Positions 1 to 64,000 of a stretch of DNA of 64,000 nt are shown here, in pieces. The DNA is from Chloroflexota bacterium (GTDB taxonomy: Bacteria; Chloroflexota; Anaerolineae; Anaerolineales; Villigracilaceae). The notes beneath the pieces are model-generated. The model saw only the letters and a list, made by a program, of their open reading frames with translations, did no database searches and had not been told where the DNA came from. Every line of letters starts with the position of its first letter. Within the stretch, counting starts at the first letter, position 1. Both the position numbers and the translations under genes were made by a program. The stretch lies in assembly GCA_021787595.1 (NCBI GenBank), contig JAJYLQ010000008.1, forward strand, positions 1 to 64,000, written 5' to 3'.

Positions 1-2
1 CC

Positions 3-200
3 TCCCAAAAAGCCGGCATCCGAAAACGCGTGAGCTGCCACACCCTTCGTCACTCCTTCGCGACCCACCTGCTTCAAAGCGGCTATGACATACGCACCGT
101 CCAGGAACTTCTCGGCCACAAAGATGTTCGCACCACCATGGTCTATACCCACGTCCTCCAGCGCGGCGGACTCGCCGTCAAATCCCCCCTTGATAACTGA
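3..200 (+). CDS. Integron-type tyrosine recombinase (IntI-like), C-terminal fragment
   Basis: This is the 3' end of a gene that starts before the window, so it is absent from the ORF track. Reading frame 3 gives 65 codons ending in TGA. The translation carries the tyrosine-recombinase C-terminal signature [12 protein letters not shown] (catalytic His and Arg), then LLGH (second catalytic His) and the nucleophile Tyr in VYTHVL. The tail [11 protein letters not shown] and the stretch [19 protein letters not shown] are typical of integron integrases rather than XerC/D. Such enzymes recombine attI and attC sites to capture gene cassettes. No attC-like hairpin is visible in the following 50 bases. 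The class is inferred from the tail only; a XerC/D-like phage integrase is the alternative. Confidence 0.85.
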
Positions 201-245
201 TTACTGCCTCACTGCCTACTGCCCACCGCCTACTGCTCACTGACT
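201..245. repeat. Low-complexity CTGCC/CTACTGCC repeat
   Basis: A short run of degenerate 8-10 base units (CACTGCCTACTGCC-like) fills the gap between the convergent integrase fragment and the response regulator. It belongs to the class of simple intergenic repeats seen throughout this window. Confidence 0.5.
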
Positions 246-896
246 TCACGCCTTAATAATCCCTTTCCGAATCGCATACCTCACCAGCTCCGCACGCGAA
301 TGCAGATTCAACTTTCGCATGATATTCTCGCGGTGACGTTCCACCGTCTTCGGGCTGATGACCAGTGACCTGGCAATCTCCTCGTTGCTCGCGCCTTCGG
401 CCAGAAACGTCAACACCTCGCGTTCGCGATCGGTCAGGCCGTCGAGGTTCGATTTTTCATCCGCGGGATGTTCCTGCGCGAGAAAATCCTTCACCAATAA
501 TTTTGCCAGCGATGGATACAAATAAACTTCGCCGGTCGCCGCGGCGCGGATGGCGGTCAGCAATTCTTCGGGCGCGGCGCGCTTGGGCACATAACCCGAG
601 GCGCCTGCTTCGAGCATCTTGAAAAAATATTCCTCGTCTTCGTGGATCGTCAATGCGACAACGGAAACCTTCGGGAATCGTTTTTTGATCTCGCGCGTCG
701 CGTCGATGCCGGAAAGATCGGGCAGGCCGATGTCCATCAGAATCACGTCGGGATTCACGCTCGACGCGGCTTCGATTGCTTCCGCGGCGGTGCTGGCCTC
801 GCCGACGATTTCCACATCGCTTTCGGAGCCGAGCAGCATTCGCAGCCCCGAACGCACCACCGCGTGATCATCCACCAGTAACAGGCGTGTTGCCAT
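246..896 (-). CDS. NarL/FixJ-family response regulator
   Basis: A 216-residue two-domain response regulator. Residues 1-120 form a receiver domain with the acidic pocket VDDH, the phospho-acceptor Asp in VILMDIGLP (about residue 54) and a C-terminal Lys in YVPKR. Residues 150-205 form a LuxR-type helix-turn-helix (LTDREREVL, then SPKTVERHRENIMRKL). On phosphorylation such proteins bind DNA and change transcription. The start overlaps the end of the histidine kinase gene upstream by 29 bases, so the pair is surely co-transcribed and the kinase is its likely partner. The ATG at 896 begins right at the canonical receiver N-terminus (MATRLLLVDDH). The target genes cannot be told from the sequence. 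Confidence 0.95.
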   Translation of the reverse strand: MATRLLLVDDHAVVRSGLRMLLGSESDVEIVGEASTAAEAIEAASSVNPDVILMDIGLPDLSGIDATREIKKRFPKVSVVALTIHEDEEYFFKMLEAGASGYVPKRAAPEELLTAIRAAATGEVYLYPSLAKLLVKDFLAQEHPADEKSNLDGLTDREREVLTFLAEGASNEEIARSLVISPKTVERHRENIMRKLNLHSRAELVRYAIRKGIIKA

Positions 897-2367
897 CTTG
901 AGCCTCGCTTTCGTGATGATACGGAATGAACGCTTCGATCAACGTTCCCTGGCCGGGCCGCGTTTGGAACGAAACCTTTCCGCCCAATAACGCCGCGCGT
1001 TCCTGCATTCCAGCCAGCCCAAGCGACGGGCGGGTGGACGATTGCTGAATCTTGATGCGGTCGAGATCGAAGCCGCGGCCGTCATCGCGCACGTTGACGC
1101 GCATTCCCTTCTCTTCGAAGTCCAACTCGATGTTGACGTTCTTCGCTTCGGCATGTTTGATGACGTTGTTCAGCGCCTCCTGGATGATTCGGAACGTGGC
1201 GATCTTTGCGGCTTCTTCGATGGGTTCCTCATATCCCGAAATCTCCACGTGGACTTTGAGCGGATACCGTTCTTCGACCTTTCCCGCGTACCAGCGCAGC
1301 GCGGCTGAAAGGCCCAGATCATCGAGATGCGAGGGACGCAGATCCGTCATCAGGCGCTGGAGCTCTTTAAGGGAATCCGCTGCCAGCGTTTGGAGTTCGC
1401 GCAGGGTATCGGCCGCCCGCTCCGGGTCGCGTGTGATGCGCGCTTCGAGTCCGCGCAAGCCCATGCCGATCGCGGTCAAAGACTGGCCGGTCTCGTCGTG
1501 CAGATCGCGCGCGATGCGCTGCCGTTCGGATTCCTGCGCGGCCACCACGCGTCGGAAGAGTTCGCCGCGCATCGTTTCCCGCTGCTGGGACTCCTTGAGT
1601 TGTTCGGCTTGCAGCGCCGCGATCTTTTGTTCGGTCTCCACCTGGAAGGCGCGCAGGAAACGGATCACAAAAATGGAGGCGATCACCGCAAGAATGGCGC
1701 GAAATAGCTGGACCGGGAAACCAAAGATTTGCAGGAAAAGATTCTCGTTGACGAAGCTGGAAGGCGGCAGGACGCTGGCGTTGGCGAACAGTTGGCCGGC
1801 GATCCCGTACCACGCAAACGTCACCGCGGCCCATAACGCATCCTGCCCGAATCGCACCAGGCCGACGCGCCGGAAGGCGCGCTGCTGCGCGACCAGGCCA
1901 ATCGCCGCGAGGATGCTGGCCGGGATGGCGAGCGAATAACGCGTCCAGGCATTCGCCGCGCTGAAGATGTCGGGTGGCAGGTACGCGGCTTTGATGTTGA
2001 TCAGGCCGAATACCCAGACTGCCACGAGTCCGAGCGGAACCATCAGGCTGATGCGCTGTGCCACTTCATCCTTGGCGAGCAGGTACGTGCCGAACGCGGC
2101 CAGCGACAGGAATGAGAAAGCCAGCGTGGAAAGTTGAAAAACATATAATGCCATCGAGCCGCTGTGTCCCGCCATTTGGTTAATGAATGCGAACATCTCC
2201 GACCATTCGTGCGCGGCGTGGATAAGCCCGAACCCCGCCAGCGGACGCAGGGCTTTACGCACGCGTTCGTCGGATGACCGGCCTCCTTCCATGATCACCA
2301 GCAAGCCCATGCTGAAGAAAGCCAGTCCGTAGAAGAAGTAAATGATGACGATGCTTACGATTGGCAC
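868..2367 (-). CDS. Membrane sensor histidine kinase, NarL/DegS type (HisKA_3)
   Basis: A 499-residue sensor kinase. The N-terminal 240 residues contain about seven hydrophobic segments, a membrane-embedded sensor region with no recognisable ligand domain. A coiled coil (EQKIAALQAEQLKESQ) leads to the HisKA_3 dimerisation box ARDLHDETGQSLTAI, whose His is the phosphorylation site. The HATPase domain follows, with NNVIKHAEA (N box) and DDGRGFD (G1 box), then GLAGMQERAALLGG. It should phosphorylate the overlapping NarL-type regulator. The predicted start is a GTG (MPIVSIVIIYFF); a start a few codons downstream cannot be excluded. The signal sensed is unknown. Confidence 0.93.
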   Translation of the reverse strand: MPIVSIVIIYFFYGLAFFSMGLLVIMEGGRSSDERVRKALRPLAGFGLIHAAHEWSEMFAFINQMAGHSGSMALYVFQLSTLAFSFLSLAAFGTYLLAKDEVAQRISLMVPLGLVAVWVFGLINIKAAYLPPDIFSAANAWTRYSLAIPASILAAIGLVAQQRAFRRVGLVRFGQDALWAAVTFAWYGIAGQLFANASVLPPSSFVNENLFLQIFGFPVQLFRAILAVIASIFVIRFLRAFQVETEQKIAALQAEQLKESQQRETMRGELFRRVVAAQESERQRIARDLHDETGQSLTAIGMGLRGLEARITRDPERAADTLRELQTLAADSLKELQRLMTDLRPSHLDDLGLSAALRWYAGKVEERYPLKVHVEISGYEEPIEEAAKIATFRIIQEALNNVIKHAEAKNVNIELDFEEKGMRVNVRDDGRGFDLDRIKIQQSSTRPSLGLAGMQERAALLGGKVSFQTRPGQGTLIEAFIPYHHESEAQDGNTPVTGG

Positions 2368-2410
2368 CGCCGCCCTGATCCTTTCTTTTGCTGCCGCTTA
2401 ACCTGAAGCT

Positions 2411-3310
2411 CTACTCGCCCAATCTCAATTTTGTCCCGCACACGCGGCAGAAGCGATCGTGGGTGTGGGCGCGTGCTCCGCATTGATGACAATAAATATC
2501 GCTCGCGGCCTCCCTGCTTTCCGCTTTGGCATGGCGCCTGCGGTCGCCGGGTTTTCTGCCGCGGTTCGACTGCCAGAAATAGATCAGCCCGCCCGCGATC
2601 AGCACGATGCCGACTCCGCCGAGGAAATACGGCAGATAATTGCTCAGCATCACGCGGCCTTCGGTATTCGGCCCCAGCGGCTGGGACGGCTTGACGGTCT
2701 GCTGTGTGGATAAAGCATCCGAAGTCTTGACGTAGTTGACTTTAAGCGTGAATTGCCGGCTTGCGGTCAGCGGGCCGAAATCCTTCGTCAGATAACTTGT
2801 CCCGTCCGAGCCTTGCGAGGAAGCCATGAGCGGATCGGTGGTGATGGTCGTCGTATCCACCGGGATGCGGATGTCCATGCTGAAATCGCTCGCTGCATAG
2901 TTTCCCGGCCATACATACGTGAATTGCCGCGCGTTTCCGTCTTTCGCAATCGGTTCGTAATATTCGATGTGATACGTTGACTGCGTGGATACTTTGACGG
3001 ATACGATCTGCCAATCGCCGCTGGGGGTTGGTCCGGCATAATCCGCGTTGAGCAGATTGCCGTTCGCGCTTTGCGATGCGACCGCCATCAAATTCGCGTC
3101 TTTTGGAATCGGGAAGTCAACCGTCACGGGCAGCGCGGTGGGCGCAGGCAGTTGAAAATCGCAAATGACCAGCATGCTGGGCTGGTCGTATTCGGGCCAC
3201 AATTGCACCTGGAGTTTTGACAGGGTGAGGGCAGGTTGGGTCTGAGCGTTTGCCGGGAATGGGAACGCAAACATCCCAAGGAAAAATAAAACGGCCAGCC
3301 ACTTTCGCAT
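2411..3310 (-). CDS. Exported membrane protein with C-terminal zinc ribbon
   Basis: The ORF track begins at 3349, but the ATG at 3310 is better: it is preceded by GGAGGTG at good spacing and opens a clean signal peptide (MRKWLAVLFFLGMFAFPFPANA). The product is about 299 residues. A beta-rich extracytoplasmic region of about 190 residues is followed by one transmembrane helix (YFLGGVGIVLIAGGLIYFW), a basic stretch, and a cytoplasmic four-Cys zinc ribbon (CHQCGARAHTHDRFCRVCG). The extracellular part resembles uncharacterised domains next to zinc ribbons in Chloroflexota. The function is unknown. It sits upstream of the two-component pair with only 44 bases between, so it may be part of that operon. 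Confidence 0.75.
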   Translation of the reverse strand: MRKWLAVLFFLGMFAFPFPANAQTQPALTLSKLQVQLWPEYDQPSMLVICDFQLPAPTALPVTVDFPIPKDANLMAVASQSANGNLLNADYAGPTPSGDWQIVSVKVSTQSTYHIEYYEPIAKDGNARQFTYVWPGNYAASDFSMDIRIPVDTTTITTDPLMASSQGSDGTSYLTKDFGPLTASRQFTLKVNYVKTSDALSTQQTVKPSQPLGPNTEGRVMLSNYLPYFLGGVGIVLIAGGLIYFWQSNRGRKPGDRRRHAKAESREAASDIYCHQCGARAHTHDRFCRVCGTKLRLGE

Positions 3311-3397
3311 GGACACCTCCAATGGAGTTTCCTGAATCTTACCATGCAAGCGGAGGCCGAGACACTCCTAAAACGCACGAAGCCCGCGAGAAGAATG

Positions 3398-4438
3398 TCA
3401 CCTGTTCGGTCTGGTTTGTCCTTCGGCGAGAGCCTGAACCAACTGCCAGCACGCTTCGTTGACCGGCGTTGGGATGTGATGCTGTTTCCCCGCGCGCGTG
3501 ACCGCGCCGCAAATCGCGTCGATCTCGGTCGGCGCGCCGCGCGTCACATCCTGCAGCATGGACGAATGGTTGGCCGCCGTTTTGCGCGCCACATCTTCCA
3601 CCGCAGCAACCGGATCGCTGAACGGCAGTTCGACTTTTTCCGCGGACGCGACGGCCGCGGCTTCTTCGGCCAACGCGCGCATCAAGACACGCGCCGCGGG
3701 ACGTTTGAGCAATTCACCGTTTGGCACGCGCAACAACGCAGTCAACGGATTGATGGCCGCGTTGATGACGAGTTTGCCCCACACAAGCGACCGCGCATCT
3801 TCGACGATTTCCACATTGAACTTTGCCAGCCTTAGCGCTTCTTCCACCGGACCCAAAGCGGGATGCGCTTCGATGGAGACGATTCCTTCGCCCCCGGCTT
3901 TGACCAGCCCCGGCCCAAGCAGCGTTGCGCCGGTCGTTGTTGTTCCCAATGCGACGCGCGAAATTTTTTTTGGCATGTCACCCTGAGTGGCGCGAGGCGC
4001 CACGAAGGGTCTCAAAATAACATTCCATTGACTGTTTTCTGAGATTCTTCGTGGCGCCGAAGCGCCACTCAGAATGACATGTTCATTTAAAGATTTTTCA
4101 AGAATCCCTTTGTTGCCGATTCCGTTTTGGAGTGTGATCGCGAGTCCATCCCCGGCGAGACATTCTGCGAGCTGACGCGCGGCGCGTTCCGTCTGCCATG
4201 ATTTCACCAGCACGATGGCATACTTTGCGCCTCGGCATTCGGTAGGATCATCTGTCGCGTAGACTGCATAATTCTGCTCGAAGCCGTCCGCTCCCACCAG
4301 CCGCGCGCCACCCTGGCACAAAGCATCTATTCCGTCTTTCCATGTGCCGAGCATCGTGACGCGCTGGCCGCTGGCAGTCAGGCGCGCCGCGAAAAGCGTC
4401 GCCAGCGCGCCCGTGCCAACGATGAGAATGTCAGTCAT
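3398..4438 (-). CDS. panE: 2-dehydropantoate 2-reductase, with an in-frame repeat insertion
   Basis: Ketopantoate reductase converts 2-dehydropantoate to pantoate with NADPH in pantothenate/CoA synthesis. The N-terminus has the Rossmann nucleotide-binding pattern (ILIVGTGALATLFAARL), followed by the conserved Lys region (IVLVKSWQT), LQNGIGN, and TTTTGATLLGPG. The C-terminal helical domain has NPLTALLRVPNGELL. At 346 residues it is about 36 longer than usual, and the excess is exactly a 108-bp palindromic repeat at 3974-4081, encoding residues about 119-155 between LNEH and RVALGTTTTGA, two stretches normally joined. Frame is preserved and all flanking motifs are intact, so it is probably functional. 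panB lies 119 bases upstream on the same strand, so both likely belong to one pantoate operon. Confidence 0.93.
   Translation of the reverse strand: MTDILIVGTGALATLFAARLTASGQRVTMLGTWKDGIDALCQGGARLVGADGFEQNYAVYATDDPTECRGAKYAIVLVKSWQTERAARQLAECLAGDGLAITLQNGIGNKGILEKSLNEHVILSGASAPRRISENSQWNVILRPFVAPRATQGDMPKKISRVALGTTTTGATLLGPGLVKAGGEGIVSIEAHPALGPVEEALRLAKFNVEIVEDARSLVWGKLVINAAINPLTALLRVPNGELLKRPAARVLMRALAEEAAAVASAEKVELPFSDPVAAVEDVARKTAANHSSMLQDVTRGAPTEIDAICGAVTRAGKQHHIPTPVNEACWQLVQALAEGQTRPNR
3974..4081. repeat. Palindromic repeat (TGTCAYYCTGAG family) inside panE
   Basis: The ends CATGTCACCCTGAG and CTCAGAATGACATG are inverted copies with two mismatches. The interior holds GTGGCGCC/GGCGCCAC pairs. 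Total length is 108 bp, a multiple of three, so panE stays open through it. Related copies occur at 4445, 5618, 20248, 23034 and 32024. Confidence 0.85.
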
Positions 4439-4444
4439 ATTTCA

Positions 4445-4558
4445 ATGTCATTCTGAGGAGCGAAGCGACGAAGAATCTCGACATGCTTCGACAACCGACA
4501 AAGAACGACGCTCTTCGCTGCGCTCACATCGTCCCGATGTCCTTCGGGAGAGTGACAT
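4445..4558. repeat. TGTCATTCTGAG-family repeat between panB and panE
   Basis: Starts ATGTCATTCTGAGGAGCGAA and ends GAGAGTGACAT, filling the panB-panE gap and abutting the panB stop codon. Same family as the copy inside panE. The interior GAAGAATCTCGACATG is shared with the wider family. Confidence 0.75.
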
Positions 4559-5457
4559 TAATAGATTTCCTTTTGCAATGCCTGCCACTCTTTCTCATCC
4601 ATCTCGACGGAATGTCCCAGCGCGGGGAACGCGCGGCTTTGCACATCGGAGATATATTCGCTGAAAGCGCGCTGCATCTCGGCGTGGAAGTCCGCATATT
4701 TCTTGACGAACTTCGGCGTGAAGCGGTCGAACAATCCGAGCAGGTCATGCGTGACGAGAACTTGCCCGTCACAGCCGACGCCGGCGCCAATGCCGATGGT
4801 TGGTATGGAGAGTTTCTTCGAAATCAATTGTGCCAAACGCGCCGGAACCGATTCGAGCACGATGCTGAAACAACCGGCTTCTTCGAGCAGGAGCGCATCT
4901 TCGACCAATCGCTTCGCGGCGGACGCGGTCTTGCCCTGCGGACGGAATCCGCCGAGCTGGTTGACCGATTGCGGCGTGAGGCCGAGATGTCCCATGACGG
5001 GAATCCCCGCGCCGACGATGGCGCGTACGGCTTCGACGCGTTCGCGTCCGCCTTCGAGCTTGACCGCGTCCATGCCGGCTTCCTGCAAGAATCGTCCGGC
5101 GTTGCGAACCGCTTCCTCGGTCGAGGCTTGATACGACATGAACGGCATGTCGCCGATCAGCAGCGCGAACTTCGCGCCGCGCGAAACGGCTTTGCTGTGA
5201 TGGATCATATCGTCCATCGTGACCGGCAGCGTGGTCTGGTATCCAAGTACGACCATCCCAAGCGAATCGCCGACGAGGATCGAATCGATACCGGCCTGAT
5301 CCTCTGCCAGCGCGGTGGGATAGTCATACGCGGTCAGCATGGTGATCGGTTCGCCGCGTTCCTTCTTTTGACGAAACGCGGCCGTCGTCACCTTCTTGCG
5401 TTGAGGCATAGCTGTGCTGACAGCGGCGGCAGTTAAAACGGGAGCGATAGTAGACAT
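4558..5457 (-). CDS. panB: 3-methyl-2-oxobutanoate hydroxymethyltransferase
   Basis: Ketopantoate hydroxymethyltransferase uses methylene-tetrahydrofolate to turn 2-oxoisovalerate into ketopantoate, the step before PanE. At 299 residues it has the usual length plus a 25-residue N-terminal extension. Motifs include MLTAYDYPTALAEDQAG, ILVGDSLGMVVLGYQTTLPV, HHSKAV, the catalytic region VKLEGG, and PVMGHLGLTPQSVNQLGGF. Metal-binding aspartates fall in GDSLG and at the following TMDDM. The ATG at 5457 has GGAGGG upstream (GGAGGGTACCATG). The gene precedes panE on the same strand, giving a two-gene pantoate module. Confidence 0.97.
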   Translation of the reverse strand: MSTIAPVLTAAAVSTAMPQRKKVTTAAFRQKKERGEPITMLTAYDYPTALAEDQAGIDSILVGDSLGMVVLGYQTTLPVTMDDMIHHSKAVSRGAKFALLIGDMPFMSYQASTEEAVRNAGRFLQEAGMDAVKLEGGRERVEAVRAIVGAGIPVMGHLGLTPQSVNQLGGFRPQGKTASAAKRLVEDALLLEEAGCFSIVLESVPARLAQLISKKLSIPTIGIGAGVGCDGQVLVTHDLLGLFDRFTPKFVKKYADFHAEMQRAFSEYISDVQSRAFPALGHSVEMDEKEWQALQKEIY

Positions 5458-5592
5458 GGTACCCTCCAGAAATGGTAGAGTCCGCTGGCGTCTTCCCCTG
5501 ATTGCGCCTGCGTTTTACGGATAAGATTCGCCGTCGCATTCCTTTCGATATACGCGGCCGTGCTTATTATTCCACAAAACTGTTTTTTCGCC

Positions 5593-5598
5593 TATAAT
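5593..5598 (+). promoter_or_regulatory. Candidate -10 box for the YtxH gene
   Basis: TATAAT sits in an AT-rich stretch 51 bases before the ATG of the YtxH gene. No good -35 hexamer is visible at 16-18 bp upstream. Confidence 0.4.
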
Positions 5599-5617
5599 AA
5601 AATTGTAAGAAATCATG

Positions 5618-5651
5618 ATGTCATTGCGAGTGGCGACAAGGAGAATGACAT
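5618..5651. repeat. Minimal TGTCATTGCGAG-family repeat supplying an RBS
   Basis: ATGTCATTGCGAGTGGCGAC is followed by AAGGAGAATGACAT, giving inverted ends ATGTCATT/AATGACAT. The right end overlaps the start codon of the YtxH gene, and the internal AAGGAG serves as its Shine-Dalgarno. Confidence 0.65.
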
Positions 5652-5868
5652 GCGGCGGATCACCGGCTTTTTGATCGGGATTGTGGTTGGGGCGTTGGTT
5701 GGTTCGACAGTGGCGCTTTTGCTCGCGCCCGAAACAGGCGAGAAACTGCGCGGTGAGATTCGCGCCCGCGGCGATGGCCTGGTCGCCGATGTTCGTCAAG
5801 CGGCGGAAGCGCGGCGGATTGAATTGACCAATCGCCTGGAATCGTTGAAAGCCTCGCACACGGACTAA
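5650..5868 (+). CDS. YtxH-like small membrane protein
   Basis: The ORF track starts at 5560, but the ATG at 5650 has AAGGAG eight bases upstream and opens the YtxH pattern: one glycine-rich transmembrane helix (ITGFLIGIVVGALVGSTVALLLAP) followed by the diagnostic ETGEKLRGEI and an amphipathic helical tail. Product is 72 residues. YtxH proteins are common small envelope or stress-associated proteins of unclear function. The ribosome-binding site lies within a dispersed palindromic repeat. The gene converges on the glycosyltransferase at 5924. Confidence 0.8.
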   Translation: MRRITGFLIGIVVGALVGSTVALLLAPETGEKLRGEIRARGDGLVADVRQAAEARRIELTNRLESLKASHTD

Positions 5869-5922
5869 AGCAAAACGCAAGAGGCAAAACGCAAGAGGCA
5901 AAACGCAAGAGGCAAAACGCAA
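5869..5922. repeat. 14-bp tandem repeat with terminator-like hairpin
   Basis: About 3.5 copies of GAGGCAAAACGCAA in tandem. The last copy forms an inverted repeat, AAAACGCAAA with TTTTGCGTTTT, between two convergent genes, so it may act as a bidirectional terminator. Confidence 0.65.
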
Positions 5923-5923
5923 A

Positions 5924-7099
5924 TCAACTTTTGCGTTTTACGTTTTGATAGAAGTTTTCGACTTGCTTCATTATGCGCGTGAACTCTGCGCGCATTTGGA
6001 TGATCTCATGATTCAAGCCTGCGGCTTGCTCCCGCAGGTTTTTGTTTTCCAACGCTTCCAGAATTGCGTTTGCCAAACTTTGTGGATTGGTTGCATCAAT
6101 GAGTAACCCGTTTTTGCCGTTCATGATCCATTCGCGAATCGAATCCAAATCTCCGGCAACGGGGAAACATCCGCAGGCCATGCCCTCGAGCAGGGAATTC
6201 GGCGTGCCGTCGTGAACGCTTGGCGAAACGAGAATTTGCGCGCCGCGGAGGACGTCTGCCATTTGCGGATGGGGAAGCGGCGGCAGGAGTTCAACTGCGT
6301 GACCGATATTCAACTGTCGAATCCATTTCACGGCTTGCGATTCGCCAGCCATCGAAGCGCAGACGAATTTTGCGCTTGGATGTTTTTGCAGGACGATTGG
6401 AATGGCCTGAAAGAAGACATCGTTGCGGACATAATTGCGGAAGCCGCGCGGATTGATGATGACCGGTTCCTCCGCCGGCTTCGACGGCGGATAAAAAACA
6501 TCTGTCTTGATTCCGCCGTTGCCCGGCGCAGCCAGGGTTGGACGCGATGGATCGAAGCCCCATTGTTTGCCGAGCCGAATATCGCGCTGGCAATCGGCGT
6601 GCAAACCGTCGGCGACTTTCATCGTCCAACGCGTGTAATGTCCCATCAGCGAATTGGATGCCGCGTGGAGTGTGAAGTCATTTCCCCAAACCGAGACGAT
6701 CAACGGCGCGCCGCCGTACGCGTCTGCGGCCAACATGCCCTCGTACGGGATCCGCATGGCGTGGACGAGATCAGGCTGGACGCGCTCGATGAAACCGCGC
6801 AATCGCTGGGAGGCGCGGCGAATCGTCAGCGGGCCGAGAAAATGTCGGATGGCCGCGCGTAAACCTAAAATCCGGGATGAAGCGGAATGACCAGCGGCAG
6901 AAACGCGTTTTGTCCCGCTGAAAGCCACGGGCGTGATTTCAAGTTCATTAAGTGGAAAGTCCACCGAACAATGAAACGTGGATGCGAGATAAACCTCATC
7001 GCGGATGGTAGGCTCTTGTCCTCCCACGCGTTCAGCAAAATATCGAATCCAGTTTTGTGCGGTGGGCGAACGTCCGTCGGCTACGAAAAGCAATCGCAT
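5924..7099 (-). CDS. Glycosyltransferase family 4 (GT-B fold)
   Basis: A 391-residue GT-B enzyme. The N-terminal domain begins MRLLFVADGRSPTAQNW and includes VHAMRIPYEG and SVWGNDFTLHA. The C-terminal donor-binding domain carries the GT4 pattern ILVSPSVHDGTPNSLLEGMACGCFPV, with the acidic residue contacting the nucleotide sugar, then GDLDSIREWI and NGLLIDATNP. It transfers a sugar from a nucleotide donor to a lipid or saccharide acceptor on the cytoplasmic side. With ugd nearby, it probably serves surface polysaccharide or glycolipid assembly. The acceptor is not predictable. Confidence 0.9.
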   Translation of the reverse strand: MRLLFVADGRSPTAQNWIRYFAERVGGQEPTIRDEVYLASTFHCSVDFPLNELEITPVAFSGTKRVSAAGHSASSRILGLRAAIRHFLGPLTIRRASQRLRGFIERVQPDLVHAMRIPYEGMLAADAYGGAPLIVSVWGNDFTLHAASNSLMGHYTRWTMKVADGLHADCQRDIRLGKQWGFDPSRPTLAAPGNGGIKTDVFYPPSKPAEEPVIINPRGFRNYVRNDVFFQAIPIVLQKHPSAKFVCASMAGESQAVKWIRQLNIGHAVELLPPLPHPQMADVLRGAQILVSPSVHDGTPNSLLEGMACGCFPVAGDLDSIREWIMNGKNGLLIDATNPQSLANAILEALENKNLREQAAGLNHEIIQMRAEFTRIMKQVENFYQNVKRKS

Positions 7100-7198
7100 A
7101 GTTGAGAGTGCCTAAAGTTGAGAGCGTCGAGTGACTAAAGCCGGCCCACTTCGCACTTGGGACTTTGCACTTTAGCCACTTACTCAATATACCAGAAG

Positions 7199-7227
7199 TT
7201 GCCCGTCGGAGTAAGCCGTAGTATCAT
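7199..7227 (+). promoter_or_regulatory. Sigma-70-type promoter for the receiver gene
   Basis: TTGCCC and TATCAT are separated by exactly 17 bp. The predicted transcription start lies about 12 bases before the ATG at 7246. The -35 TTGCCM form recurs at 12409 and 33607. Confidence 0.65.
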
Positions 7228-7245
7228 TGAACCGCCGGGAGTTGT

Positions 7246-7656
7246 ATGGAAAAATCAAGCGTGTTGGTCGTCGAAGATAACATTGATAATTATGAGTTGG
7301 TGCGCTTCCTGCTGGAGCGCGCCGGTCATCACGCGTTGTGGGCGCGCAGCGGGCGCGAGGGCATTGACATGGCGAAGGCAAATCGCCCTGACTTGATCAT
7401 CATGGATCTTTCACTGCCTGAAATGGATGGCTGGACGGCGACGGAACGAATCAAATCGGACCCGGAAACGGGACACATTCCCATCGTGGCGCTCACCGCG
7501 CATACGCTGCCGGGCGACCGCAAGCGCGCCCTCGATGTGGGGTGCGACGGTTATCTTTCGAAGCCCATCAACATTTCCCTTTTCGAGGAAACTGTCGCAG
7601 AAATTCTGGCAGGGAAACAAGGCAGGCAAAAATCAACAGGCGGCCCGCGATTGTAA
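7246..7656 (+). CDS. Stand-alone receiver (CheY/DivK-like) protein
   Basis: A 136-residue single receiver domain. The acidic pair is in VVEDN, the phospho-acceptor Asp in [14 protein letters not shown] (about residue 54), and the Thr and Lys switch residues in [10 protein letters not shown] and GYLSKPIN. There is no output domain, so it likely acts by protein-protein contact, as DivK and CheY do. GGGAG lies just upstream of the ATG. It precedes ugd by 40 bases on the same strand, so it may be co-transcribed. The cognate kinase is not adjacent. Confidence 0.92.
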
Positions 7657-7696
7657 TACGCGGCCTGCCCAATCTTCATTAAAAAGGAAACCGAAC

Positions 7697-9004
7697 ATGA
7701 AACAAATTTGTGTGGTCGGCGTGGGATACGTGGGCCTGGTGACCGGCGCATGTTTCGCCGATCTTGGCAACAAGGTCATCGCGCTGGATGTCAACGAAAA
7801 GCGCATCGAGAATCTCAACAAAGGCATCATGCCGATTTACGAACCGGGACTCGATGAACTCGTCAAGCGCAACGTCAAAGCTGGACGTTTGTCATTCACG
7901 ACTTCCTATGCCGAAGCTTTGAAGGGGACGGAATTTGCGTTCATCGCGGTGGGGACTCCATCGGGCGTCAACGGCGAAGCGGATTTGCAATACGTGGCAT
8001 CCGCGGCAATGTCCATTGCGGAGAACATGCAGGAATCGCTCATCATCATCAACAAGTCCACGGTTCCGATCGGGACCGGGGACTGGGTCGCGGATATCGT
8101 GAAGGATGCCCAGCCGAAAGAGATTCCGTTTTCGGTCGTCTCCTGCCCGGAGTTTTTGCGCGAAGGTTCGGCCATTAGCGACTTCACGAGTCCACACCGC
8201 ACAGTGATCGGCTCCCTGCATCATGAGGCGGCGGAGAAAGTCGCACAATTGCATCTGCCTTTGCGCGCGCCGATCGTCATCACCGATTTGCGGACGGCGG
8301 AAATGATCAAATATGCGTCGAATGCGTTCCTTGCCACGAAGATTTCTTTCATGAACGAACTGGCTGACTTGTGCGAAAAAGTCGGCGCGGACATAAAGGA
8401 AGTCGCGGCGGGTATGGGCTATGACGCGCGCATCGGGCGTCACTTCCTCGACGCGGGACTCGGCTGGGGCGGCTCGTGCTTCCCGAAGGATGTCAAGGCG
8501 CTGGCGTACATGGCAAAGGAGAAGGGACTCGATCCGCGCATTCTCGATTCGGTCACGAATGTAAATTATGATCGCCGGACGGATGCGGTCAAACGCATCG
8601 GCGAAATGATCGGCGGGCTGGAGGGCAGGACGATTGGATTGTTCGGCCTGGCCTTCAAGCCCAACACCGACGACATGCGCGAAGCGCCATCCATTGACAT
8701 CGTCGCACATTTAACGGAAGCCGGCGCAAAGGTCCGCGCCTACGACCCGGTGGCGATGGATGTTGCGCGTCCGATCCTGCCTGCCATCGAAATGTTCGAC
8801 GATCCATACGAGATGGCGAAAGATTGCGATGGCGTGATGGTGGTCACTGAATGGAACGAGTTCAAGCAGCTCGATCTCGACCAGCTCAAATCCCTGCTCA
8901 AGAAGCCGGTTGTCTTCGATGGCCGCAACATCTATGATCCTCATCTGATGAAGGAAAAGGGTTTTGTGTATCAAGCCATCGGGCGCGCGGCGAATAATCA
9001 TTAA
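7697..9004 (+). CDS. ugd: UDP-glucose 6-dehydrogenase
   Basis: The ORF track runs from 7427, but the start at 7697 ([20 protein letters not shown]) is preceded by AAAAAGGAAA and matches the family N-terminus. Product is 435 residues, the normal length. It oxidises UDP-glucose to UDP-glucuronate with two NAD+. Seen motifs: the NAD-binding GVGYVG, the [11 protein letters not shown] substrate loop, the catalytic Cys in [16 protein letters not shown], and [16 protein letters not shown]. The product feeds uronic-acid-containing polysaccharides, consistent with the surrounding glycosyltransferases. A strong terminator follows at 9010. Confidence 0.97.
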
Positions 9005-9009
9005 TTCTG

Positions 9010-9046
9010 ATAAGCGCGCAGGGACACATCCCTGCGCGCTTATATT
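9010..9046 (+). terminator. Intrinsic terminator after ugd
   Basis: A perfect 15-bp stem (ATAAGCGCGCAGGGA with TCCCTGCGCGCTTAT) around a CACA loop, followed by an AT-rich run. It lies six bases past the ugd stop. Confidence 0.85.
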
Positions 9047-9064
9047 ATTGATTCGGCACCTGTC

Positions 9065-10762
9065 ATGATCTTGTTGCTTGCTGTTACATCCTTCGGTATT
9101 TTGTTGTCATTATTGTATGGATGGATGCTGGAATTTGCTGCCGTCAAATTCTTAAAGTTAAACGAAGACCATGATCTTTATTTTTCCATCACGATTCTCT
9201 CAGGTTTGGCGCTGCTCTCCGGTTTATTGGGAATATGGTCGTTTTATCACGGAATCGGCACACGAGCAGTAGTATTCTTTTTATTGCTGGCTTTGTTGTC
9301 GCTTATCGTGACATGGAAATATGTCTTCGTTCGATTGGAAATCCTTGCCCAACAACTTAAATCCTTGAGCGTTTTGTCATGGCTCTTCTTTGTTGCAAGT
9401 ACAATCTTTGCGCTTTATATTGCCGCGGCTTCATCCCCAACTTATGATACGGGTCTGTATCACGCGCAAGCTATCCGTTGGATAGAAAATTTCCGCGTCG
9501 TCCCCGGCTTGGCGAATTTACATATCAGGTTTGGTTTCAACTCGAATATATTTTTGCTGGCCGCATTTTGGGGACTCGCTGGTTTTGGATGGCATTTGTA
9601 TCAAGTCTCTGGTCTAATCATTTTTCTTTGCATGATACTATATGGCCTATACTTGGCGGAAAAGCTTCGCAAGGGTTTGACATTCGGTGGAATAGCAGCA
9701 TTGGGGTTCTTCATTTGGCTTCTTTTTAATGGACGCGTCATTTCATGGTTGGCTTCACCCGCCACTGACCTGCCCGCCGCTCTAATTACCTGGCTCATTT
9801 TTCTTCTGGCATTTGAGAAGGTTGAAGCGGGCAATAAGCAACTGGATTTGCATTTAATAGCTATAGTTATTCTGTGTCTTTTTGATGTAACGATCAAACT
9901 TTCTTCGCTTCCCATTCTTTTAATCCCCATATATTTTCTTTGGGAAGCTCGTGCCTCATTTTCTTTGAAGAATGCGATTGCGCTTGTCATACTATCGTCG
10001 GCTGTATTTCTTTCCTGGGTTGCCAGAAATGTCGTGTTGACTGGCTATCTTTTATTCCCATTCGCACAGCTTGATATTTTCCGATTTGACTGGAAGGTTC
10101 CGCCTGAATCAGTAAAACAGATCACAGAGATTATTACAAGCTGGGCCCGTATTCCATACCTGGATTTCAACCTGGTTTTATTCATGCCGCTCGGACAATG
10201 GCTACCGATATGGTATCAGGCACTATCGGCAAACGATTCCTTTTTGCTTGTCGGAATACTGGTTGGAATTATTCCGCTGATAATTTTGATTGCCGTTGAT
10301 AAAGAAACAGCCAGAAAAGTTCGGAGTTACACGCCAGTTTATGCGGTCAGCATAGTTGGCGCAGTTTTCTGGTTTGCTCAATCGCCGTCGCCGCGATTCG
10401 GATATGGATTTTTGGTTCCTTTACTCTTATTTCTTTACACTCCTTTCATTGCCTTGCTTTTGGAATTGGTAAAATACTCGCGAGGATGGTTTGCCTTGAT
10501 CGCCCAATCTCTTTTGACTATCCTCGTTCTGATCGCCGTCATACGGATTCCGTTGAAATCCTGGGAACATTATATGAATCTCGTTACACCATATCCGCAA
10601 GTTGTTACCAGGACTGTTAACCTGGGAAGTCAAACTTTGTTCATTCCTGTGTCTGGCGATCAATGCTGGTATGATGCATTCCCTTGCACACCTTCAGAAA
10701 TTTCCGGCTTGGCGATGCGTGAATCAAGTTTGCAAGACGGTTTTTATATTTCACAGAAATAA
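9065..10762 (+). CDS. Polytopic membrane protein, GT-C-like (LIC_10190 type)
   Basis: A 565-residue integral membrane protein with at least eleven hydrophobic helices. The first large loop carries the motif YDTGLYHAQAIRWIENF followed by VPGLANLHIRFGFNSN. This fits a family of GT-C-like proteins in polysaccharide loci, often annotated LIC_10190-type membrane protein. GT-C enzymes use polyprenyl-phosphate sugars outside the membrane; the usual acidic pair near the first loop is replaced here by D-T-G-L-Y-H. Function as a transferase is therefore inferred. The next methyltransferase starts one base after the stop codon, so the two are translationally coupled. The third-base composition looks more AT-rich than in the neighbours. 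Confidence 0.7.
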   Translation: MILLLAVTSFGILLSLLYGWMLEFAAVKFLKLNEDHDLYFSITILSGLALLSGLLGIWSFYHGIGTRAVVFFLLLALLSLIVTWKYVFVRLEILAQQLKSLSVLSWLFFVASTIFALYIAAASSPTYDTGLYHAQAIRWIENFRVVPGLANLHIRFGFNSNIFLLAAFWGLAGFGWHLYQVSGLIIFLCMILYGLYLAEKLRKGLTFGGIAALGFFIWLLFNGRVISWLASPATDLPAALITWLIFLLAFEKVEAGNKQLDLHLIAIVILCLFDVTIKLSSLPILLIPIYFLWEARASFSLKNAIALVILSSAVFLSWVARNVVLTGYLLFPFAQLDIFRFDWKVPPESVKQITEIITSWARIPYLDFNLVLFMPLGQWLPIWYQALSANDSFLLVGILVGIIPLIILIAVDKETARKVRSYTPVYAVSIVGAVFWFAQSPSPRFGYGFLVPLLLFLYTPFIALLLELVKYSRGWFALIAQSLLTILVLIAVIRIPLKSWEHYMNLVTPYPQVVTRTVNLGSQTLFIPVSGDQCWYDAFPCTPSEISGLAMRESSLQDGFYISQK

Positions 10763-10763
10763 A

Positions 10764-11654
10764 ATGCCCAATCCTCCTGTCTGTAGCTACGAAGGCTCCG
10801 ATTATCAATCCTCCTTTTGGGATAAAGGCGGACGCGAGTACGAGGATTGCGTCGAGGCCATCGCGCTCAAACGCATGCTTCCCAAAAGCGGGCATCTCTT
10901 GCTGGAGCTCGGCGCGGGCGCGGGGCGCAACACGCCGCGTTATCTCGGCTTTGAGCGGATTGTCCTGCTCGATTATTCGCGCACGCAGTTGGAACAGGCG
11001 CAGGCGCGGCTCGGCAAAGCGGATAAATATATTTATGTCGCGGCGGATGTTTATCGCCTGCCGTTTATTGACGGATTGTTCGATGCAGCCACGATGATCC
11101 GCACTTTGCATCACATGGCGGACGCGCCGAAAGCGTTGGGACAAGTAAAGAATGTGCTCCAACCCGGCGGGACATTTATTTTGGAATTTGCCAACAAGCT
11201 GAATCTCAAGTCTATTTTGCGTTACTGGCTGAGAGGGCAGACGTGGAGTCCATTTACGCTGGAGCCGGTTGAATTCGCCGAACTCAATTTTGATTTTCAT
11301 CCGAAGGCTGTGTTTGGATGGCTGAAAGATTTGGGCTTTACGATTGAAAAAAAATTGGCCGTTTCACATTTTCGCGTAGGCTTGTTCAAAAAAATTATCC
11401 CCACTTCGATATTGGTTTTCTTTGATTCGATCTTTCAATGGACAGGTGCGTGGTGGCAGTTGACACCGAGTGTGTTTGTTCGCTGTAGGGGCGGATGGCC
11501 ATCCGCCCCTACACGTACAGGAGGATTTTTCAAATGTCCCGAATGCGGACACGCGCCGTTGGAAGATAAAATGGATTATCTTGAATGTTCAAGCTGCAAA
11601 CGCAAGTGGGGAGTCAAAGATGGGATTTATGATTTCAGGGAACCAATGAGATAA
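10764..11654 (+). CDS. SAM-dependent methyltransferase with C-terminal Trm112-like zinc ribbon
   Basis: The ORF track begins inside the previous gene at 10602; the ATG at 10764, directly after the upstream stop, is preferred. The 296-residue product has a class I methyltransferase domain: LLLELGAGAGRNTPRYL (motif I, SAM binding), DVYRLPFIDGLFDAATMIRTLHHM (motif IV region) and LQPGGTFILEFANK. At the C-terminus is a four-Cys Trm112-like ribbon (CPECGHAPLEDKMDYLECSSCKRKWG ends in YDFRE). Between the two domains the protein reads through a GTAGGGGCGGATGG palindrome. The substrate is probably a sugar or lipid intermediate; this is inferred from context only. Confidence 0.85.
   Translation: MPNPPVCSYEGSDYQSSFWDKGGREYEDCVEAIALKRMLPKSGHLLLELGAGAGRNTPRYLGFERIVLLDYSRTQLEQAQARLGKADKYIYVAADVYRLPFIDGLFDAATMIRTLHHMADAPKALGQVKNVLQPGGTFILEFANKLNLKSILRYWLRGQTWSPFTLEPVEFAELNFDFHPKAVFGWLKDLGFTIEKKLAVSHFRVGLFKKIIPTSILVFFDSIFQWTGAWWQLTPSVFVRCRGGWPSAPTRTGGFFKCPECGHAPLEDKMDYLECSSCKRKWGVKDGIYDFREPMR
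11486..11516. repeat. GTAGGGGCGGATGG palindrome inside a methyltransferase gene
   Basis: TGTAGGGGCGGATGG is followed immediately by CCATCCGCCCCTACA, a near-perfect 30-bp palindrome. It encodes CRGGWPSAPT in the linker between methyltransferase and zinc ribbon. Related GTAGGGGC elements lie at 21967 and 51813. Confidence 0.8.
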
Positions 11655-11657
11655 TTG

Positions 11658-12392
11658 TTATTGTTTTTCGATCACCCAAAAATGCGACAACCCAAAAATC
11701 TTCAGCGGTGTTTTTTCTAAAAACTGTAATATGCCGCGCAGGACTTTCCCAAACGCGCCGAAGCGGGCAATGATGTTATCGTATGCCCCAAAGATGATTG
11801 TGCGTTCTATGAACTTAACAGGCAAACCATCGAATAATTTTTCCAAATCGCGGCTCGAATAGACACGCACATGCGGAGCAAGTTTATCGCGCCAGACGCG
11901 CGGCAGATAATTCACAAAAAGTTTGTTGCCGAAATAATATTTGCCTTTCCAATACATGCCGTGTGTTTCGAATAGATAACCGCGGTTCGGGCAGAACAAA
12001 ACGATTCGTCCGCCGGGCCTTAGGACGCGGATCATCTCGCAGATGGCAGCGCGGTCGCTCTGGACGTGTTCGATTACCTCGTGACTCAGGATCAGGTCAA
12101 TCGTCCCGGAAGGAAGCGGGACAAATTCACCAGCCGCGTTGAAGATGCGCGGGGAATTTGTCCCGGCTTCGGACGCGCGTTCAAAGTCGAATTCCAATCC
12201 GAAAATTTTTCCGCCAAACGGCGCGAGATGTTCAACGTACATTCCCACGCCGCATCCATTTTCAAGGATGTTGCCTTGGATGCGTTCGCTCGCGGCGCGG
12301 ACGATCATTTCGAGTCGGCGCTGCTGGCCTGCGCGCCAAACGTAGGACGGTTCGCCGCGCAGCGCGGCTTTCTGCATATCCCGATTTGTCAT
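11658..12392 (-). CDS. Class I SAM-dependent methyltransferase
   Basis: A 244-residue methyltransferase. Motifs: ILENGCGVGMYVEHL (motif I), GLEFDFERA, VPLPSGTIDLILSHEVIEHV (motif IV region) and LRPGGRIVLFCPNRG. The C-terminal part contains a hydrophobic stretch and FLEKTPLKIFGLSHFWVIEK, as in methyltransferases of polysaccharide clusters. It converges on the previous methyltransferase with three bases between the stops. Its ATG lies seven bases after a TATAAT on the minus strand with no Shine-Dalgarno, suggesting a leaderless transcript. The substrate is unknown. Confidence 0.85.
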   Translation of the reverse strand: MTNRDMQKAALRGEPSYVWRAGQQRRLEMIVRAASERIQGNILENGCGVGMYVEHLAPFGGKIFGLEFDFERASEAGTNSPRIFNAAGEFVPLPSGTIDLILSHEVIEHVQSDRAAICEMIRVLRPGGRIVLFCPNRGYLFETHGMYWKGKYYFGNKLFVNYLPRVWRDKLAPHVRVYSSRDLEKLFDGLPVKFIERTIIFGAYDNIIARFGAFGKVLRGILQFLEKTPLKIFGLSHFWVIEKQ

Positions 12393-12408
12393 GCGGGCAA
12401 TTATAATC

Positions 12409-12437
12409 TTGCCAAGTTTACGACCCTATGCTAGAAT
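12409..12437 (+). promoter_or_regulatory. Promoter of the nusA operon
   Basis: TTGCCA and TAGAAT separated by exactly 17 bp. The -35 overlaps the TATAAT that serves the divergent methyltransferase, so the two promoters are back to back. The transcript would have a leader of about 200 bases before nusA. Confidence 0.7.
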
Positions 12438-12644
12438 CACCGCCGCAAGGAACGGCAATATCGAAGGCATCGAGAAGTGGGCAACCCCCACTTTTCTGCT
12501 TGTATAAGGAAACATTTATCAGGATCAATCCACAGGTTTCGCAGACATCGTACTCGAAGAGCATTACGCCGATTTTTTTCAACCTGTGAAATCTGCGCCA
12601 TCTGCGGATAAAGTGAATTAAGGAATATCACGGAGCAAGGTAGG
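12438..12644 (+). other. nusA operon leader: small hairpin plus repeat, rimP absent
   Basis: The leader contains AAGTGGG-CAACC-CCCACTT (12475-12493), a hairpin followed by a T-rich run. A similar GTGGG/CCCAC hairpin commonly precedes rimP in rimP-nusA operons. Here no rimP reading frame follows. Instead there is a repeat-like stretch ending GAAATCTGCGCCATCTGCGG, whose relative (GAAATCTGTGGATAAG) occurs at 46526. Confidence 0.5.
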
Positions 12645-14513
12645 ATGACCACAAAAAACGAGTTCGCTCTGGCTTTCAATGAAGTGCTGGAAGAAAAACA
12701 ATTGTCGAAGGATATCATCCTTGGCGCGATTGAGTCCGCCATGGTTTCCGCCTATCGGCGGGCGGTCAATGCCTCGACGGCCCAGCACGTGGAAGCGAAG
12801 GTGGATCCCGAAACCGGAAAAGTAACCATCTTTGCCGAAAAAGAAGTCGTCGAAGATGTTCAGGAAGACAAGACCGAAGTGCTGCTCGAAGAAGCGCGCA
12901 AGGTGAATCCCGAGGCGCAATTGGGCGACATGGTGATCGTCGAATCAACGCCCGCGGACTTTGGGCGCGTCGCTGCGCAAACGGCCCGGCAGGTCATCCA
13001 GCAGCGAATCCGCGAAGCGGAACGCTTTGCCCAGATGGATTACTTCGCGCGTCAAACCGGTGAAATCGTTTCAGGTTTGGTGCAGGCAACCAACTCGCAA
13101 ACCACCACGGTCGGTTTGGATATGAAGGCCGAAGGAATTTTGCCCGGCAACCAAAAAATCCCGTCTGAGCGTTTCAAACTTCACGACCGCATCCGGGCCG
13201 TGGTGCTGGAAGTCAAAGACGGTTCGCGCGGCCCACAGATTATTCTTTCGCGCGCACATCGCAACTTTCTGCGGCGTTTGCTGGAAAACGAAGTTCCCGA
13301 AATTTATCACGGCATTGTCGAGATCCGCGCCATCGCGCGCGAACCCGGTGCGCGCGCCAAAGTCGCGGTTTCTGCGACGCAGGCTGGCGTTGACCCGGTC
13401 GGCGCGTGCGTGGGCGTCAAAGGCGTTCGCATCCAGGCCATCGTCAAGGAATTGCATGACGAGAAGATTGACATCATTCAGTGGGATGCGGATCCGATCG
13501 TTTACATTTCCAAAGCCATCAGCCCGGCGCGTGTCAGCGGCGTGTACTTGAACGAATCCGAAGGCAATCGCACCGCGACCGTCGTGGTGATGGAAGACCA
13601 GCTCAGCCTCGCCATCGGGCGCGATGGTCAAAATGCGCGCCTTGCCGCAAAACTCACCAGTTGGCGCATTGACATCAAATCAGTGGTGGAAGCCGCGGGC
13701 GATGCGCTTGCCAAACTCCAAAAGGATTCTGAACTCGCTGCCGCGCTGCCTGCGGCGGTCGAGATGATGCCGCAGATCGAAGAGATTCTCGCGAAGAAAG
13801 CGGAGAATCGCCCCGTCACCCCGGAAGAATATACAGCGCTTGGACAATTTGTGGATCGCGTCGAACGCCGCACAACGGAGATCAAGGAAGAGGCGGCTCG
13901 CGCGGACGAAGAACGGGTCGCCGCGGCCCGGGCCGAAGTGCCGCCTGCTGCGTTTACCATGCCGCTCGAACAGATGGAGCTTAAGGAACACGTGTTCAAT
14001 ATTCTGGTCGAGGCCGGGTTTGAAACCGTCGGCGATTTGCTTATGTCGCTGAAGACGGACTCCAACAGAGTATTGGGTTTGCCTGGCATTGGCCCGAAAG
14101 CCATGCAGAACATCGAAGAACAAGTGGCAGTGTTGAAATTCCCGGAGGTTCCGGCAGAAGCAGCCCCGGTTGCTGCGGAAGAGACACCAGCCAAAGCTGC
14201 AGAGGCCGGGCCGGTCGCTGTCCCGGCGGAAGAAGCGCCGGTTCCGCAAAAGCCGGCCAAAGTCCAGAAAGAGGCGGAGGAGAAAGTCGAGGACGAGAAT
14301 GCCAAGGATGGCGTCTCGCTGGATGAGTTGTTCAAGATGAAGCCGGAAATCTTCCAGTCCGCTCCTGCCGGCGATGAAGAGGAAGACAAAAAGAAGAAAG
14401 GTAAGAAGCAGAAAAAGAAAGGCGTCGAGTTGGTGCTCGACGAGGAACTTGGCGAGGTCGTTGGCCGCAAGAAACACAAACGCGGCGAGGACGATTTTGG
14501 AATTGAAGAGTAG
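12645..14513 (+). CDS. nusA: Transcription termination/antitermination factor NusA
   Basis: NusA binds RNA polymerase and nascent RNA to modulate pausing, termination and antitermination. At 622 residues it is longer than the usual 350-500. Order of domains: polymerase-binding N-terminal domain (1-125), S1 domain (about 140-200, GEIVSGLVQ), KH1 (VGACVGVKGVRIQAIV), KH2 (LAIGRDGQNARLAAKL), then a helix-hairpin-helix (VGDLLMSLKTDSNRVLGLPG at about 460-490). The last 110 residues are low complexity, rich in Ala/Glu/Pro then Lys (KKKKGKKQKKKG). ATG with GGAGCAAGG upstream. It heads the seven-gene cluster through ribF. No rimP is found upstream, which is unusual. Confidence 0.97.
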   Translation: MTTKNEFALAFNEVLEEKQLSKDIILGAIESAMVSAYRRAVNASTAQHVEAKVDPETGKVTIFAEKEVVEDVQEDKTEVLLEEARKVNPEAQLGDMVIVESTPADFGRVAAQTARQVIQQRIREAERFAQMDYFARQTGEIVSGLVQATNSQTTTVGLDMKAEGILPGNQKIPSERFKLHDRIRAVVLEVKDGSRGPQIILSRAHRNFLRRLLENEVPEIYHGIVEIRAIAREPGARAKVAVSATQAGVDPVGACVGVKGVRIQAIVKELHDEKIDIIQWDADPIVYISKAISPARVSGVYLNESEGNRTATVVVMEDQLSLAIGRDGQNARLAAKLTSWRIDIKSVVEAAGDALAKLQKDSELAAALPAAVEMMPQIEEILAKKAENRPVTPEEYTALGQFVDRVERRTTEIKEEAARADEERVAAARAEVPPAAFTMPLEQMELKEHVFNILVEAGFETVGDLLMSLKTDSNRVLGLPGIGPKAMQNIEEQVAVLKFPEVPAEAAPVAAEETPAKAAEAGPVAVPAEEAPVPQKPAKVQKEAEEKVEDENAKDGVSLDELFKMKPEIFQSAPAGDEEEDKKKKGKKQKKKGVELVLDEELGEVVGRKKHKRGEDDFGIEE

Positions 14514-14516
14514 TTG

Positions 14517-14601
14517 ATTGCCCTCACCCCCTTCTCCTTTCCCAACCCTTCGACTTCGCTCAGGGCAAGTTTTGGGAGAGGGGTGCAGAGGTGAGGGGAT
14601 A
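14517..14601. repeat. CCCTCACCC-type repeat between nusA and rnpM
   Basis: Contains CCCAACCCTTCGACTTCGCT, then CAGGGCAAGTTTTGGGAGAG. The same block occurs in reverse orientation in the mevalonate kinase gene (45030-45122). Ends CCCTCACCCC and GAGGTGAGGGG are inverted. Confidence 0.8.
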
Positions 14602-14608
14602 AACAAAG

Positions 14609-14917
14609 GTGTCGAAGAAACCTGTTCAACGCGTGAAGCACATTCCCCAACGAACCTGTGTGGGATGCCACACCGTGATGGCGAAACGCCAACTGGTGCG
14701 CGTCGTCCGCACGGCGGATGGGGTGGTGGTTGACCCGACGGGCAAACTTGCCGGACGCGGCGCGTATTTGCATGACCGCCGTTCCTGCTGGGAAGCTGGA
14801 TTGAAAGGCGCTTTATCTCATGCCCTCAAAGTTCAGTTGACCGCGGGCGACCGCGAACGCTTACAGGACTTTATGAACACGCTCCCCGAAGTGGAGCCTG
14901 GCGAACCGGCTATGTAA
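14609..14917 (+). CDS. rnpM: YlxR/RnpM-family RNA-binding protein
   Basis: A 102-residue YlxR-family protein starting with GTG. The family signature is clear: RTCVGCHTVMAKRQLVRVVR, then DPTGKLAGRGAYLH. B. subtilis YlxR (RnpM) binds and modulates RNase P. It always neighbours nusA and infB, as here. The repeat immediately upstream ends in GGTGAGGGG, which may provide a weak ribosome-binding site about ten bases from the start. The C-terminal VEPGEPAM is a little longer than usual. Confidence 0.93.
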   Translation: MSKKPVQRVKHIPQRTCVGCHTVMAKRQLVRVVRTADGVVVDPTGKLAGRGAYLHDRRSCWEAGLKGALSHALKVQLTAGDRERLQDFMNTLPEVEPGEPAM

Positions 14918-15003
14918 TCATTTGATTGTTCATAGGCCATCGTCAGGGTGAATCGGCAGGCGGAAGGCTGCTGATTCGATAATTTGGAATTCGGAGGTGG
15001 CCC

Positions 15004-16773
15004 ATGAACAAGAATATTGAACTTCCTGCCAGCATTGTCATTCGCGACCTGGCGCAAAAAGTCGAGAAAAGCCCCATTGAGATCATTAAGAAATTGATGT
15101 CGAATGGTGTGATGGCCAGCATCAATCAATCCGTGGATTTCGATACCGCGGCGATTGTGGTGGCCGAATATGGATTCGATGCCGTTCCCGAAGCAAAGGA
15201 AGAAGTCAGGAAAGAGGAAGTCGGCGAAGTTCCGCTCTGGCGGCGCTTGATCGCCGATGAGGACGCGTCGAAGCTGATGGTTCGTCCGCCGGTCGTGACC
15301 ATCCTCGGTCACGTGGACCACGGAAAGACTTCCCTGCTCGATGCGATCCGCCAGACGGATGTGGCTGCGGGCGAAGCGGGCGGCATTACGCAGCATATCG
15401 GCGCTTATCAGGTCGAGATGAAAGGGCGCACGATCACCTTTCTCGATACCCCCGGTCACGCCGCGTTCACCGCGATGCGCGCCCGCGGCGCGCAGGGCGC
15501 GGACATTGTCATCCTGGTCGTCGCCGCGGACGATGGCGTGATGCCGCAAACGCGTGAAGCGATTGCCCATGCCAAGGCGGCGCGCGTTCCGATCATCGTG
15601 GCATTGAACAAGATTGACAAACCCAACTCGAATCCCGAACGCGTAAAACAACAATTGGCTGAACTCGAACTTGTCCCCGACGATTGGGGCGGCAATACGA
15701 TGGTCGTCCCCGTTTCCGCCAAACAAAAGCAGGGAATTGACGATTTGCTCGAAGGCATTTTGCTCGTGGCCGACAGCATGGACATTCGTGCGAATCCATC
15801 CGGCAAGGTCATGGGAACGGTCATCGAAGCTGAAGTGGACAGATCCAAAGGCACGATCGCCACGCTTCTCATCCAGAATGGAACGCTCGAAGCCGGCGAT
15901 ATTGTGGTGGCTGGAAAATCCTATGGCCGCATGAAAGCCATTACCGATTACAAAGGCAAGCCGGTCAAGAAGGCCGCGCCGTCCACACCGGTTTCCGTCA
16001 TGGGATTGAACGATGTCCCCGCCGCAGGCGACGTGTTCCAGGTTGTCGCTTCGGAACGGGACGCGCGGGCCATTGTTGATGAACGTGTGAATGCGGAGAA
16101 GTCGCAGGTTCAGGCGCGGAAGAAAGTCTCGCTCGAAGATTTGTTCGCCAGCATTCAATCCGGTGAGACCAGGGAACTGCAGTTGATCGTCAAAGCCGAT
16201 GTGCAGGGTTCGCTCGAACCGATCCTGCTCGAACTGGAAAAACTCGGCAGAGGTGAAATTGGCATCAACATCCTTTATGCTGAAACCGGCAACATCGGCG
16301 AGAACGATGTGATGCTGGCTGCCGCGTCGAAGGCGATTGTGGTCGGCTTCAATGTGCAGGCGGATGTTTCAGCGCGCAGATTGGCGGATGCCGATGGCGT
16401 TTCGATCCGCCTCTATGACATCATCTATCGCATGACGGAGGATATCGAAAAAGCGCTCAAAGGCATGCTCGAGCCGGAGATCGTCGAAAAAGTGACCGGG
16501 CGGGCCACCGTACTGGCCGTGTTCTCCGCCTCCAAACTGGGACGTGTGGCGGGCTGCCGCGTCACCGAAGGCGAACTGCGCCGCAACGCGAAAGTGCGTT
16601 TGTTTCGCGGCACTGACCTCGTCTATGAAGGAGAGATGGCTTCGCTCCGCCACGAGAAGGAGGACGTGCGCGAAATCCGCACCGGCTTCGAGTGCGGCGT
16701 TGGCTTCAAGAACTTCAACGACATTCGGGCCGGCGACTTGTTGATCTGTTACGTTTTGGAAAAGAACGGGTGA
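15004..16773 (+). CDS. infB: Translation initiation factor IF-2
   Basis: IF-2 is the GTPase that brings fMet-tRNA to the 30S subunit and promotes subunit joining. At 589 residues it lacks the long variable N-terminal extension and starts with an IF2_N domain (IVIRDLAQKVEKSPIEIIKK). G-motifs: GHVDHGKTSLLD (G1), DTPGHAAF (G3), NKIDKPN (G4) and VSAK (G5). Domains II-IV follow, including the fMet-tRNA-binding C2 domain (VFSASKLGRVAGCRVTEG). GGAGGTGG lies just before the ATG. The short form fits Chloroflexota. Confidence 0.97.
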   Translation: MNKNIELPASIVIRDLAQKVEKSPIEIIKKLMSNGVMASINQSVDFDTAAIVVAEYGFDAVPEAKEEVRKEEVGEVPLWRRLIADEDASKLMVRPPVVTILGHVDHGKTSLLDAIRQTDVAAGEAGGITQHIGAYQVEMKGRTITFLDTPGHAAFTAMRARGAQGADIVILVVAADDGVMPQTREAIAHAKAARVPIIVALNKIDKPNSNPERVKQQLAELELVPDDWGGNTMVVPVSAKQKQGIDDLLEGILLVADSMDIRANPSGKVMGTVIEAEVDRSKGTIATLLIQNGTLEAGDIVVAGKSYGRMKAITDYKGKPVKKAAPSTPVSVMGLNDVPAAGDVFQVVASERDARAIVDERVNAEKSQVQARKKVSLEDLFASIQSGETRELQLIVKADVQGSLEPILLELEKLGRGEIGINILYAETGNIGENDVMLAAASKAIVVGFNVQADVSARRLADADGVSIRLYDIIYRMTEDIEKALKGMLEPEIVEKVTGRATVLAVFSASKLGRVAGCRVTEGELRRNAKVRLFRGTDLVYEGEMASLRHEKEDVREIRTGFECGVGFKNFNDIRAGDLLICYVLEKNG

Positions 16774-16787
16774 CAATTTTGCATCTG

Positions 16788-16834
16788 CATAAAAAGCATA
16801 TAACTCTTGATCATGCTCTTTGCTTTTTATGATG
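16788..16834. repeat. Inverted repeat between infB and rbfA
   Basis: CATAAAAAGCA and TGCTTTTTATG form an 11-bp inverted pair around a roughly 25-base loop in the 70-base gap. It could be a processing or attenuation hairpin within the operon; function is not known. Confidence 0.5.
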
Positions 16835-16843
16835 GAATAGGAT

Positions 16844-17212
16844 ATGCCATCAGGACTTCGCCTTCAACGCATTGCGGACCGCATCCGCCGGGAACTTTCG
16901 GACATGCTTGTCCGTGAAATCAGTGATCCGCGCTTGAAACAAATTTACATTACCGATGTCAAAGTAGATAAGGAATTGGCATACGCAGATATTTTCGTTT
17001 CAGCCGTGGAAGGGACAACCCGCTCGAAAGAAGTTCTAAATGGATTAGAATCAGCCGGCAGCTTCATCCGTCGGACTTTGGCCGGGCGCGTGGACCTGCG
17101 GGTTTTTCCACGCCTGCGCTTTCACTGGGACCCCACGCCGGAGAATGCGGATCGCATCGAGCAGGTCCTGGCTGAGTTGCGTCAAAAACAAAAATCCGTC
17201 GAAAAGCCGTAA
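16844..17212 (+). CDS. rbfA: Ribosome-binding factor A
   Basis: RbfA binds the immature 30S subunit and helps 5' processing of 16S rRNA. 122 residues, normal length. Family features: LQRIADRIRRELSDMLVREISDPRL at the N-terminus and YADIFVSAVEG in the KH-like core, ending at FHWDPTPENADRIEQVL. It lies 70 bases after infB and 53 bases before nrnA, in its normal place in the operon. Confidence 0.95.
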   Translation: MPSGLRLQRIADRIRRELSDMLVREISDPRLKQIYITDVKVDKELAYADIFVSAVEGTTRSKEVLNGLESAGSFIRRTLAGRVDLRVFPRLRFHWDPTPENADRIEQVLAELRQKQKSVEKP

Positions 17213-17265
17213 CTTTACGGCGGCTATTTCGTCTGAATAAGGAATAGAGGGCACTCAGATATTTT

Positions 17266-18294
17266 ATGAATGAATCACTTCATCAAGCGATCCAAACCCG
17301 GCTGAACGAGGCCAGGAACGTGCTCGTGGCTTCGCATATTCGGCCCGACGGCGACGCGGTCGGCGCGCTTCTCGGATTTGGATTGGCGCTTCAACAAGCA
17401 GGCAAGAAAGTGCAGATGGTTTTAGCGGACGGCGTTCCTTCCTCCTTTGGACATCTGGAAGGCGCCAGCCAGGTCAAGACCAAAATTGATGGGGCCTTCG
17501 ACACGTTCGTGACCCTGGACTGCGCGGACTTTAAACGCACCGGCAGACCGTTCGAATCCGCCGGACAACCCGATATCAACATTGACCATCACATCACCAA
17601 CGAAAAATTTGGAAGGCTGAATCTGGTCGAAGATGAAGAAGTGGCAACATCTGCCATCCTCACCAATCATCTCCCGGCCTGGGGCTACCCGATCACGAAG
17701 TCCGTTGCCGCCGCGCTGTTGACCGGCATCCTCACCGACACATTGGGTTTCCGCACATCCAACGTAACACCGGAGTCGCTGCGTCAGGCCGCGGCGCTCA
17801 TGGAAACCGGCGTGGACATGCCCGAACTGTACATGCGCGGACTCGTCCGCCGTTCCTACGAGGCGGCGCGCTACTGGGGCGGAGGTCTATCAAATTTGCA
17901 AAGGAAGGGCGATCTCGTTTGGAGTACGTTAACATTGGAAGATCGCAGGATCGCGGGTTATTCCGGCAATGATGATGCAGATTTGATCAACATCATTTCC
18001 GCGATTGACAACTTCAAGATCGGTTTGATTTTCGTCGAACAAAATGATCACCGCGTCAAAGTTTCATGGCGGGCATTGGAGCCGGGCATTGATGTCTCGC
18101 CGATTGCCGTGCAATTCGGCGGCGGCGGTCATGCCGCTGCGGCGGGCGCAGATGTGGATGGCTCGCTGAACGAAGTTACTGAGAAAGTTTTGACCGTTAC
18201 TCATCAAATCCTTAAAAACCAGGTCTATAATGCAAATCCAATCTCTCAGAGGAAAATACGTCGAGGAGACGCAGGAGGAAAACAAAATGGATAG
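17266..18294 (+). CDS. nrnA: DHH-family nanoRNase/pAp phosphatase
   Basis: NrnA-type enzymes degrade 2-5-nt RNAs and hydrolyse pAp to AMP. The 342-residue product has the DHH phosphoesterase metal sites: HIRPDGDAVGALLGF (motif I), TLDCAD (motif II), NIDHHITN (the DHH motif) and TDTLGFRTSNV. The C-terminal DHHA1 domain ends in FGGGGHAAAAGADVDGS. It sits between rbfA and truB, as in many Firmicutes and Chloroflexota. Its stop codon overlaps the truB start by eight bases, implying coupled translation. Confidence 0.93.
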   Translation: MNESLHQAIQTRLNEARNVLVASHIRPDGDAVGALLGFGLALQQAGKKVQMVLADGVPSSFGHLEGASQVKTKIDGAFDTFVTLDCADFKRTGRPFESAGQPDINIDHHITNEKFGRLNLVEDEEVATSAILTNHLPAWGYPITKSVAAALLTGILTDTLGFRTSNVTPESLRQAAALMETGVDMPELYMRGLVRRSYEAARYWGGGLSNLQRKGDLVWSTLTLEDRRIAGYSGNDDADLINIISAIDNFKIGLIFVEQNDHRVKVSWRALEPGIDVSPIAVQFGGGGHAAAAGADVDGSLNEVTEKVLTVTHQILKNQVYNANPISQRKIRRGDAGGKQNG

Positions 18295-19204
18295 TCAGGA
18301 TGTAAAGAACGCCATCTCTGGTGTTCTGGTGGTTGACAAGCCGGTCGGGATGACATCCCATGATGTGGTGCAGGCGATTCGCAATGGAACAGGTTTGCGC
18401 CGGGCAGGACATACGGGAACGCTCGACCCGCGCGCTTCGGGCGTGCTGGTGGTCCTCGTTGGCCCGGCAGTCCGCTTGAGCGAATTCGTTTCAGCCTCCG
18501 ACAAACGTTATCAGGCGATCATCCGGCTTGGATCCACGACCGACACGTTCGATGCGGATGGAAAGTTTACTCGATCTGGCGAGCCGGTGGACGTCACCGA
18601 AGATCAATTTGAAAAAGTCTTGAAGACGTTCATCGGTGAGATCGAGCAGACGCCGCCGCCCTATTCCGCCGTCAAGGTGCAGGGACGCAAAGCCTATGAG
18701 ATGGCGCGCCAGGGCGAGGAAGTGGAACTGCTTCCGCGCAAGATAACGGTGCATCATCTCGAAGTGCTCGAGTGGGCGCCGCCCGAAGTGGTGATTGACG
18801 TGCATTGCTCGTCCGGGACGTATGTGCGCTCGCTGGCGAATGATCTCGGCAACACGCTCGGATGCGGCGCGTATCTCGTCGGTCTGCGCCGCACCAAGAG
18901 CGGACGCTTCTCTTTGCGCGATGCCACGCCGCTGCGAAAATTGCAGGAAGCTTTTCATGCCGGCAACTGGTATCAATATCTGATCCCGGCCGCGGAAGCG
19001 TTGGCAGAGTGGCCGGCGATCGAGCTCAGCCCGGACGAGGTCGAAGATGTGCGCCACGGACACCGCGTCAAAGCCGCGGCGGATGCCCAGCCCGGACTGG
19101 TGCGCGGCGTCAGTACGCAGGGCGAGCTGGTCGCGTTGATGGACCTGGTCACCGGCGAAACCGGCGAACCGGAGTGGCAGCCGAAGAAAGTATTCTTCTC
19201 GTAA
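18287..19204 (+). CDS. truB: tRNA pseudouridine(55) synthase
   Basis: TruB makes pseudouridine 55 in the T-loop of tRNAs. The ORF track opens at 18230, but the ATG at 18287 has AGGAGG eight bases upstream (MDSQDVKNAISGVLVVDKPVG). Product is 305 residues. The catalytic Asp is in GHTGTLDPRASGVLVV; YQAIIRLGSTTDTFDADG and SGTYVRSLANDLG are further conserved blocks. A C-terminal PUA-like segment is present (VRHGHRVKAAADAQPG). It overlaps nrnA by eight bases. Confidence 0.96.
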   Translation: MDSQDVKNAISGVLVVDKPVGMTSHDVVQAIRNGTGLRRAGHTGTLDPRASGVLVVLVGPAVRLSEFVSASDKRYQAIIRLGSTTDTFDADGKFTRSGEPVDVTEDQFEKVLKTFIGEIEQTPPPYSAVKVQGRKAYEMARQGEEVELLPRKITVHHLEVLEWAPPEVVIDVHCSSGTYVRSLANDLGNTLGCGAYLVGLRRTKSGRFSLRDATPLRKLQEAFHAGNWYQYLIPAAEALAEWPAIELSPDEVEDVRHGHRVKAAADAQPGLVRGVSTQGELVALMDLVTGETGEPEWQPKKVFFS

Positions 19205-19218
19205 ATAGAATCTGATCG

Positions 19219-19270
19219 CGAAGAACGCAAAGGCACGAAGAAGAGACCTTTGCGTTTCTTCGTGCGCCTT
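19219..19270. repeat. Hairpin-forming repeat between truB and ribF
   Basis: AACGCAAAGG and CCTTTGCGTT, plus GGCACGAAGAA and TTCTTCGTGC, form nested inverted repeats. Similar CACGAAGG/CACAAAG blocks occur near 37330 and 37480. There is no consistent T-run, so it is scored as a repeat rather than a terminator. Confidence 0.5.
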
Positions 19271-19281
19271 TTGTGTTTAGG

Positions 19282-20211
19282 ATGATCCACGCTCATTCCC
19301 TGGATGAACTCCATCTTGAAAATGGCTGGCTGGCGGTGGGCGTCTTCGATGGCGTCCATCGCGGCCACCAGCAGATCCTCAAAAAATTGACCGCAGGCGC
19401 GCGTGAAGCCCATGCGCCCGCCGTCGTGTTGACGTTCTGGCCGCACCCGGCCACGGTTCTGGGACGCGGCGAAGTCAAATGCCTCACCGCGCCTGATGAA
19501 CGTGCTGAACTGCTCGGCTCATACGGCGTGGATTTTGTTGTGACGCACCCGTTCGATTTATCCGTCGCGAATTTATCGGCACGCGAATTTGTGACCCGGT
19601 TGAAACAGCATCTCGGCGTAAGACATTTGTTGATGGGCTACGACTTTGCGCTTGGCAAGGGCCGCGAGGGCAACGCAGCGCGCCTCGCGGAACTCGGACG
19701 CGAACTGGATTACACTACCGACGTGATCGAAGCCGTCAGCGACGAAAGCGGCGTGATCTCGTCAACCGAAATCCGCAAATTGGTTTCGCTGGGCGATGTG
19801 GCGGATGCCGCCAAACTGCTTGGGCATCCATACGCGCTGCACGGCCCTGTCATTCACGGCGACGGGCGCGGACGCAAGATCAATTTCCCGACAGCCAATC
19901 TGAATTATCCTGAAGAAAAACTGATCCCATCCAACGGGATTTATGTCTGCCGGGCGCGGGTGAAAGGCTCGAGGTACGCGGCCGCCGTCAATATCGGAGT
20001 CCGGCCCACGTTCGAGAATGAGGCGAAGAAGCCGATGGTGGAGGCGTATCTGCTCGACTTCGATCAGGACATCTATGGCGAAGATGTCCGGCTGGAATTC
20101 GTCGCGCGCTTGCGGGATGAATTGAAATTCGAATCTGTAGACGCGCTGGTCGAGCAGATGCAGCGCGATGTGGAAAAGACGCGCGAAGTTTTATCGAAGT
20201 CCGATGTTTAG
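19282..20211 (+). CDS. ribF: Bifunctional riboflavin kinase/FAD synthetase
   Basis: RibF phosphorylates riboflavin to FMN and adenylates FMN to FAD. The N-terminal adenylyltransferase domain has GVFDGVHRGHQQIL (HxGH-like nucleotide site) and SSTEIRKLVSLGDV. The C-terminal kinase domain has GDGRGRKINFPTANL and PSNGIYVCRARV. A GTG at 19273 gives three more residues and is the start used in the ORF track; the ATG at 19282 is an equally good choice and neither has a strong Shine-Dalgarno. About 309 residues, normal. Last gene of the nusA operon; a terminator follows directly. Confidence 0.95.
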   Translation: MIHAHSLDELHLENGWLAVGVFDGVHRGHQQILKKLTAGAREAHAPAVVLTFWPHPATVLGRGEVKCLTAPDERAELLGSYGVDFVVTHPFDLSVANLSAREFVTRLKQHLGVRHLLMGYDFALGKGREGNAARLAELGRELDYTTDVIEAVSDESGVISSTEIRKLVSLGDVADAAKLLGHPYALHGPVIHGDGRGRKINFPTANLNYPEEKLIPSNGIYVCRARVKGSRYAAAVNIGVRPTFENEAKKPMVEAYLLDFDQDIYGEDVRLEFVARLRDELKFESVDALVEQMQRDVEKTREVLSKSDV

Positions 20212-20213
20212 AG

Positions 20214-20238
20214 GGCGGCCAATGGGCCGCCTTTATTT
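20214..20238 (+). terminator. Intrinsic terminator of the nusA-ribF operon
   Basis: GGCGGCC-AATG-GGCCGCC followed by TTTATTT, three bases after the ribF stop codon. Confidence 0.85.
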
Positions 20239-20247
20239 GACGTAGGC

Positions 20248-20380
20248 ATGTCATTCTGAGCGACCGGAGGGAGCGAAGAATCTCGCTTTTTCAGTTGGTT
20301 TTCCATTTAAAAAACTCTGAGATTGCTTCGTGGCGCCGGGTTTCGATACGTGGCGCCAAAGGCGCCACTCGCAATGACAT
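20248..20380. repeat. TGTCATTCTGAG...CGCAATGACAT repeat, full length
   Basis: Starts ATGTCATTCTGAGCGACC and ends GCGCCACTCGCAATGACAT. The interior has GAAGAATCTCGC and GAGATTGCTTCGTGGCGCC, as in the copies at 3974, 23034 and 32024. Confidence 0.85.
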
Positions 20381-20474
20381 ATCCGGTTGTGCGAAGTTTG
20401 AATACTTTGTCTATAAATGGATTCGCGGCATTCGTTCATTCGTGAAATTAGCGTTAAATCTTTTCCCCGCAGGT

Positions 20475-20480
20475 TATAAT
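20475..20480 (+). promoter_or_regulatory. Candidate -10 box for thyX
   Basis: TATAAT lies 25 bases before the thyX ATG, with GAGGAG as Shine-Dalgarno between. No convincing -35 hexamer. Confidence 0.45.
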
Positions 20481-20505
20481 CCGCCCGACTGCCAGAGGAG
20501 ACCCC

Positions 20506-21966
20506 ATGCCTGACCGACAAATCTATTTGTTATCGCCAAGAGAACTCAGCCCGGAAACGATCGCGGTTGCATTTGCGAAAACATCGCGCTCGCCCGAATC
20601 GTTTCGCGAGATCGCCGCCGGGCTGACCGAGGAAAAGTCCGCGCAGTTCCACGAGAAGTGGGTGGTGGGATACGGCCACGCGTCGGTGGCGGAACACGCG
20701 GTGCTTCACATTGCGTTTGAAAATGTCTCGCGGCTTGCCATCGAAAGCATCGAGTCGAACCGGCTCGCGTCATACACCGAGAAGTCCACGCGCTATCAAA
20801 AATGGGGAACGGACAATTTCTTCGTTCCAACTGAATTGGGTAATCATCCTTTGCGCGATGAATTTATCGAGACGTGCCGCCTCCTTTTCCGGACTTATAA
20901 CGATTCGCTGAATCCCGTGCGGACTCTTATCCTGAAGCGCGTCCAGCGCCGCGAGAACGAATCCGACGAAGCCATGGATCGCCGCCTGCGCTCGCAATAT
21001 GTGGATGTCTGCCGCTTCCTGCTGCCTGCCGCGTCATTGGCAAACGTCGGCATGACGGCCAATGCGCGCGTGCTGGAAAATGTGATTCGCAAGATGCTTT
21101 CGCATGAATTGGCTGAAGTGCGTGAGATCGGCGAACAAGTCAAAGCGGTTGCGAAGAGCGAAATCCCGACGCTGGTGAAATACGCGGATGTAGTGCCTTA
21201 TCTGGTGGAAACGAATAAAGAACTTGACGGATATGTAAATCGCAAAACGAAAAACGAAAATCGGGAATCGGGGATCGGGAATCGTAAATCGGAAATCGGA
21301 AATCGAAAATTAAATGACTTTTGTGTTCTTGTTGATTACGATAAAGATGGCGAAACGAAAGTGCTTGCCGCGACTTTGTATCGTTTCGGTGAAATGACAT
21401 ATGCCGACGCGCTAAATCATGTCAAATCGTTGAATGAATCTCAACGCGTTCAATTAGCCGATACTTTGCTCGGACGATTGGAAGAACATGATATCCCGTT
21501 GCGCGAATTGGAATATGCGACCTACGCATTCGATCTGGTCATGGATCAGGGCGCGTATGCTGAATTCAAACGTCACCGCATGATGACGCAGACGCCGCAG
21601 ATGCTGACGACGCGGCTTGGGTACGCGGTGCCGCGTCTGATAACGGAGGCCGGCTTCGGGTCCGAGTATGAGGCGGCGATGAAAGCCGCGGCGGAGATGT
21701 GCGAAAAGTTGGATGAGTTCGATCCGCGCGTCGCGCAATATGTCGTCCCCAACGGATATTACCGCCGTGTGCTGGCCCAATTCAATTTGCGTGAGGCGTA
21801 TCATTTCTGCCAGCTGCGCGGCGCATCCAACGCGCATTTTTCGATCCGCAAGATCGCGCATCGGATTCATGATGAGCTTGCCCGCGTCCATCCGGCACTG
21901 ACGAAGTTTATGCACCTGCCCGATGAAACATGGCAGGAGGTGGAAGAAAAATATTTTGTGGATTGA
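20506..21966 (+). CDS. thyX: Double-domain FAD-dependent thymidylate synthase (ThyX)
   Basis: ThyX makes dTMP from dUMP with methylene-THF, FAD and NADPH. Canonical ThyX is about 220-260 residues; this 486-residue protein has two ThyX-like halves. The first (about 20-240) has YGHASVAEHAVLHIAFENVSRLAIE and the motif remnant SNRLASYTEKSTRY. The second (about 265-486) has FKRHRMMTQTPQMLTTRLGY. The canonical RHRxxSxNExSxRY is thus split: the RHR is in the second half and the ExSxRY in the first. Between the halves lies an in-frame simple repeat, NRKTKNENRESGIGNRKSE, from a GGGAATCG/GGAAATCG run. GAGGAG precedes the ATG. A ThyX paralogue with another role is possible. Confidence 0.85.
   Translation: MPDRQIYLLSPRELSPETIAVAFAKTSRSPESFREIAAGLTEEKSAQFHEKWVVGYGHASVAEHAVLHIAFENVSRLAIESIESNRLASYTEKSTRYQKWGTDNFFVPTELGNHPLRDEFIETCRLLFRTYNDSLNPVRTLILKRVQRRENESDEAMDRRLRSQYVDVCRFLLPAASLANVGMTANARVLENVIRKMLSHELAEVREIGEQVKAVAKSEIPTLVKYADVVPYLVETNKELDGYVNRKTKNENRESGIGNRKSEIGNRKLNDFCVLVDYDKDGETKVLAATLYRFGEMTYADALNHVKSLNESQRVQLADTLLGRLEEHDIPLRELEYATYAFDLVMDQGAYAEFKRHRMMTQTPQMLTTRLGYAVPRLITEAGFGSEYEAAMKAAAEMCEKLDEFDPRVAQYVVPNGYYRRVLAQFNLREAYHFCQLRGASNAHFSIRKIAHRIHDELARVHPALTKFMHLPDETWQEVEEKYFVD
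21238..21314. repeat. In-frame AATCGGRAATCG simple repeat in thyX
   Basis: Degenerate 7-8-base units (CGGGAATCG, CGTAAATCG, CGGAAATCG) over about 75 bases. The reading frame passes through, giving about 26 Asn/Arg/Glu/Lys-rich residues at the domain junction. Confidence 0.8.
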
Positions 21967-22033
21967 TTCGTAGGGGCATAGCGGGACGGAAAATGATTTT
22001 GATCGTCGCGCAGCCTGCTATGCCCCTACACGT
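21967..22033. repeat. GTAGGGGCATAG / CTATGCCCCTAC inverted repeat
   Basis: CGTAGGGGCATAGCGGGACG and CGCAGCCTGCTATGCCCCTACACG pair as a hairpin between convergent thyX and the aldo/keto reductase. Member of the GTAGGGGC family; it may also terminate transcription. Confidence 0.75.
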
Positions 22034-23014
22034 TCATTCTTCTTCTTTCTTTTCGATCCCAAAAATCTTATCCATTCTTTCCAATACTTCCGGCGTCAGC
22101 TTCGGCGCAACTTCAGCGGCCTTCATGTTCTCATGGACTTGTTCGATGCGGCTCGCGCCCGTGATGACCGTACTGACAAATGGATTCTTCAAGCACCACG
22201 CAATGGCCATCTGCGAAAGCTTGCACTTCAATTCCTTCGTAATCGGTTCGAGCGCTTTGACCTTGGCAATATTATCCGGGTCGGTCAATTGCTTCTTCAC
22301 CCACTCGTAACCTTTGAGCGTGGCGCGGCTGTTTTCAGGGATACCCCGGCTGTATTTGCCGGTCAGCAAACCCGAAGCAAGCGGACTCCACGTTGTCGAG
22401 CCGTAACCATAATCCTTGTAAAACCGCGCATAATCACCTTCGAAGCGATGGCGCCTGAACAGGTTGTATTGCGGCTGTTCGACGACCGGTTTATGCAAAT
22501 GATGCCTTTCCGCAATTTCAATCGCCTGCACAATTTCGGACGCGGCCCATTCGGAGGTTCCCCAATACATTGCCTTGCCCCATTCGATGATGTTGTGCAT
22601 GGCCCAAACTGTTTCTTCGATGGGTGTGGTTGGATCGGGACGATGACAATAAAGAATATCCACGTAATCCAGCCGGAGTCGTTCGAGCGAACCGTTAATG
22701 GCTTCGATCAGCCGCTTGCGATTCAGCGTGCTGCGTTCGTTGACGCTTTCATTTATTCCCCAATAGACTTTGGTCGAGACAAGATAACTGCCGCGCCGCC
22801 AGGCGAGCTTCTTCAGCGCCGCTCCCATCACTTCTTCCGATTTGCCGCCGGCGTACGCTTCGGCGTTGTCGAAGAAGTTGACGCCCGCGTCGTGCGCGGC
22901 GGACATCATTTCCACTGCCGCTTTTACGTTCACCTGATTGCCGAATGTGATCCACGAGCCGAATGAAAGTTCGCTGACGCGGATTCCCGTGCGGCCAAGA
23001 TGACGATATTCCAT
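22034..23014 (-). CDS. Aldo/keto reductase (potassium-channel beta-subunit-like)
   Basis: The ORF track begins at 23080 inside an upstream repeat; the ATG at 23014 has GGAGGT just before it and starts at the family N-terminus ([20 protein letters not shown]). Product is 326 residues. Catalytic tetrad: Asp and Tyr in [14 protein letters not shown], Lys in LVSTKVYWG, His in ILYCHRPD. The NADPH-binding C-terminus has [15 protein letters not shown]. Closest to the Kv-beta/YghZ group, which reduces aldehydes and methylglyoxal-like compounds. No operon partner is evident. Confidence 0.92.
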
Positions 23015-23033
23015 GTTACCTCCAAGGATTGAT

Positions 23034-23159
23034 ATGTCATTGCGAAGCGGCAAAGCCGCTGTGGCAATCTCATGTAACAATCAGTTGCCTGTTTGAGAAG
23101 ATTGCTTCGTGGCGCCTTTGGCGCCACTACTCAACCACCAGCGCCACTCGCAATGACAG
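23034..23159. repeat. TGTCATTGCGAAG...CGCAATGACA repeat, full length
   Basis: Starts ATGTCATTGCGAAGCGGC and ends GCGCCACTCGCAATGACA. It fills the gap between the divergent aldo/keto reductase and a LysM lipoprotein. Confidence 0.85.
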
Positions 23160-23168
23160 ATGAACAAT

Positions 23169-23174
23169 TATAAT
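23169..23174 (+). promoter_or_regulatory. -10 box implying a leaderless LysM lipoprotein mRNA
   Basis: TATAAT ends seven bases before the ATG at 23181, so transcription should start at or next to the start codon. There is no Shine-Dalgarno. Confidence 0.5.
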
Positions 23175-23180
23175 CATCTT

Positions 23181-24125
23181 ATGCGATATGCTTTGATTCT
23201 ATTGTGTTTGCTGGCGGCGGCTTGCGCGCCGCAGGCTGCAAAAGACACGACGCTGCCGGATGCCGCGACTCTTCGACCCTATCAAACAACGATACCCAGC
23301 GCGACCGCCTCCACACCGGACGGGCTGGTGGTTTCTGTCCAGACGCCTTTAGTTACGCCGACGCCGTTCGCGTACACGATTGCATCCGGCGACACGCTGG
23401 GTCAGATCGCGGAAAAATTCCATGTGTCCCTTGACGCGCTGATGGCGGCCAATCCCACCATTGACCCGAATTCGATGACGGTCGGACATACGATTTTGAT
23501 TCCGGGTAATCCAGCCAACTCGAGCGGCCAGGGGACTCCGACTCCAGTTCCATTTCCTGTTCGGCAAATCGCATGTCATCCAACAGCGGACGGCGGGATG
23601 TGGTGCTCCATTCTTGTTCATAATGATTCATCGAACTTTATTGAAAATGTGACCGCGCAAGTTACGCTGCTGGATTCGAACGGCAAGCCCATTGCCAGCC
23701 AAACCGCGCTGATGCCGCTGGACATTCTCGCGCCGAACACATCCATGCCGCTGACGACTTTCTTCGCGCCGGATGTTCCATCAGATGCGAAGCCGCGGGC
23801 GCAAATTTTGTCGGCCAATCAGGTGGCTCCAAACGATCCGCGTTATCTGCCTGCGACAATTCAAAATTCATTGGTGCAGGTGGATTGGTCCGGACTCGAC
23901 GCGCAAGTCAGCGGGAAAGTTGCGCTGCCTGCAAATGTCAGTCCCGCGATTCTGGTTTGGGTGGCGGCGACGGCTTATGATGCGAGCGGAAATGTTATCG
24001 GCGTGCGGAGATGGGAATCGAAAGCAGGCATCCAACCGGGAGGAAGTTTGCCTTTCGATTTTATGATCTCGAGCGCTGGCGGGACGATCACGCGTGTGGA
24101 TTTGGCAGTGGAAGCGAGACCGTGA
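23181..24125 (+). CDS. LysM-domain lipoprotein
   Basis: The start at 23181 (MRYALILLCLLAAACAP) gives a lipoprotein signal with lipobox LAAAC; the upstream ATG at 23160 lies in a repeat end. After a Thr/Pro-rich linker, residues about 70-115 form a LysM domain (YTIASGDTLGQIAEKFHVSL, ending NSMTVGHTILIPG), which binds peptidoglycan or glycans. The remaining 200 residues contain two beta-rich segments of unknown family (FxxM-like domain, NFIENVTAQVTLLDSNGKPI). It should sit on the outer face of the cytoplasmic membrane. It is followed by two further envelope proteins, one on each strand. Confidence 0.85.
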   Translation: MRYALILLCLLAAACAPQAAKDTTLPDAATLRPYQTTIPSATASTPDGLVVSVQTPLVTPTPFAYTIASGDTLGQIAEKFHVSLDALMAANPTIDPNSMTVGHTILIPGNPANSSGQGTPTPVPFPVRQIACHPTADGGMWCSILVHNDSSNFIENVTAQVTLLDSNGKPIASQTALMPLDILAPNTSMPLTTFFAPDVPSDAKPRAQILSANQVAPNDPRYLPATIQNSLVQVDWSGLDAQVSGKVALPANVSPAILVWVAATAYDASGNVIGVRRWESKAGIQPGGSLPFDFMISSAGGTITRVDLAVEARP

Positions 24126-24129
24126 GAGG

Positions 24130-24262
24130 GAAGAAGTAAGGAGAAAGAAGTGAGAAGATTCACGTCGTTGCGAGCGCTTCGTTGCGAGCGCTGGTCGAGT
24201 TGCCCTGACTGGCAAAGCCGTGTCGAAGGGCTTATCGAGACCAAGCGAAGCAACGACGTATA
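24130..24262. repeat. GGTCGAG...CTTATCGAGACC repeat block
   Basis: GCTGGTCGAGTTGCCCTGAC and GGGCTTATCGAGACCAAGC are imperfect inverted halves. Copies of this GGTCTCGATA/GGTCGAG type occur at 29577 and 30018. Confidence 0.6.
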
Positions 24263-24266
24263 AAAA

Positions 24267-24578
24267 TTATTTCTTTGTCTGCTTTCCGTCTTCCTTGCGA
24301 TTGGTAACGCTCGCCATAAATCCGACAACCAGAACGCCAACGATCAATAGCAGAGCCAGACAGGTAAAGCCCAACATCAATGTCAATGAAAGCGGCGGAG
24401 CGGATGGCGTTTCTGTCGGAGCGGGCGCAGGTGGGATGGGTGTCGGCGTGGCGGCTTGAACCGAATTGAACGGGCGCACGCCCGGAGTCCGCGCGGTGAG
24501 GCGGAATGCAAAAGCTGCTGGAACGGGCAGAAGAATCGAAGTCAAAAGAGCAATGAGCGCAATTTGTTTTATCCGCAT
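24267..24578 (-). CDS. Small exported protein with C-terminal membrane anchor
   Basis: The long ORF to 24896 is antisense to the next gene; the true start is the ATG at 24578, preceded by GAGGAAAC. The 103-residue product has a signal peptide (MRIKQIALIALLTSILLPVPAAFA), a Thr/Pro/Ala-rich linker (ATPTPIPPAPAPTETPSAPP), a transmembrane helix (LTLMLGFTCLALLLIVGVLV) and a short basic cytoplasmic tail. No family is recognised. It could be a cell-surface or regulatory anchor. Confidence 0.65.
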   Translation of the reverse strand: MRIKQIALIALLTSILLPVPAAFAFRLTARTPGVRPFNSVQAATPTPIPPAPAPTETPSAPPLSLTLMLGFTCLALLLIVGVLVVGFMASVTNRKEDGKQTKK

Positions 24579-24630
24579 GTTTCCTCGTGACAGTTCCCAA
24601 TTATAGACGAAGGTTCGGCGCGCAGTGAAT

Positions 24631-24659
24631 TTGCATTTTGACGGGTTTGGCTGTATGCT
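24631..24659 (+). promoter_or_regulatory. Promoter for the envelope lipoprotein at 24697
   Basis: TTGCAT and TATGCT are separated by 17 bp, with the predicted start about 30 bases before the ATG. Confidence 0.5.
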
Positions 24660-24696
24660 TGTTGTGAGATAAGTCGAACGTTGAGGGAAAGTCCCG

Positions 24697-25512
24697 ATGA
24701 TGAAATTCGTCAGACTGATTCCTTTGCTGGTCACTCCGATGATTCTGCTGGCTTCATGCGGCCCAGTGCCAACTCCTTCGCCTGCTCCCGCCACACAGTC
24801 TCCTGCAACAGAAGCGCCTACAACTGTCAGCACTCCGACCCTCCCGCCAACGACAGCGCCGATCGTCGTCACGCCCACTTTCGCTGCGCCGCTCACACCA
24901 TCCGGGCCGACCGCGGCGAGTACGCTTTCGGTCGCCGATCAACTGTCACAGATTGACGCCATCCTGAAGCAATCCATCGGCGCGAGCATCGCGTACAACA
25001 AACCCGAAACCATGAAGCTCGACGAAACGACCACGATCCAACTTTTGCTCAACCCATCGGTTTCGCCGGAGGCTTTGGGCACGCAGGTGACCGCCAGCGG
25101 GCAGGTTACGACAGCCAGCATCCAGATCACGCCGCGCATGAAGGCGCTTTTGATCTCCGATGACCGCAATGCGTTCGCGATCCAGCCCCTGCACGATAAC
25201 CCCGAACAACTCGTCAGCGGCACGGAGACGACGCAATGGACCTGGCGTGTGACGGCGCGCAAGAGCGGCACGCAAAGGCTGACGCTGACGCTGTATCGGC
25301 TGGTGCAATATCAGGGCGAGGATTACTGGCGCGAGATCGAATCGTATCAGGCGAACATTGACGTGCAGGTGACGCTGGCGCAGCGCCTCAGCTCTCTGGA
25401 CTGGAAGTGGATCGCTGGTATTCTGGTGACCGCCCTGCTCATCCCGGCTTTCTGGCGCTGGATGGATTATCGAAAGAAGAATGCGAGGAGAGCAGGTACT
25501 AGAAAGAGGTAA
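24697..25512 (+). CDS. Envelope lipoprotein with C-terminal transmembrane helix
   Basis: A 271-residue predicted lipoprotein: signal MMKFVRLIPLLVTPMILLASC with lipobox LLASC, then about 50 residues rich in Thr/Pro (TPSPAPATQSPATEAPTTV), a beta-rich domain of about 140 residues and a transmembrane helix near the C-terminus (WIAGILVTALLIPAFWRW) followed by a basic tail RKKNARRAGTRKR. No known domain is recognised; phrases such as WTWRVTARKSGTQRLTLTLY resemble caspase-associated or TIR-associated beta-sandwich domains but this is only a guess. Divergent from the small anchored protein upstream. Confidence 0.7.
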   Translation: MMKFVRLIPLLVTPMILLASCGPVPTPSPAPATQSPATEAPTTVSTPTLPPTTAPIVVTPTFAAPLTPSGPTAASTLSVADQLSQIDAILKQSIGASIAYNKPETMKLDETTTIQLLLNPSVSPEALGTQVTASGQVTTASIQITPRMKALLISDDRNAFAIQPLHDNPEQLVSGTETTQWTWRVTARKSGTQRLTLTLYRLVQYQGEDYWREIESYQANIDVQVTLAQRLSSLDWKWIAGILVTALLIPAFWRWMDYRKKNARRAGTRKR

Positions 25513-25770
25513 AAAGCAACGAGTGATAAATTATTGAAAGAACGCAACGCACTCACAAAGCCGCTGAATTTCTCTTTGCAACTTCGTCGGCCAACTCACT
25601 TCTCTCTACCCTCTGCCTCATGGTTTTCGCAAAGTCGCTTGACGGGAATTGAAGTCTGTGGCGTAGCAGGAGCAAATAAGGGCGGGAACAGCGAATTTTC
25701 GCTTTCTGCACGAAACCAAAGCCTGCAAATCCGGACCTTGCGAAAGCCATGCCCTCTGCCTTTTCCATGC
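25513..25770. other. Intergenic region without a supported gene
   Basis: No ORF here shows a start context or family motif. The only clear element is the tRNA promoter at its right end. Confidence 0.5.
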
Positions 25771-25799
25771 TTGACATGCCTTTGCCTTGCCCGTATAAT
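25771..25799 (+). promoter_or_regulatory. Perfect-consensus promoter of tRNA-Asn
   Basis: TTGACA, exactly 17 bp, then TATAAT; the tRNA begins 11 bases after the -10 box. Confidence 0.9.
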
Positions 25800-25810
25800 C
25801 CCCGTCGCCT

Positions 25811-25882
25811 TCCTCGCTAGCTCAACGGCAGAGCGGGCGGCTGTTAACCGCTAGGTTCGAGGTTCAAATCCTCGGCGAGGAG
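25811..25882 (+). tRNA. tRNA-Asn (anticodon GTT)
   Basis: A complete 72-nt cloverleaf: acceptor TCCTCGC with GCGAGGA, D-stem GCTC/GAGC, anticodon stem and loop GGCGG-CTGTTAA-CCGCT (anticodon GTT), T-arm CGAGG-TTCAAAT-CCTCG, discriminator G. CCA is not encoded and must be added afterwards. Confidence 0.96.
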
Positions 25883-25893
25883 CTTTTGGGCAA

Positions 25894-25937
25894 AAAAATT
25901 TCGTCCTTACTCAGGTGTAAGGACGAAATTTTTGTTT
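25894..25937 (+). terminator. Intrinsic terminator of tRNA-Asn
   Basis: A 17-bp perfect stem (AAAAATTTCGTCCTTAC with GTAAGGACGAAATTTTT) around TCAGGT, ending in a T-run. Confidence 0.92.
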
Positions 25938-25939
25938 AT

Positions 25940-26720
25940 AGCTGGGAAAGCTGCTGAATTTGAATTAATGATTTTCGCTGCATGTATGTTGGCGCCACGA
26001 AGCAATCTCCTGTTTTCACTCCTGGCGGGCGCGGATGTACACGGAAAAAGCCTTTGAGAATCCGCGCTTTCCGCGTCCAAAGTAGAAAGAGTTGTACATT
26101 GGGTAATCGATATCCAAAACTGCAGATATCCCGCTTGGTACAAAGGATCAGGTTTTCTCAATTTTCTTTGACCTTTGCCGCTCTACAGATTTTAAGTCTT
26201 AAGGGCCTGTAAAAGGATAAGCTCCCTCAGCCATCATAGAACGATGTTGTTGCGAAGCTTTGGCGGCTGCTGGCTGGGAGAACGCGACGGCGTAGGCGTC
26301 TAGGACGCGGCTTGCTCCATCACGTAGGCTTGCATCGTTGCGTGGACGATGGCATCCCATCGCAACTTGTTGTGAGATTTCGGGCTGGAAGACGGCTTGA
26401 TCGGGCGGGCGGAAGAAGTAGATGACGCGCGTGCGGAAATCGTCGAGACACCATGCGAGGCGCTCATGCACAGGTAATACACGCCAACCGCAAGGACAAC
26501 CAGCACAGGTACGGCAAGAATACTGGTAAGGCGTTTGGACTGGAAAAGATTATAAAACAAAAAGATTTTGGAAATTGAGCGCGTACAGTAGAAATGGATT
26601 GGCGCAATAACGAGAATTTGTTGAAGCAATTTAAGGTATAAGATAGAAAGCAGGTTCGGCGCGCACAGCACCTGAGTTCACTAATGTGATTGCAGGGATG
26701 GGATTCGTTGCATTCACTGT
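25940..26720. other. Long intergenic region, no gene supported
   Basis: Nearly 800 bases without a convincing gene. Minus-strand ORFs at 26199-26471 and 26300-26671 overlap in different frames and match no family I can recognise. The GC-rich 26260-26460 part has coding-like composition on the minus strand and could be a decayed gene; the rest is AT-rich. Confidence 0.4.
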
Positions 26721-26728
26721 GAGGAGTG

Positions 26729-27394
26729 ATGGAAATTATTTTGCCTGTGCTGCTATTTGGCTCGGCGATCCTTGATTGGATCGCGACTTTCAAAGAATGG
26801 AGAAGGGCGGAGATATTTGCCAAACCGTCAGTCATGATCTTCTTGTTCCTGGGGCTTTACGCAGAAACAAGGCTTCATGGCGCTTTGCTCTGGTTCGGCA
26901 TTGGGATTCTTTTTTCGTTGATCGGCGACGTATTGCTGCTTTCGCCGGATCGTTTGTTCCTGCCGGGACTGGTCGCCTTTCTGCTGGCGCACATTGCTTA
27001 CATCGTCGGGTTTAATAACGAAGTCGTTGTTTTTGGTGCGTGGGATGTTTTCCTCGTTGCGATGATTCTTTTAGCTGCCTTTCGGATTTTGCAGCGATTG
27101 ATTCTTGCTCTGCAATCGAAGGGAATGAATAGACTGATTCTGCCCGTTGAGGTATATGGTTTGACCATCAGCACGATGTTGTTCTTCGCCATGCGGACGA
27201 TCGCGAATTCGAACTGGCAGGCGGGTGAGGCAGGCTTGGTCAGCATCGGCGCGTTTCTGTTTTATATTTCAGATATTATTCTGGCTTGGAATCGGTTTGT
27301 ATCCCCGATTAAGAATGGGCGGTTGTTGAATATCATTGCCTACCATCTTGGGCAGATCGCGCTAATCATTGGTATGGCAATGCACTTCGGATAA
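26729..27394 (+). CDS. YhhN/TMEM86-family membrane protein (lysoplasmalogenase-like)
   Basis: A 221-residue polytopic membrane protein. The ATG at 26729 is chosen over the adjacent GTG because GAGG lies just upstream. Eight hydrophobic helices are seen, with family features WIATFKEWRRAEIFAKPSVM, GIGILFSLIGDVLLL, GLVAFLLAHIAYIVGF and, near the end, FLFYISDIILAWNRF and YHLGQIALIIG. TMEM86B is a lysoplasmalogenase that cleaves the vinyl-ether of lysoplasmalogens; bacterial YhhN members are less well characterised. It stands alone between an empty region and the restriction-modification block. Confidence 0.8.
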   Translation: MEIILPVLLFGSAILDWIATFKEWRRAEIFAKPSVMIFLFLGLYAETRLHGALLWFGIGILFSLIGDVLLLSPDRLFLPGLVAFLLAHIAYIVGFNNEVVVFGAWDVFLVAMILLAAFRILQRLILALQSKGMNRLILPVEVYGLTISTMLFFAMRTIANSNWQAGEAGLVSIGAFLFYISDIILAWNRFVSPIKNGRLLNIIAYHLGQIALIIGMAMHFG

Positions 27395-27463
27395 ATGGAG
27401 ATGGGCGCAATGACGGGAATGGGTTGAAGAGGGTGGGATATAAAATTGACAAACGAAAATAGA

Positions 27464-28303
27464 TTACATATGGCTCACCCATTCCTTTACAAGAGCAGGA
27501 AGTCTTTCAACGACCTCATGGCCAAATAAGACCTCATCAATCAAACCCATATGCAATAAGTCAACAATTCGGCAAAGATACGATTTTCCTTGAGTCCACC
27601 AAGTATCATGTGCATCAATAATCAGATAGTGTTGAATCTTGATACCTTCATGTTCCTTCAATTCTTCAAGTTCCAGTCCATCTAAAAGTGTTTCGTAAAT
27701 TCCATCTGCAACACGACTTCCAAAAGTGGTTGTGTAATAGTATTCCTTAATTTCCCAAATCGCTATGGGATTCACACTGCTTGGGAATACCCCGTCCACA
27801 CGGCGAGCTAAAGTGCGAACAGGTAAATTATTTTTGGTAATGGTTGTCAATTGATGAGGGCCATAATCGCATGGCCAACCTTTTGAATTTGCTTCAATTA
27901 ACATGTTTACCAATCCTGTTAAGTAAGCAGGCGCTTTCTTCTTGCCTTTCTGCTTATTCACAGGAATTGGGCATGATGGCTTAAGTCTGGAAAGATGATC
28001 GCGAAAAACCTGCTTCGCTTTTCTTCCATCCATCAATCGCGGCTCAACATAATTATTCAAGATGTCGGCGCGGTAAACAAAATATTCTTCTAAAAGCAAG
28101 CCCATTTTCTGAGAGCTCACTACTTGAATTCGCAATTGGTCGTAATCAATTTCAAGTTCACCAAGTTTGAGTTTTATTTCATCCACTGATGGAATTTTTA
28201 TTTGATTTGTCCCTTTTGCTGTATAACCGACCTCTTGACTAATCAGGCGAACACTTGCCCAAAATGTCTTTGGCAGATTCAAGAATTTATCATTTGCTTT
28301 CAC
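27464..28303 (-). CDS. Putative type II restriction endonuclease (PD-(D/E)xK)
   Basis: A 279-residue protein with the nuclease-like core RRVDGVFPSSVNPIAIWEIK: an Asp, a spacer of about 13 residues, then E-I-K, fitting the PD-(D/E)xK fold. The downstream helix GSRVADGIYETLLDGLELEE is typical of such restriction enzymes, and YLIIDAHDTWW forms a later beta strand. No named family is assigned. The call rests on context: it overlaps a small XRE regulator by 14 bases and is divergent from a D12 adenine methyltransferase. The region is AT-richer than its surroundings, suggesting transfer. The recognition site is unknown. Confidence 0.7.
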   Translation of the reverse strand: MKANDKFLNLPKTFWASVRLISQEVGYTAKGTNQIKIPSVDEIKLKLGELEIDYDQLRIQVVSSQKMGLLLEEYFVYRADILNNYVEPRLMDGRKAKQVFRDHLSRLKPSCPIPVNKQKGKKKAPAYLTGLVNMLIEANSKGWPCDYGPHQLTTITKNNLPVRTLARRVDGVFPSSVNPIAIWEIKEYYYTTTFGSRVADGIYETLLDGLELEELKEHEGIKIQHYLIIDAHDTWWTQGKSYLCRIVDLLHMGLIDEVLFGHEVVERLPALVKEWVSHM

Positions 28304-28544
28304 CTAAGCTATCCTCCAGTTCTCTTATGAATTCTTGCAAAGGAATACCAATCGCTTGGCAAACTTGGCGCAATTCCAAAATATCAAGTTGGCGATCTCC
28401 AGATTCATATTTGCTGATGAAGGATTGAGGAACGCCCAACTTTTCAGCCAACTCAATTTGCCGAATTCCTTTATCTTGGCGAATCCTTTTCAGCAATTCT
28501 TGGAATTTTTCGCGTTGTACGTTTTTGTTCTTTTTTTTCATCAC
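28290..28544 (-). CDS. XRE-family controller (C) protein of the restriction system
   Basis: An 84-residue helix-turn-helix protein, the size of restriction-modification C proteins. The HTH is QIELAEKLGVPQSFISKYE followed by RQLDILELRQVCQAIGI. The start has AGGTG upstream. C proteins bind operator boxes upstream of their own gene, activating C and the endonuclease after a delay that lets the methylase act first. The arrangement here (C and R overlapping, M divergent) is classic, and a 7-bp inverted repeat lies in the 60-base gap. Confidence 0.88.
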   Translation of the reverse strand: MMKKKNKNVQREKFQELLKRIRQDKGIRQIELAEKLGVPQSFISKYESGDRQLDILELRQVCQAIGIPLQEFIRELEDSLGESK

Positions 28545-28558
28545 CTATTCCATTGACA

Positions 28559-28579
28559 AATATCCCAAAACAGGATATT
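28559..28579. promoter_or_regulatory. Candidate C-box operator
   Basis: AATATCC-CAAAACA-GGATATT: 7-bp arms around 7 bases, in the short gap between the divergent C gene and methyltransferase. It overlaps the methylase promoter zone, where a C protein would act. Confidence 0.6.
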
Positions 28580-28590
28580 ATTTTGCTTGG

Positions 28591-28596
28591 TATAAT
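28591..28596 (+). promoter_or_regulatory. -10 box of the methyltransferase gene
   Basis: TATAAT, eight bases before the ATG at 28605. No Shine-Dalgarno fits between, so the mRNA is probably leaderless. Confidence 0.55.
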
Positions 28597-28604
28597 GACA
28601 CATT

Positions 28605-29510
28605 ATGAAAGTCCTACAAGATACGGCACAACTTTATTTGTTTCAAACTCAATCAAACAAAACGCGTCTGGTTGAACCCTTCAACGCTTCACTTCTAAAA
28701 TGGATTGGGAGCAAACAACGCGTTGCACATGAAATTATTTCCTACTTTCCTGTCGAATTCGGTACATACTTTGAACCTTTCCTGGGCAGCGGTGGCATCC
28801 TTGGAACACTTCGACCCAAAGTTGCGGCTGCATCAGATTCTTTTGCACCGTTGATCGAAATTTGGCAAACACTAAAGCATTCTCCCCAAAAACTAAAAGA
28901 TTGGTACCGGGAGCGGTGGGAGAAAATGAAAAATGGCGATAAGGTTAAAGTTTACGAGCAAATAAAAGCATCCTATAACAAAAAACCGAATGGCGCAGAT
29001 TTGCTTTTTCTAACACGTTCCTGTTATGGCGGAGTTGTTCGATTTCGTAAAGCTGACGGCTATATGTCTACACCTTGCGGAATCCATGCTCCTATCTCGC
29101 CAGAAAGTTTCAATCGACGCGTTGACGAATGGCATAAACGAATTGTGGGAACAACTTTCTTTCAACTTGAATTCGAAGAAGCCATGAGTATGGCAAAACC
29201 TGGCGATTTAGTCTATTGTGACCCACCTTACAGTTACAGTCAAGCCATTTTATATGGCGCGCAAGCGTTCAGTTTAGAACACCTTCTATATGTAATCGAA
29301 AAATGTAAATCCAGGGGAGTATATGTTGCATTGAGTATTGACGGAACAAAACGTTCAGGGAATATGATCTGTGATTTGCCAATTCCTGACGGCCTCTTTG
29401 AGCATGAAATAATGATTGATATTGGTCACTCGATGCTCAAACGTTTTCAAATGAATGGAAAGACACTCGAAGGCGAAAGGGTAACAGATCGGCTTTTGCT
29501 TACTTATTAG
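28605..29510 (+). CDS. D12-class N6-adenine DNA methyltransferase
   Basis: A 301-residue Dam-like enzyme that methylates adenine N6 using SAM. Motif order is that of the alpha (D12) class: FNASLLKWIGSKQRVAHEII (motif X), YFEPFLGSGGILGTL (motif I, SAM binding), a central target-recognition region, then VYCDPPYSYSQAI (motif IV, catalytic DPPY). It should protect the host from the adjacent endonuclease. The recognition sequence cannot be told from the sequence; GATC is only one option for D12 enzymes. Base composition matches the neighbouring regulator and endonuclease but not the genome around, supporting joint acquisition. Confidence 0.93.
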   Translation: MKVLQDTAQLYLFQTQSNKTRLVEPFNASLLKWIGSKQRVAHEIISYFPVEFGTYFEPFLGSGGILGTLRPKVAAASDSFAPLIEIWQTLKHSPQKLKDWYRERWEKMKNGDKVKVYEQIKASYNKKPNGADLLFLTRSCYGGVVRFRKADGYMSTPCGIHAPISPESFNRRVDEWHKRIVGTTFFQLEFEEAMSMAKPGDLVYCDPPYSYSQAILYGAQAFSLEHLLYVIEKCKSRGVYVALSIDGTKRSGNMICDLPIPDGLFEHEIMIDIGHSMLKRFQMNGKTLEGERVTDRLLLTY

Positions 29511-29530
29511 TCGGTAATAAAATTCAGAAT

Positions 29531-29718
29531 CAAAACAGGCGATTACTGAAAGGTAGTCGCCTGTTTGCGTTTTGCGCTGGTCGAGTGGCGGCGGGATTTC
29601 GTATGTTCTGGTCTCGATACGAGCGAGAAAAGCACTCGCTCTACTCGACCAGCGACTCTCTACCGCCGCCTTATCGAGACCACATTTTATTCTTTCACTT
29701 CACCATCAATCACATTGC
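29531..29718. repeat. Duplicated dnaK tail and downstream repeat, copy A
   Basis: Direct, diverged copy of 29974-30132. It includes a hairpin (AACAGGCGA with TCGCCTGTT), the TGGTCGAGTGGCGGCGGGAT block, and TTATTCTTTCACTTCACCAT, which on the minus strand reads as the last ten DnaK codons, NVIDGEVKE-stop. The hairpin may terminate the methyltransferase transcript. Confidence 0.8.
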
Positions 29719-29731
29719 CTGGCACAAGTGT

Positions 29732-29950
29732 TCATGCTTCAATCAAAGCCTTCTCCACTTCAGCGGGTAAATGCAAAAGCATAAAGTGGCTGATGTGATA
29801 AAGGTAATCTTCGCCGCTTTCATCCATCACGCGAATCAAGTCATCCTCCTCCGCGCGCGGATCTGGAATGACTTCATAAACCTTTCTCGTGATTAAGGAT
29901 GCTTCGTAGTCTGTGTTGTCAATGCAAAGGGCAAATTGTCTTTCACTCAT
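29732..29950 (-). CDS. Small conserved protein of unknown function (72 aa)
   Basis: A 72-residue protein, MSERQFALCIDNTDYEASLI, then RKVYEVIPDPRAEEDDLIRV and SGEDYLYHISHFMLL. It resembles a widely scattered family of 65-75-residue proteins with the pattern CI-N-DYE-SL-RK-YEV-PD and DESGEDYLY, which is why I accept it as real. No enzymatic motif. It lies between two copies of the dnaK tail region, on the same strand as dnaK. Function unknown. Confidence 0.75.
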   Translation of the reverse strand: MSERQFALCIDNTDYEASLITRKVYEVIPDPRAEEDDLIRVMDESGEDYLYHISHFMLLHLPAEVEKALIEA

Positions 29951-29973
29951 AAGTTGATATAGGCATTATATAA

Positions 29974-30132
29974 CAAAACAGGCAACCGCTTTTCAATGGT
30001 CGCCTGTTGCGTTTTGCGTTGGTCGAGTGGCGGCGGGATTTCGATACGCCGCTTCGCGGCTACTCAATCACCGCCGCCGTATCGAGACCACGTTTTGCTT
30101 TATTCTTTCACTTCACCATCAATCACATCGCC
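29974..30132. repeat. dnaK tail and downstream repeat, copy B
   Basis: Contains the hairpin AACAGGC...GCCTGTT (a likely terminator for dnaK), the TGGTCGAGTGGCGGCGGGAT block and its partner CGCCGCCGTATCGAGACCA, and the true dnaK stop region. Copy A at 29531 repeats this order. Confidence 0.8.
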
Positions 30133-32001
30133 GTCACTTGGCGGAGTGGACGGTCCGCCCCCTTGCGCCTGTCCCTGTCCCTGTCCCTGCGGCTGACCCT
30201 GGGCATAAAGCTGCTGGCTCAACGCGTGGAAGGCATTCTGAGCGTCGTCCGTGGCTTTCTTGATGCGGTTCAAGTCATCGCTTTGCGCGGCCTGCTTGAG
30301 GTCGTTGATCTTGGCTTCGATGTTCGAGCGATCATCGGATTTGACCTTATCGCCCAGCTCGCGCAGAGTCTTCTCGAGTTGATACGCCATGTTATCTGCG
30401 TTGTTCTTCGCTTCGATCAACTCACGGTGCTTCTTGTCTTCGGCTTCGTGCTGACGGCCTTCCTGCACCATGCGATCAATATCGTTCTTGTTCAAGTTCG
30501 TCGAAGCCGTGATGGTCACCTTCTGTTCCTTGCCGGTGGCTTTATCTTTGGCGGTCACATGCAGAATGCCGTTGGCATCAATATCGAACGTCACCTCAAC
30601 TTGCGGGATGCCGCGCGGCGCAGGCGGAATTCCATCCAATCGGAATCGCCCCAGCGACATATTATCGCCAGCCATCGGTCGTTCGCCCTGCAGGACGTGG
30701 ATGTCCACCGCGGTTTGATTATCCGCGGCGGTGGAATATGCCTCGGTCTTGCGGATCGGAATCGTCGTGTTGCGTTCGATCATCTTGGTCATCACGCCGC
30801 CCAACGTCTCGACGCCGAGCGAAAGCGGAGTCACATCCAGCAGCAAAATGTCCTTGACTTCGCCGCCGAGCACGCCGCCCTGGATGGCCGCGCCGACCGC
30901 GACCACTTCATCGGGATTGACTCCCTTGTTCGGCTCTTTGCCGCTCGTCAGCTTGCGAACCAGATCCTGCGCCATCGGCATGCGCGTCGAACCACCGACC
31001 AAAACCACCTCGTCCAGATCAGACGGCTTCATGTTGGCATCCGCCAGCGCGGCCTCAAAAGGTTTGCGGCAGCGATTGAGCAAATCTTCGGTCATCTGCT
31101 CGAACTTGGCGCGGCTCAACTTCAATTGCATGTGCTTCGGCCCGGATGCGTCCGCGGTGATGTATGGCAGATTGATCTCGGTTTCCATCACGGACGATAA
31201 TTCGATCTTGGCCTTTTCCGCGGCCTCGCGCAGACGCTGTAATGCCTGGCGATCATTGCGCAGGTCAATGCCCTGCTCGCGCTTGAATTCATCCGCGGCC
31301 CAGTTGACAATGCGTTGATCCCAGTCATCGCCGCCGAGATGTGTGTCGCCGTTCGTGGCTTTGACTTCGATCACGCCTTCGCCCACTTCCAGCACCGACA
31401 CATCGAACGTGCCGCCGCCCAGGTCGAAGACGAGAATCTTTTCGTTCTTCTTTTTATCGAGTCCGTAAGCGAGCGCGGACGCCGTCGGTTCATTGATGAT
31501 ACGCATCACTTCGAGACCCGCGATCTTGCCTGCATCTTTCGTAGCCTGACGCTGGCTGTCGTTAAAGTACGCGGGAACTGTGATGACGGCTTGCGTGACG
31601 GGTCCGCCGAGATACGCTTCGGCATCCGCTTTGAGTTTCGCCAGGATCATGGCGCTGATTTCCTGCGGGCTGTATTCGCGGCCCGTGACCGGGATTTTCA
31701 CCTTTACATCGTCCGCCGTTCCCTGGACCACTTCAAACGGAACCATCTTGCGTTCCACTTCGGTCTCTTCATAATGACGGCCCATGAAACGCTTGATGGA
31801 ATAGATCGTGTTCTCTGAATTTACAACAGCCTGCCGCTTCGCAGTCTGGCCGACGAGGCGTTCGCCATTTTTATTGAACGCCACGACGGACGGGCATAAA
31901 CGCCCGCCTTCCGCAGTCGAGATGACAGTCGGCGTGCCGCCTTCCATGACGGCTACAACGCTGTTGGTCGTCCCCAGGTCAATGCCAATGATTTTTCCCA
32001 T
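30100..32001 (-). CDS. dnaK: Molecular chaperone DnaK (Hsp70)
   Basis: Hsp70 chaperone, ATP-driven holder and refolder of unfolded proteins with DnaJ and GrpE. 633 residues, normal. Seen: [17 protein letters not shown] (phosphate 1), [35 protein letters not shown] (phosphate 2), [13 protein letters not shown] (adenosine site), the linker [13 protein letters not shown], then the substrate-binding domain and lid. The C-terminus is a Gly/Gln-rich tail ([16 protein letters not shown]) ending in IDGEVKE. No grpE or dnaJ lies next to it. The start has GAGTGTGAG upstream. The 3' end is duplicated at 29687-29718. Confidence 0.98.
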
Positions 32002-32023
32002 AGCTCACACTCCTCGTGTTCAC

Positions 32024-32144
32024 ATATCATTGCGAGGAAAGAAATGACGAAGCAATCTCGTGTTTGATGCTTGCTGAGATTGCCACACTGAGAGAACACA
32101 GTGCTTCGTCGTGACGCTTTCAGCGCCACTCCTCGCAATGACAT
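32024..32144. repeat. TCATTGCGAGG...CCTCGCAATGACAT repeat upstream of dnaK
   Basis: Ends ATATCATTGCGAGGAAAG and CACTCCTCGCAATGACAT are inverted. Same family as the copies at 20248 and 23034. It lies 22 bases upstream of dnaK, so it may separate or contain its promoter. Confidence 0.8.
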
Positions 32145-32212
32145 TCGAAATTTTGCATAGCATACACGAGGGATGCAAGAAAAACGTTAACGGTATGTAG
32201 AAAAAATATCAG

Positions 32213-32322
32213 CCCCAGCCCCCTCTGTCCTTCGGACACCTTTCCCAAATACGATGATTCACATTTTGAATCTGTATACAAAATTTTGATTGTCGTATTT
32301 GGGGGAGGCTGGGTGGGGGCTA
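32213..32322. repeat. AGCCCCAGCCCCCTC...CTGGGTGGGGGCT inverted repeat
   Basis: Outer arms CCCAGCCCCCTC and GGCTGGGTGGGGGC and inner arms CCCAAATACGA and TCGTATTTGGG bracket an AT-rich core. It may also act as a terminator for the lipoprotein gene that ends next to it. Confidence 0.65.
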
Positions 32323-33069
32323 TTATGGTTCACTCACTTTCACCCAATCGAATGCGGCGGTGAAAGGAACGCTTTGAAACGATGACGCAGAGATTCCAAT
32401 CTTGCCTTGCTGCAGGCCATACTTCTGCTCATCCCATTGCCGCATTTGAACCCCATTGATGAACGGCGTCAGCACATTGCCCTGGCAGAGCAAACCGATT
32501 TCATTCGTCCCACTTTGGATTTTGGATGAACTGCTTTTGAAAACCGGCATATAACGCGCCACACCTTGAGTCAGCCAGTGACCAAATAATATTGTATACG
32601 TCTGATCGGCATAAATGTTGAATTCATACCAGCCGTTCCTTTCACTATAACGGCAAACGATGCCTACCGCGCCGTCATTTCCCGCGCGGACTTCGACCTT
32701 TGCATCCACGCGGACATCGGCGTAGTCCGGGCCGCCGTATAACGCGTACGCCCATTGATTCGACGCCGGCAGATCAAAGACGAGAGCGCCCGCTTCCACG
32801 CTCGGACCCGGAAACGGGTTCCCGTTATCAACTTGCATAAACGCCCAATAAGGCAGACTCCCGTTAAACTCTTCGGTGAAGTCGCGCGGCGCGGGCGCGA
32901 GAGTCGCTGTCGGCGCGGGAGTTGGCGGAACAACGCTCGGAGTAAGCGAAGGCTCAGTTGTCGGCGTGACGTTTGAAGTCGGGGTCAGTTGCGGAGGCAA
33001 CGCGGTCGTGGATGAACAGGCCGCGACGACCAACATCAAAAAAAAGAGCGCAAAACTTTTTCGAATCAT
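32323..33069 (-). CDS. Lipoprotein with concanavalin-like (LamG/DUF1080-type) domain
   Basis: A 248-residue lipoprotein: signal MIRKSFALFFLMLVVAACSS (lipobox VVAAC), a Thr/Pro-rich linker of about 50 residues (PTPAPTATLAPAPRDF), then a beta-sandwich domain of about 160 residues with DFTEEFNGSLPYWAF, ADVRVDAKVEVRAGNDGAVG, CRYSERNGWYEFNI and GQNVLTPFINGVQ. This order fits the DUF1080/LamG-like fold that binds glycans, but no catalytic residues are identified. It ends within a GC-rich repeat and starts 8 bases after a minus-strand TATCAT, so may be leaderless. Confidence 0.75.
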   Translation of the reverse strand: MIRKSFALFFLMLVVAACSSTTALPPQLTPTSNVTPTTEPSLTPSVVPPTPAPTATLAPAPRDFTEEFNGSLPYWAFMQVDNGNPFPGPSVEAGALVFDLPASNQWAYALYGGPDYADVRVDAKVEVRAGNDGAVGIVCRYSERNGWYEFNIYADQTYTILFGHWLTQGVARYMPVFKSSSSKIQSGTNEIGLLCQGNVLTPFINGVQMRQWDEQKYGLQQGKIGISASSFQSVPFTAAFDWVKVSEP

Positions 33070-33087
33070 AATGCCTCAATGATAACA

Positions 33088-33116
33088 AAAACGTACGACC
33101 ATGAGATCGTACGTTC
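33088..33116 (-). terminator. Intrinsic terminator of ssrA
   Basis: On the minus strand AACGTACGA-TCTCATGG-TCGTACGTT followed by TTT, immediately after the tmRNA 3' end. Confidence 0.85.
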
Positions 33117-33119
33117 GAG

Positions 33120-33497
33120 TGGAGATGGCGGGAATCGAACCCGCGTCCGAAAGAATCGACCCTCGGAAATCTACGAGCGTAGCCTGCCGAAGTGAGTCAC
33201 CGCAGGGATCTCGGCGGGCAGGTAACCCTGCGGCCATCCGCTGATCTTGGGCGCATGTAGCGGAGTCATGCGCGGCACTCTGCCTTTGTCTCGCCCAATC
33301 CGTCACCGGGCGGAGATCGGGGACGGCGGACGTGGCGCCCTCAGGCGCCAGCTGTCATGCGGATCGTTTATGCAGCGAGGGGCATAGCAGCATAGGAAGT
33401 GCGGTTGGCACTTAAAGTTTTGCGCTGATTTTACGAGTTCGGCGCCGCTCGGCTCGCATTCCGGGACCAGCCTCTCCCGTCGAAGCCTGTCATCCCC
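33120..33497 (-). ncRNA. ssrA: Transfer-messenger RNA (tmRNA)
   Basis: tmRNA rescues stalled ribosomes and tags the nascent peptide for proteolysis. The 5' end GGGGATGACAGGCTTCGACG and the 3' end GGTTCGATTCCCGCCATCTC are diagnostic; GGGGATG pairs with CATCTCC as the acceptor stem. Length about 378 nt. The terminal CCA is not encoded. The tag ORF lies in the middle, and several GC-rich pseudoknot regions follow, one of which holds GGCGCCTGAGGGCGCC. Not an ORF, so absent from the track. Confidence 0.96.
33368..33409 (-). other. tmRNA proteolysis tag ORF (ANRTSYAAMPLAA)
   Basis: Resume codon GCC then a 13-residue tag ending in PLAA and TAA. The C-terminal Leu-Ala-Ala is the recognition end for ClpXP-like proteases. 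The N-terminal ANRTSYA pattern is typical of many bacterial tags. Confidence 0.9.
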
Positions 33498-33550
33498 AAA
33501 AGGTGGGAGACTTTCCCCGCAGAGCCGGGGACTTTCCCGTTGCGATTTGC

Positions 33551-33556
33551 ATTATA
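33551..33556 (-). promoter_or_regulatory. -10 box of ssrA
   Basis: TATAAT on the minus strand, about 54 bases before the mature 5' end. The intervening precursor GGGAAAGTCCCC/GGGGAAAGTCTCCC forms hairpins and is presumably trimmed. No clear -35. Confidence 0.5.
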
Positions 33557-33606
33557 GCACCGGTGTGTTAGAAAATTGTTATAGCAGTACAATTCAGTCG
33601 TACAGC

Positions 33607-33635
33607 TTGCCCGAACATTGTCTTTATGCTAGACT
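33607..33635 (+). promoter_or_regulatory. Promoter of the receiver-CpaE/sirtuin/kinase operon
   Basis: TTGCCC and TAGACT separated by 17 bp, start predicted about 14 bases before the ATG at 33656. Same -35 form as at 7199 and 12409. Confidence 0.65.
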
Positions 33636-33655
33636 TCAAATGGATGTGAGGACAC

Positions 33656-34819
33656 ATGCCCGAAAGAATCCTGATCATTGATGATGACGTTGACACCCTG
33701 CGGCTGGTGGGACTCTTGTTGCAAAAACAGGGTTATTCGATCAGCGCGGCGACAAACGGCGAACAGGGGCTGGCAAAAGCGTTGACCGAAAAGCCGGATA
33801 TTATCCTGCTTGATGTAATGATGCCCGATATGGACGGTTACGAAGTTGCGCGCCGACTCCGCAAAAATCCAACCACGAAATCAACGCCGGTATTGATGTT
33901 CACCGCGAAAGGCCAGTTGGATGACAAGGTCACCGGCTTCGAGGCCGGCGCGGACGATTATTTGACCAAGCCAACCCATCCGGCGGAATTGCAAGCGCAT
34001 ATCCGCGCCCTGTTGACGCGCGTCGGCGCAAGGAATGTGGAAGAGATGGAAACCGCGCAGCATGAGCATCACGGACGGGTCATCGGCGTACTGTCTGCGC
34101 GCGGCGGCCTGGGCGTCTCGACGTTTGCGTCCAACCTGGCGGGTGCGCTCTTCACCCGGACGCAGTCGGATGTCATCCTCGCTGAATTGACCCCCGGTCA
34201 GGGCACGCTCGGAATGGATCTGGGAGCGCCGCAGCAAAAAGGCTTGAATGAACTTCTCAGCGGCACGCCGGCGGAGATCACGCGTGAAAAGGTAAATTCG
34301 CTCCTTGTCCCGCATAACTCGGGCTTGAAACTATTGCTGGCATCCGAAAACCCGCGCGACATTCAGCTAAGCAATCAAACCAGTCATTATGAGATTCTGG
34401 TGGCCCGCCTGGCGACGCTGGCGCGCTTCATCGTTCTCGATCTCGGTTCAGGCCTGCCGCCCTTCGTGCAGAAAATCCTTCCGTTGTGCGCGGATCGAAT
34501 CATCATTGTGGAGGGATTGCCGAACACCATTGCCCATACCAAAATGCTGATGGATGAGATAACCAACCTGGGGATTGACCAGCTGGGCATCAGCGTGATT
34601 CTGAACAACCGCATCCGCTCAGAAACGCAGATGCCGTGGACCGAAGTTCAAAAGAGTCTTGAACACTCGATCACCACCACGCTGACGCCCGCGCCTGAAA
34701 TGTTCATGGCTGCCACGCGCTTGCACATGCCGGCCATCTTCTCACAGCCTACGAATGTTACTTCCCAGCAAATCCTGAAAATTGCCGATCAGATCCTCGA
34801 GCGGGAAAAAGTTAAATGA
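33656..34819 (+). CDS. Receiver-CpaE-like (MinD/ParA-fold) fusion protein
   Basis: A 387-residue protein. Residues 1-122 are a receiver domain (IDDDVDTLRLV; acceptor Asp in IILLDVMMPDMDGYE; Lys in DDYLTKPTHP). Residues about 137-385 have a MinD/ParA-like fold (GVLSARGGLGVSTFASNLAG). The Walker-A signature is altered: the expected GKS/T Lys is Val, as in CpaE-type proteins, so nucleotide hydrolysis is doubtful. CpaE proteins localise Flp/tad pili; no pilus genes are near. It overlaps the sirtuin gene by four bases (ATGA). Start chosen on the canonical receiver N-terminus with GTGAGGAC upstream. Confidence 0.88.
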   Translation: MPERILIIDDDVDTLRLVGLLLQKQGYSISAATNGEQGLAKALTEKPDIILLDVMMPDMDGYEVARRLRKNPTTKSTPVLMFTAKGQLDDKVTGFEAGADDYLTKPTHPAELQAHIRALLTRVGARNVEEMETAQHEHHGRVIGVLSARGGLGVSTFASNLAGALFTRTQSDVILAELTPGQGTLGMDLGAPQQKGLNELLSGTPAEITREKVNSLLVPHNSGLKLLLASENPRDIQLSNQTSHYEILVARLATLARFIVLDLGSGLPPFVQKILPLCADRIIIVEGLPNTIAHTKMLMDEITNLGIDQLGISVILNNRIRSETQMPWTEVQKSLEHSITTTLTPAPEMFMAATRLHMPAIFSQPTNVTSQQILKIADQILEREKVK

Positions 34820-35592
34820 CATCTTTTCCGGCATCGGTCAGGGACGGGATCGGGTTTGCTGCCGAATTGTTTAGCAAAGCAGGGCGCGCCGTTGTCCTGA
34901 CCGGGGCGGGGATTTCCACGCCGTCGGGCATTCCCGATTTCCGTTCCGAAGGAACCGGTTTATGGTCCCGCGAAGAACCGATGGAAGTCGCTTCGCTGAA
35001 TACCTTCCGCACGAATCCCGAAAAATTCTACGCGTGGTTCCGCCCGCTGGCGAATCAAATCTTCGGCGCGAAGCCGAATCGGGCGCACCTGGCATTGGCC
35101 GAACTCGAAGGCAGCGGACGCATCCGCACGATTGCCACACAAAATATTGATCTTCTCCATCAAAAAGCCGGATCGAAAAATGTGATCGAATTGCACGGTT
35201 CGTTGGCGACTCTCTCGTGTACCCAGTGTTTTCAACAAGTGGGGTCATTTTCTTATCTCGAACCGTTCGTTGAAAAGGGTGAAATTCCCCATTGCCCCCA
35301 TTGCGGCGCGGTGCTCAAGCCGGACGTGATCCTGTTCGGCGAGCAGCTTCCGCAAAGAGCCTGGTTCGATGCGCAGCGCGCCAGCCGTGACTGCGACTTG
35401 ATGATGGTCGCCGGGTCTTCGCTCGAAGTGCTGCCGGTCGCCGGCCTGCCAATGCAGGCGCTGGATCGCGGCGCGCATTTGATCATCGTCAACAATTCAC
35501 CCACGTATCTCGACGTGCGCGCCGATGCCGTTGTGCAGGGCGATGTGGCCGATATTATTCCCGCAATTGCAGAGCAGGTAGAAAATGGCTGA
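34816..35592 (+). CDS. NAD-dependent protein deacylase, sirtuin (Sir2) family
   Basis: Sirtuins remove acyl groups from lysines, consuming NAD+ and giving O-acyl-ADP-ribose and nicotinamide. The 258-residue protein has VVLTGAGISTPSGIPDFRSE (NAD site), TQNIDLLHQKAGS, the catalytic His in VIELHGSL, and four zinc Cys (LSCTQCF and HCPHCG). VAGSSLEVLPVAGLP and IIVNNSPTYLD complete the Rossmann fold. The Tyr/Arg pair of SirT5-type desuccinylases is not seen at the usual place, so deacetylation is more likely. It is translationally coupled to both neighbours. Confidence 0.95.
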   Translation: MTSFPASVRDGIGFAAELFSKAGRAVVLTGAGISTPSGIPDFRSEGTGLWSREEPMEVASLNTFRTNPEKFYAWFRPLANQIFGAKPNRAHLALAELEGSGRIRTIATQNIDLLHQKAGSKNVIELHGSLATLSCTQCFQQVGSFSYLEPFVEKGEIPHCPHCGAVLKPDVILFGEQLPQRAWFDAQRASRDCDLMMVAGSSLEVLPVAGLPMQALDRGAHLIIVNNSPTYLDVRADAVVQGDVADIIPAIAEQVENG

Positions 35593-36790
35593 AATCAAAA
35601 CGGAGCGCCTGGATGGATATCGCCGCCTGATCGAGATTGCCCGCGATCTCGCTTCCACCCTCGACCTGGATATTCTGCTCGAACGAATCGTGCGCGCCGC
35701 GGCTGAAGTCAGCGGCTCGGAAGCGGCTTCGATTCTCCTTTACGACAATCTCACACAGCAATTGTATTTCCAGGTGGCGACCAATCTCGACGAACCCACC
35801 ACGCGCGGCCTGGTTGTTCCGTTGGAGGGAAGCATTGCCGGCTGGATTGTCGTCAATCGCAAATCCGTGCGGATCGTCAATGCGCGGGAGGATCCGCGCT
35901 TCTTTGGCGCCGTGGATCAGTTGACCGGCCGCCCGACCCAATCGCTGCTGGGCGTGCCGTTGATTACCAAGAATAAAGTGGTCGGCGTGCTGGAGGCGTT
36001 GAACAAGGAACGCGGCAAATTCACGGAAGGCGACGAATCGATGCTGTCGGTTCTCGGCGCGCAGGCGGCGGTGGCCATCGAGAACGCGCGCTTGTTCCAG
36101 CAATCCGACCTGATCTCGGAATTCGTGCACGAACTCCGCACACCGCTGGCATCGTTGAGCACGGCAACCTACCTTTTGCTGCGGCCGGAAATGTCGCGCG
36201 AGCAGCAGGAACAGATCATCCACAACATTCACGGTGAAACGCTGAGGCTCAATTCGCTGGCATCCTCCTTTCTCGATCTGGCGCGCCTCGAATCGGGACG
36301 CGTGCAATTCCACAAGACCAACTTCAACGTTGCGGATTTGCTCTTCGAGTGCAAGGACATCATGAACTCGAAGGCCGAGGAGGAAAATATCCAGATCCAC
36401 ATCGAATCACCGGAAGGATCGCCCGCTTTCGAGGCCGACCGCGACAAGTTCAAGCAGGTCATCCTGAATCTGCTCAGCAATGCGATCAAGTATAATCATC
36501 CAAACGGCACTGTCCTGTTGAAGGCGGAGGCCAGGGAAACTGAATTCTGCATTTCCGTTCAGGATAGCGGCATGGGCATACCGGAAGATGCCATGCCCCA
36601 CCTGTTCGAAAAATTCTATCGCGTGCGCGAGACGGAAGGCAAAACCATCGGCACCGGCCTTGGACTCTCCATCTGCAAGCAGATCGTGCAGGGACACGGC
36701 GGCCGCATGGAAGTCAAGAGCAGGCTCGGCGCAGGAACATCGTTCTGCGTATTCCTGCCGAGGTCCGGGAAGACCATACCGAGACCATGA
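35585..36790 (+). CDS. GAF-domain sensor histidine kinase
   Basis: A 401-residue cytoplasmic kinase without transmembrane helices. Residues about 15-165 form a GAF domain (LDILLERIVRAAAEVSGSEA, ending VLGAQAAVAIENARL). The HisKA domain has SEFVHELRTPLASLS with the phospho-His, and the HATPase has LLSNAIKYNHPNGT, DSGMGIPEDAMPHLFEKFYR and GTGLGLSI. It overlaps the sirtuin by eight bases and the next ORF by four. Its likely partner is the receiver at 33656 in the same operon. The ligand of the GAF domain is unknown. Confidence 0.93.
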   Translation: MAEIKTERLDGYRRLIEIARDLASTLDLDILLERIVRAAAEVSGSEAASILLYDNLTQQLYFQVATNLDEPTTRGLVVPLEGSIAGWIVVNRKSVRIVNAREDPRFFGAVDQLTGRPTQSLLGVPLITKNKVVGVLEALNKERGKFTEGDESMLSVLGAQAAVAIENARLFQQSDLISEFVHELRTPLASLSTATYLLLRPEMSREQQEQIIHNIHGETLRLNSLASSFLDLARLESGRVQFHKTNFNVADLLFECKDIMNSKAEEENIQIHIESPEGSPAFEADRDKFKQVILNLLSNAIKYNHPNGTVLLKAEARETEFCISVQDSGMGIPEDAMPHLFEKFYRVRETEGKTIGTGLGLSICKQIVQGHGGRMEVKSRLGAGTSFCVFLPRSGKTIPRP

Positions 36791-37365
36791 GGCAAAATTC
36801 CCGCATCACGGCGGGAGTTGTCTTGCTTGACAGGAACCATCTGGAAATACCAAACGGGTTTATCGTGAAGGAGCCGTGGATCACTATGACAGGAATCGTG
36901 GTCCGGGGCTATCGTGTCGCATCGGGGCCGTCGGAGGATTACCCGTACGGCGCATTGGACAGGCAGAGGCCCATCTTCAAGGCGCGCGGATTCGATTTGA
37001 GCGATTACTTCAACGGCACGCTGAATATAGATATTCGTCCGGCAACGTTCAAGTTGATGAAGCCTGAACACACGTTTTACAATGTCGAATGGACGGACTT
37101 GCACCCGCCGGAGCATTTTTCGTTCTCACGCTGCAAAGTGATTTTCAAGGATGTTGAGTATGACGGCTGGATTTATTATCCGCATCCGGAGACGAAGATC
37201 CGGAACTTCCAGAACCCGTCGTTGTTGGAAGTGATTGCGAAGCCAATTCCGGGGATCAAGTATGGGGATAAAGCGGAAGTGCTGGTGAATTCGAACGAGA
37301 TGGCAGTTGAAAAAAATCCTGAAACCCCGGGACACGAAGGAACACAAAGAAAAAAACCTTGGTAG
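36787..37365 (+). CDS. Protein resembling CTP-dependent riboflavin kinase (DUF120-like)
   Basis: A 192-residue ORF whose core resembles the archaeal riboflavin kinase family: GIVVRGYRVASGPSED near the N-terminus, the hallmark FNGTLNIDIRP, and a last strand LLEVIAKPIPGIKYGDKAEV (compare IE-I-A...L-L-DGD-V-V). The family phosphorylates riboflavin using CTP. A canonical RibF is present elsewhere in the window, so its role is unclear. Starts: ATG 36787 overlaps the kinase stop (ATGA); ATG 36886 (MTGIVVRGY) fits the family N-terminus, with AAGGAG 12 bases upstream. The C-terminal NPETPGHEGTQRKKPW appears repeat-derived. The family call is from memory of motifs. Confidence 0.6.
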   Translation: MRQNSRITAGVVLLDRNHLEIPNGFIVKEPWITMTGIVVRGYRVASGPSEDYPYGALDRQRPIFKARGFDLSDYFNGTLNIDIRPATFKLMKPEHTFYNVEWTDLHPPEHFSFSRCKVIFKDVEYDGWIYYPHPETKIRNFQNPSLLEVIAKPIPGIKYGDKAEVLVNSNEMAVEKNPETPGHEGTQRKKPW

Positions 37366-37581
37366 TGCTCAAACCAAAGCGATGAAATTTAACGCGAAGT
37401 TCACGAATACCTTCCGAGCATGAGGTTGGCGGATGCTGCGAATACATTCGGGCGTCTGCTGCAAAAGGCCTGTTTTCCACGAAGGGCACGAGGTCCACGA
37501 AGATTTTTTGTTTTGCATTATGCTGCTGTTTTGCGGGATATTTCTCTCATGGCGCTTTCATTTTCGCAGGGCCATTTTATC
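37366..37581. other. Intergenic region with CACGAAGG-type repeats
   Basis: Contains CCACGAAGGGCACGAGGTCC and related blocks, then an AT-rich stretch leading to the mgtA promoter. No gene is supported; the ORF at 37420 runs through promoter and riboswitch. Confidence 0.5.
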
Positions 37582-37610
37582 TTGACACTGATTTTTTACA
37601 GGGGTAAACT
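37582..37610 (+). promoter_or_regulatory. Promoter of the M-box/mgtA transcription unit
   Basis: TTGACA and TAAACT with exactly 17 bp between. Predicted start is about ten bases before the riboswitch. Confidence 0.8.
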
Positions 37611-37624
37611 CACGGCGCAAATCG

Positions 37625-37786
37625 AAACCTCGTTAGGCCAGGCGGCTGCATGGTAAACAGGCCATTGTCCTGAAACGTCGAAAGACGCCAAAGGGTATAC
37701 CAGGTAAAGTCGGATTAAGGCTTTGCTCGATATGGCTGGGACGTACGACGCCCTACGACATGAAGCGCTAAAGCTAAACCAGGAGG
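37625..37786 (+). promoter_or_regulatory. M-box (ykoK) magnesium riboswitch
   Basis: The conserved M-box segments appear in order: CGTTAGGCCAGGCGGC at the 5' end, then CCTGAAACGTCGAAAGACGC and CCAAAGGGTATACCAGG, GGATTAAGGCTTTGCTC, ATGGCTGGGACGTACGACG-CCCTACGACATGAAG, and the closing GCGCTAAAGCTAAACC. High Mg2+ folds the aptamer and favours termination. The terminator at 37816 and the downstream mgtA confirm the role. Boundaries are approximate. Confidence 0.93.
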
Positions 37787-37815
37787 TGGTTGTTCTTCCT
37801 TGCGTATGTTGACCT

Positions 37816-37848
37816 GCCTCCTGTGAAATAACGGGAGGCTTTCTTTTT
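37816..37848 (+). terminator. Riboswitch expression-platform terminator
   Basis: GCCTCC...GGAGGC hairpin followed by TTTCTTTTT. The upstream CCAGGAGGTGG at 37779 can pair with the CCTGCCTCC strand, giving an antiterminator alternative. Confidence 0.8.
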
Positions 37849-37901
37849 GACTCTGCGCTGGCTGTGCCAAATTCAAAGCGCAGATGGAAAGGAGCGACCG
37901 C

Positions 37902-37988
37902 ATGGACTCAGATAGTAAGCGTACGATGTTGCATTGGCGAAATGCTGTGACGCTCCTTCGATCCGTATCTGCAATCTTTCCCATTTGA
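37902..37988 (+). CDS. Small leader ORF (28 aa) in the mgtA 5' region
   Basis: ATG with AAAGGAG seven bases upstream, encoding MDSDSKRTMLHWRNAVTLLR and ending SVSAIFPI, 28 residues. It lies between the riboswitch terminator and a second intrinsic terminator, the position of a leader peptide. It is not Pro-rich like enterobacterial MgtL. Too short for the ORF track. Real translation is inferred from the strong Shine-Dalgarno only. Confidence 0.45.
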   Translation: MDSDSKRTMLHWRNAVTLLRSVSAIFPI

Positions 37989-38027
37989 TTATCAGCGCAA
38001 TGGGGAAAACAACAGGATGTGACGAGC

Positions 38028-38064
38028 GCCGCCTTTTTGCCTGAGCGAAGGCGGCTTTTGTTTG
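38028..38064 (+). terminator. Second intrinsic terminator in the mgtA leader
   Basis: GCCGCCTT...AAGGCGGC hairpin followed by TTTTGTTT. It lies 40 bases after the 28-aa ORF stop and 270 bases before mgtA, so it must be read through or antiterminated for mgtA expression. Confidence 0.75.
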
Positions 38065-38096
38065 CCTTCGCATCCCGAACTTGTTGGAGGTCGCAA

Positions 38097-38380
38097 TGAC
38101 ATTTATGGTGAAAGCGCTGAGCCGCTTATCAATTTGCTCACAGGAAAAATTTATCACCCGGTATGAAATCCCGGTCATGCAGACTGTCTATTTTTTCAAC
38201 CAGGCAGTTCTTCGCACTACGCATGTGGCGCGCGATCAAGTGCCCTTACGCAGTCACCTTCAGATTCCTTTTATTGGCAAATCCCGAATTCCCGGGAGTC
38301 GTGATCCGAATATTCAAAAAATCTGGAGGTACGAATGGGATTCTTCGCAACGATTATTAACACACCGCAGCGCTGGATAG
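38097..38380 (+). CDS. Second leader ORF (94 aa) overlapping the mgtA start
   Basis: ATG with TTGGAGG six bases upstream. The product MTFMVKALSRLSICSQEKFI... matches no family I know; it is basic and has no membrane segment. Its stop lies 46 bases inside mgtA in another frame, so ribosomes translating it would cover the mgtA start at 38335, which has its own GGAGG. This could couple mgtA translation to leader translation. It may equally be a chance ORF. Confidence 0.4.
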
Positions 38381-40968
38381 GCCCGGCGCGCGGCAGCGGG
38401 ATCCAGGTCTCGAAAACATTGGTGGAAAGCGCCCGGATGGATTCGTCCGCGGTGCTCGAGAAACTGCACACGACTCAGAACGGTTTGCCGGTTGAGGAGG
38501 CCGAAGCCCGCCTCGAACAATATGGCTTCAACGAGGTCGCCAAGGAAAAACATCAGACGTTTTTGATGCGCCTGGTGGATAACATCAAGAATCCGCTGGT
38601 GATTCTGCTTTCGGTGTTGGGCGTTGTCTCCTATTTGACGGCGGATATTCCGGGGACGATCATCATCTTCATCATGGTGCTGCTTGGGATCGTCCTGCGC
38701 TTCATTCAGGAAAGCCGCGCGGACTCGGCCGCGGAAAAACTCAAAGCCATGGTCAGCACCACCGCGACGGTGATACGCGAAGGCCAGCGCAAGGAGATTC
38801 CCCTGCGGGAACTGGTTCCCGGCGATGTGGTGCGTTTGTCCGCGGGCGACATGGTTCCGGCGGATGTGCGCCTGCTTTCGGCGAAGGACTTGTTCCTTAA
38901 CCAGGCGGCGCTGACAGGCGAGGCCATGCCGGTCGAGAAGATTCCGGCTCCAGTCGAGGATGAGGCGCAGAATCCGCTCGAGATGCAGAGTCTGTGCTTC
39001 CTCGGTTCCAACATCGAAAGCGGGACCGGCACGGCGGTCGTTGTCCAAACCGGAAGCGAGACGTATTTTGGCTCGCTGGCCGGCAGCATCGCCGGGCAGC
39101 GCCAGGTGACCAGTTTCGACAAAGGCGTCAACGGCTTCACGTGGCTGATGATCGGATTCATGGTGGTCATGGTCCCGCTGGTTTTCATCTTTAACGTCGT
39201 AAGCAAGGGGAATTGGATCGAGGCCTTTTTGTTCGCGCTGGCCGTTGCGGTCGGATTGACGCCGGAGATGCTGCCGATGATCGTCACAGTCAACCTTTCA
39301 AAGGGCGCCATTTCGATGTCGAAGAAGAAGGTGATCGTCAAGCGCCTGAACGCCATCCAGAACTTCGGCGCGATGGATGTGCTTTGCACCGACAAGACCG
39401 GCACGATCACGCAGGGCAAAATTGTTCTCGAGAAGCACATGGATGTGAAGGGCAACCCGAGCGAGCGCGTGCTTCACTACGGTTACATGAACAGTTACTA
39501 TCAAACCGGCTTGAAGAATTTGATGGATGAAGCCATTCTGAATCACGTCAACCTGAACGCCGATCTGCAAGTGGATGAACTGTACCGCAAGATTGACGAA
39601 CTGCCTTTCGACTTTCAGCGCAGGCGCATGTCGGTCATCGTGGAAGACAATAAGGGCCGGCACATTTTGATCTGCAAGGGCGCGGTCGAGGAGATCATGC
39701 ATCTTTCGACGCACGTGGAAGTCAACGGCGAAGTGCTGGAAGTCACAGCCGAACACGATGAGCATCGCAAACAGCGCGTCCGGCAATTGAATTCCGAGGG
39801 CTTCCGGGTCATCGCGGTTGCCTATCGCACATTTCCCGGCGACAACGATGAACCGCACTACACGATCAGCGATGAATCGAACCTGACGCTGCTGGGCTAC
39901 ATGGCGTTCCTCGATCCGCCGAAGGATACCGCTTCGGAGGCGCTGGCCCAATTGAGCGCGCACAATGTCGCGGTCAAGATCCTGACCGGCGACAACGACA
40001 TCGTCACCGCCAGCATTTGCAGGCAGGTCGGCATTTCAGTGGACAACATGCTGTTGGGCACGCCCATCGAGGGCATGACCGATGAGCAGTTGGACGCGGT
40101 CGTCGAAACGGCGACGGTCTTTGCCAAGCTCTCGCCCGCGCACAAGGAACGCATCATCCATTCGCTGCATCGCAAAGGTCACGTGGTCGGCTTCATGGGC
40201 GACGGTATCAACGACGCGCCCGCCCTCAAGTCCGCGGACGTGGGCATCTCGGTGGACAGCGCGGTGGACATTGCAAAAGAATCGTCCGACATCATCCTGC
40301 TCGAGAACAGCCTGCTCGTTTTGGAGGAAGGTGTTCTGGAAGGCCGCAGGGTGTTCGGCAACATCATCAAATACATCAGGATGGCGGCTTCGTCCAACTT
40401 CGGCAACATGTTCAGCGTGCTGGGCGCCAGCCTGTTCCTGCCGTTCCTGCCGATGCAGCCGATCCAGGTTTTGACCAACAACCTGCTGTATGATTTCTCG
40501 CAAACGTCCATCCCGACCGATGACGTGGACGCCGACTGGCTGGCGCGGCCGCGCAAATGGGAGATCGGCGCGCTGCGGCGCTTCATCCTTTACATCGGCC
40601 CGATCAGCTCGATCTTCGACTACCTGACGTTCTTCATCATGCTGTACGTTTTCCGCACCTGGAACAACCCGACGCTGTTCCAGACCGGCTGGTTCATCGA
40701 GTCCTTGTTCACGCAGACGCTGATCATCCACGTCATCCGCACGAACAAGATTCCGTTCATCCAGAGCCGGGCGAGCCGCTCGTTGCTGTTGACGTCGCTT
40801 GTGATCGTTTTGGTCGGCGCGTATCTGACGATTTCCCCGCTCGCCTCCACGCTTGGATTTGTGGCTTTGCCGCCGCTCTATTGGCCTTTGCTCTTCGGGA
40901 TGCTTCTCTGCTACATCGTCCTGACGCAGATCGTGAAGATGTGGTTCGTGCGAAGGTTTGCGGATTAG
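38335..40968 (+). CDS. mgtA: Magnesium-translocating P-type ATPase (P3B, MgtA-like)
   Basis: Imports Mg2+ across the cytoplasmic membrane at the cost of ATP. 877 residues, close to MgtA of enterobacteria. Motifs: LVPGDVVRLSAGDMVPADVR and TGEAMPVEK (actuator), the phosphorylated Asp in DVLCTDKTGTITQGKIVLEK, KGAVEEI (nucleotide binding), and GDGINDAPALKSADVGISVD (hinge). The C-terminus has the MgtA-typical NKIPFIQSRASRSLLLTSL and ten predicted helices in total. GGAGG lies five bases before the ATG. An M-box riboswitch in the leader supports Mg2+ as substrate. Confidence 0.97.
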   Translation: MGFFATIINTPQRWIGPARGSGIQVSKTLVESARMDSSAVLEKLHTTQNGLPVEEAEARLEQYGFNEVAKEKHQTFLMRLVDNIKNPLVILLSVLGVVSYLTADIPGTIIIFIMVLLGIVLRFIQESRADSAAEKLKAMVSTTATVIREGQRKEIPLRELVPGDVVRLSAGDMVPADVRLLSAKDLFLNQAALTGEAMPVEKIPAPVEDEAQNPLEMQSLCFLGSNIESGTGTAVVVQTGSETYFGSLAGSIAGQRQVTSFDKGVNGFTWLMIGFMVVMVPLVFIFNVVSKGNWIEAFLFALAVAVGLTPEMLPMIVTVNLSKGAISMSKKKVIVKRLNAIQNFGAMDVLCTDKTGTITQGKIVLEKHMDVKGNPSERVLHYGYMNSYYQTGLKNLMDEAILNHVNLNADLQVDELYRKIDELPFDFQRRRMSVIVEDNKGRHILICKGAVEEIMHLSTHVEVNGEVLEVTAEHDEHRKQRVRQLNSEGFRVIAVAYRTFPGDNDEPHYTISDESNLTLLGYMAFLDPPKDTASEALAQLSAHNVAVKILTGDNDIVTASICRQVGISVDNMLLGTPIEGMTDEQLDAVVETATVFAKLSPAHKERIIHSLHRKGHVVGFMGDGINDAPALKSADVGISVDSAVDIAKESSDIILLENSLLVLEEGVLEGRRVFGNIIKYIRMAASSNFGNMFSVLGASLFLPFLPMQPIQVLTNNLLYDFSQTSIPTDDVDADWLARPRKWEIGALRRFILYIGPISSIFDYLTFFIMLYVFRTWNNPTLFQTGWFIESLFTQTLIIHVIRTNKIPFIQSRASRSLLLTSLVIVLVGAYLTISPLASTLGFVALPPLYWPLLFGMLLCYIVLTQIVKMWFVRRFAD

Positions 40969-40975
40969 GCGGCTA

Positions 40976-41050
40976 AGTTGACAGTCACTTTGCGAAGTGA
41001 TCGTCAACTTTTAGGAATGGCCTCCGGGAAAAATCCCGGAGGTTTGCTTT
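40976..41050 (+). terminator. Tandem hairpins terminating mgtA
   Basis: First GTTGAC-AGT-CACTT...AAGTG-ATC-GTCAAC, then the stronger CCTCCGGGA-AAAA-TCCCGGAGG (41021-41042) followed by TTTGCTTTTT. Confidence 0.85.
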
Positions 41051-41308
41051 TTAACGCGCCGTATCAGTTTCAGAAATTGCTGACAATTTCTGAGGTTCAG
41101 GAGGGGGTAGATAAAAATAGGCTGAGAAACCCAAATTCATTTACTGATAACATCCTCGATTCCATGCTACACTATTCCCGGAAATGCTCTGCCGCTTACA
41201 AAAGGTATTCCTGAACTTGCGTGATGTTTTCGTTCAAGTCATCTGCGCGAAGTGTGCGCAAACGCGACAAATCCATGATATGGATCAAGAGACACTAAAG
41301 GAGATTTT
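41051..41308. other. Intergenic region before the NBR1-domain lipoprotein
   Basis: No gene supported. Inverted words such as CAGAAATTGCTGACAATTTCTG (41072-41093) form a hairpin. The region should hold the promoter of the lipoprotein; no clean hexamer pair is seen. Confidence 0.4.
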
Positions 41309-41314
41309 TTGATT

Positions 41315-42256
41315 ATGCACGCCACTCATCATAAACAGGGAGCCAGACATTGGCTTTGGACGCTCTCTGTGCCATTGCTGCTGCTGTTCAATGCTTGCGG
41401 ACCTGCGAATGCCAACGCCACTCCCACGCTGAGCGTTGAGGATATCTTCACGCTGGCGGCCCAAACACTTTCCGCCCAGCAGGCCACGCAATTGGCTCTC
41501 ACTCCGCCAACGAGCACGCCTCTCCCGCCAACTCCATTGCCCACGCTGCCGCCGCCTTCTCCCGTCGCGACATTTCCTTCCTTTACCACCCCAACGCTGG
41601 GAAGTGTTGGAGGCGCCTGCGACAGCGCAATCTATGTTGCGGACGTCACCATTCCCGATGGCACGACCCTGACTCCGGGACAGCAATTCCAGAAGACGTG
41701 GAAGCTCCTGAACAATGGTTCCTGCACCTGGAGTTCCAGCTACAGCCTCGCGTTTTCCAGCGGCGATCTCATGGGAGGCACAACGAGCGCCGTGACGGTT
41801 CCGGTGCCGCCGGGCAACCAGACCAACATGTCGGTCACTCTCACCGCGCCGTCCACCAACGGCACATACACGGGCACATGGCGAATGCAGAATGCTTCTG
41901 GTCAGCCTTTTGGCAACTTCATCACTGTGGTCATCAAGGTTGTTGCCGGCAGCACGGTGACCGCAGGCCCCAGTCCTACATCCGCGCCGGGCATGGTCAC
42001 GATCTCAGGTACGTTAAATGTTTCTCAATTTACCATCAATTTTTCAAGCGCCAGCAGCACACCCGTTGTCACCTACAATGGAAACAACTACTCCTTTACT
42101 GTGCCTATAGGTTGGTCAGGCAACATTTACCCATCCAAAGGAAAGTGGACCTTTAGCCCTCCGAACCAATACTTTTCGAATGTGACTTCGAGTCAGACTC
42201 AAAACTTTACAGCGATTACTGACACTCAAACTCCTACTTCTACTCCTACACCCTAA
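41315..42256 (+). CDS. Lipoprotein with NBR1-type Ig-like domain
   Basis: A lipoprotein of about 313 residues: MHATHHKQGARHWLWTLSVP signal, lipobox FNAC. A Thr/Pro-rich linker follows, then residues about 110-215 form an NBR1 (Next-to-BRCA1) Ig-like domain: DVTIPDGTTLTPGQQFQKTW, NNGSCTWSSSYSLAF and LTAPSTNGTYTGTWRM. Such domains are frequent in Anaerolineae surface proteins; the role is likely protein or glycan contact. The last 90 residues form another beta domain (YNGNNYSFTVPIGWSG), then TPTSTPTP. AAAGGAG precedes a TTG at 41309 and the ATG at 41315; either could be used. It ends two bases before a MITE. Confidence 0.85.
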   Translation: MHATHHKQGARHWLWTLSVPLLLLFNACGPANANATPTLSVEDIFTLAAQTLSAQQATQLALTPPTSTPLPPTPLPTLPPPSPVATFPSFTTPTLGSVGGACDSAIYVADVTIPDGTTLTPGQQFQKTWKLLNNGSCTWSSSYSLAFSSGDLMGGTTSAVTVPVPPGNQTNMSVTLTAPSTNGTYTGTWRMQNASGQPFGNFITVVIKVVAGSTVTAGPSPTSAPGMVTISGTLNVSQFTINFSSASSTPVVTYNGNNYSFTVPIGWSGNIYPSKGKWTFSPPNQYFSNVTSSQTQNFTAITDTQTPTSTPTP

Positions 42257-42258
42257 CA

Positions 42259-42427
42259 TTACAGCGCAAAGTTAGAGCATTGAGGGTTCTGCTCATGGCT
42301 TTTCTACCGTTTTCGCCCTCATCCCCAACCCTTCCCCCGAATGGGGAAGGGAGTCTCCTCTCCCTTTGGGAGAGGGAAAGGGTGAGGGAGAATTGGCAGG
42401 GAACGATTGCTCGACCTTGCGCTGTAA
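42259..42427. mobile_element. 169-bp MITE with TTACAGCGCAA terminal inverted repeats, copy 1
   Basis: Ends TTACAGCGCAAAG and CTTGCGCTGTAA. About 97 percent identical, counted by eye, to the reverse complement of copy 2 at 46270. The interior holds CCCTCATCCCCAACCCTTCC and GGGAGAGGGAAAGGGTGAGG palindromic arms. Flanked by CA on the left and TA on the right, compatible with a decayed TA target duplication. No coding capacity. Confidence 0.88.
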
Positions 42428-42469
42428 TACTAAAGTGCGTATGCAAATTCAAAGCCATTCATGGAACGA

Positions 42470-42506
42470 ACCTGGCTCAACAGAGGATGTTGAGCCAGGT
42501 TTTTGC
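42470..42506 (+). terminator. Intrinsic terminator downstream of copy-1 MITE
   Basis: ACCTGGCTCAAC-AGAGGAT-GTTGAGCCAGGT followed by TTTTG. It probably terminates the NBR1-domain lipoprotein mRNA, now separated from it by the MITE. Confidence 0.8.
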
Positions 42507-42610
42507 TGCCAGGAAGCAGGCCGGGGGTGCGCAACAATAACTTACTCCGCCACGCATCACTTCGTCTTGACCACTATCGTTTTTTTGCAACCCTTTGGCC
42601 GCCCGGTTAT

Positions 42611-43774
42611 TCATCTCCAAATGCTGCTATATGGATGTTCGCCGACGATCAGTTTGTTTTCCGCGAATCGCTGCGGACGGTAGATCGAAAGGTCCATAGC
42701 CTTTGATTTTCCATCCAGGATCAACTCGGACATGCAAAGCCCGACCGCGGGCGCGGTTTTGAATCCGGTGCCGCTGTGGCCGCAGTCGAGGTAAAAGCCG
42801 TCCGGGCCGGCCGCGCCCAGCATCGGATGTTGATCCGGCGTGATGCCGTCATAGCCGCCATGAGCGGAGTGCAGAGCGCCGTTTTCCATGATCGGAATCC
42901 GCTGACAAATCCGGTCAATGCCGCGTTCGACGAATCCTTTCTTGGCGTGATCGGTGTCGCTGTCCGGCGATTCGCCCAGCGGATTCCCATCTTCGAGACC
43001 GACCAGGGTCAAATTGCCTTCGGGACGAAAATACATTTCGTGGGCGAAATCAATCACAGTTGGATGACTCGGTCCAATCTGAGGCGGGCGGGCCACGAAC
43101 ATCGTGTCGTGACGCCAGGTGTCGTACGGCAAATTAAGTCCGGCCAGCTCGTCGAGCCTGCCCGCCCACGCGCCCGCCGCGTTGACCACGACCGGTGCGA
43201 AAAAATCGCCCTGCGTGGTTTGCACGCCTTTGATTTTGCTGTCACCCATGATCCCTGTCACCGCGCAATCCTGGATGAGGTGCGCGCCTTTTTCCTTCGC
43301 CGCGTTGACGAAAGCATTGGCCGTGTCGCTCGGCATGGCATACCCGGACTCCGGTTCGTACGCGGCGAATTCAATGTCATCGGTGAAGAACGACGGCGCG
43401 AGACGCTTCACATCGCCGGCCTGGATGAGCATGACAGGAACGCCGATCTGCTGGTTCATGGCTACATTGTCCTTCAGCTTTCCGACATCGTCATGCGCCA
43501 CAAGTTGAATGAAGCCGGTCCGGGTAAAACCTGCATCCCCGCCGACCGTTTCCTTCCAGTTGCGGAAATACCGGAACGAAATCCACGCCAGTTCCGAATC
43601 CTGTTTTACGTCATAGTGCATTCGGACGAGTCCGCTCGAGCGGCCGGTTGCCCCCGATGCGATGAATTTCTTTTCTAGCACGGTTACTTCCGCGCCGCGC
43701 TTCGCAAGATGGAATGCCAGGCTCGCTCCCTGCACTCCCGCGCCGATGATGATGACATCTGCTGTGTTCGACAT
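42611..43774 (-). CDS. FAD-dependent amine/amino-acid oxidoreductase (DAO family)
   Basis: A 387-residue D-amino-acid-oxidase-family flavoprotein, closest in pattern to sarcosine/dimethylglycine oxidase beta subunits. The FAD-binding Rossmann motif is DVIIIGAGVQGASLAFHLAK, followed by the DAO signature SGATGRSSGLVRMHY. VVNAAGAWAGRL and the C-terminal GYDGITPDQHPMLG and GHSGTGFKTAPAVG close the FAD site. It oxidises a secondary amine or amino acid, producing H2O2 or passing electrons on. No alpha, gamma or delta sarcosine oxidase subunits lie nearby, so it probably works alone; the substrate is undetermined. Confidence 0.9.
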   Translation of the reverse strand: MSNTADVIIIGAGVQGASLAFHLAKRGAEVTVLEKKFIASGATGRSSGLVRMHYDVKQDSELAWISFRYFRNWKETVGGDAGFTRTGFIQLVAHDDVGKLKDNVAMNQQIGVPVMLIQAGDVKRLAPSFFTDDIEFAAYEPESGYAMPSDTANAFVNAAKEKGAHLIQDCAVTGIMGDSKIKGVQTTQGDFFAPVVVNAAGAWAGRLDELAGLNLPYDTWRHDTMFVARPPQIGPSHPTVIDFAHEMYFRPEGNLTLVGLEDGNPLGESPDSDTDHAKKGFVERGIDRICQRIPIMENGALHSAHGGYDGITPDQHPMLGAAGPDGFYLDCGHSGTGFKTAPAVGLCMSELILDGKSKAMDLSIYRPQRFAENKLIVGEHPYSSIWR

Positions 43775-43881
43775 ACTTCACTCCACGTTCGTGAGGATGA
43801 CGCGCTTCGCGCACGCGTCTTTCAAGGACTCCGAAACGGACTCCGCCAAACCAGGTTCGACCCGTGCGATCATGTTTCCGC

Positions 43882-44346
43882 TTATTCGTGCGTCTCTATC
43901 CTTTTGATAAGCCATTTGCCGTCGGGCTGGCGGACCCACTCAACCGTGAAAGTTCCACTCGACGCACCGCTTTGATTGTTTGCAAGAAGCGTATATTGCT
44001 GTTGAAATGTCCCGGTAAGAGTTACGGTATCTCCGTTTACTTGAGCGGATGTCACCTTCGTTTGATATTGATCAACCCGCACAACACCGTTGAACGATTT
44101 CAGAAACGTGCGGATCGCATCGGGACCCTGGGCCTGGAGCTGTCCATTATCATACGCAGCCCCATCGGGTAGATAAAACGATGCAATGGTCTGATAATCC
44201 ATTTTTTGGACGGCCAGACTATATTGACTCATCATCGCCCGCGCCTCGGATGCAAGGTCCGGCGTGGGAGAAGCCGTGGGGGTGACGGGAGAGGCGCAAG
44301 CGGAAAGAGCGATGGATGCAAAAAAGAGAACGATATGGATTTTCAT
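43882..44346 (-). CDS. SnoaL/DUF4440-like (NTF2 fold) lipoprotein
   Basis: A 154-residue lipoprotein with signal MKIHIVLFFASIALSAC (lipobox ALSAC), a short Thr/Pro linker, and an NTF2-like alpha-beta domain: MMSQYSLAVQKMDYQTIASF, then YLPDGAAYDNG and a last strand GTFTVEWVRQPDGKWLIKRI. This arrangement is that of DUF4440/SnoaL proteins, which may be enzymes or binding domains. No catalytic set is evident. GGAGGAAC precedes the ATG. It follows mevalonate kinase with 16 bases between and may be in the same operon. Confidence 0.82.
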   Translation of the reverse strand: MKIHIVLFFASIALSACASPVTPTASPTPDLASEARAMMSQYSLAVQKMDYQTIASFYLPDGAAYDNGQLQAQGPDAIRTFLKSFNGVVRVDQYQTKVTSAQVNGDTVTLTGTFQQQYTLLANNQSGASSGTFTVEWVRQPDGKWLIKRIETHE

Positions 44347-44362
44347 CGTGTTCCTCCGAAAG

Positions 44363-45346
44363 TTAATGAATTTGTGTAATGATAACTCTTTTCGCTCCAG
44401 AACTTATACAGGCATCAGCAGCGATACCTGCTTTGACGGCATTGACCAGCGCGATCATATTGCCGCCGCGCCCGCCGCCGGACATCTTGGCGCCCAGCGC
44501 GCCGGCGCTGCGCGCCGCGTCAACCAGGCGATCCAATTCCGGTGATGAGACGGTCATCCCCTTCAGTAATTCGTGATTTTGATTCATCAATTTGCCAATC
44601 AATTCCCATTCTCCGTTCTCTATTCTCCTTCTTGCCTCTTTTGCGATCCCGCCGATCTCATCGAACGCCTTTTCCCATTTTTCTTTGTCCGCCTCCCATA
44701 GTTTGCGGACATCGCCGACAGCTTCCCTGGTCGGCGCGGAGATTCCGGTGTCGGCGATCATAATTGTAAATGGTTTGCCGACTTTGAAGATTTCAATGGG
44801 CTGACCTTTGACAAAGAAAACAGGCCTGGCATAAGTGATAACAGTGTTGTCAATGCCGGAGGGCGTGCCGTGGTGAAGTTTTTCGATCTCGAATGCCATC
44901 GAACTTATTTGTTCGTCTGATAACGGGTTGTGGAGGAACGAAGAGAGAGCGCGTATCAATGCGACAGACACCGCCGCGCCGGAGCCGAGCCCGGATGCAA
45001 CGGGAATGGTGGACGAAATTTTTATTTCAACCCCCTCCCCCCTATCTCCTCTCCCAAAACTTGCCCTGAGCGAAGTCGAAGGGTTGGGAGAGGGGCACAG
45101 GGGGGAGGAGACAGGGTGAGGGAAAAACTCACGAATGATGGCGGCCAGCGGATGGTCGGAGGGGAGCGAATTCAGTTCGGCGTGAAGGTCAATATCCGGG
45201 GCGTTGATCCAAATCCCTGCGCGGGATGAGTCTGAGACTTCGGCATCCGCATGAACTTGTGCCACAGGGACAGCCAGCGCGGGCCGTCCGTAAACAACAG
45301 CGTGTTCGCCAAAGAGGATGATCTTGCCGGGCGCGGAGGCTTTCAC
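44363..45346 (-). CDS. mvk: Mevalonate kinase, with an in-frame repeat insertion
   Basis: Phosphorylates mevalonate in the isoprenoid pathway. The ORF track starts at 45394, but the family N-terminus (VKASAPGKIILFGEHAVVYG) points to a GTG at 45346 that overlaps the upstream prenyltransferase stop (GTGA). The product is about 327 residues. GHMP-kinase motifs: the mevalonate site GEHAVVYGRPALA, the ATP loop PVASGLGSGAAVSVALI, catalytic Asp in GTPSGIDN, and KMSGGGRGG near the end. Residues about 75-104 (SSPLCPSPNPSTSLRASFGR) come from a CCCTCTCCC/GAAGTCGAAGGG repeat inserted in frame. Flanking motifs are intact. Confidence 0.93.
   Translation of the reverse strand: MKASAPGKIILFGEHAVVYGRPALAVPVAQVHADAEVSDSSRAGIWINAPDIDLHAELNSLPSDHPLAAIIREFFPHPVSSPLCPSPNPSTSLRASFGRGDRGEGVEIKISSTIPVASGLGSGAAVSVALIRALSSFLHNPLSDEQISSMAFEIEKLHHGTPSGIDNTVITYARPVFFVKGQPIEIFKVGKPFTIMIADTGISAPTREAVGDVRKLWEADKEKWEKAFDEIGGIAKEARRRIENGEWELIGKLMNQNHELLKGMTVSSPELDRLVDAARSAGALGAKMSGGGRGGNMIALVNAVKAGIAADACISSGAKRVIITQIH
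45030..45122. repeat. CCCTCACCC-type repeat inside mevalonate kinase
   Basis: CTCTCCCAAAACTTGCCCTG and AGCGAAGTCGAAGGGTTGGG match, in reverse complement, the element between nusA and rnpM (14517-14601). Outer arms are C-rich and G-rich. The frame stays open. Confidence 0.85.
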
Positions 45347-46224
45347 GACGAAGGAGGAGAAAGATAAAAGACAGCCAGCACGGCAATCGCCCAAAGGAAC
45401 AAGGAGACCTGGAAGGGGCGGTCCGTGAGAAGAATCTCTTCGGGCTCGCCTCCGCTTTTTTCGACTTCGATCAGATAAAGATAACGGAAGATGGCGTACA
45501 TCACGAAGGGAATGGTCAGCATCATGCTGTGATTGGCGGGAACATTCGGGGCGGAGAACGTGTAAAGCGAGTATGCCACGATGGTGGTTCCCGATACAAT
45601 CATGATGTATTGATCGAGCAATGGAATGGTGTAGCCTTCGAGCACCTTGCGGTGCGAACCGGCATCGTCCGAGAGCAGGGCGAGCTCAGCGCGGCGTTTG
45701 CCGAAGCCCAGATAAAGCGCGAGCAGAGTCATCACCACGTACAGCCACGGCGAGAATCGCTGGACATCGATCAAGGAGACACCCCCTTCCACGCGCAGCA
45801 CAAAGCCAGCCGCGAGAACGAGCACATCGAGGATCGGAATGTGCTTGAGCCAGCGCGAGTAGGCGAGGTTGAGAAGGAAATAGGCTGCCAGAACCAGGTC
45901 GAATTCCGGGTCCATCAGAAAGCCTAAAATCAGCGTGACGGCGACCAGTGCGACCCCGGCGATCCATGCGGCGTGGACCGAAAGCTGGCCCGACGGGAGC
46001 GGACGATTCTTCTTTGCCGGATGCTGGCGGTCAGCCTCGATGTCAACGATGTCGTTGAAGATGTATACACTGCTCGAGACCAGGCAGAAGAGGAAGAAGC
46101 CTGCCAGCGTATGCAGGAAAGCCGAGACATGGAATAACTGCTTATCGAAAACCAGTGCGGCAAAGATAAAGATGTTCTTCGACCACTGGCGCGGGCGCAT
46201 GGTTTTTAACAGGGCCGTAAGCAT
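45343..46224 (-). CDS. UbiA-family prenyltransferase, decaprenyl-phosphate phosphoribosyltransferase-like
   Basis: A membrane enzyme of about 293 residues. The ORF track starts at a TTG (46242); the ATG at 46224 (MLTALLKTMRPRQWSKNIF) is preferred. The first Asp-rich motif NDIVDIEADRQHPAKKNRPL is that of UbiA enzymes, and the KKNRPLPSG form plus MRPRQWSKN fit the group that moves phosphoribose from PRPP to polyprenyl phosphate (DPPR synthase). About nine helices. Product would be a lipid-linked pentose donor for envelope glycans. Its stop overlaps the mevalonate kinase start, linking polyprenol supply to use. No Shine-Dalgarno; a minus-strand TATCAT lies just upstream. Confidence 0.88.
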   Translation of the reverse strand: MLTALLKTMRPRQWSKNIFIFAALVFDKQLFHVSAFLHTLAGFFLFCLVSSSVYIFNDIVDIEADRQHPAKKNRPLPSGQLSVHAAWIAGVALVAVTLILGFLMDPEFDLVLAAYFLLNLAYSRWLKHIPILDVLVLAAGFVLRVEGGVSLIDVQRFSPWLYVVMTLLALYLGFGKRRAELALLSDDAGSHRKVLEGYTIPLLDQYIMIVSGTTIVAYSLYTFSAPNVPANHSMMLTIPFVMYAIFRYLYLIEVEKSGGEPEEILLTDRPFQVSLFLWAIAVLAVFYLSPPSS

Positions 46225-46269
46225 GGGGCTATGATAATCCAAATTTGCTTTTCTTTTATATTTTTAGTA

Positions 46270-46438
46270 TTACAGCGCAAGGTCGAACAATCGTTCCCTG
46301 CCAATTCTCCCTCACCCTTTCCCTCTCCCGAAGGGAGAGGAGACTCCCTTCCCCATTCGGGGGAAGGGTTGGGGATGAGGGCGAAAACGGTAGGAAAGCC
46401 ATGAGCAGAACCCTCAAAACTCTAACTTTGCGCTGTAA
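46270..46438. mobile_element. 169-bp MITE, copy 2 (inverted relative to copy 1)
   Basis: Ends TTACAGCGCAAGG and CTTTGCGCTGTAA, flanked by TA on both sides, which fits a TA target-site duplication. Same length as copy 1 and only about five differences by eye. Confidence 0.9.
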
Positions 46439-46442
46439 TATT

Positions 46443-46860
46443 AGGCTCTCCCGTTTTTGCCGGGCAACATCCGCGGAATGCGGCGGACTTTCCGCAGACC
46501 TCACAGATCATGCAGAAAAATCTGTGAAATCTGTGGATAAGTTTCGGGTTCATTGGGAATTGCCGTGATGGACCAGCATATTTGGCGGCATGATGTAGGT
46601 CAAATTGGCAATTTGACCTACGGCTGGCAGCGCACCACGGCAAGTCCCAGAGAGCCAAGTTTCGGTCCCTCCCGTTAAGCACTGAAGAGCCTATTTTTAT
46701 TTATGATAGAACCCGGGCTGGAGATGCTTTACGCCCCCTTGCGACCGCCAAACGATCGCCGAATTTGAATTTGTTCCGCAGCGAAATGGGCAAAAACAAC
46801 CCCAGGCTTCTTCCTGTGTGCCGGAAACCGCAGAGGTTTACACCCGTTTCTATTTGTGGG
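46443..46860. other. Repeat-rich intergenic region
   Basis: No gene supported. Holds AGAAAAATCTGTGAAATCTG-type simple repeats (46500-46550) and a clean palindrome GTAGGTCAAATT-GGC-AATTTGACCTAC at 46595-46621. Confidence 0.6.
46595..46621. repeat. GTAGGTCAAATT palindrome
   Basis: A 12-bp perfect inverted repeat around GGC. Looks like another dispersed palindrome family; only this copy is seen in the window. Confidence 0.7.
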
Positions 46861-46863
46861 CCT

Positions 46864-48414
46864 TCAACCGCGAAAATGGGAATTCGATGCGTCGAGATTA
46901 CTGAGCAATTCCTCTTTCAACGGGGAGGCGACAGCCGGTTCGCTCTGGTATAGATCGTTCATTTCCTCCAAATCGTCATCCAGATTGTACATTTCATAAG
47001 CATCGCTAAAACCATTTCCATAGCCCATGTAATGTATCAATTTATAAGGTCCCTTCCGCATCGCAATCGTTGCCATCTTTAGCGGTGCCGATGCAGGATT
47101 TAATTTGGCCTCCACGGAAAAAGTGCTTCGCTGCGGATCGGTCTCTCCTCCCAGGCCGGGCAACAACCTGCCCTCGCTCCATGCCGGGATGGGCAGGCCC
47201 GCCAAGTGAAGTAACGTGGGCAGAACGTCAACGCTGTTGGTTGGATCGAAGATATCCACGCGGGACTGCTGGCCGGGCGCTGCGATAATCAAAGGAATAT
47301 GCAGGATTGGATCGTACATCAGCGGAGTGTCGTGTCCGTCTTCGCCTCTCTCGAACATCTCGCCATGATCCGCTGTAAGGACAATAACGCTTTTGTCGAG
47401 AATCCCCGCCTGTTCAAAGGCGTCCAATAGACGGCCAAATTCGAAATCGATATTTGCAATGTAACCATCGTATACGACGCGCCTGGCATCCAAATCGGAT
47501 TGCGGCTTTCTGTTGTCGCTCAACGGATGGATGGGCTTCGCAACTGCCTGGTACCCGTCTGCATTGAATTTTGAGAGGAAATTCCTGTTGGGCCGATACG
47601 GCGCATGAGGCGGCCACATGTGAATATAAGCAAAGGAGGGCGTACTCAGCTTCTTTATTGTTGCGATGACTCCGTTAAAGACATCCTCGAGGCGATAGTA
47701 GATTGGATAATTTACCGAATGCGGCAGGCCCTTGGGATATTGTTTATGGTATGCGCTTTCCATCTTTGTGGCCTGATCGAGATAGAAGAGCCTCTCGGGC
47801 GTTCCGAATACCAGAGAGGCGGGCGCGCTGTCAACCTTGAATAGAAAATCATCGAAGGAACGATATCCGGCCCCGATATCATTTTGGAACCATTGACCGA
47901 AGATTGCCTGCGCGAGGCTGAATGATCCCGGAGCGAGGCGGATATCGATATCCGAGTTGAATTGATTGACTATAAAATTGGCCCAGATGTTCTGCGCAAA
48001 GGCGACGCGCTTATATTGATTCCCCATCGCCCTGAAGATGTTATCGCCTGCCAGCTTACGCGTCACCAGCCCGGCTTCGTTGATGGCGCGGTGCGTCCAC
48101 GGATATAAGCCGGTAAGCAACGACGTTGTGCCCGGGGTCGTAAAATTGCCTGCCGAATAATGCGAATGATAGACAGTTGCCCTCTCTGCAAAGCGGGTGA
48201 AGTTGGGAGTTGTGGCGCGGGGATAACCGTAGACGGATAAATTCCTGGCGCTCATCGCGTCGAACAGGATGATAAAGATATTTTCCGGGACCCCGCTTTT
48301 TCCCTGCCGGAAGCTTCGCTGGTTGACCAATCTCGAAACAAGTGGGAAGAAAGCCAGGCCGGCCGGTACGAGGGCGGATAACTTCAAGAAATCGCGTCTG
48401 CTAAAAGCTGGCAT
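46864..48414 (-). CDS. Tat-exported sulfatase/phosphoethanolamine-transferase-family protein
   Basis: A 516-residue alkaline-phosphatase-superfamily protein. The N-terminus is a twin-arginine signal (MPAFSRRDFLKLSALVPAGL). The metal-binding Asp is in IFIILFDAMSARNLSVYGY; the nucleophile region AGNFTTPGTTSLLTGLYPW has Thr where sulfatases have Cys/Ser-x-P-x-R, so it is not a formylglycine sulfatase. Second metal site VIVLTADHGEMFERGEDGHD. Such Thr enzymes act as phosphatases, phosphotransferases or phosphoglycerol-type transferases. It lies ten bases downstream of a small membrane protein, probably one operon. The substrate is not known. Confidence 0.88.
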   Translation of the reverse strand: MPAFSRRDFLKLSALVPAGLAFFPLVSRLVNQRSFRQGKSGVPENIFIILFDAMSARNLSVYGYPRATTPNFTRFAERATVYHSHYSAGNFTTPGTTSLLTGLYPWTHRAINEAGLVTRKLAGDNIFRAMGNQYKRVAFAQNIWANFIVNQFNSDIDIRLAPGSFSLAQAIFGQWFQNDIGAGYRSFDDFLFKVDSAPASLVFGTPERLFYLDQATKMESAYHKQYPKGLPHSVNYPIYYRLEDVFNGVIATIKKLSTPSFAYIHMWPPHAPYRPNRNFLSKFNADGYQAVAKPIHPLSDNRKPQSDLDARRVVYDGYIANIDFEFGRLLDAFEQAGILDKSVIVLTADHGEMFERGEDGHDTPLMYDPILHIPLIIAAPGQQSRVDIFDPTNSVDVLPTLLHLAGLPIPAWSEGRLLPGLGGETDPQRSTFSVEAKLNPASAPLKMATIAMRKGPYKLIHYMGYGNGFSDAYEMYNLDDDLEEMNDLYQSEPAVASPLKEELLSNLDASNSHFRG

Positions 48415-48424
48415 TCAATATCTC

Positions 48425-48958
48425 CTAAAAGATGTTTCGGATGATCACTATCACCAGCGAAATAATACCTATCGGAAAAAAGATATATGAAAAAATGGTG
48501 GCACGGTCAGCGAGGATTTCAAATGCCTTTCGCAAAATCGGGATGCGCCCCGCCAGGAAGGCGAAAAAAATAATGAGGATTGCAACAACAGGGAAGCTGT
48601 GAACCAGGGCGCCGGGATAACCCTGCAGCCCGCCGACTGTCAGGGCCACATAAATCGTATATCCAAGACCAGCGATTACCAATGCCGATGCCATGGAAAC
48701 GAACAGGTCGGCAAACCAGCGTTTCGGCAAGACAATCGTCAGCGCCACAGGAATGCAAAGAACCAGCAGGCTTTCCAGAAGATTCGTAGCCATGCTATAA
48801 GCGAACACGGTCGCTATGTCCCCCAGATTTAAGAAAAACAACCAACTGGGCAGTTTCCAATAAAACCAAATGATCGTCCAATCGAAGACGATCAGGGTAA
48901 TTATTCCATAGACTGCCAGGATTTGCTTGAAGGGGGGAATGCGATTTCTAATTGACAT
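48425..48958 (-). CDS. Small polytopic membrane protein
   Basis: A 177-residue protein with five predicted helices (ILAVYGIITLIVFDWTIIWF, LVLCIPVALTIVLP, SALVIAGLGYTIYVALTV, VVAILIIFFAFLAG, IFFPIGIISLVIVIIRNIF). No family recognised. Its stop is ten bases before the sulfatase-family start, so it is probably co-translated; it may anchor or partner that enzyme. Start ATG at 48958 has no clear Shine-Dalgarno. Confidence 0.7.
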   Translation of the reverse strand: MSIRNRIPPFKQILAVYGIITLIVFDWTIIWFYWKLPSWLFFLNLGDIATVFAYSMATNLLESLLVLCIPVALTIVLPKRWFADLFVSMASALVIAGLGYTIYVALTVGGLQGYPGALVHSFPVVAILIIFFAFLAGRIPILRKAFEILADRATIFSYIFFPIGIISLVIVIIRNIF

Positions 48959-49053
48959 AATTACGTGCAGGGGATTCCATGACTTCTCTATAAAACCTGC
49001 CGCTCGATATTATCATAGCGATAAAGCACTGTCAAACAACCCCGAATCTCGAA

Positions 49054-49059
49054 TACAAT
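49054..49059 (+). promoter_or_regulatory. -10 box implying a leaderless tlyA mRNA
   Basis: TACAAT ends six bases before the tlyA ATG; TGTCAA lies 18 bp upstream as a weak -35. No Shine-Dalgarno. Confidence 0.5.
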
Positions 49060-49065
49060 ATCCTT

Positions 49066-49887
49066 ATGCCCAGGACCCGTCTTGACGTGCTGCTCCTCGA
49101 ACGCGGGCTGGCCGAATCGCGCGCCAAAGCGCAGGCTTTGATCATGGCCGGGCAGGTCCGCGTGAACGGTCAGACCGCGCTCAAAGCGGCAGCTGCGGTC
49201 GAGCCTGACGCGACGCTGACGGTTGATTCGGGCCCGCGCTTCGTCTCACGCGGCGGCGAAAAGTTGGACGCGGCTCTCGAAACATTTGGCATAAATGTAA
49301 ATGGTCTGGTCTGTGCGGATGTGGGCGCCTCGACCGGCGGCTTCACCGATTGTCTGCTCCAGCGCGGCGCGGCCAAAATTTATGCAATTGACGTGGGCAA
49401 GGGCATCCTGCACTGGAAACTTCGCAACGACCCGCGCGTCGTTGTCATGGAAGAGACCAACGCGCGCTTTGTCGAATCTCTCCCGGAGCCGGTTTCACTC
49501 GTGACGATTGACGCGTCGTTTATATCTTTGAAAATAATTCTTCCTGTGGTAAAGAAGTGGTTCTTTCCTCTTTCTTCTTTCGCAAATGAAGGAAAGATGA
49601 AAGAAGAAAGAAGTGATGTAGTCGCATTGGTCAAACCCCAATTCGAAGCCGGGAGAAAAGATGTCTCGCGCGGCGACGGCGTGATCCGCGACTCGAACAT
49701 TCACAAACAAGTTCTGCTGGATGTGTTGAGCTTCGCACAAGTTCAGGGATTTGGCATCCGCGGATTGATCCGGAGTCCGCTTCTCGGTCCGAAAGGGAAC
49801 GCGGAGTTCCTGGCGCGGCTGGACAATGCCCTGGATGAAAACCTGAATCTAAATGAGTTGGTTGACCAGGTCCTGCCGGCACCATGA
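49066..49887 (+). CDS. tlyA: TlyA-family rRNA (cytidine-2'-O)-methyltransferase
   Basis: TlyA methylates 16S and/or 23S rRNA at cytidine 2'-O. The N-terminal S4-like RNA-binding domain has RLDVLLLERGLAESRAKAQA; the FtsJ-like domain has VCADVGASTGGFTDCLLQRG (SAM site), YAIDVGKGILHWKL and VSLVTIDASFISLKIILPVV. The 273-residue protein carries an insert (KKWFFPLSSFANEGKMKEER) before DVVALVKPQFEAGRKDVSRG, where related proteins have a shorter loop. At DNA level the insert is a CTTTCTTCTTTC/GAAAGAAGAAAG inverted repeat. Frame is intact, and the KDKE-type catalytic residues (Lys in LVKPQFE) remain. Confidence 0.92.
   Translation: MPRTRLDVLLLERGLAESRAKAQALIMAGQVRVNGQTALKAAAAVEPDATLTVDSGPRFVSRGGEKLDAALETFGINVNGLVCADVGASTGGFTDCLLQRGAAKIYAIDVGKGILHWKLRNDPRVVVMEETNARFVESLPEPVSLVTIDASFISLKIILPVVKKWFFPLSSFANEGKMKEERSDVVALVKPQFEAGRKDVSRGDGVIRDSNIHKQVLLDVLSFAQVQGFGIRGLIRSPLLGPKGNAEFLARLDNALDENLNLNELVDQVLPAP
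49556..49617. repeat. In-frame CTTTCTTC/GAAGAAAG inverted repeat in tlyA
   Basis: CTTTCCTCTTTCTTCTTTC and GAAAGATGAAAGAAGAAAGA flank a 10-base loop. It adds about 18 residues to a surface loop of TlyA. Confidence 0.7.
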
Positions 49888-49998
49888 TGGACCCAGAAAT
49901 CGCAAGGGAACCGAAAAGAGTTCTCGTATTCTTTATGTCCTCATGATTGAAAATCAGTTATACTCCCGCACGCCCTGAAAAACTCAGGACCTTCGGCA

Positions 49999-51801
49999 AT
50001 GACCTCGCACATCCGCAACTTTTGTATCATCGCACACGTTGACCACGGTAAATCCACACTGGCTGACCGTTTATTGCATTTAACGGGAACCGTTCCCGAC
50101 CGCGATACAACCGAACAGATTTTGGATTCGATGGATCTCGAACGCGAAAAAGGCGTCACCATCAAAGCCTCCGCCGTGCGGATGAATTACACGGCCAAAG
50201 GTGGGGAGGCGTACGAACTCAATTTGATTGATACGCCCGGTCACGTGGACTTCGGCTACGAGGTCAGCCGCGCGCTCAAAGCGTGCGAAGGCGCGGTGCT
50301 GGTCGTGGACGCCACGCAGGGCATCGAAGCGCAGACGCTCGCCAATCTTTACCAGGCGCTCGATGCCGACCTTGCCATCATTCCCGTCATCAACAAAATT
50401 GATCTGCCTTCGGCGCGCCCGGACGAAGTGGCGGAAGATATCGCGTCCCTGCTCGGCGTGAAAGCCGATGAAGTGATCCGCATTTCAGCCAAGGACGGAT
50501 TGAATGTGGATCAAGTGCTTGAATCCATTGTCCGGCGCGTGCCGCCGCCGAAGGATGATTCCGCTTCGCGTCTGCGCGCGCTGATTTTTGATTCGCATTA
50601 CGATTCGTATAAAGGTGTCATTGCATACATCCGCGTCTTCGAAGGTTCGATCAAGCCGACCGACACGCTTCACACGTTTGCCACCCGGGCGGACATGAAA
50701 CCGGTCGAGATCGGGATCTTCGCGCCGGACATGAAGCCGGTTCAAAATTTGACCGCGGGTGAAGTTGGATATATCGCCACCGGCCTCAAGACCGTCCATG
50801 ACTGCCGCGTTGGCGATACAATCACACTCGCCTCGGCTCCGGCCCCGGACCCGCTGCCGGGGTACCGCCACCCCAAGCCGATGGTCTTCGCTGGAATTTA
50901 TCCCGTCGAAGCGGACGATTATCCCGAGCTGCGCGAGTCGCTCGATAAACTCCAGCTCAATGATGCCTCGCTGACATTCGACCCCGAAACGTCGCAGGCG
51001 CTCGGCTTTGGATTCCGCGCCGGGTTTCTCGGCTTGTTCCACATGGAGATCGTGCAGGAACGCATCGAGCGCGAATACCTGCTCGATGTTTTATTCACCG
51101 CGCCGTCGGTGGAATATGAAGTGCTGATGATCAACGATGAAATCATCACGGTCGATTCGCCAGCCGAATTGCCGGATGACGAGTCAAAGATTGCCGAAAT
51201 CCGCGAGCCGTGGATGACCATCGAGATCATCACGCCGACCGAATATTACGGTCCGATCATGGATTTGGTCACCAAACGCCGCGGCATCTACAAGAGCCAG
51301 GAATATCCCGCGCCGCACCGCGTCCAGCTTGATTTCGAGATTCCGCTTTCCGAGATCATCGTGGATTTCTTCGATGAATTGAAATCGCGCACGAAAGGTT
51401 ATGCCTCGCTCGATTATCAATTCCTCGAATATCGTCCCGACGAATTGCAGAAGCTGGAAATCCTCGTCAATGGCGAACCCGTTGACGCTCTCGCGGCCAT
51501 CGTCCACAAGAAGGACGCGTACCACAAGGGCCAGCGGATGATCACGAAGCTGAAGGAAATCATCCCGCGCCAGTTGTTCGATGTCGCCATCCAGGCCTCG
51601 GCGGGCGGACGCGTGATCAGCCGCGCCAACGTCAAAGCCACGCGCAAAGACGTTCTGGCGAAATGCTACGGCGGCGACATCACGCGCAAAAAGAAATTGC
51701 TGGAAAAACAAAAACGCGGCAAGAAACGCCTCAAGATGGTTGGCAACGTGGAAATTCCACAGGAGGCGTTCATGGCTGTGCTGAAACTGGAAGAGGAATG
51801 A
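49999..51801 (+). CDS. lepA: Elongation factor 4 (LepA)
   Basis: LepA is the back-translocating ribosomal GTPase involved in initiation and 30S assembly. 600 residues, normal. G-motifs: [41 protein letters not shown] and ISAKDGLNV. The C-terminal LepA-specific domain is complete ([20 protein letters not shown], ending [19 protein letters not shown]). Domain IV and V signatures are present ([20 protein letters not shown] has a histidine variant here). It begins 111 bases after tlyA. The annotated start ATG fits the family. Confidence 0.98.
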
Positions 51802-51809
51802 TTTATTTA

Positions 51810-51872
51810 TGGTAGGGGCACAGCGAACCATAAGAGGTTTTGGCGATGGATCGTTTTGCTGTGCCCCCAACG
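51810..51872. repeat. GTAGGGGCACAGC...GCTGTGCCCCCAAC repeat
   Basis: ATGGTAGGGGCACAGCGAAC and GTTTTGCTGTGCCCCCAACG pair as an imperfect hairpin between lepA and the UPF0104 gene. Same family as 11486 and 21967. Confidence 0.7.
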
Positions 51873-51879
51873 GAGAAAT

Positions 51880-52866
51880 ATGAAAGATATCAAACATTGG
51901 CTTCCCGGCGCGATCATCAGCATCCTTGCCGTTGCCGCCATTCTTTATTTCGTTGATCTAAGACGACTCGTCGAAGCCATCCGCAGCGCGAATTATTGGC
52001 TGCTGGCAGTTTCAGTGGTCATGGGGATCATCTGGCTGCTGATTCGCACAGTTACCTGGCGCACCATTTTGCAGGAAAAGGCCTCGTTGAAAGATACGTT
52101 TCTCGTGTTGTGCGAAGGATATTTCTTGAACAATGTCCTGCCATTTCGCCTTGGAGAGATTGGCCGGGCCTTTTTGCTGGGACGCAGAGCCAACCTCCAT
52201 TTCATGGAAGTCCTGCCGACCATCATCCTCGAGCGTTCATTCGACCTGGCGTTCTCCGCTGCCATTTTGTTGAGCGCGCTTCCGTTTGTCATCAATTCGT
52301 CCGGCGCAGAAGGCATTTCGATCGTCGTTGGAATGGTGGTTGGGCTTGGGGTGCTGGCTTTGTATATCCTGGCCCGCAACCGTGATTGGGCGATCCGACA
52401 GCTGCATCGTTTGCCCTGGGTGGAAAAAGCCGGCGCGCATTTTCTTCCTCCATTCTTCGATGGCCTTTCCATTTTGACGGATGGATGGCGTTTCTTGCGG
52501 ACCCTGGGTCTTATGACCTTCAACTGGGCATGGGCCGTCGTTCAGTTTTATATCACCCTCCGGGCATTTTTCCCTTCCGCGCGATTGCCGTGGGCGCTCT
52601 TTGGACTTGGAGCGGCCGCGTTCGGCGGCGCTGTCCCCTCGGCACCCGGCGCGGTCGGAACGTATGAGGCCGCTTTGGGCGGAGCGTTGACCCTCGTTAC
52701 ATCGGATGAAGCGCGCTCGGTCGCGGTCGCGATCACGGCACACCTGCTGAACTATATCCTGATGGCGATCCTCGGTATTTACGCCCTTTCCACAGAGGGC
52801 GAGACACTGTCCGGGATCTATCACAAGCTTATTGATTTCCGGGCGAGGAACGAAACGACGGAATGA
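51880..52866 (+). CDS. UPF0104/AglD-like membrane protein (LPG synthase TM domain family)
   Basis: The start at 51880 (MKDIKHWLPGAIISILAVAA) has GGAG upstream and excludes repeat-encoded residues in the longer ORF. The 328-residue polytopic protein has eight or more helices with family features NYWLLAVSVVMGIIWLLIRT, LPFRLGEIGRAFLLGRRAN, LPTIILERSFDLAF and AAAFGGAVPSAPGAVGTYEAALG. The family includes the flippase half of MprF and AglD, linked to lipid or polyprenol-sugar translocation. It overlaps the rhomboid gene by four bases. Confidence 0.88.
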   Translation: MKDIKHWLPGAIISILAVAAILYFVDLRRLVEAIRSANYWLLAVSVVMGIIWLLIRTVTWRTILQEKASLKDTFLVLCEGYFLNNVLPFRLGEIGRAFLLGRRANLHFMEVLPTIILERSFDLAFSAAILLSALPFVINSSGAEGISIVVGMVVGLGVLALYILARNRDWAIRQLHRLPWVEKAGAHFLPPFFDGLSILTDGWRFLRTLGLMTFNWAWAVVQFYITLRAFFPSARLPWALFGLGAAAFGGAVPSAPGAVGTYEAALGGALTLVTSDEARSVAVAITAHLLNYILMAILGIYALSTEGETLSGIYHKLIDFRARNETTE

Positions 52867-53534
52867 TCCCGCTTTACGATACCCTGCATTCGCGCAGGTT
52901 TCCGATTGTAAATTGGCTGCTGATCGCGCTGAACTTTATCGTCTTCTTCTACGAAATCAGCTTGAGTTCCTCTGCGCTCAACAAATTGACCTTTGTCTGG
53001 GGGCTGGTCCCGCGGCAGTTGATGGAACATCCGCAAGCCGCATGGATAACAATTTTTACTTCCATGTTTTTACATGGCGGCTGGTTCCACATCCTCAGCA
53101 ACATGTGGGTGCTCTTCATCTTCGGCGATAACATCGAAGACCGGATGGGGCACGCGCGTTATCTGTTTTTTTATTTGCTGAGCGGCGTGGCGGCCGGGCT
53201 GCTTGAGTCCTATGTGCTGCCAGCCAGCAATGTGCCAATGATCGGAGCCAGCGGCGCGATTGCCGGTGTGCTGGGCGCTTACCTGATTTTGTTTCCGCAG
53301 GCGCGTATTGCCAGCATCGTGCCGATCATCTTTATCTTCACGATCATCGAAATCCCGGCTGTGATATTCCTGTTGTTCTGGTTCGTGCTGCAATTATTTT
53401 CCGGTTGGACGGCGCTGGCCGGCGCGGCGGGCAGCAGCGGAGTCGCGTGGTGGGCGCACGTGGGCGGATTCATATTCGGGATGCTGGCCGTCAGACTTTT
53501 TGCTCAACGCCGCACACTTTATTATCAGCAATAA
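52863..53534 (+). CDS. Rhomboid-family intramembrane serine protease
   Basis: A 223-residue rhomboid with six to seven helices. The catalytic Ser is in IGASGAIAGVLGAYL (about residue 130) and the catalytic His in SGVAWWAHVGGFIFGML (about residue 197); HILSNMWVLFIFG holds the oxyanion His and Asn. The insertion loop at WITIFTSMFLHGGWFH is normal. Rhomboids cleave membrane proteins near the outer face; substrates are not predictable. It is coupled to the preceding UPF0104 gene by ATGA. Confidence 0.95.
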   Translation: MIPLYDTLHSRRFPIVNWLLIALNFIVFFYEISLSSSALNKLTFVWGLVPRQLMEHPQAAWITIFTSMFLHGGWFHILSNMWVLFIFGDNIEDRMGHARYLFFYLLSGVAAGLLESYVLPASNVPMIGASGAIAGVLGAYLILFPQARIASIVPIIFIFTIIEIPAVIFLLFWFVLQLFSGWTALAGAAGSSGVAWWAHVGGFIFGMLAVRLFAQRRTLYYQQ

Positions 53535-53554
53535 AATGTAACAAAGGAGTTCGC

Positions 53555-54580
53555 ATGGCCCGAAATGTTCTTGTCACGGGGGGCGCTGGATTTATCGGAT
53601 CGAATTATGTGAATCGCCTGTTGAAGCGCGGCGAGAATGTGACCATCTACGACAATTTTTCCCGCGCAGGCGCAAAGCGCAATCTCGAATGGCTGCAGTC
53701 GGTTCACGGCGGGAAATCATTTAACGTGATCGTTGCGGATGTGCGCGACGCGGACAAAATAACGGAAGCCGCCCGCGGGTCCGATGTGATCGTTCATCTC
53801 GCGGGACAGGTGGCGGTCACCACGTCGGTGACCGATCCACGCTCCGACTTTGAATCCAACGCGTTCGGAACGTTCAACGTTTTGGAAGCCGCGCGCGCCT
53901 CGGGACGCAATCCCATTTTCATTTATGCTTCGACAAATAAAGTCTATGGCGGAATGGATGATGTGAAGATCATCGAAGAGCCGACGCGCTGGCGTTACGC
54001 GGATTTGGTGAACGGCTGTCCCGAAACCCAGCCGCTCGATTTTCATTCGCCGTATGGATGTTCAAAGGGCGCGGGTGATCAGTACAGTCGAGACTATGCG
54101 AGAATTTATGGATTGCGGTCTGTAGTCTTTCGTCAATCCTGCATTTACGGACCGCGCCAGTTTGGGATCGAAGACCAGGGCTGGGTGGCCTGGTTTGTCA
54201 TCGCCGCCGCGGCCGGACGCCCGATCACAATTTATGGCGATGGCAAACAGGTGCGCGATGTGTTGCATGTGGATGATTTATTGAATGCTTACGATGCGGC
54301 AATTGAGAAAATTGATGCTGCCGCCGGAAAAGTCTTCAACGTCGGCGGCGGCCCACAGAATGTACTATCGGTGTGGGCGGAGTTCGGGCCGATGCTCGAA
54401 AAATTATTGGGAAAGAAAATCCCTGTCGGGCGCGGCAACTGGCGCCCCGGCGACCAGCGCGTCTTTTATGCCGATGTCAGCAAAGCCAGACGCGAGCTGG
54501 GCTGGAGTCCGAAGATTGGAGTGGAGGAGGGAGTCCGAATGCTGTTTGAATGGGTGAAAGAAAATCAGAATTTGTTTTAG
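53555..54580 (+). CDS. NAD-dependent sugar epimerase, CDP-tyvelose/paratose 2-epimerase type
   Basis: The ORF track begins at 53405 in the rhomboid gene; the ATG at 53555 has AAAGGAG upstream and starts MARNVLVTGGAGFIGSNYVN. The 341-residue extended SDR has the catalytic Tyr/Lys in SPYGCSKGAGDQY, and IYGPRQFGIEDQGWVAWFVI plus GDGKQVRDVLHVDDLLNAY as in CDP-tyvelose 2-epimerases. Those enzymes make CDP-tyvelose for O-antigen. Substrate could also be a UDP-sugar. It opens the second polysaccharide locus. Confidence 0.85.
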   Translation: MARNVLVTGGAGFIGSNYVNRLLKRGENVTIYDNFSRAGAKRNLEWLQSVHGGKSFNVIVADVRDADKITEAARGSDVIVHLAGQVAVTTSVTDPRSDFESNAFGTFNVLEAARASGRNPIFIYASTNKVYGGMDDVKIIEEPTRWRYADLVNGCPETQPLDFHSPYGCSKGAGDQYSRDYARIYGLRSVVFRQSCIYGPRQFGIEDQGWVAWFVIAAAAGRPITIYGDGKQVRDVLHVDDLLNAYDAAIEKIDAAAGKVFNVGGGPQNVLSVWAEFGPMLEKLLGKKIPVGRGNWRPGDQRVFYADVSKARRELGWSPKIGVEEGVRMLFEWVKENQNLF

Positions 54581-54608
54581 GTTGAATAGAATCTATGCTT
54601 GATTGACT

Positions 54609-56537
54609 ATGAACTTCTTCGCGTCGTTTATTCCACTGCTTGTCTTTTTGCTCTTATGGGGAATCTTTTACGAATCACAGAGTGAATGGCGTATCTCCTT
54701 CCTGGCGGCTGCAGTAACCTGGACAATTTTACTTGTCGCCACTACAGAACTCTTGAGCCTGTTTAAAGCAATTTCATTTTGGCCGTTGCTTGGGGCTTGG
54801 GGTCTATATCTGCTTGTCGCATCCCTTGTATGGGCCAGGGTCGTTGGAAATCCCAAAAACTTAATCAAAGGCATCACGATCAGGCTATCGGAAATATCGC
54901 GCTTTGAAATTTTTCTTCTGAGCGGAATTGCTTTTATCGCGGGCATTATAGGCCTGATTGCCTGGAAGGCACCACCCAACACCTGGGATTCGATGACCTA
55001 TCACATGGCACGCATTATGCACTGGATTCAGGATGGGAGTGTGGCCTACTATCCTACATCAATCATTCGGCAACTATACATGAACCCAGGCAGTGAGTTT
55101 ATCATTCTGCATTTCCAAATCCTAAGCAATGGAGATCGCCTTGCTAATTTTGTCCAATGGTTCAGTATGGTTGGCAGCGCCATTGGCGTTTCCCTAATTG
55201 CCAGGGAGCTTGGCGCGAATCGTCGGGGTCAGATATTCAGCGCTGTTGTCAGCATGACAATCCCGATGGGGATTCTTCAGGGTTCGAGCACACAGAATGA
55301 TTATGTTGTCTCGTTTTGGTTGGTCTGCTTTGCCTACTGGGCATTCGTCTTAAAAAGAGAAGGAGGCGTTTGGAATTCACTCGCCACAGGGGCGTGTCTC
55401 GGCCTCGCTGTTTTGACCAAATCAACGACCTATGTTTATGCATTTCCTTTCTTGGTATGGATGAGTTTTTCGATCCTAAAAACATATCGCGGTGAAGGTG
55501 TCAAGCTCCTGGCATTTGTTGCTTTGTTCGTTTTATTGATCAACCTTGGCGCTTATCTTCGCAACTATGACCTGTTTGGCAATCCGTTGGGCGTACGGCA
55601 GGAAATCTCCCCGGGAATTTATACAATCTCAGATCAATATTCAAATGATATCTTTTCAATCCCCGAATTGTCATCGAATGTCGTTCGAAACATCGCTGTT
55701 CACTTTGGTACTCCATTCGACAATGCAAATCGCATCCTTAACACGGCTGTCAACCAATTCCACAAAATAATAGGTATTTCTTCCAGTGACCCACGAACAA
55801 CCTGGTCTGGAATGACATTTTCCATACAGAGAATGTCATTGTACGAGGGTAACGCCGGCGATCCCCTCGATATTTTGCTGATGATGATCGCTCTTGTTCT
55901 TGTGCCGTTTCAGCCTGAATTTAGAAGGAAAACGGCCTCATATTTGCTTTCCCTACTGGTTGCCTTTTTACTCTACAGTCTTGTGCTAAGATGGCATCCT
56001 TGGGAAAGTCGCTGGCAGCTGCCGCTATTCATCTTGTGGTCCCCCATGATCGGAACATTAATCTCTGAATTTCGAAAGGAAACAACCAGGGTCGCCATCA
56101 TATCACTGCTGCTTTTTGGGGCGCTACCGTGGGTGTTTTTCAATCAAACACGCCCTTTCTTTGGCCCTCAAAATATTTTTAGAATCGATCGGGATCAGCA
56201 ATATTTTTCAAGTCAGCCATCAATCGAAATGTCCTACCCCAGAACAGTGTACCAATTGACAAATTATCGATGCGACCATATCGGCCTATATCTAAGCGAG
56301 AATGACTGGGAGTACCCTTTTTGGGCATTATTGCGACAGGAAATCGGGAACAACGTGCTTATCGAAGATGTCAACGTCAATAATGTTTCAGCTGTAAAAT
56401 ATGGCAGCTTCCCTGAATTCGTTCCGTGTGCAATCTTGGTTGTTTCTAACAAGTCAGTAAGTAATCTTCAAGTTGAACATGTTCAGTATAACGAAGCTTG
56501 GTCGTCAAAAGATGTTTCCATTCTTTTGCCCAAATGA
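54609..56537 (+). CDS. GT-C-like membrane glycosyltransferase
   Basis: The ATG at 54609 is preferred to the TTG at 54603. The product is about 642 residues with at least twelve helices. The first large loop has PPNTWDSMTYHMARIMHWIQ and VAYYPTSIIRQLYMNPG, a pattern seen in ArnT/PMT-like GT-C enzymes that take sugars from polyprenyl phosphate. The final 110 residues form a soluble extracytoplasmic domain (RTVYQLTNYRCDHIGLYLSE). The same kind of Cys-containing tail ends the protein at 9065, whose last residues include GDQCWYDAFPC. AT-rich codon use relative to its neighbours. Confidence 0.8.
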   Translation: MNFFASFIPLLVFLLLWGIFYESQSEWRISFLAAAVTWTILLVATTELLSLFKAISFWPLLGAWGLYLLVASLVWARVVGNPKNLIKGITIRLSEISRFEIFLLSGIAFIAGIIGLIAWKAPPNTWDSMTYHMARIMHWIQDGSVAYYPTSIIRQLYMNPGSEFIILHFQILSNGDRLANFVQWFSMVGSAIGVSLIARELGANRRGQIFSAVVSMTIPMGILQGSSTQNDYVVSFWLVCFAYWAFVLKREGGVWNSLATGACLGLAVLTKSTTYVYAFPFLVWMSFSILKTYRGEGVKLLAFVALFVLLINLGAYLRNYDLFGNPLGVRQEISPGIYTISDQYSNDIFSIPELSSNVVRNIAVHFGTPFDNANRILNTAVNQFHKIIGISSSDPRTTWSGMTFSIQRMSLYEGNAGDPLDILLMMIALVLVPFQPEFRRKTASYLLSLLVAFLLYSLVLRWHPWESRWQLPLFILWSPMIGTLISEFRKETTRVAIISLLLFGALPWVFFNQTRPFFGPQNIFRIDRDQQYFSSQPSIEMSYPRTVYQLTNYRCDHIGLYLSENDWEYPFWALLRQEIGNNVLIEDVNVNNVSAVKYGSFPEFVPCAILVVSNKSVSNLQVEHVQYNEAWSSKDVSILLPK

Positions 56538-56673
56538 GTCTGCTGTGAAAGCTTGACAGGTCGTTTATTGCCCACACCTCGCAGATTGATGTACGCAAGA
56601 AGCAAAATTGAGCAATGGAGTTGCGTGCGTTGGGGAACAAAATCATGAAATTCCGTTACAGACTGCTGAAATA

Positions 56674-57951
56674 TCATACCGCCAGGTTTTCCTTGCTGTC
56701 ATCTGTCCTGACACACGACAATGCTGTTGATATCACCAGTATGACCAATAATGCAGGGAGGTTGTTTTGTATGATGGGCGGCTTGTTCTCGTAAGAATAT
56801 AAAGTTGAGGAATAGGCAATCGAAAGGATAAAAGCGGACATCATAATAAGGATGCTGTTTTTCCCTTCTTTGAGGGGAAGAATATTGGGCACAGAGAAAA
56901 TAATGCACGCAGGAAAAAAGGACAATTTGTAGTCAAAGCTAATTGTGGGAAGTATATAAGCTCCGATTGCGCATGTCAAAAAAACATAGGCATCAAAGCC
57001 CTTCGAGTTCTTTCTATATGCCTGCCAGAGAACTATGATAAAGCAAAGAACAAAAACCGTTACGAACAGCGACTGAAGTATCCAGCTATGAGCAAGTAAT
57101 ATTGATACCATGCGCCTGTCGAGAAACGGATAAGTGAGCGATCTGGTCGTCAGGAAAAACAATGTGAAGGATTGGGTGGAGAGATTAAAGGGTACGCCGC
57201 CGATACTAGCGCTATTTGAATTTAGTGAATTCATTGTACTCAGGATTGGGCTTGTTCCTAAAATAAACAAAGCGAGGATATTGAAGAGCCCCAGTCCAAT
57301 GAGCCGCTTGATATTTTGTTTCCAGCTGTGCCAATCTTCCACCAGCACAAGGGCAAAAATGGCGGGAAAGAGCTTCAATTGCACTGAAATGGAGAACAAC
57401 AAGTATGCGAGCCATCTGTATTTTGGCCGGCGGTGAAACAGATAAATGGAAGCCAGGCAAAACATCATGGCGATGGTGTTCCACTGGCCCCGCTCCAGCT
57501 CAAATTGGAAGCCGTATGAGATAATCCCGGAGATAAAGATCAACAGAGTGAAAGCATCTATTTCCCTTGAATTATTAATCAGCCGGGGCAGCGCCAAAGT
57601 ACTTAAGATATAACAGCCCAGAGTGACGAATGTGATGACCTCGTAACCGACTTTGCTGCTCAGATATGCGAACGGGGAAAAAAAGAAGAGCGTGAATGGG
57701 GGATAAAGGGTTGGCAGGGCTTTACCGGTATAAACCCAATAAGTGGCTAAAGATGCAATGACCCTGAAATCGTGGCCTATCGGAGTAATAACAGGAAGAT
57801 ATTGGCGGAACTGCATCGTCAGGGAGGGGTCAAAAAAAATAGGACGCATGAAGAAGAGGATAAAAGTAATGAAAAAGCCGAGAGACACCCAGATCATGAT
57901 GGGCAAGCTCAAAAGCCAATTGCTCGCTCTCCGCCAAAAAATATTGATCAT
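56674..57951 (-). CDS. DUF2029-type (GT87-like) membrane mannosyltransferase candidate
   Basis: A 425-residue membrane protein with ten or more helices. Features of the GT87/DUF2029 family: YPPFTLFFFSPFAYL in the first loop, FELERGQWNTIAMMFCLASI (the G-Q-x-N motif), and SISVQLKLFPAIFALVLVED. Mycobacterial members are mannosyltransferases using polyprenyl-phosphomannose. Here the donor is unknown. It is the only gene in its locus on the minus strand and is distinctly AT-rich, suggesting separate acquisition. Confidence 0.82.
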   Translation of the reverse strand: MINIFWRRASNWLLSLPIMIWVSLGFFITFILFFMRPIFFDPSLTMQFRQYLPVITPIGHDFRVIASLATYWVYTGKALPTLYPPFTLFFFSPFAYLSSKVGYEVITFVTLGCYILSTLALPRLINNSREIDAFTLLIFISGIISYGFQFELERGQWNTIAMMFCLASIYLFHRRPKYRWLAYLLFSISVQLKLFPAIFALVLVEDWHSWKQNIKRLIGLGLFNILALFILGTSPILSTMNSLNSNSASIGGVPFNLSTQSFTLFFLTTRSLTYPFLDRRMVSILLAHSWILQSLFVTVFVLCFIIVLWQAYRKNSKGFDAYVFLTCAIGAYILPTISFDYKLSFFPACIIFSVPNILPLKEGKNSILIMMSAFILSIAYSSTLYSYENKPPIIQNNLPALLVILVISTALSCVRTDDSKENLAV

Positions 57952-58106
57952 TTCTGCTGGTCTTTTCCTTCCTTGGTCGTGATCGTAAAGGGCCTTTGCA
58001 CGTTCAAAATATTTCCGCGACCGCTTCCCATTGGGGGATTATACAGGATAGCGGCCCGGAATTGCACGTTTGCTTCTTCACCTGTGCGTTATAATCTCCC
58101 CGCTTT

Positions 58107-59264
58107 ATGAAAATCCTTACTGTCTTGACTTATTACCGGCCCCACACATCCGGTCTGACGATTTATGCCGAACGGCTGGCCCGCGCTTTCATTCAGCGCG
58201 GACATCAGGTCACGGTGATGACCACGCAATACGACAAGTCCTTGCCGCGCGAAGAAATGATGGATGGCGTGAAAGTCCTGCGCGTGCCGGTGGCGTTTCG
58301 TTTGAGCAAAGGCGTCATCGCGCCGACGTTTGGCTGGGTCGCGACCAGGCTGGTTGCGGAACACGATGTGGTCCAGATGCACCTCCCGCAGTTCGACGCG
58401 CCCGGCGTGGCTTTTCGCGGACGGCTCTTCGGCAGGCCCGCCATCCTGACATATCACTGCGACATCAAACTTCCGCCCGGGTTGTTCAATCGCCTCGTCA
58501 ATCTCGTCGTCCAGTGGCAGAACAACATGGCGGCTGTGTTGTCGAATCAGATCGTGACGTACACCCAGGATTACGCCGATCATTCCGCTTATCTCTCGCG
58601 CTATAAATTCAAACTGCGGACGATCCTTCCGCCCGTTGAATTGCCCGCTGCGAACCGGGCCGCGACCCGGGAGTTTGCAGAGGCGCATCTTTCCGGACGT
58701 AAGCCGGCCATCGGTATGGCGGCCCGCTTCGCCGCTGAAAAGGGAGTCGAGGTCCTGCTCGACGCGCTGCCCTTCATCTTGGAGAAATATCCGAACGCGC
58801 TGGTTCTGTTCGCGGGCACCTATCAAGATGTGATGGGCGAGCAGGCTTACTTTGATCGTCTGATGCCGCGTATTCGTGAATATGAGGCTCAAGGTCATTG
58901 GAAATTCCTCGGTAATCTCGATCCGACTCGAATGGCCGCGTTCTATCCCAATCTCGATGTGCTGGTCGTGCCATCCTTGAATTCGACCGAAGCGTTCGGA
59001 CTTGTACAAATCGAAGCCATGATGAATGGCGTGCCGTGTGTTGCATCGGCATTGCCCGGTGTGCGAATGCCCGTCCAGATGCACGGCATGGGACGCGTGG
59101 CACAGATCGGCGATTCGAAAAGCCTGGCCGAATCGATTCTGGAAATTTTAGATGACCCGAAAAAATTCTGCGGCGACCCGGCGGCGATTGCAAAACAATA
59201 TGACCCCGATACCGTCGCAGAAGAATATGAAAAATTGTTCGAGAGTTTGATGGGGAAGAAATGA
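58107..59264 (+). CDS. Glycosyltransferase family 4
   Basis: A 385-residue GT-B enzyme. The N-terminal domain starts MKILTVLTYYRPHTSGLTIY with AFIQRGHQVTVMTTQYDKSL; the C-terminal domain has RFAAEKGVEVLLDALPFI, FLGNLDPTRMAAFYPNLDVL, VVPSLNSTEAFGLVQIEAMM and GVPCVASALPGVRMPV. This closely follows PimB/MshA-like GT4 enzymes. The stop overlaps the next methyltransferase start (ATGA), so the two form a coupled unit. It transfers a sugar to a lipid or glycan acceptor on the cytoplasmic face. Confidence 0.93.
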   Translation: MKILTVLTYYRPHTSGLTIYAERLARAFIQRGHQVTVMTTQYDKSLPREEMMDGVKVLRVPVAFRLSKGVIAPTFGWVATRLVAEHDVVQMHLPQFDAPGVAFRGRLFGRPAILTYHCDIKLPPGLFNRLVNLVVQWQNNMAAVLSNQIVTYTQDYADHSAYLSRYKFKLRTILPPVELPAANRAATREFAEAHLSGRKPAIGMAARFAAEKGVEVLLDALPFILEKYPNALVLFAGTYQDVMGEQAYFDRLMPRIREYEAQGHWKFLGNLDPTRMAAFYPNLDVLVVPSLNSTEAFGLVQIEAMMNGVPCVASALPGVRMPVQMHGMGRVAQIGDSKSLAESILEILDDPKKFCGDPAAIAKQYDPDTVAEEYEKLFESLMGKK

Positions 59265-60094
59265 GCGATCTCAAAACGCAAAACGTAAAACGTAAATCGA
59301 ACATCGAATATCGAACGTCGAATGTCGAACATCGGGCATCGAAAGATTTTCTTTTTTTTCAATTACGCGACCTGCCTTATTTCCGCGCGTTCCTGCGCGC
59401 GGTCGAATCGACGTATTATCAGGATTTGCCTCTGCCCGCGCCGGTCTATGACGTGGGCTGCGGTGACGGACATTTTGCCTCGCTGACGTTCGGGCAGAAG
59501 ATTGATGTCGGCCTCGATCCGTGGCACGGACCGATTCACGAAGCCAAAACTCACGGCGCGTATAGATCATTGGTCGAAGCCGACGGCGCGCGCTCGCCAT
59601 TTCCGTCGAATTATTTTGCGAGCGGATTCAGCAACTCGGTGCTGGAACACATTCCGCATATCGACGCGGTGTTGGCCGAGACCGCCCGCGTTTTAAAGAA
59701 AGGCGCGCCGTTTTATTTCTGTGTGCCGAACACGCGTTATCTTTCCGAGCTTTCGATCTCACGTGTGCTTGGAAAAAATTACACGGAATGGTTTCGCAAA
59801 ATCTCGCGCGTCTCCCATGCCGATGAGCCAGACGTCTGGAAAAAACGTTTGGAGAACGCGGGCTTTGAACTTGTGCGCTGGTGGCATTATTTTTCGCCTG
59901 CCTCGATGCGCGTGTTAGAATGGGGACACTATTTTGGTGTCCCATCGGTGGTTGCGCGCGTGCTCACGGGCCGCTGGATCATCGCACCGACGAAATGGAA
60001 TCTGTGGCTGACCGAACGCTTTGTAAAAAAGTACGCGTCGCCGCAGCCCATCGAGAACGGAACCTTTACTTTTTATATTGCGAGAAAACGGTAA
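59261..60094 (+). CDS. SAM-dependent methyltransferase with repeat-derived N-terminus
   Basis: A 277-residue class I methyltransferase coupled to the GT4 gene by ATGA. Residues 5-30 (LKTQNVKRKSNIEYRTSNVE...) are encoded by a TCGAATATCGAACGTCGAAT simple repeat and are not part of the fold. The domain has VYDVGCGDGHFASLTF (motif I), FPSNYFASGFSNSVLEHIPH and LKKGAPFYFCVPNTRYL. It ends in a C-terminal helix typical of polysaccharide-cluster methyltransferases. Substrate unknown. An internal start near residue 32 could avoid the repeat, but none has a good Shine-Dalgarno. Confidence 0.85.
   Translation: MSDLKTQNVKRKSNIEYRTSNVEHRASKDFLFFQLRDLPYFRAFLRAVESTYYQDLPLPAPVYDVGCGDGHFASLTFGQKIDVGLDPWHGPIHEAKTHGAYRSLVEADGARSPFPSNYFASGFSNSVLEHIPHIDAVLAETARVLKKGAPFYFCVPNTRYLSELSISRVLGKNYTEWFRKISRVSHADEPDVWKKRLENAGFELVRWWHYFSPASMRVLEWGHYFGVPSVVARVLTGRWIIAPTKWNLWLTERFVKKYASPQPIENGTFTFYIARKR
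59276..59345. repeat. TCGAAYRTCGAA simple repeat, coding
   Basis: AACGTAAAACGTAAATCG then ATCGAATATCGAACGTCGAA units and GTCGAACATCGGGCATCG. A related stretch lies at 60094-60140 between the two methyltransferase genes. Confidence 0.75.
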
Positions 60095-60145
60095 ACGATA
60101 TTCGATAATTCGAACATCGAGTATCGAATAACGAATTTCGGATCC
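60095..60145. repeat. TCGATAATTCGAACATCGAG simple repeat, intergenic
   Basis: The same unit type as at 59276 but in the intergenic gap, showing that the coding copy is a member of a dispersed family. Confidence 0.65.
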
Positions 60146-60147
60146 CC

Positions 60148-60861
60148 ATGTCCTTCGACGAAAAATATTTTTCCACACACACTTATCAAAACATTTCCTT
60201 TGCCAGGTTCAGCCAGTATTGGTGGTCGAATCGATTCTTTGCGATGCTGGCGCGCCGCTATGGACGGCGCGGTTCGCGTCTGCTCGAGATCGGTTCGGGG
60301 CTTGGACACCTCGTCGGCCAGTTGGAGGATGACTTCGACACCTTCGGGCTGGATTTGAATCATTGGGCGGTCGCCCGCTCGAAGTCCGAGACGAAGCGGA
60401 CTCAATTGCAGACAGCCAGCGCGCAGGAGCTTCCGTTTGGTGATTCGACTTTTGGCGTGGTCCTCATCAAACACATCGTCGAACACCTGCCGGACCCGGC
60501 GCGGGCGATCCGCGAAATCAGCCGCGTCCTCGAACCAAACGGAATCCTGATCCTCGCCACACCGAATCTGGATTCACTTCTCAAGCCTTTGAAGGGCGAT
60601 CAATGGATTGGTTATCTCGACCCGACTCACATTTCGCTCAAGCGGCCGGATGAATGGCTTGATTTGATTCGAAGCGCGAACTTCAGCCCGCTTAAAATAT
60701 TTGCGGATGGATTTTGGAACGTGCCTTACATTCCGCGAATCCCAAATGCGATTCAAAAATTGTTGTTTGGTTCGCTTGGCGGTTTCCAGGCGACAACTGG
60801 TTTTGTTTTTTTGCCTGTGCGTTGGGGCGAGAGTATTATCGTGATTGCAAAGAAACAGTAA
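60148..60861 (+). CDS. Class I SAM-dependent methyltransferase
   Basis: A 237-residue methyltransferase. Motif I is SRLLEIGSGLGHLVGQL, motif II GLDLNHWAV, motif IV region LPFGDSTFGVVLIKHIVEHL and the post-motif LEPNGILILATPNLDS. A C-terminal segment (HISLKRPDEWLDLIRSANF) is typical of methyltransferases that follow glycosyltransferases. It probably modifies a sugar or lipid intermediate. It sits between two repeat-filled gaps. Confidence 0.88.
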   Translation: MSFDEKYFSTHTYQNISFARFSQYWWSNRFFAMLARRYGRRGSRLLEIGSGLGHLVGQLEDDFDTFGLDLNHWAVARSKSETKRTQLQTASAQELPFGDSTFGVVLIKHIVEHLPDPARAIREISRVLEPNGILILATPNLDSLLKPLKGDQWIGYLDPTHISLKRPDEWLDLIRSANFSPLKIFADGFWNVPYIPRIPNAIQKLLFGSLGGFQATTGFVFLPVRWGESIIVIAKKQ

Positions 60862-60920
60862 TCAGTGGACAGTGTTCAGTAATCAGTGTTCAGTAATCAG
60901 TAATCAGTGATCAGTGTGCA
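60862..60920. repeat. CAGTAATCAGT/TTCAGTAATCAG tandem repeat
   Basis: Five to six degenerate 10-11-base units (AATCAGTGTTC, AGTAATCAGTG) directly precede the next gene, whose ribosome-binding site seems to emerge from the repeat. Confidence 0.8.
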
Positions 60921-60929
60921 GTGAGGAGT

Positions 60930-63077
60930 ATGAGCGACGAAAATCGTAACTTAGACGAGCCGAGCGTGCTCGATTATGTAAAATCAAAACTTTTCTTTTG
61001 GCGCGGACAAAGCGTCGAAATTCCCACGCAGCTTGCAGAGGAAAAGGCCGGGCCGGAGCCGCAGCCACAACCGGTCGAGGAACCTTCGCCATCCCAACCG
61101 TTTCCGTGGATTTCACTCATCGCGCTGGGAATCGCGCTTTTCGCCCAGCGCCTGTTCGAACCGCCGGTTTCTTCGGCAATACCCGGCATCACTTTTTATA
61201 TTGCCGCATTGGGATTGTTACTGATCGCAGTTTTGCGCGGCGAGTGGACACTGGCCCCGCTGGTGGAGTCAACGGCAAACAGCGATCCGATGACGTTTCG
61301 CCGCAGCGCGTTTTTGATTTCCTTGCCGCTGGCGATAATTTCGTTTTTTCTGTTCAGCGGAAATTTATTCAACCTATTCAACCTGACGACCTGGCTGGTT
61401 GCAACCGGATTATTCGTTTGGTCGTTGTGGATTCTTGATCCAAACAAACCATCGCTGCGGCAGCGCACTCGCAATTTTCTTGCGCGCAAAAACTGGCAAA
61501 TCAACCTCAGCCGCTGGGCATTACTTCTGATTGCCGCGGCAATTGTTGTTTTCTTCTTCCGCGTTTATCACATCCAGCAGACGCCATCCGAGCCGTTCAG
61601 CGATCACGCCGAAAAGATCCTCGACATCTACGATATTCTTCACGGACAGCCGCATATTTTCTTTCCGCGCAATACAGGCCGCGAGGCCATTGGCATGTAT
61701 TGGATCGTGTTGATCGGTTGGATTTTCAATACCGGCCTTTCATTTCTCACGACCAAGATCGCGACCATCTCGATGGGACTGGTCACCCTGCCTTACATTT
61801 ATTTGCTTGGCAAAGAGATTGCGAACAAGCGCGTCGGCCTGCTGGCTTTTTTCCTCGCCGGGATCGCATACTGGCCGAACGTCATCTCGCGCATCGGATT
61901 GCGCTTTCCGCTTTATCCACTGTTCGTCGCGCCGATGATGCTTTATCTGATTCGCGGTCTTCGCACCGGCGACCGCAATCAATTCATCCTCGCGGGAATT
62001 TTTCTTGGCCTCGGACTGAACGGTTATACTCCATATCGCATTGTGCCGTTCCTCGTCATCGCGGCGATGATTTTGTTCGCGCTGCATATTCGATCCAAAA
62101 CGTCGACGCGTGACGCGCTGGTCTGGCTGGCAGTTGTCGGGCTTGTTTCGTTCTTCATCTTTTTGCCGCTGATGCGTTACGCCACCGAAAATCCCGGCAC
62201 ATTTTCGTATCGCGCTTTTTCGCGGCTCGGAGAAGGGCAAGCCATTCCCGGCCCGGTGCTGAGTGTTTTCTTCTCGAACGTATGGAATGCGTTCAAGATG
62301 TTCAACTGGGACAACGGCAACATCTGGGTCAATTCGCTGCCGCATCGTCCCGCGCTGGATATTGTTTCGGGCGCGCTGTTCTTGATTGGGATCGTGTTGC
62401 TGGTTGCGCGTTACATTCAAAAACGCAACTGGCTGGACTTGTTCCTTTTGCTCTCGATCCCGATCCTTTTGCTGCCCTCGATTCTTTCGCTCGGTTTCCC
62501 GGATGAGAATCCGGCTCTGAACCGCGCCAGCGGCGCGTTCGTGCCGGTGTTCATCGTCGCAGCGATGGCGCTCGATGGTTTCATCTCCGCTTTCGGGTCC
62601 GAAAAGAGGCGGGTGGTTTTGGCATCGCTGGTGACCGGCTTCCTGTTGATCTGGTCGTCTTCGCAAAACTTCGATATCGTCTTCCATCAATTCGATGCGA
62701 ACTACCGCCTCGGCGCGTGGAACTCGTCGGAAATGGGCGCCGTCATCAGGGAGTTCGGCCTGGTCTACGGCGAGACGAACACGGTTTGGATCGTGCCGTT
62801 CCCGTATTGGGTGGACACGCGCCTGCCCGGAGTTTGGGCCGGGATCCCGAACCGCGACTTTGCCATGCCGTCCGACCAACTGGCAGGCACGGCGCAAATC
62901 GCGGGACCGAAGTTGTTCATCGTGAAAGCGAGCCTGAGCAACCCGGAAGCAAATGATCAAAAGAGTCTTGATACGCTGAAGCAGTTGTATCCGCAAGGGA
63001 CGCTGAGCTTGCACAAATCGTCTGTGCCCGATCATGATTTTTGGATTTATTTTGTGCCTGCGCCAACTACGCCATAG
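60930..63077 (+). CDS. GT-C glycosyltransferase (GT39/ArnT-like)
   Basis: Start taken at the ATG 60930 (MSDENRNLDEPSVLDYVK); an upstream GTG at 60921 is in frame. The product is about 715 residues: a 70-residue cytoplasmic N-terminus, then ten or more helices, and a C-terminal soluble domain of about 120 residues. GT-C features: EPFSDHAEKILDIYDILHGQ after the first helices (acidic loop), FPRNTGREAIGMYWIVLIGW, and GLGLNGYTPYRIVPFLVIAA. It would transfer sugar from a polyprenyl-phosphate carrier outside the membrane. The family fits oligosaccharyl or mannosyl transfer in Anaerolineae. Confidence 0.85.
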   Translation: MSDENRNLDEPSVLDYVKSKLFFWRGQSVEIPTQLAEEKAGPEPQPQPVEEPSPSQPFPWISLIALGIALFAQRLFEPPVSSAIPGITFYIAALGLLLIAVLRGEWTLAPLVESTANSDPMTFRRSAFLISLPLAIISFFLFSGNLFNLFNLTTWLVATGLFVWSLWILDPNKPSLRQRTRNFLARKNWQINLSRWALLLIAAAIVVFFFRVYHIQQTPSEPFSDHAEKILDIYDILHGQPHIFFPRNTGREAIGMYWIVLIGWIFNTGLSFLTTKIATISMGLVTLPYIYLLGKEIANKRVGLLAFFLAGIAYWPNVISRIGLRFPLYPLFVAPMMLYLIRGLRTGDRNQFILAGIFLGLGLNGYTPYRIVPFLVIAAMILFALHIRSKTSTRDALVWLAVVGLVSFFIFLPLMRYATENPGTFSYRAFSRLGEGQAIPGPVLSVFFSNVWNAFKMFNWDNGNIWVNSLPHRPALDIVSGALFLIGIVLLVARYIQKRNWLDLFLLLSIPILLLPSILSLGFPDENPALNRASGAFVPVFIVAAMALDGFISAFGSEKRRVVLASLVTGFLLIWSSSQNFDIVFHQFDANYRLGAWNSSEMGAVIREFGLVYGETNTVWIVPFPYWVDTRLPGVWAGIPNRDFAMPSDQLAGTAQIAGPKLFIVKASLSNPEANDQKSLDTLKQLYPQGTLSLHKSSVPDHDFWIYFVPAPTTP

Positions 63078-63252
63078 AAAACTTTGCTCGAGGCGGTGTC
63101 GCATGGCGCCATGGATGAGCCATGTCCCGCCGCCGAGGACACTCAAAGAACGAAGTGCAGGCGGCGGCTCAAGCAACGATTAGCTTAAATTCGTGGACGG
63201 AAAAGTATACTTAGCGCGGATTAAGTTTTTCATGATAAATTGTTATCCGCTA

Positions 63253-64000
63253 TGACGAACGAAAAACACGCCTGGGTTTATGACCTGCTCCTGATCCTTG
63301 TACTGGCCATCGGGACTTATCTACGCGTCATCGGTTTGAACTGGGACGATAACCAGCATCTGCATCCCGACGAACGATTCATGACGATGGTGGAAAGCGC
63401 GCTGCAAGTCAGGAAGTGCGCGGCCCCGAACACTACTTTGCAGAATTGTCCCCCCGATCAAGTGCAATGGCTTGGACTGGGCGATTATTTCAACACAGCC
63501 ACCTCGACGCTCAACCCGGAGAATCAAGGTTACGCGTTTTTCGTTTATGGCGATTTGCCGACGATCGTGGTGCGCTACCTGGCCGAGTGGACCGGGCAGG
63601 TTGGCTACGATCAGGTATACCTGATCGGACGGCAAGTCTCCGCGCTCGCGGACCTGCTGACGATCTTATTGCTCTACATCATCGTGGCGCGTTTGTATAA
63701 CCGCCGCGTGGCTTTGCTCTCCGCGGCGTTCTCCGCGCTGGCCGTCCTGCAGATTCAGCAATCGCATTTCTTTACGGTGGATACGTTTGGCATCATGTTT
63801 ATGTACCTGGCAATTTATTTTGCGGTGGAAATCCTCATCCGCCAGGAACCCACCTTCGACGCTCGCTATTTAATGGACGAAGGCCGGGCATCGAACGCCG
63901 AATCCCGGATCGCGAAGTACGTTTCACGCCTTGTCAGGGATCCCTTCTTTCTCCTGAGCCTCGGCTTCGGCGTTTCGCTGGGGGTGGCAACAGCCTCCAA
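63253..64000 (+). CDS. GT39/PMT-like glycosyltransferase, N-terminal part (runs off window)
   Basis: The frame is open from the ATG at 63253 to the window end (249 codons) and was missed by the ORF track because no stop is present. Residues 10-30 are a helix (LLLILVLAIGTYLRVIGLNW), followed by the diagnostic HLHPDERFMTMVESALQV, the acidic DE pair of PMT/GT39 enzymes. Further helices follow (ADLLTILLLYIIVARLYNRR, AAFSALAVLQIQQSHFFTVD). The QQSHFFTVDT motif is typical of this group in Anaerolineae. It belongs to the same locus as the previous GT-C gene. Confidence 0.88.

Follow-up and report, generated by a model that had tools for sequence, protein, structure and literature searches.

The window analysed here is a 64,000-nucleotide stretch of a Chloroflexota genome (contig JAJYLQ010000008.1), in which a cassette of three genes sits between yhhN and dnaK. 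The gene for a DNA methyltransferase (M) is divergent from those for a controller protein (C) and an endonuclease (R), and the end of C runs 14 bp into the start of R. The original prediction had placed the three genes correctly, with all frames open, and its naming of an XRE regulator and a D12 methylase agrees with the domain matches in Table 1. It had also described the block as richer in AT than its flanks, which is confirmed by a GC content of 0.39–0.42 for the module against 0.48 for yhhN, 0.57 for dnaK and 0.53 for the window as a whole. An Rfam search gave no match.

Table 1. Features of the cassette between yhhN and dnaK (positions in the window unless given as residues of R).
Feature	Position	Strand	Description or basis
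R	27464–28303	-	GTG start, 279 aa, open frame; predicted type II restriction endonuclease, BclI family
R, DUF7690	residues 1–84		Pfam
R, DUF7687	residues 91–275		Pfam
R, putative PD-(D/E)xK residues	D170, E184, K186		invariance in 22 homologues
C	28290–28544	-	controller protein, XRE/HTH_3, 84 aa, open frame; HTH_3 E 1.6e-15
C operator AATATCC-N7-GGATATT	28559–28579		predicted; 21-bp inverted repeat conserved at 17 homologous loci
Candidate M promoter TTGACA-17-TATTAT	28553–28581	+	11/12 consensus positions
Second candidate M -10, TATAAT	28591–28596	+	TG one base upstream; read from sequence
M	28605–29510	+	D12-class N6-adenine DNA methyltransferase, 301 aa, open frame; MethyltransfD12 E 1.1e-23

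R is matched nearly end to end by the PADLOC model REase_II PDLC03423 (E 1e-63, 213 bits, R residues 1–273 against model positions 1–277 of 285). A tblastn search of plasmids with R returned four records: pBcl1 (42% identity across 98% of the length of R), pBM69 of Bacillus methanolicus MGA3 (42%), pGA2 of Corynebacterium glutamicum (36%) and a Marinobacter plasmid that matches over 45% of R. No match was found in the phage records searched. Plasmid pBcl1 comes from Bacillus caldolyticus NEB414 and has M divergent from C and R as in the window; PDLC03423 (285 residues) matches its R from one end to the other (681 bits). Its C protein is identical at 77 of 77 residues to the crystallised C.BclI (PDB 2b5a), and pBcl1 therefore carries the BclI locus. 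By this homology R is a full-length relative of the BclI-system endonuclease, which rules out a new endonuclease family. The original prediction had held that the protein belongs to no family that can be named; the family was missed because in Pfam neither domain of R has an assigned function. Both DUF7690 and DUF7687 can now be given one, each making up one part of a BclI-type endonuclease.

Conservation between R and its pBcl1 counterpart is uneven. Residues 167–211, which carry the D-x13-ExK residues, are 82% identical, whereas the N-terminal residues 1–148 are just 32% identical. M is matched by the PADLOC model MTase_II PDLC03290 (E 5e-69) and is 48% identical overall to the pBcl1 methylase, rising to 69% in residues 132–176, the putative target-recognition block. 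BclI recognises TGATCA (PMC3459991). Because the catalytic block of R, the recognition block of M and the gene order all correspond to those of BclI, the site of the window system is likely TGATCA as well, although overall identities of 42% (R) and 48% (M) give no guarantee of the same site. The original prediction had suggested that the site may be new, and here the homology of both R and M points the other way: most likely no new cutting site is to be expected from R, its specificity being already known from BclI, and a false lead is thus removed. We consider it highly probable (about 0.85) that the cassette is a complete type II restriction-modification (R-M) system of the BclI family, in which M would methylate the adenine of TGATCA, R would cut TGATCA and C would time expression. 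The sequences themselves show the gene content and order, the homology, the conservation of the operator, its overlap with the promoters and the empty sites in congeners; that the system is active, exactly which site it reads, where R cuts and in which direction C exerts control are what we infer.

Three other readings were weighed against this one. The proteins of the cassette, though of the BclI family, might have drifted to a related site, either GATC alone or GATC flanked by an outer base that is changed or degenerate. The low overall identities would allow this, as would the insertions and deletions in the N-terminal half of R, and M narrowly passes the cut-off of the Dam-family model TIGR00571 (115.4 vs 114.85 bits). 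Drift is nevertheless unlikely, since the conserved blocks of R and M are 69–82% identical to those of BclI and the two proteins would have to shift together; the Dam-like M of the distant Marinobacter locus, by comparison, is just 20% identical in the 132–176 block. We attach a similarly low probability to a decayed or silent system, with intact genes and no restriction in the cell. TGATCA occurs 1689 times in the 4.08-Mb genome, about as densely as in congeners that lack the system, and no avoidance was seen against these non-carriers. Long-lasting restriction pressure is thus not visible; this lack of avoidance speaks for a silent system, as does the recent, AT-rich insertion. Against it stand three open frames, an intact operator, and intact methylase motifs in M and putative catalytic motif in R. 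Avoidance was dropped as evidence for activity, which the density of TGATCA neither proves nor disproves.

It is very improbable, finally, that the 279-aa protein is something other than a nuclease. Such a reading could draw on two Pfam domains of unknown function and on the lack of a PDB relative by sequence, with either phmmer or profile searches. It conflicts with the homology to the BclI-system endonuclease and with the D-x13-ExK residues, which are unchanged in an alignment of 22 homologues and which bear out the PD-(D/E)xK assignment of the original prediction, their catalytic role being putative. The fold of R had been put forward as a check, and in the PDB search with the AlphaFold model (mean pLDDT 83, pTM 0.84) three restriction enzymes, BstEII, BsoBI and PspGI, came out on top; these matches are weak, with low TM-scores, and no PDB match reached an E-value below 0.001. 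A fold like that of BamHI, BglII or BstYI, expected from the common GATC core, did not appear in the list of the 50 highest-ranking matches.

We favour the BclI-family R-M system, and within it the controller is the part that sets the cassette apart. C has the features typical of controller proteins: it is a small protein with an HTH domain, its gene precedes that of R, and the inverted repeat at its promoter is conserved. Its top match in the PDB is C.BclI (2b5a, E 1.3e-13). The 7-bp inverted operator claimed for the gap between C and M is indeed present. The repeat taken alone is weak evidence, because when the letters of the 60-bp gap are shuffled, 5.6% of the resulting sequences have at least one 7-bp inverted repeat whose loop is 10 or shorter; we judge the operator real because it recurs at homologous loci. 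ATATCC-N7-GGATAT, exact or with one mismatch, is found in the M–C gap at 17 homologous loci from Chloroflexota, Nitrospirota, Planctomycetota, Verrucomicrobiota and two unclassified bacteria. The genome itself holds one exact copy of the operator in 4.08 Mb. Five other Chloroflexota genomes have an exact copy and none of them a DUF7687 gene; we estimate that five is about the number expected by chance. The operator was also tried as a probe for other systems on viral contigs, and none of the 80 loci retrieved encodes a relative of C, M or R. A literature search for an ATATCC operator found none, the main large-scale survey of C proteins lying outside that search.

The operator appears to follow the recognition helix of C. 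All 17 loci with ATATCC-N7-GGATAT have the helix PQS(F/V)(V/I)SK. At three further loci (L006, L024 and L025) S or T replaces the P, and the box is ATATTCC-N5-GGAATAT, with one extra mismatch in L024 and L025; at a fourth (L009) the helix reads SRYETG and the box GTATGCA-N5-TGCATAC. The C proteins of pBcl1 and pBM69 carry the helix HRTYISEVERG, with other repeats at their gaps. Were the loci independent, which they are not entirely, the four deviant helices would coincide with the four deviant boxes among 21 loci with a probability of 1 in 5985. These pairings suggest that the operator sequence varies along with the recognition helix across homologues. We would put at even odds a broader proposal, that the controller was exchanged or re-specified inside one R-M family, such that BclI-type systems outside Bacillus use the PQSF helix with ATATCC-N7-GGATAT and single changes from P to S or T pair with a matching base change to ATATTCC-N5-GGAATAT. 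If this is true, nature would have supplied a code for the specificity of C proteins. The pairs of helix and operator in the homologues form a small, testable set on how such controllers come to recognise a new sequence.

The operator occupies the spacer of the candidate M promoter TTGACA-17-TATTAT, and TTGAC adjoining the box recurs in several homologues. From the second candidate -10 element, the M transcript would be nearly leaderless. On entry into a naive cell, M would be made first, from the TTGACA/TATTAT promoter, and would methylate the adenine of TGATCA. Accumulating C would then bind the operator, where it could block the M promoter and also act on the C–R promoter, whose -35 region the operator overlaps, and R would therefore appear late and cut unmethylated TGATCA, probably as T^GATCA like BclI. 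A single operator between divergent promoters would in this way be the control point of C.

The gap between yhhN and dnaK is 2.7 kb in the window and about 0.2 kb in the congeners G004 and G003, where the site is empty; G003 does carry the system, but on a different contig, adjoining recG. A third congener, G001, has at this position the toxin-antitoxin pair HigBA together with an R-M system of the ThaI type (L060 1273–2735), in which an N6/N4 methylase accompanies a ThaI-type endonuclease (Pfam PF15514, E 5.6e-82). Different R-M systems therefore occupy one site. A stretch of 34–37 bp from the 3' end of dnaK occurs twice next to the cassette in the window (29686–29719 and 30099–30142) and next to HigBA in G001 (L060 201–237 and 1069–1105), as if the gap were a hotspot at which insertions have arrived repeatedly. 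Between the two copies in the window lies a 72-aa reading frame (29732–29950, minus strand) with no Pfam or NCBIfam match.

A DUF7687 gene was found in only 7 of 301 Chloroflexota genomes. R is 64% identical to a Nitrospirota protein, against 50–60% to DUF7687 proteins from other Chloroflexota families; the inner forks of the tree are mostly unresolved. This rarity, the closer Nitrospirota relative and the differences in site among congeners fit horizontal transfer, and a horizontal insertion of the cassette between yhhN and dnaK is well supported. What stands of the original prediction is thus a C-controlled R-M island, to which horizontal acquisition can be added, and what falls away is the unassigned endonuclease with a new site.

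Some related loci differ in their make-up. On viral contigs, four BclI-type R-M loci (L081–L084) were seen with no C gene found near R and M; three of these (L081–L083) have no room for one, because the M–R gap of ~0.1–0.2 kb is too short. Beside the BclI-type system of G010, a 150-aa frame (L062 4420–4872, minus strand) resembles, by eye, part of a BsuBI/PstI-type endonuclease. The Marinobacter plasmid (L019 1119–3908) encodes a distant DUF7687 protein, two methylases, one of them Dam-like, and an HTH gene, and is possibly a variant with another site.

Compared with the BclI system on pBcl1 (L016), the cassette has the same three genes in identical divergent order, with R homologous over its whole length (42% identical) and identities of 48% for M and 38% for C. 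The two differ in location, the window system being chromosomal in a Chloroflexi genome and the BclI system on a plasmid, in the C helix (PQSFISKYESG vs HRTYISEVERG) and in the gap repeat (ATATCC-N7-GGATAT vs AAGTCT/AGACTT-like repeats). A BclI-like helix and operator, which mark a subtype and are not required of an R-M system, are thus absent from the cassette. The pBM69 locus (L017) also shares the genes and their order (R 42%, M 48%), whereas in both C helix and operator it follows BclI; we take this locus to be that of BmeTI, a TGATCA isoschizomer. Two related systems have the same operator as the window, namely that of the congener G003 (L002, R 78% identical) and that of the family member G010 (L003, R 73% identical), which sits between other genes. 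From its sequence the cassette appears to be an ordinary BclI-family system with a different controller specificity, and the operator switch relative to BclI is its only fresh point. Controllers of the C.AhdI type likewise are small HTH proteins that bind an inverted repeat ahead of their own operon, as is predicted for the window, but the published core of their C-box is AGTC/GACT (PMC5282649), in place of which the window has ATATCC/GGATAT.
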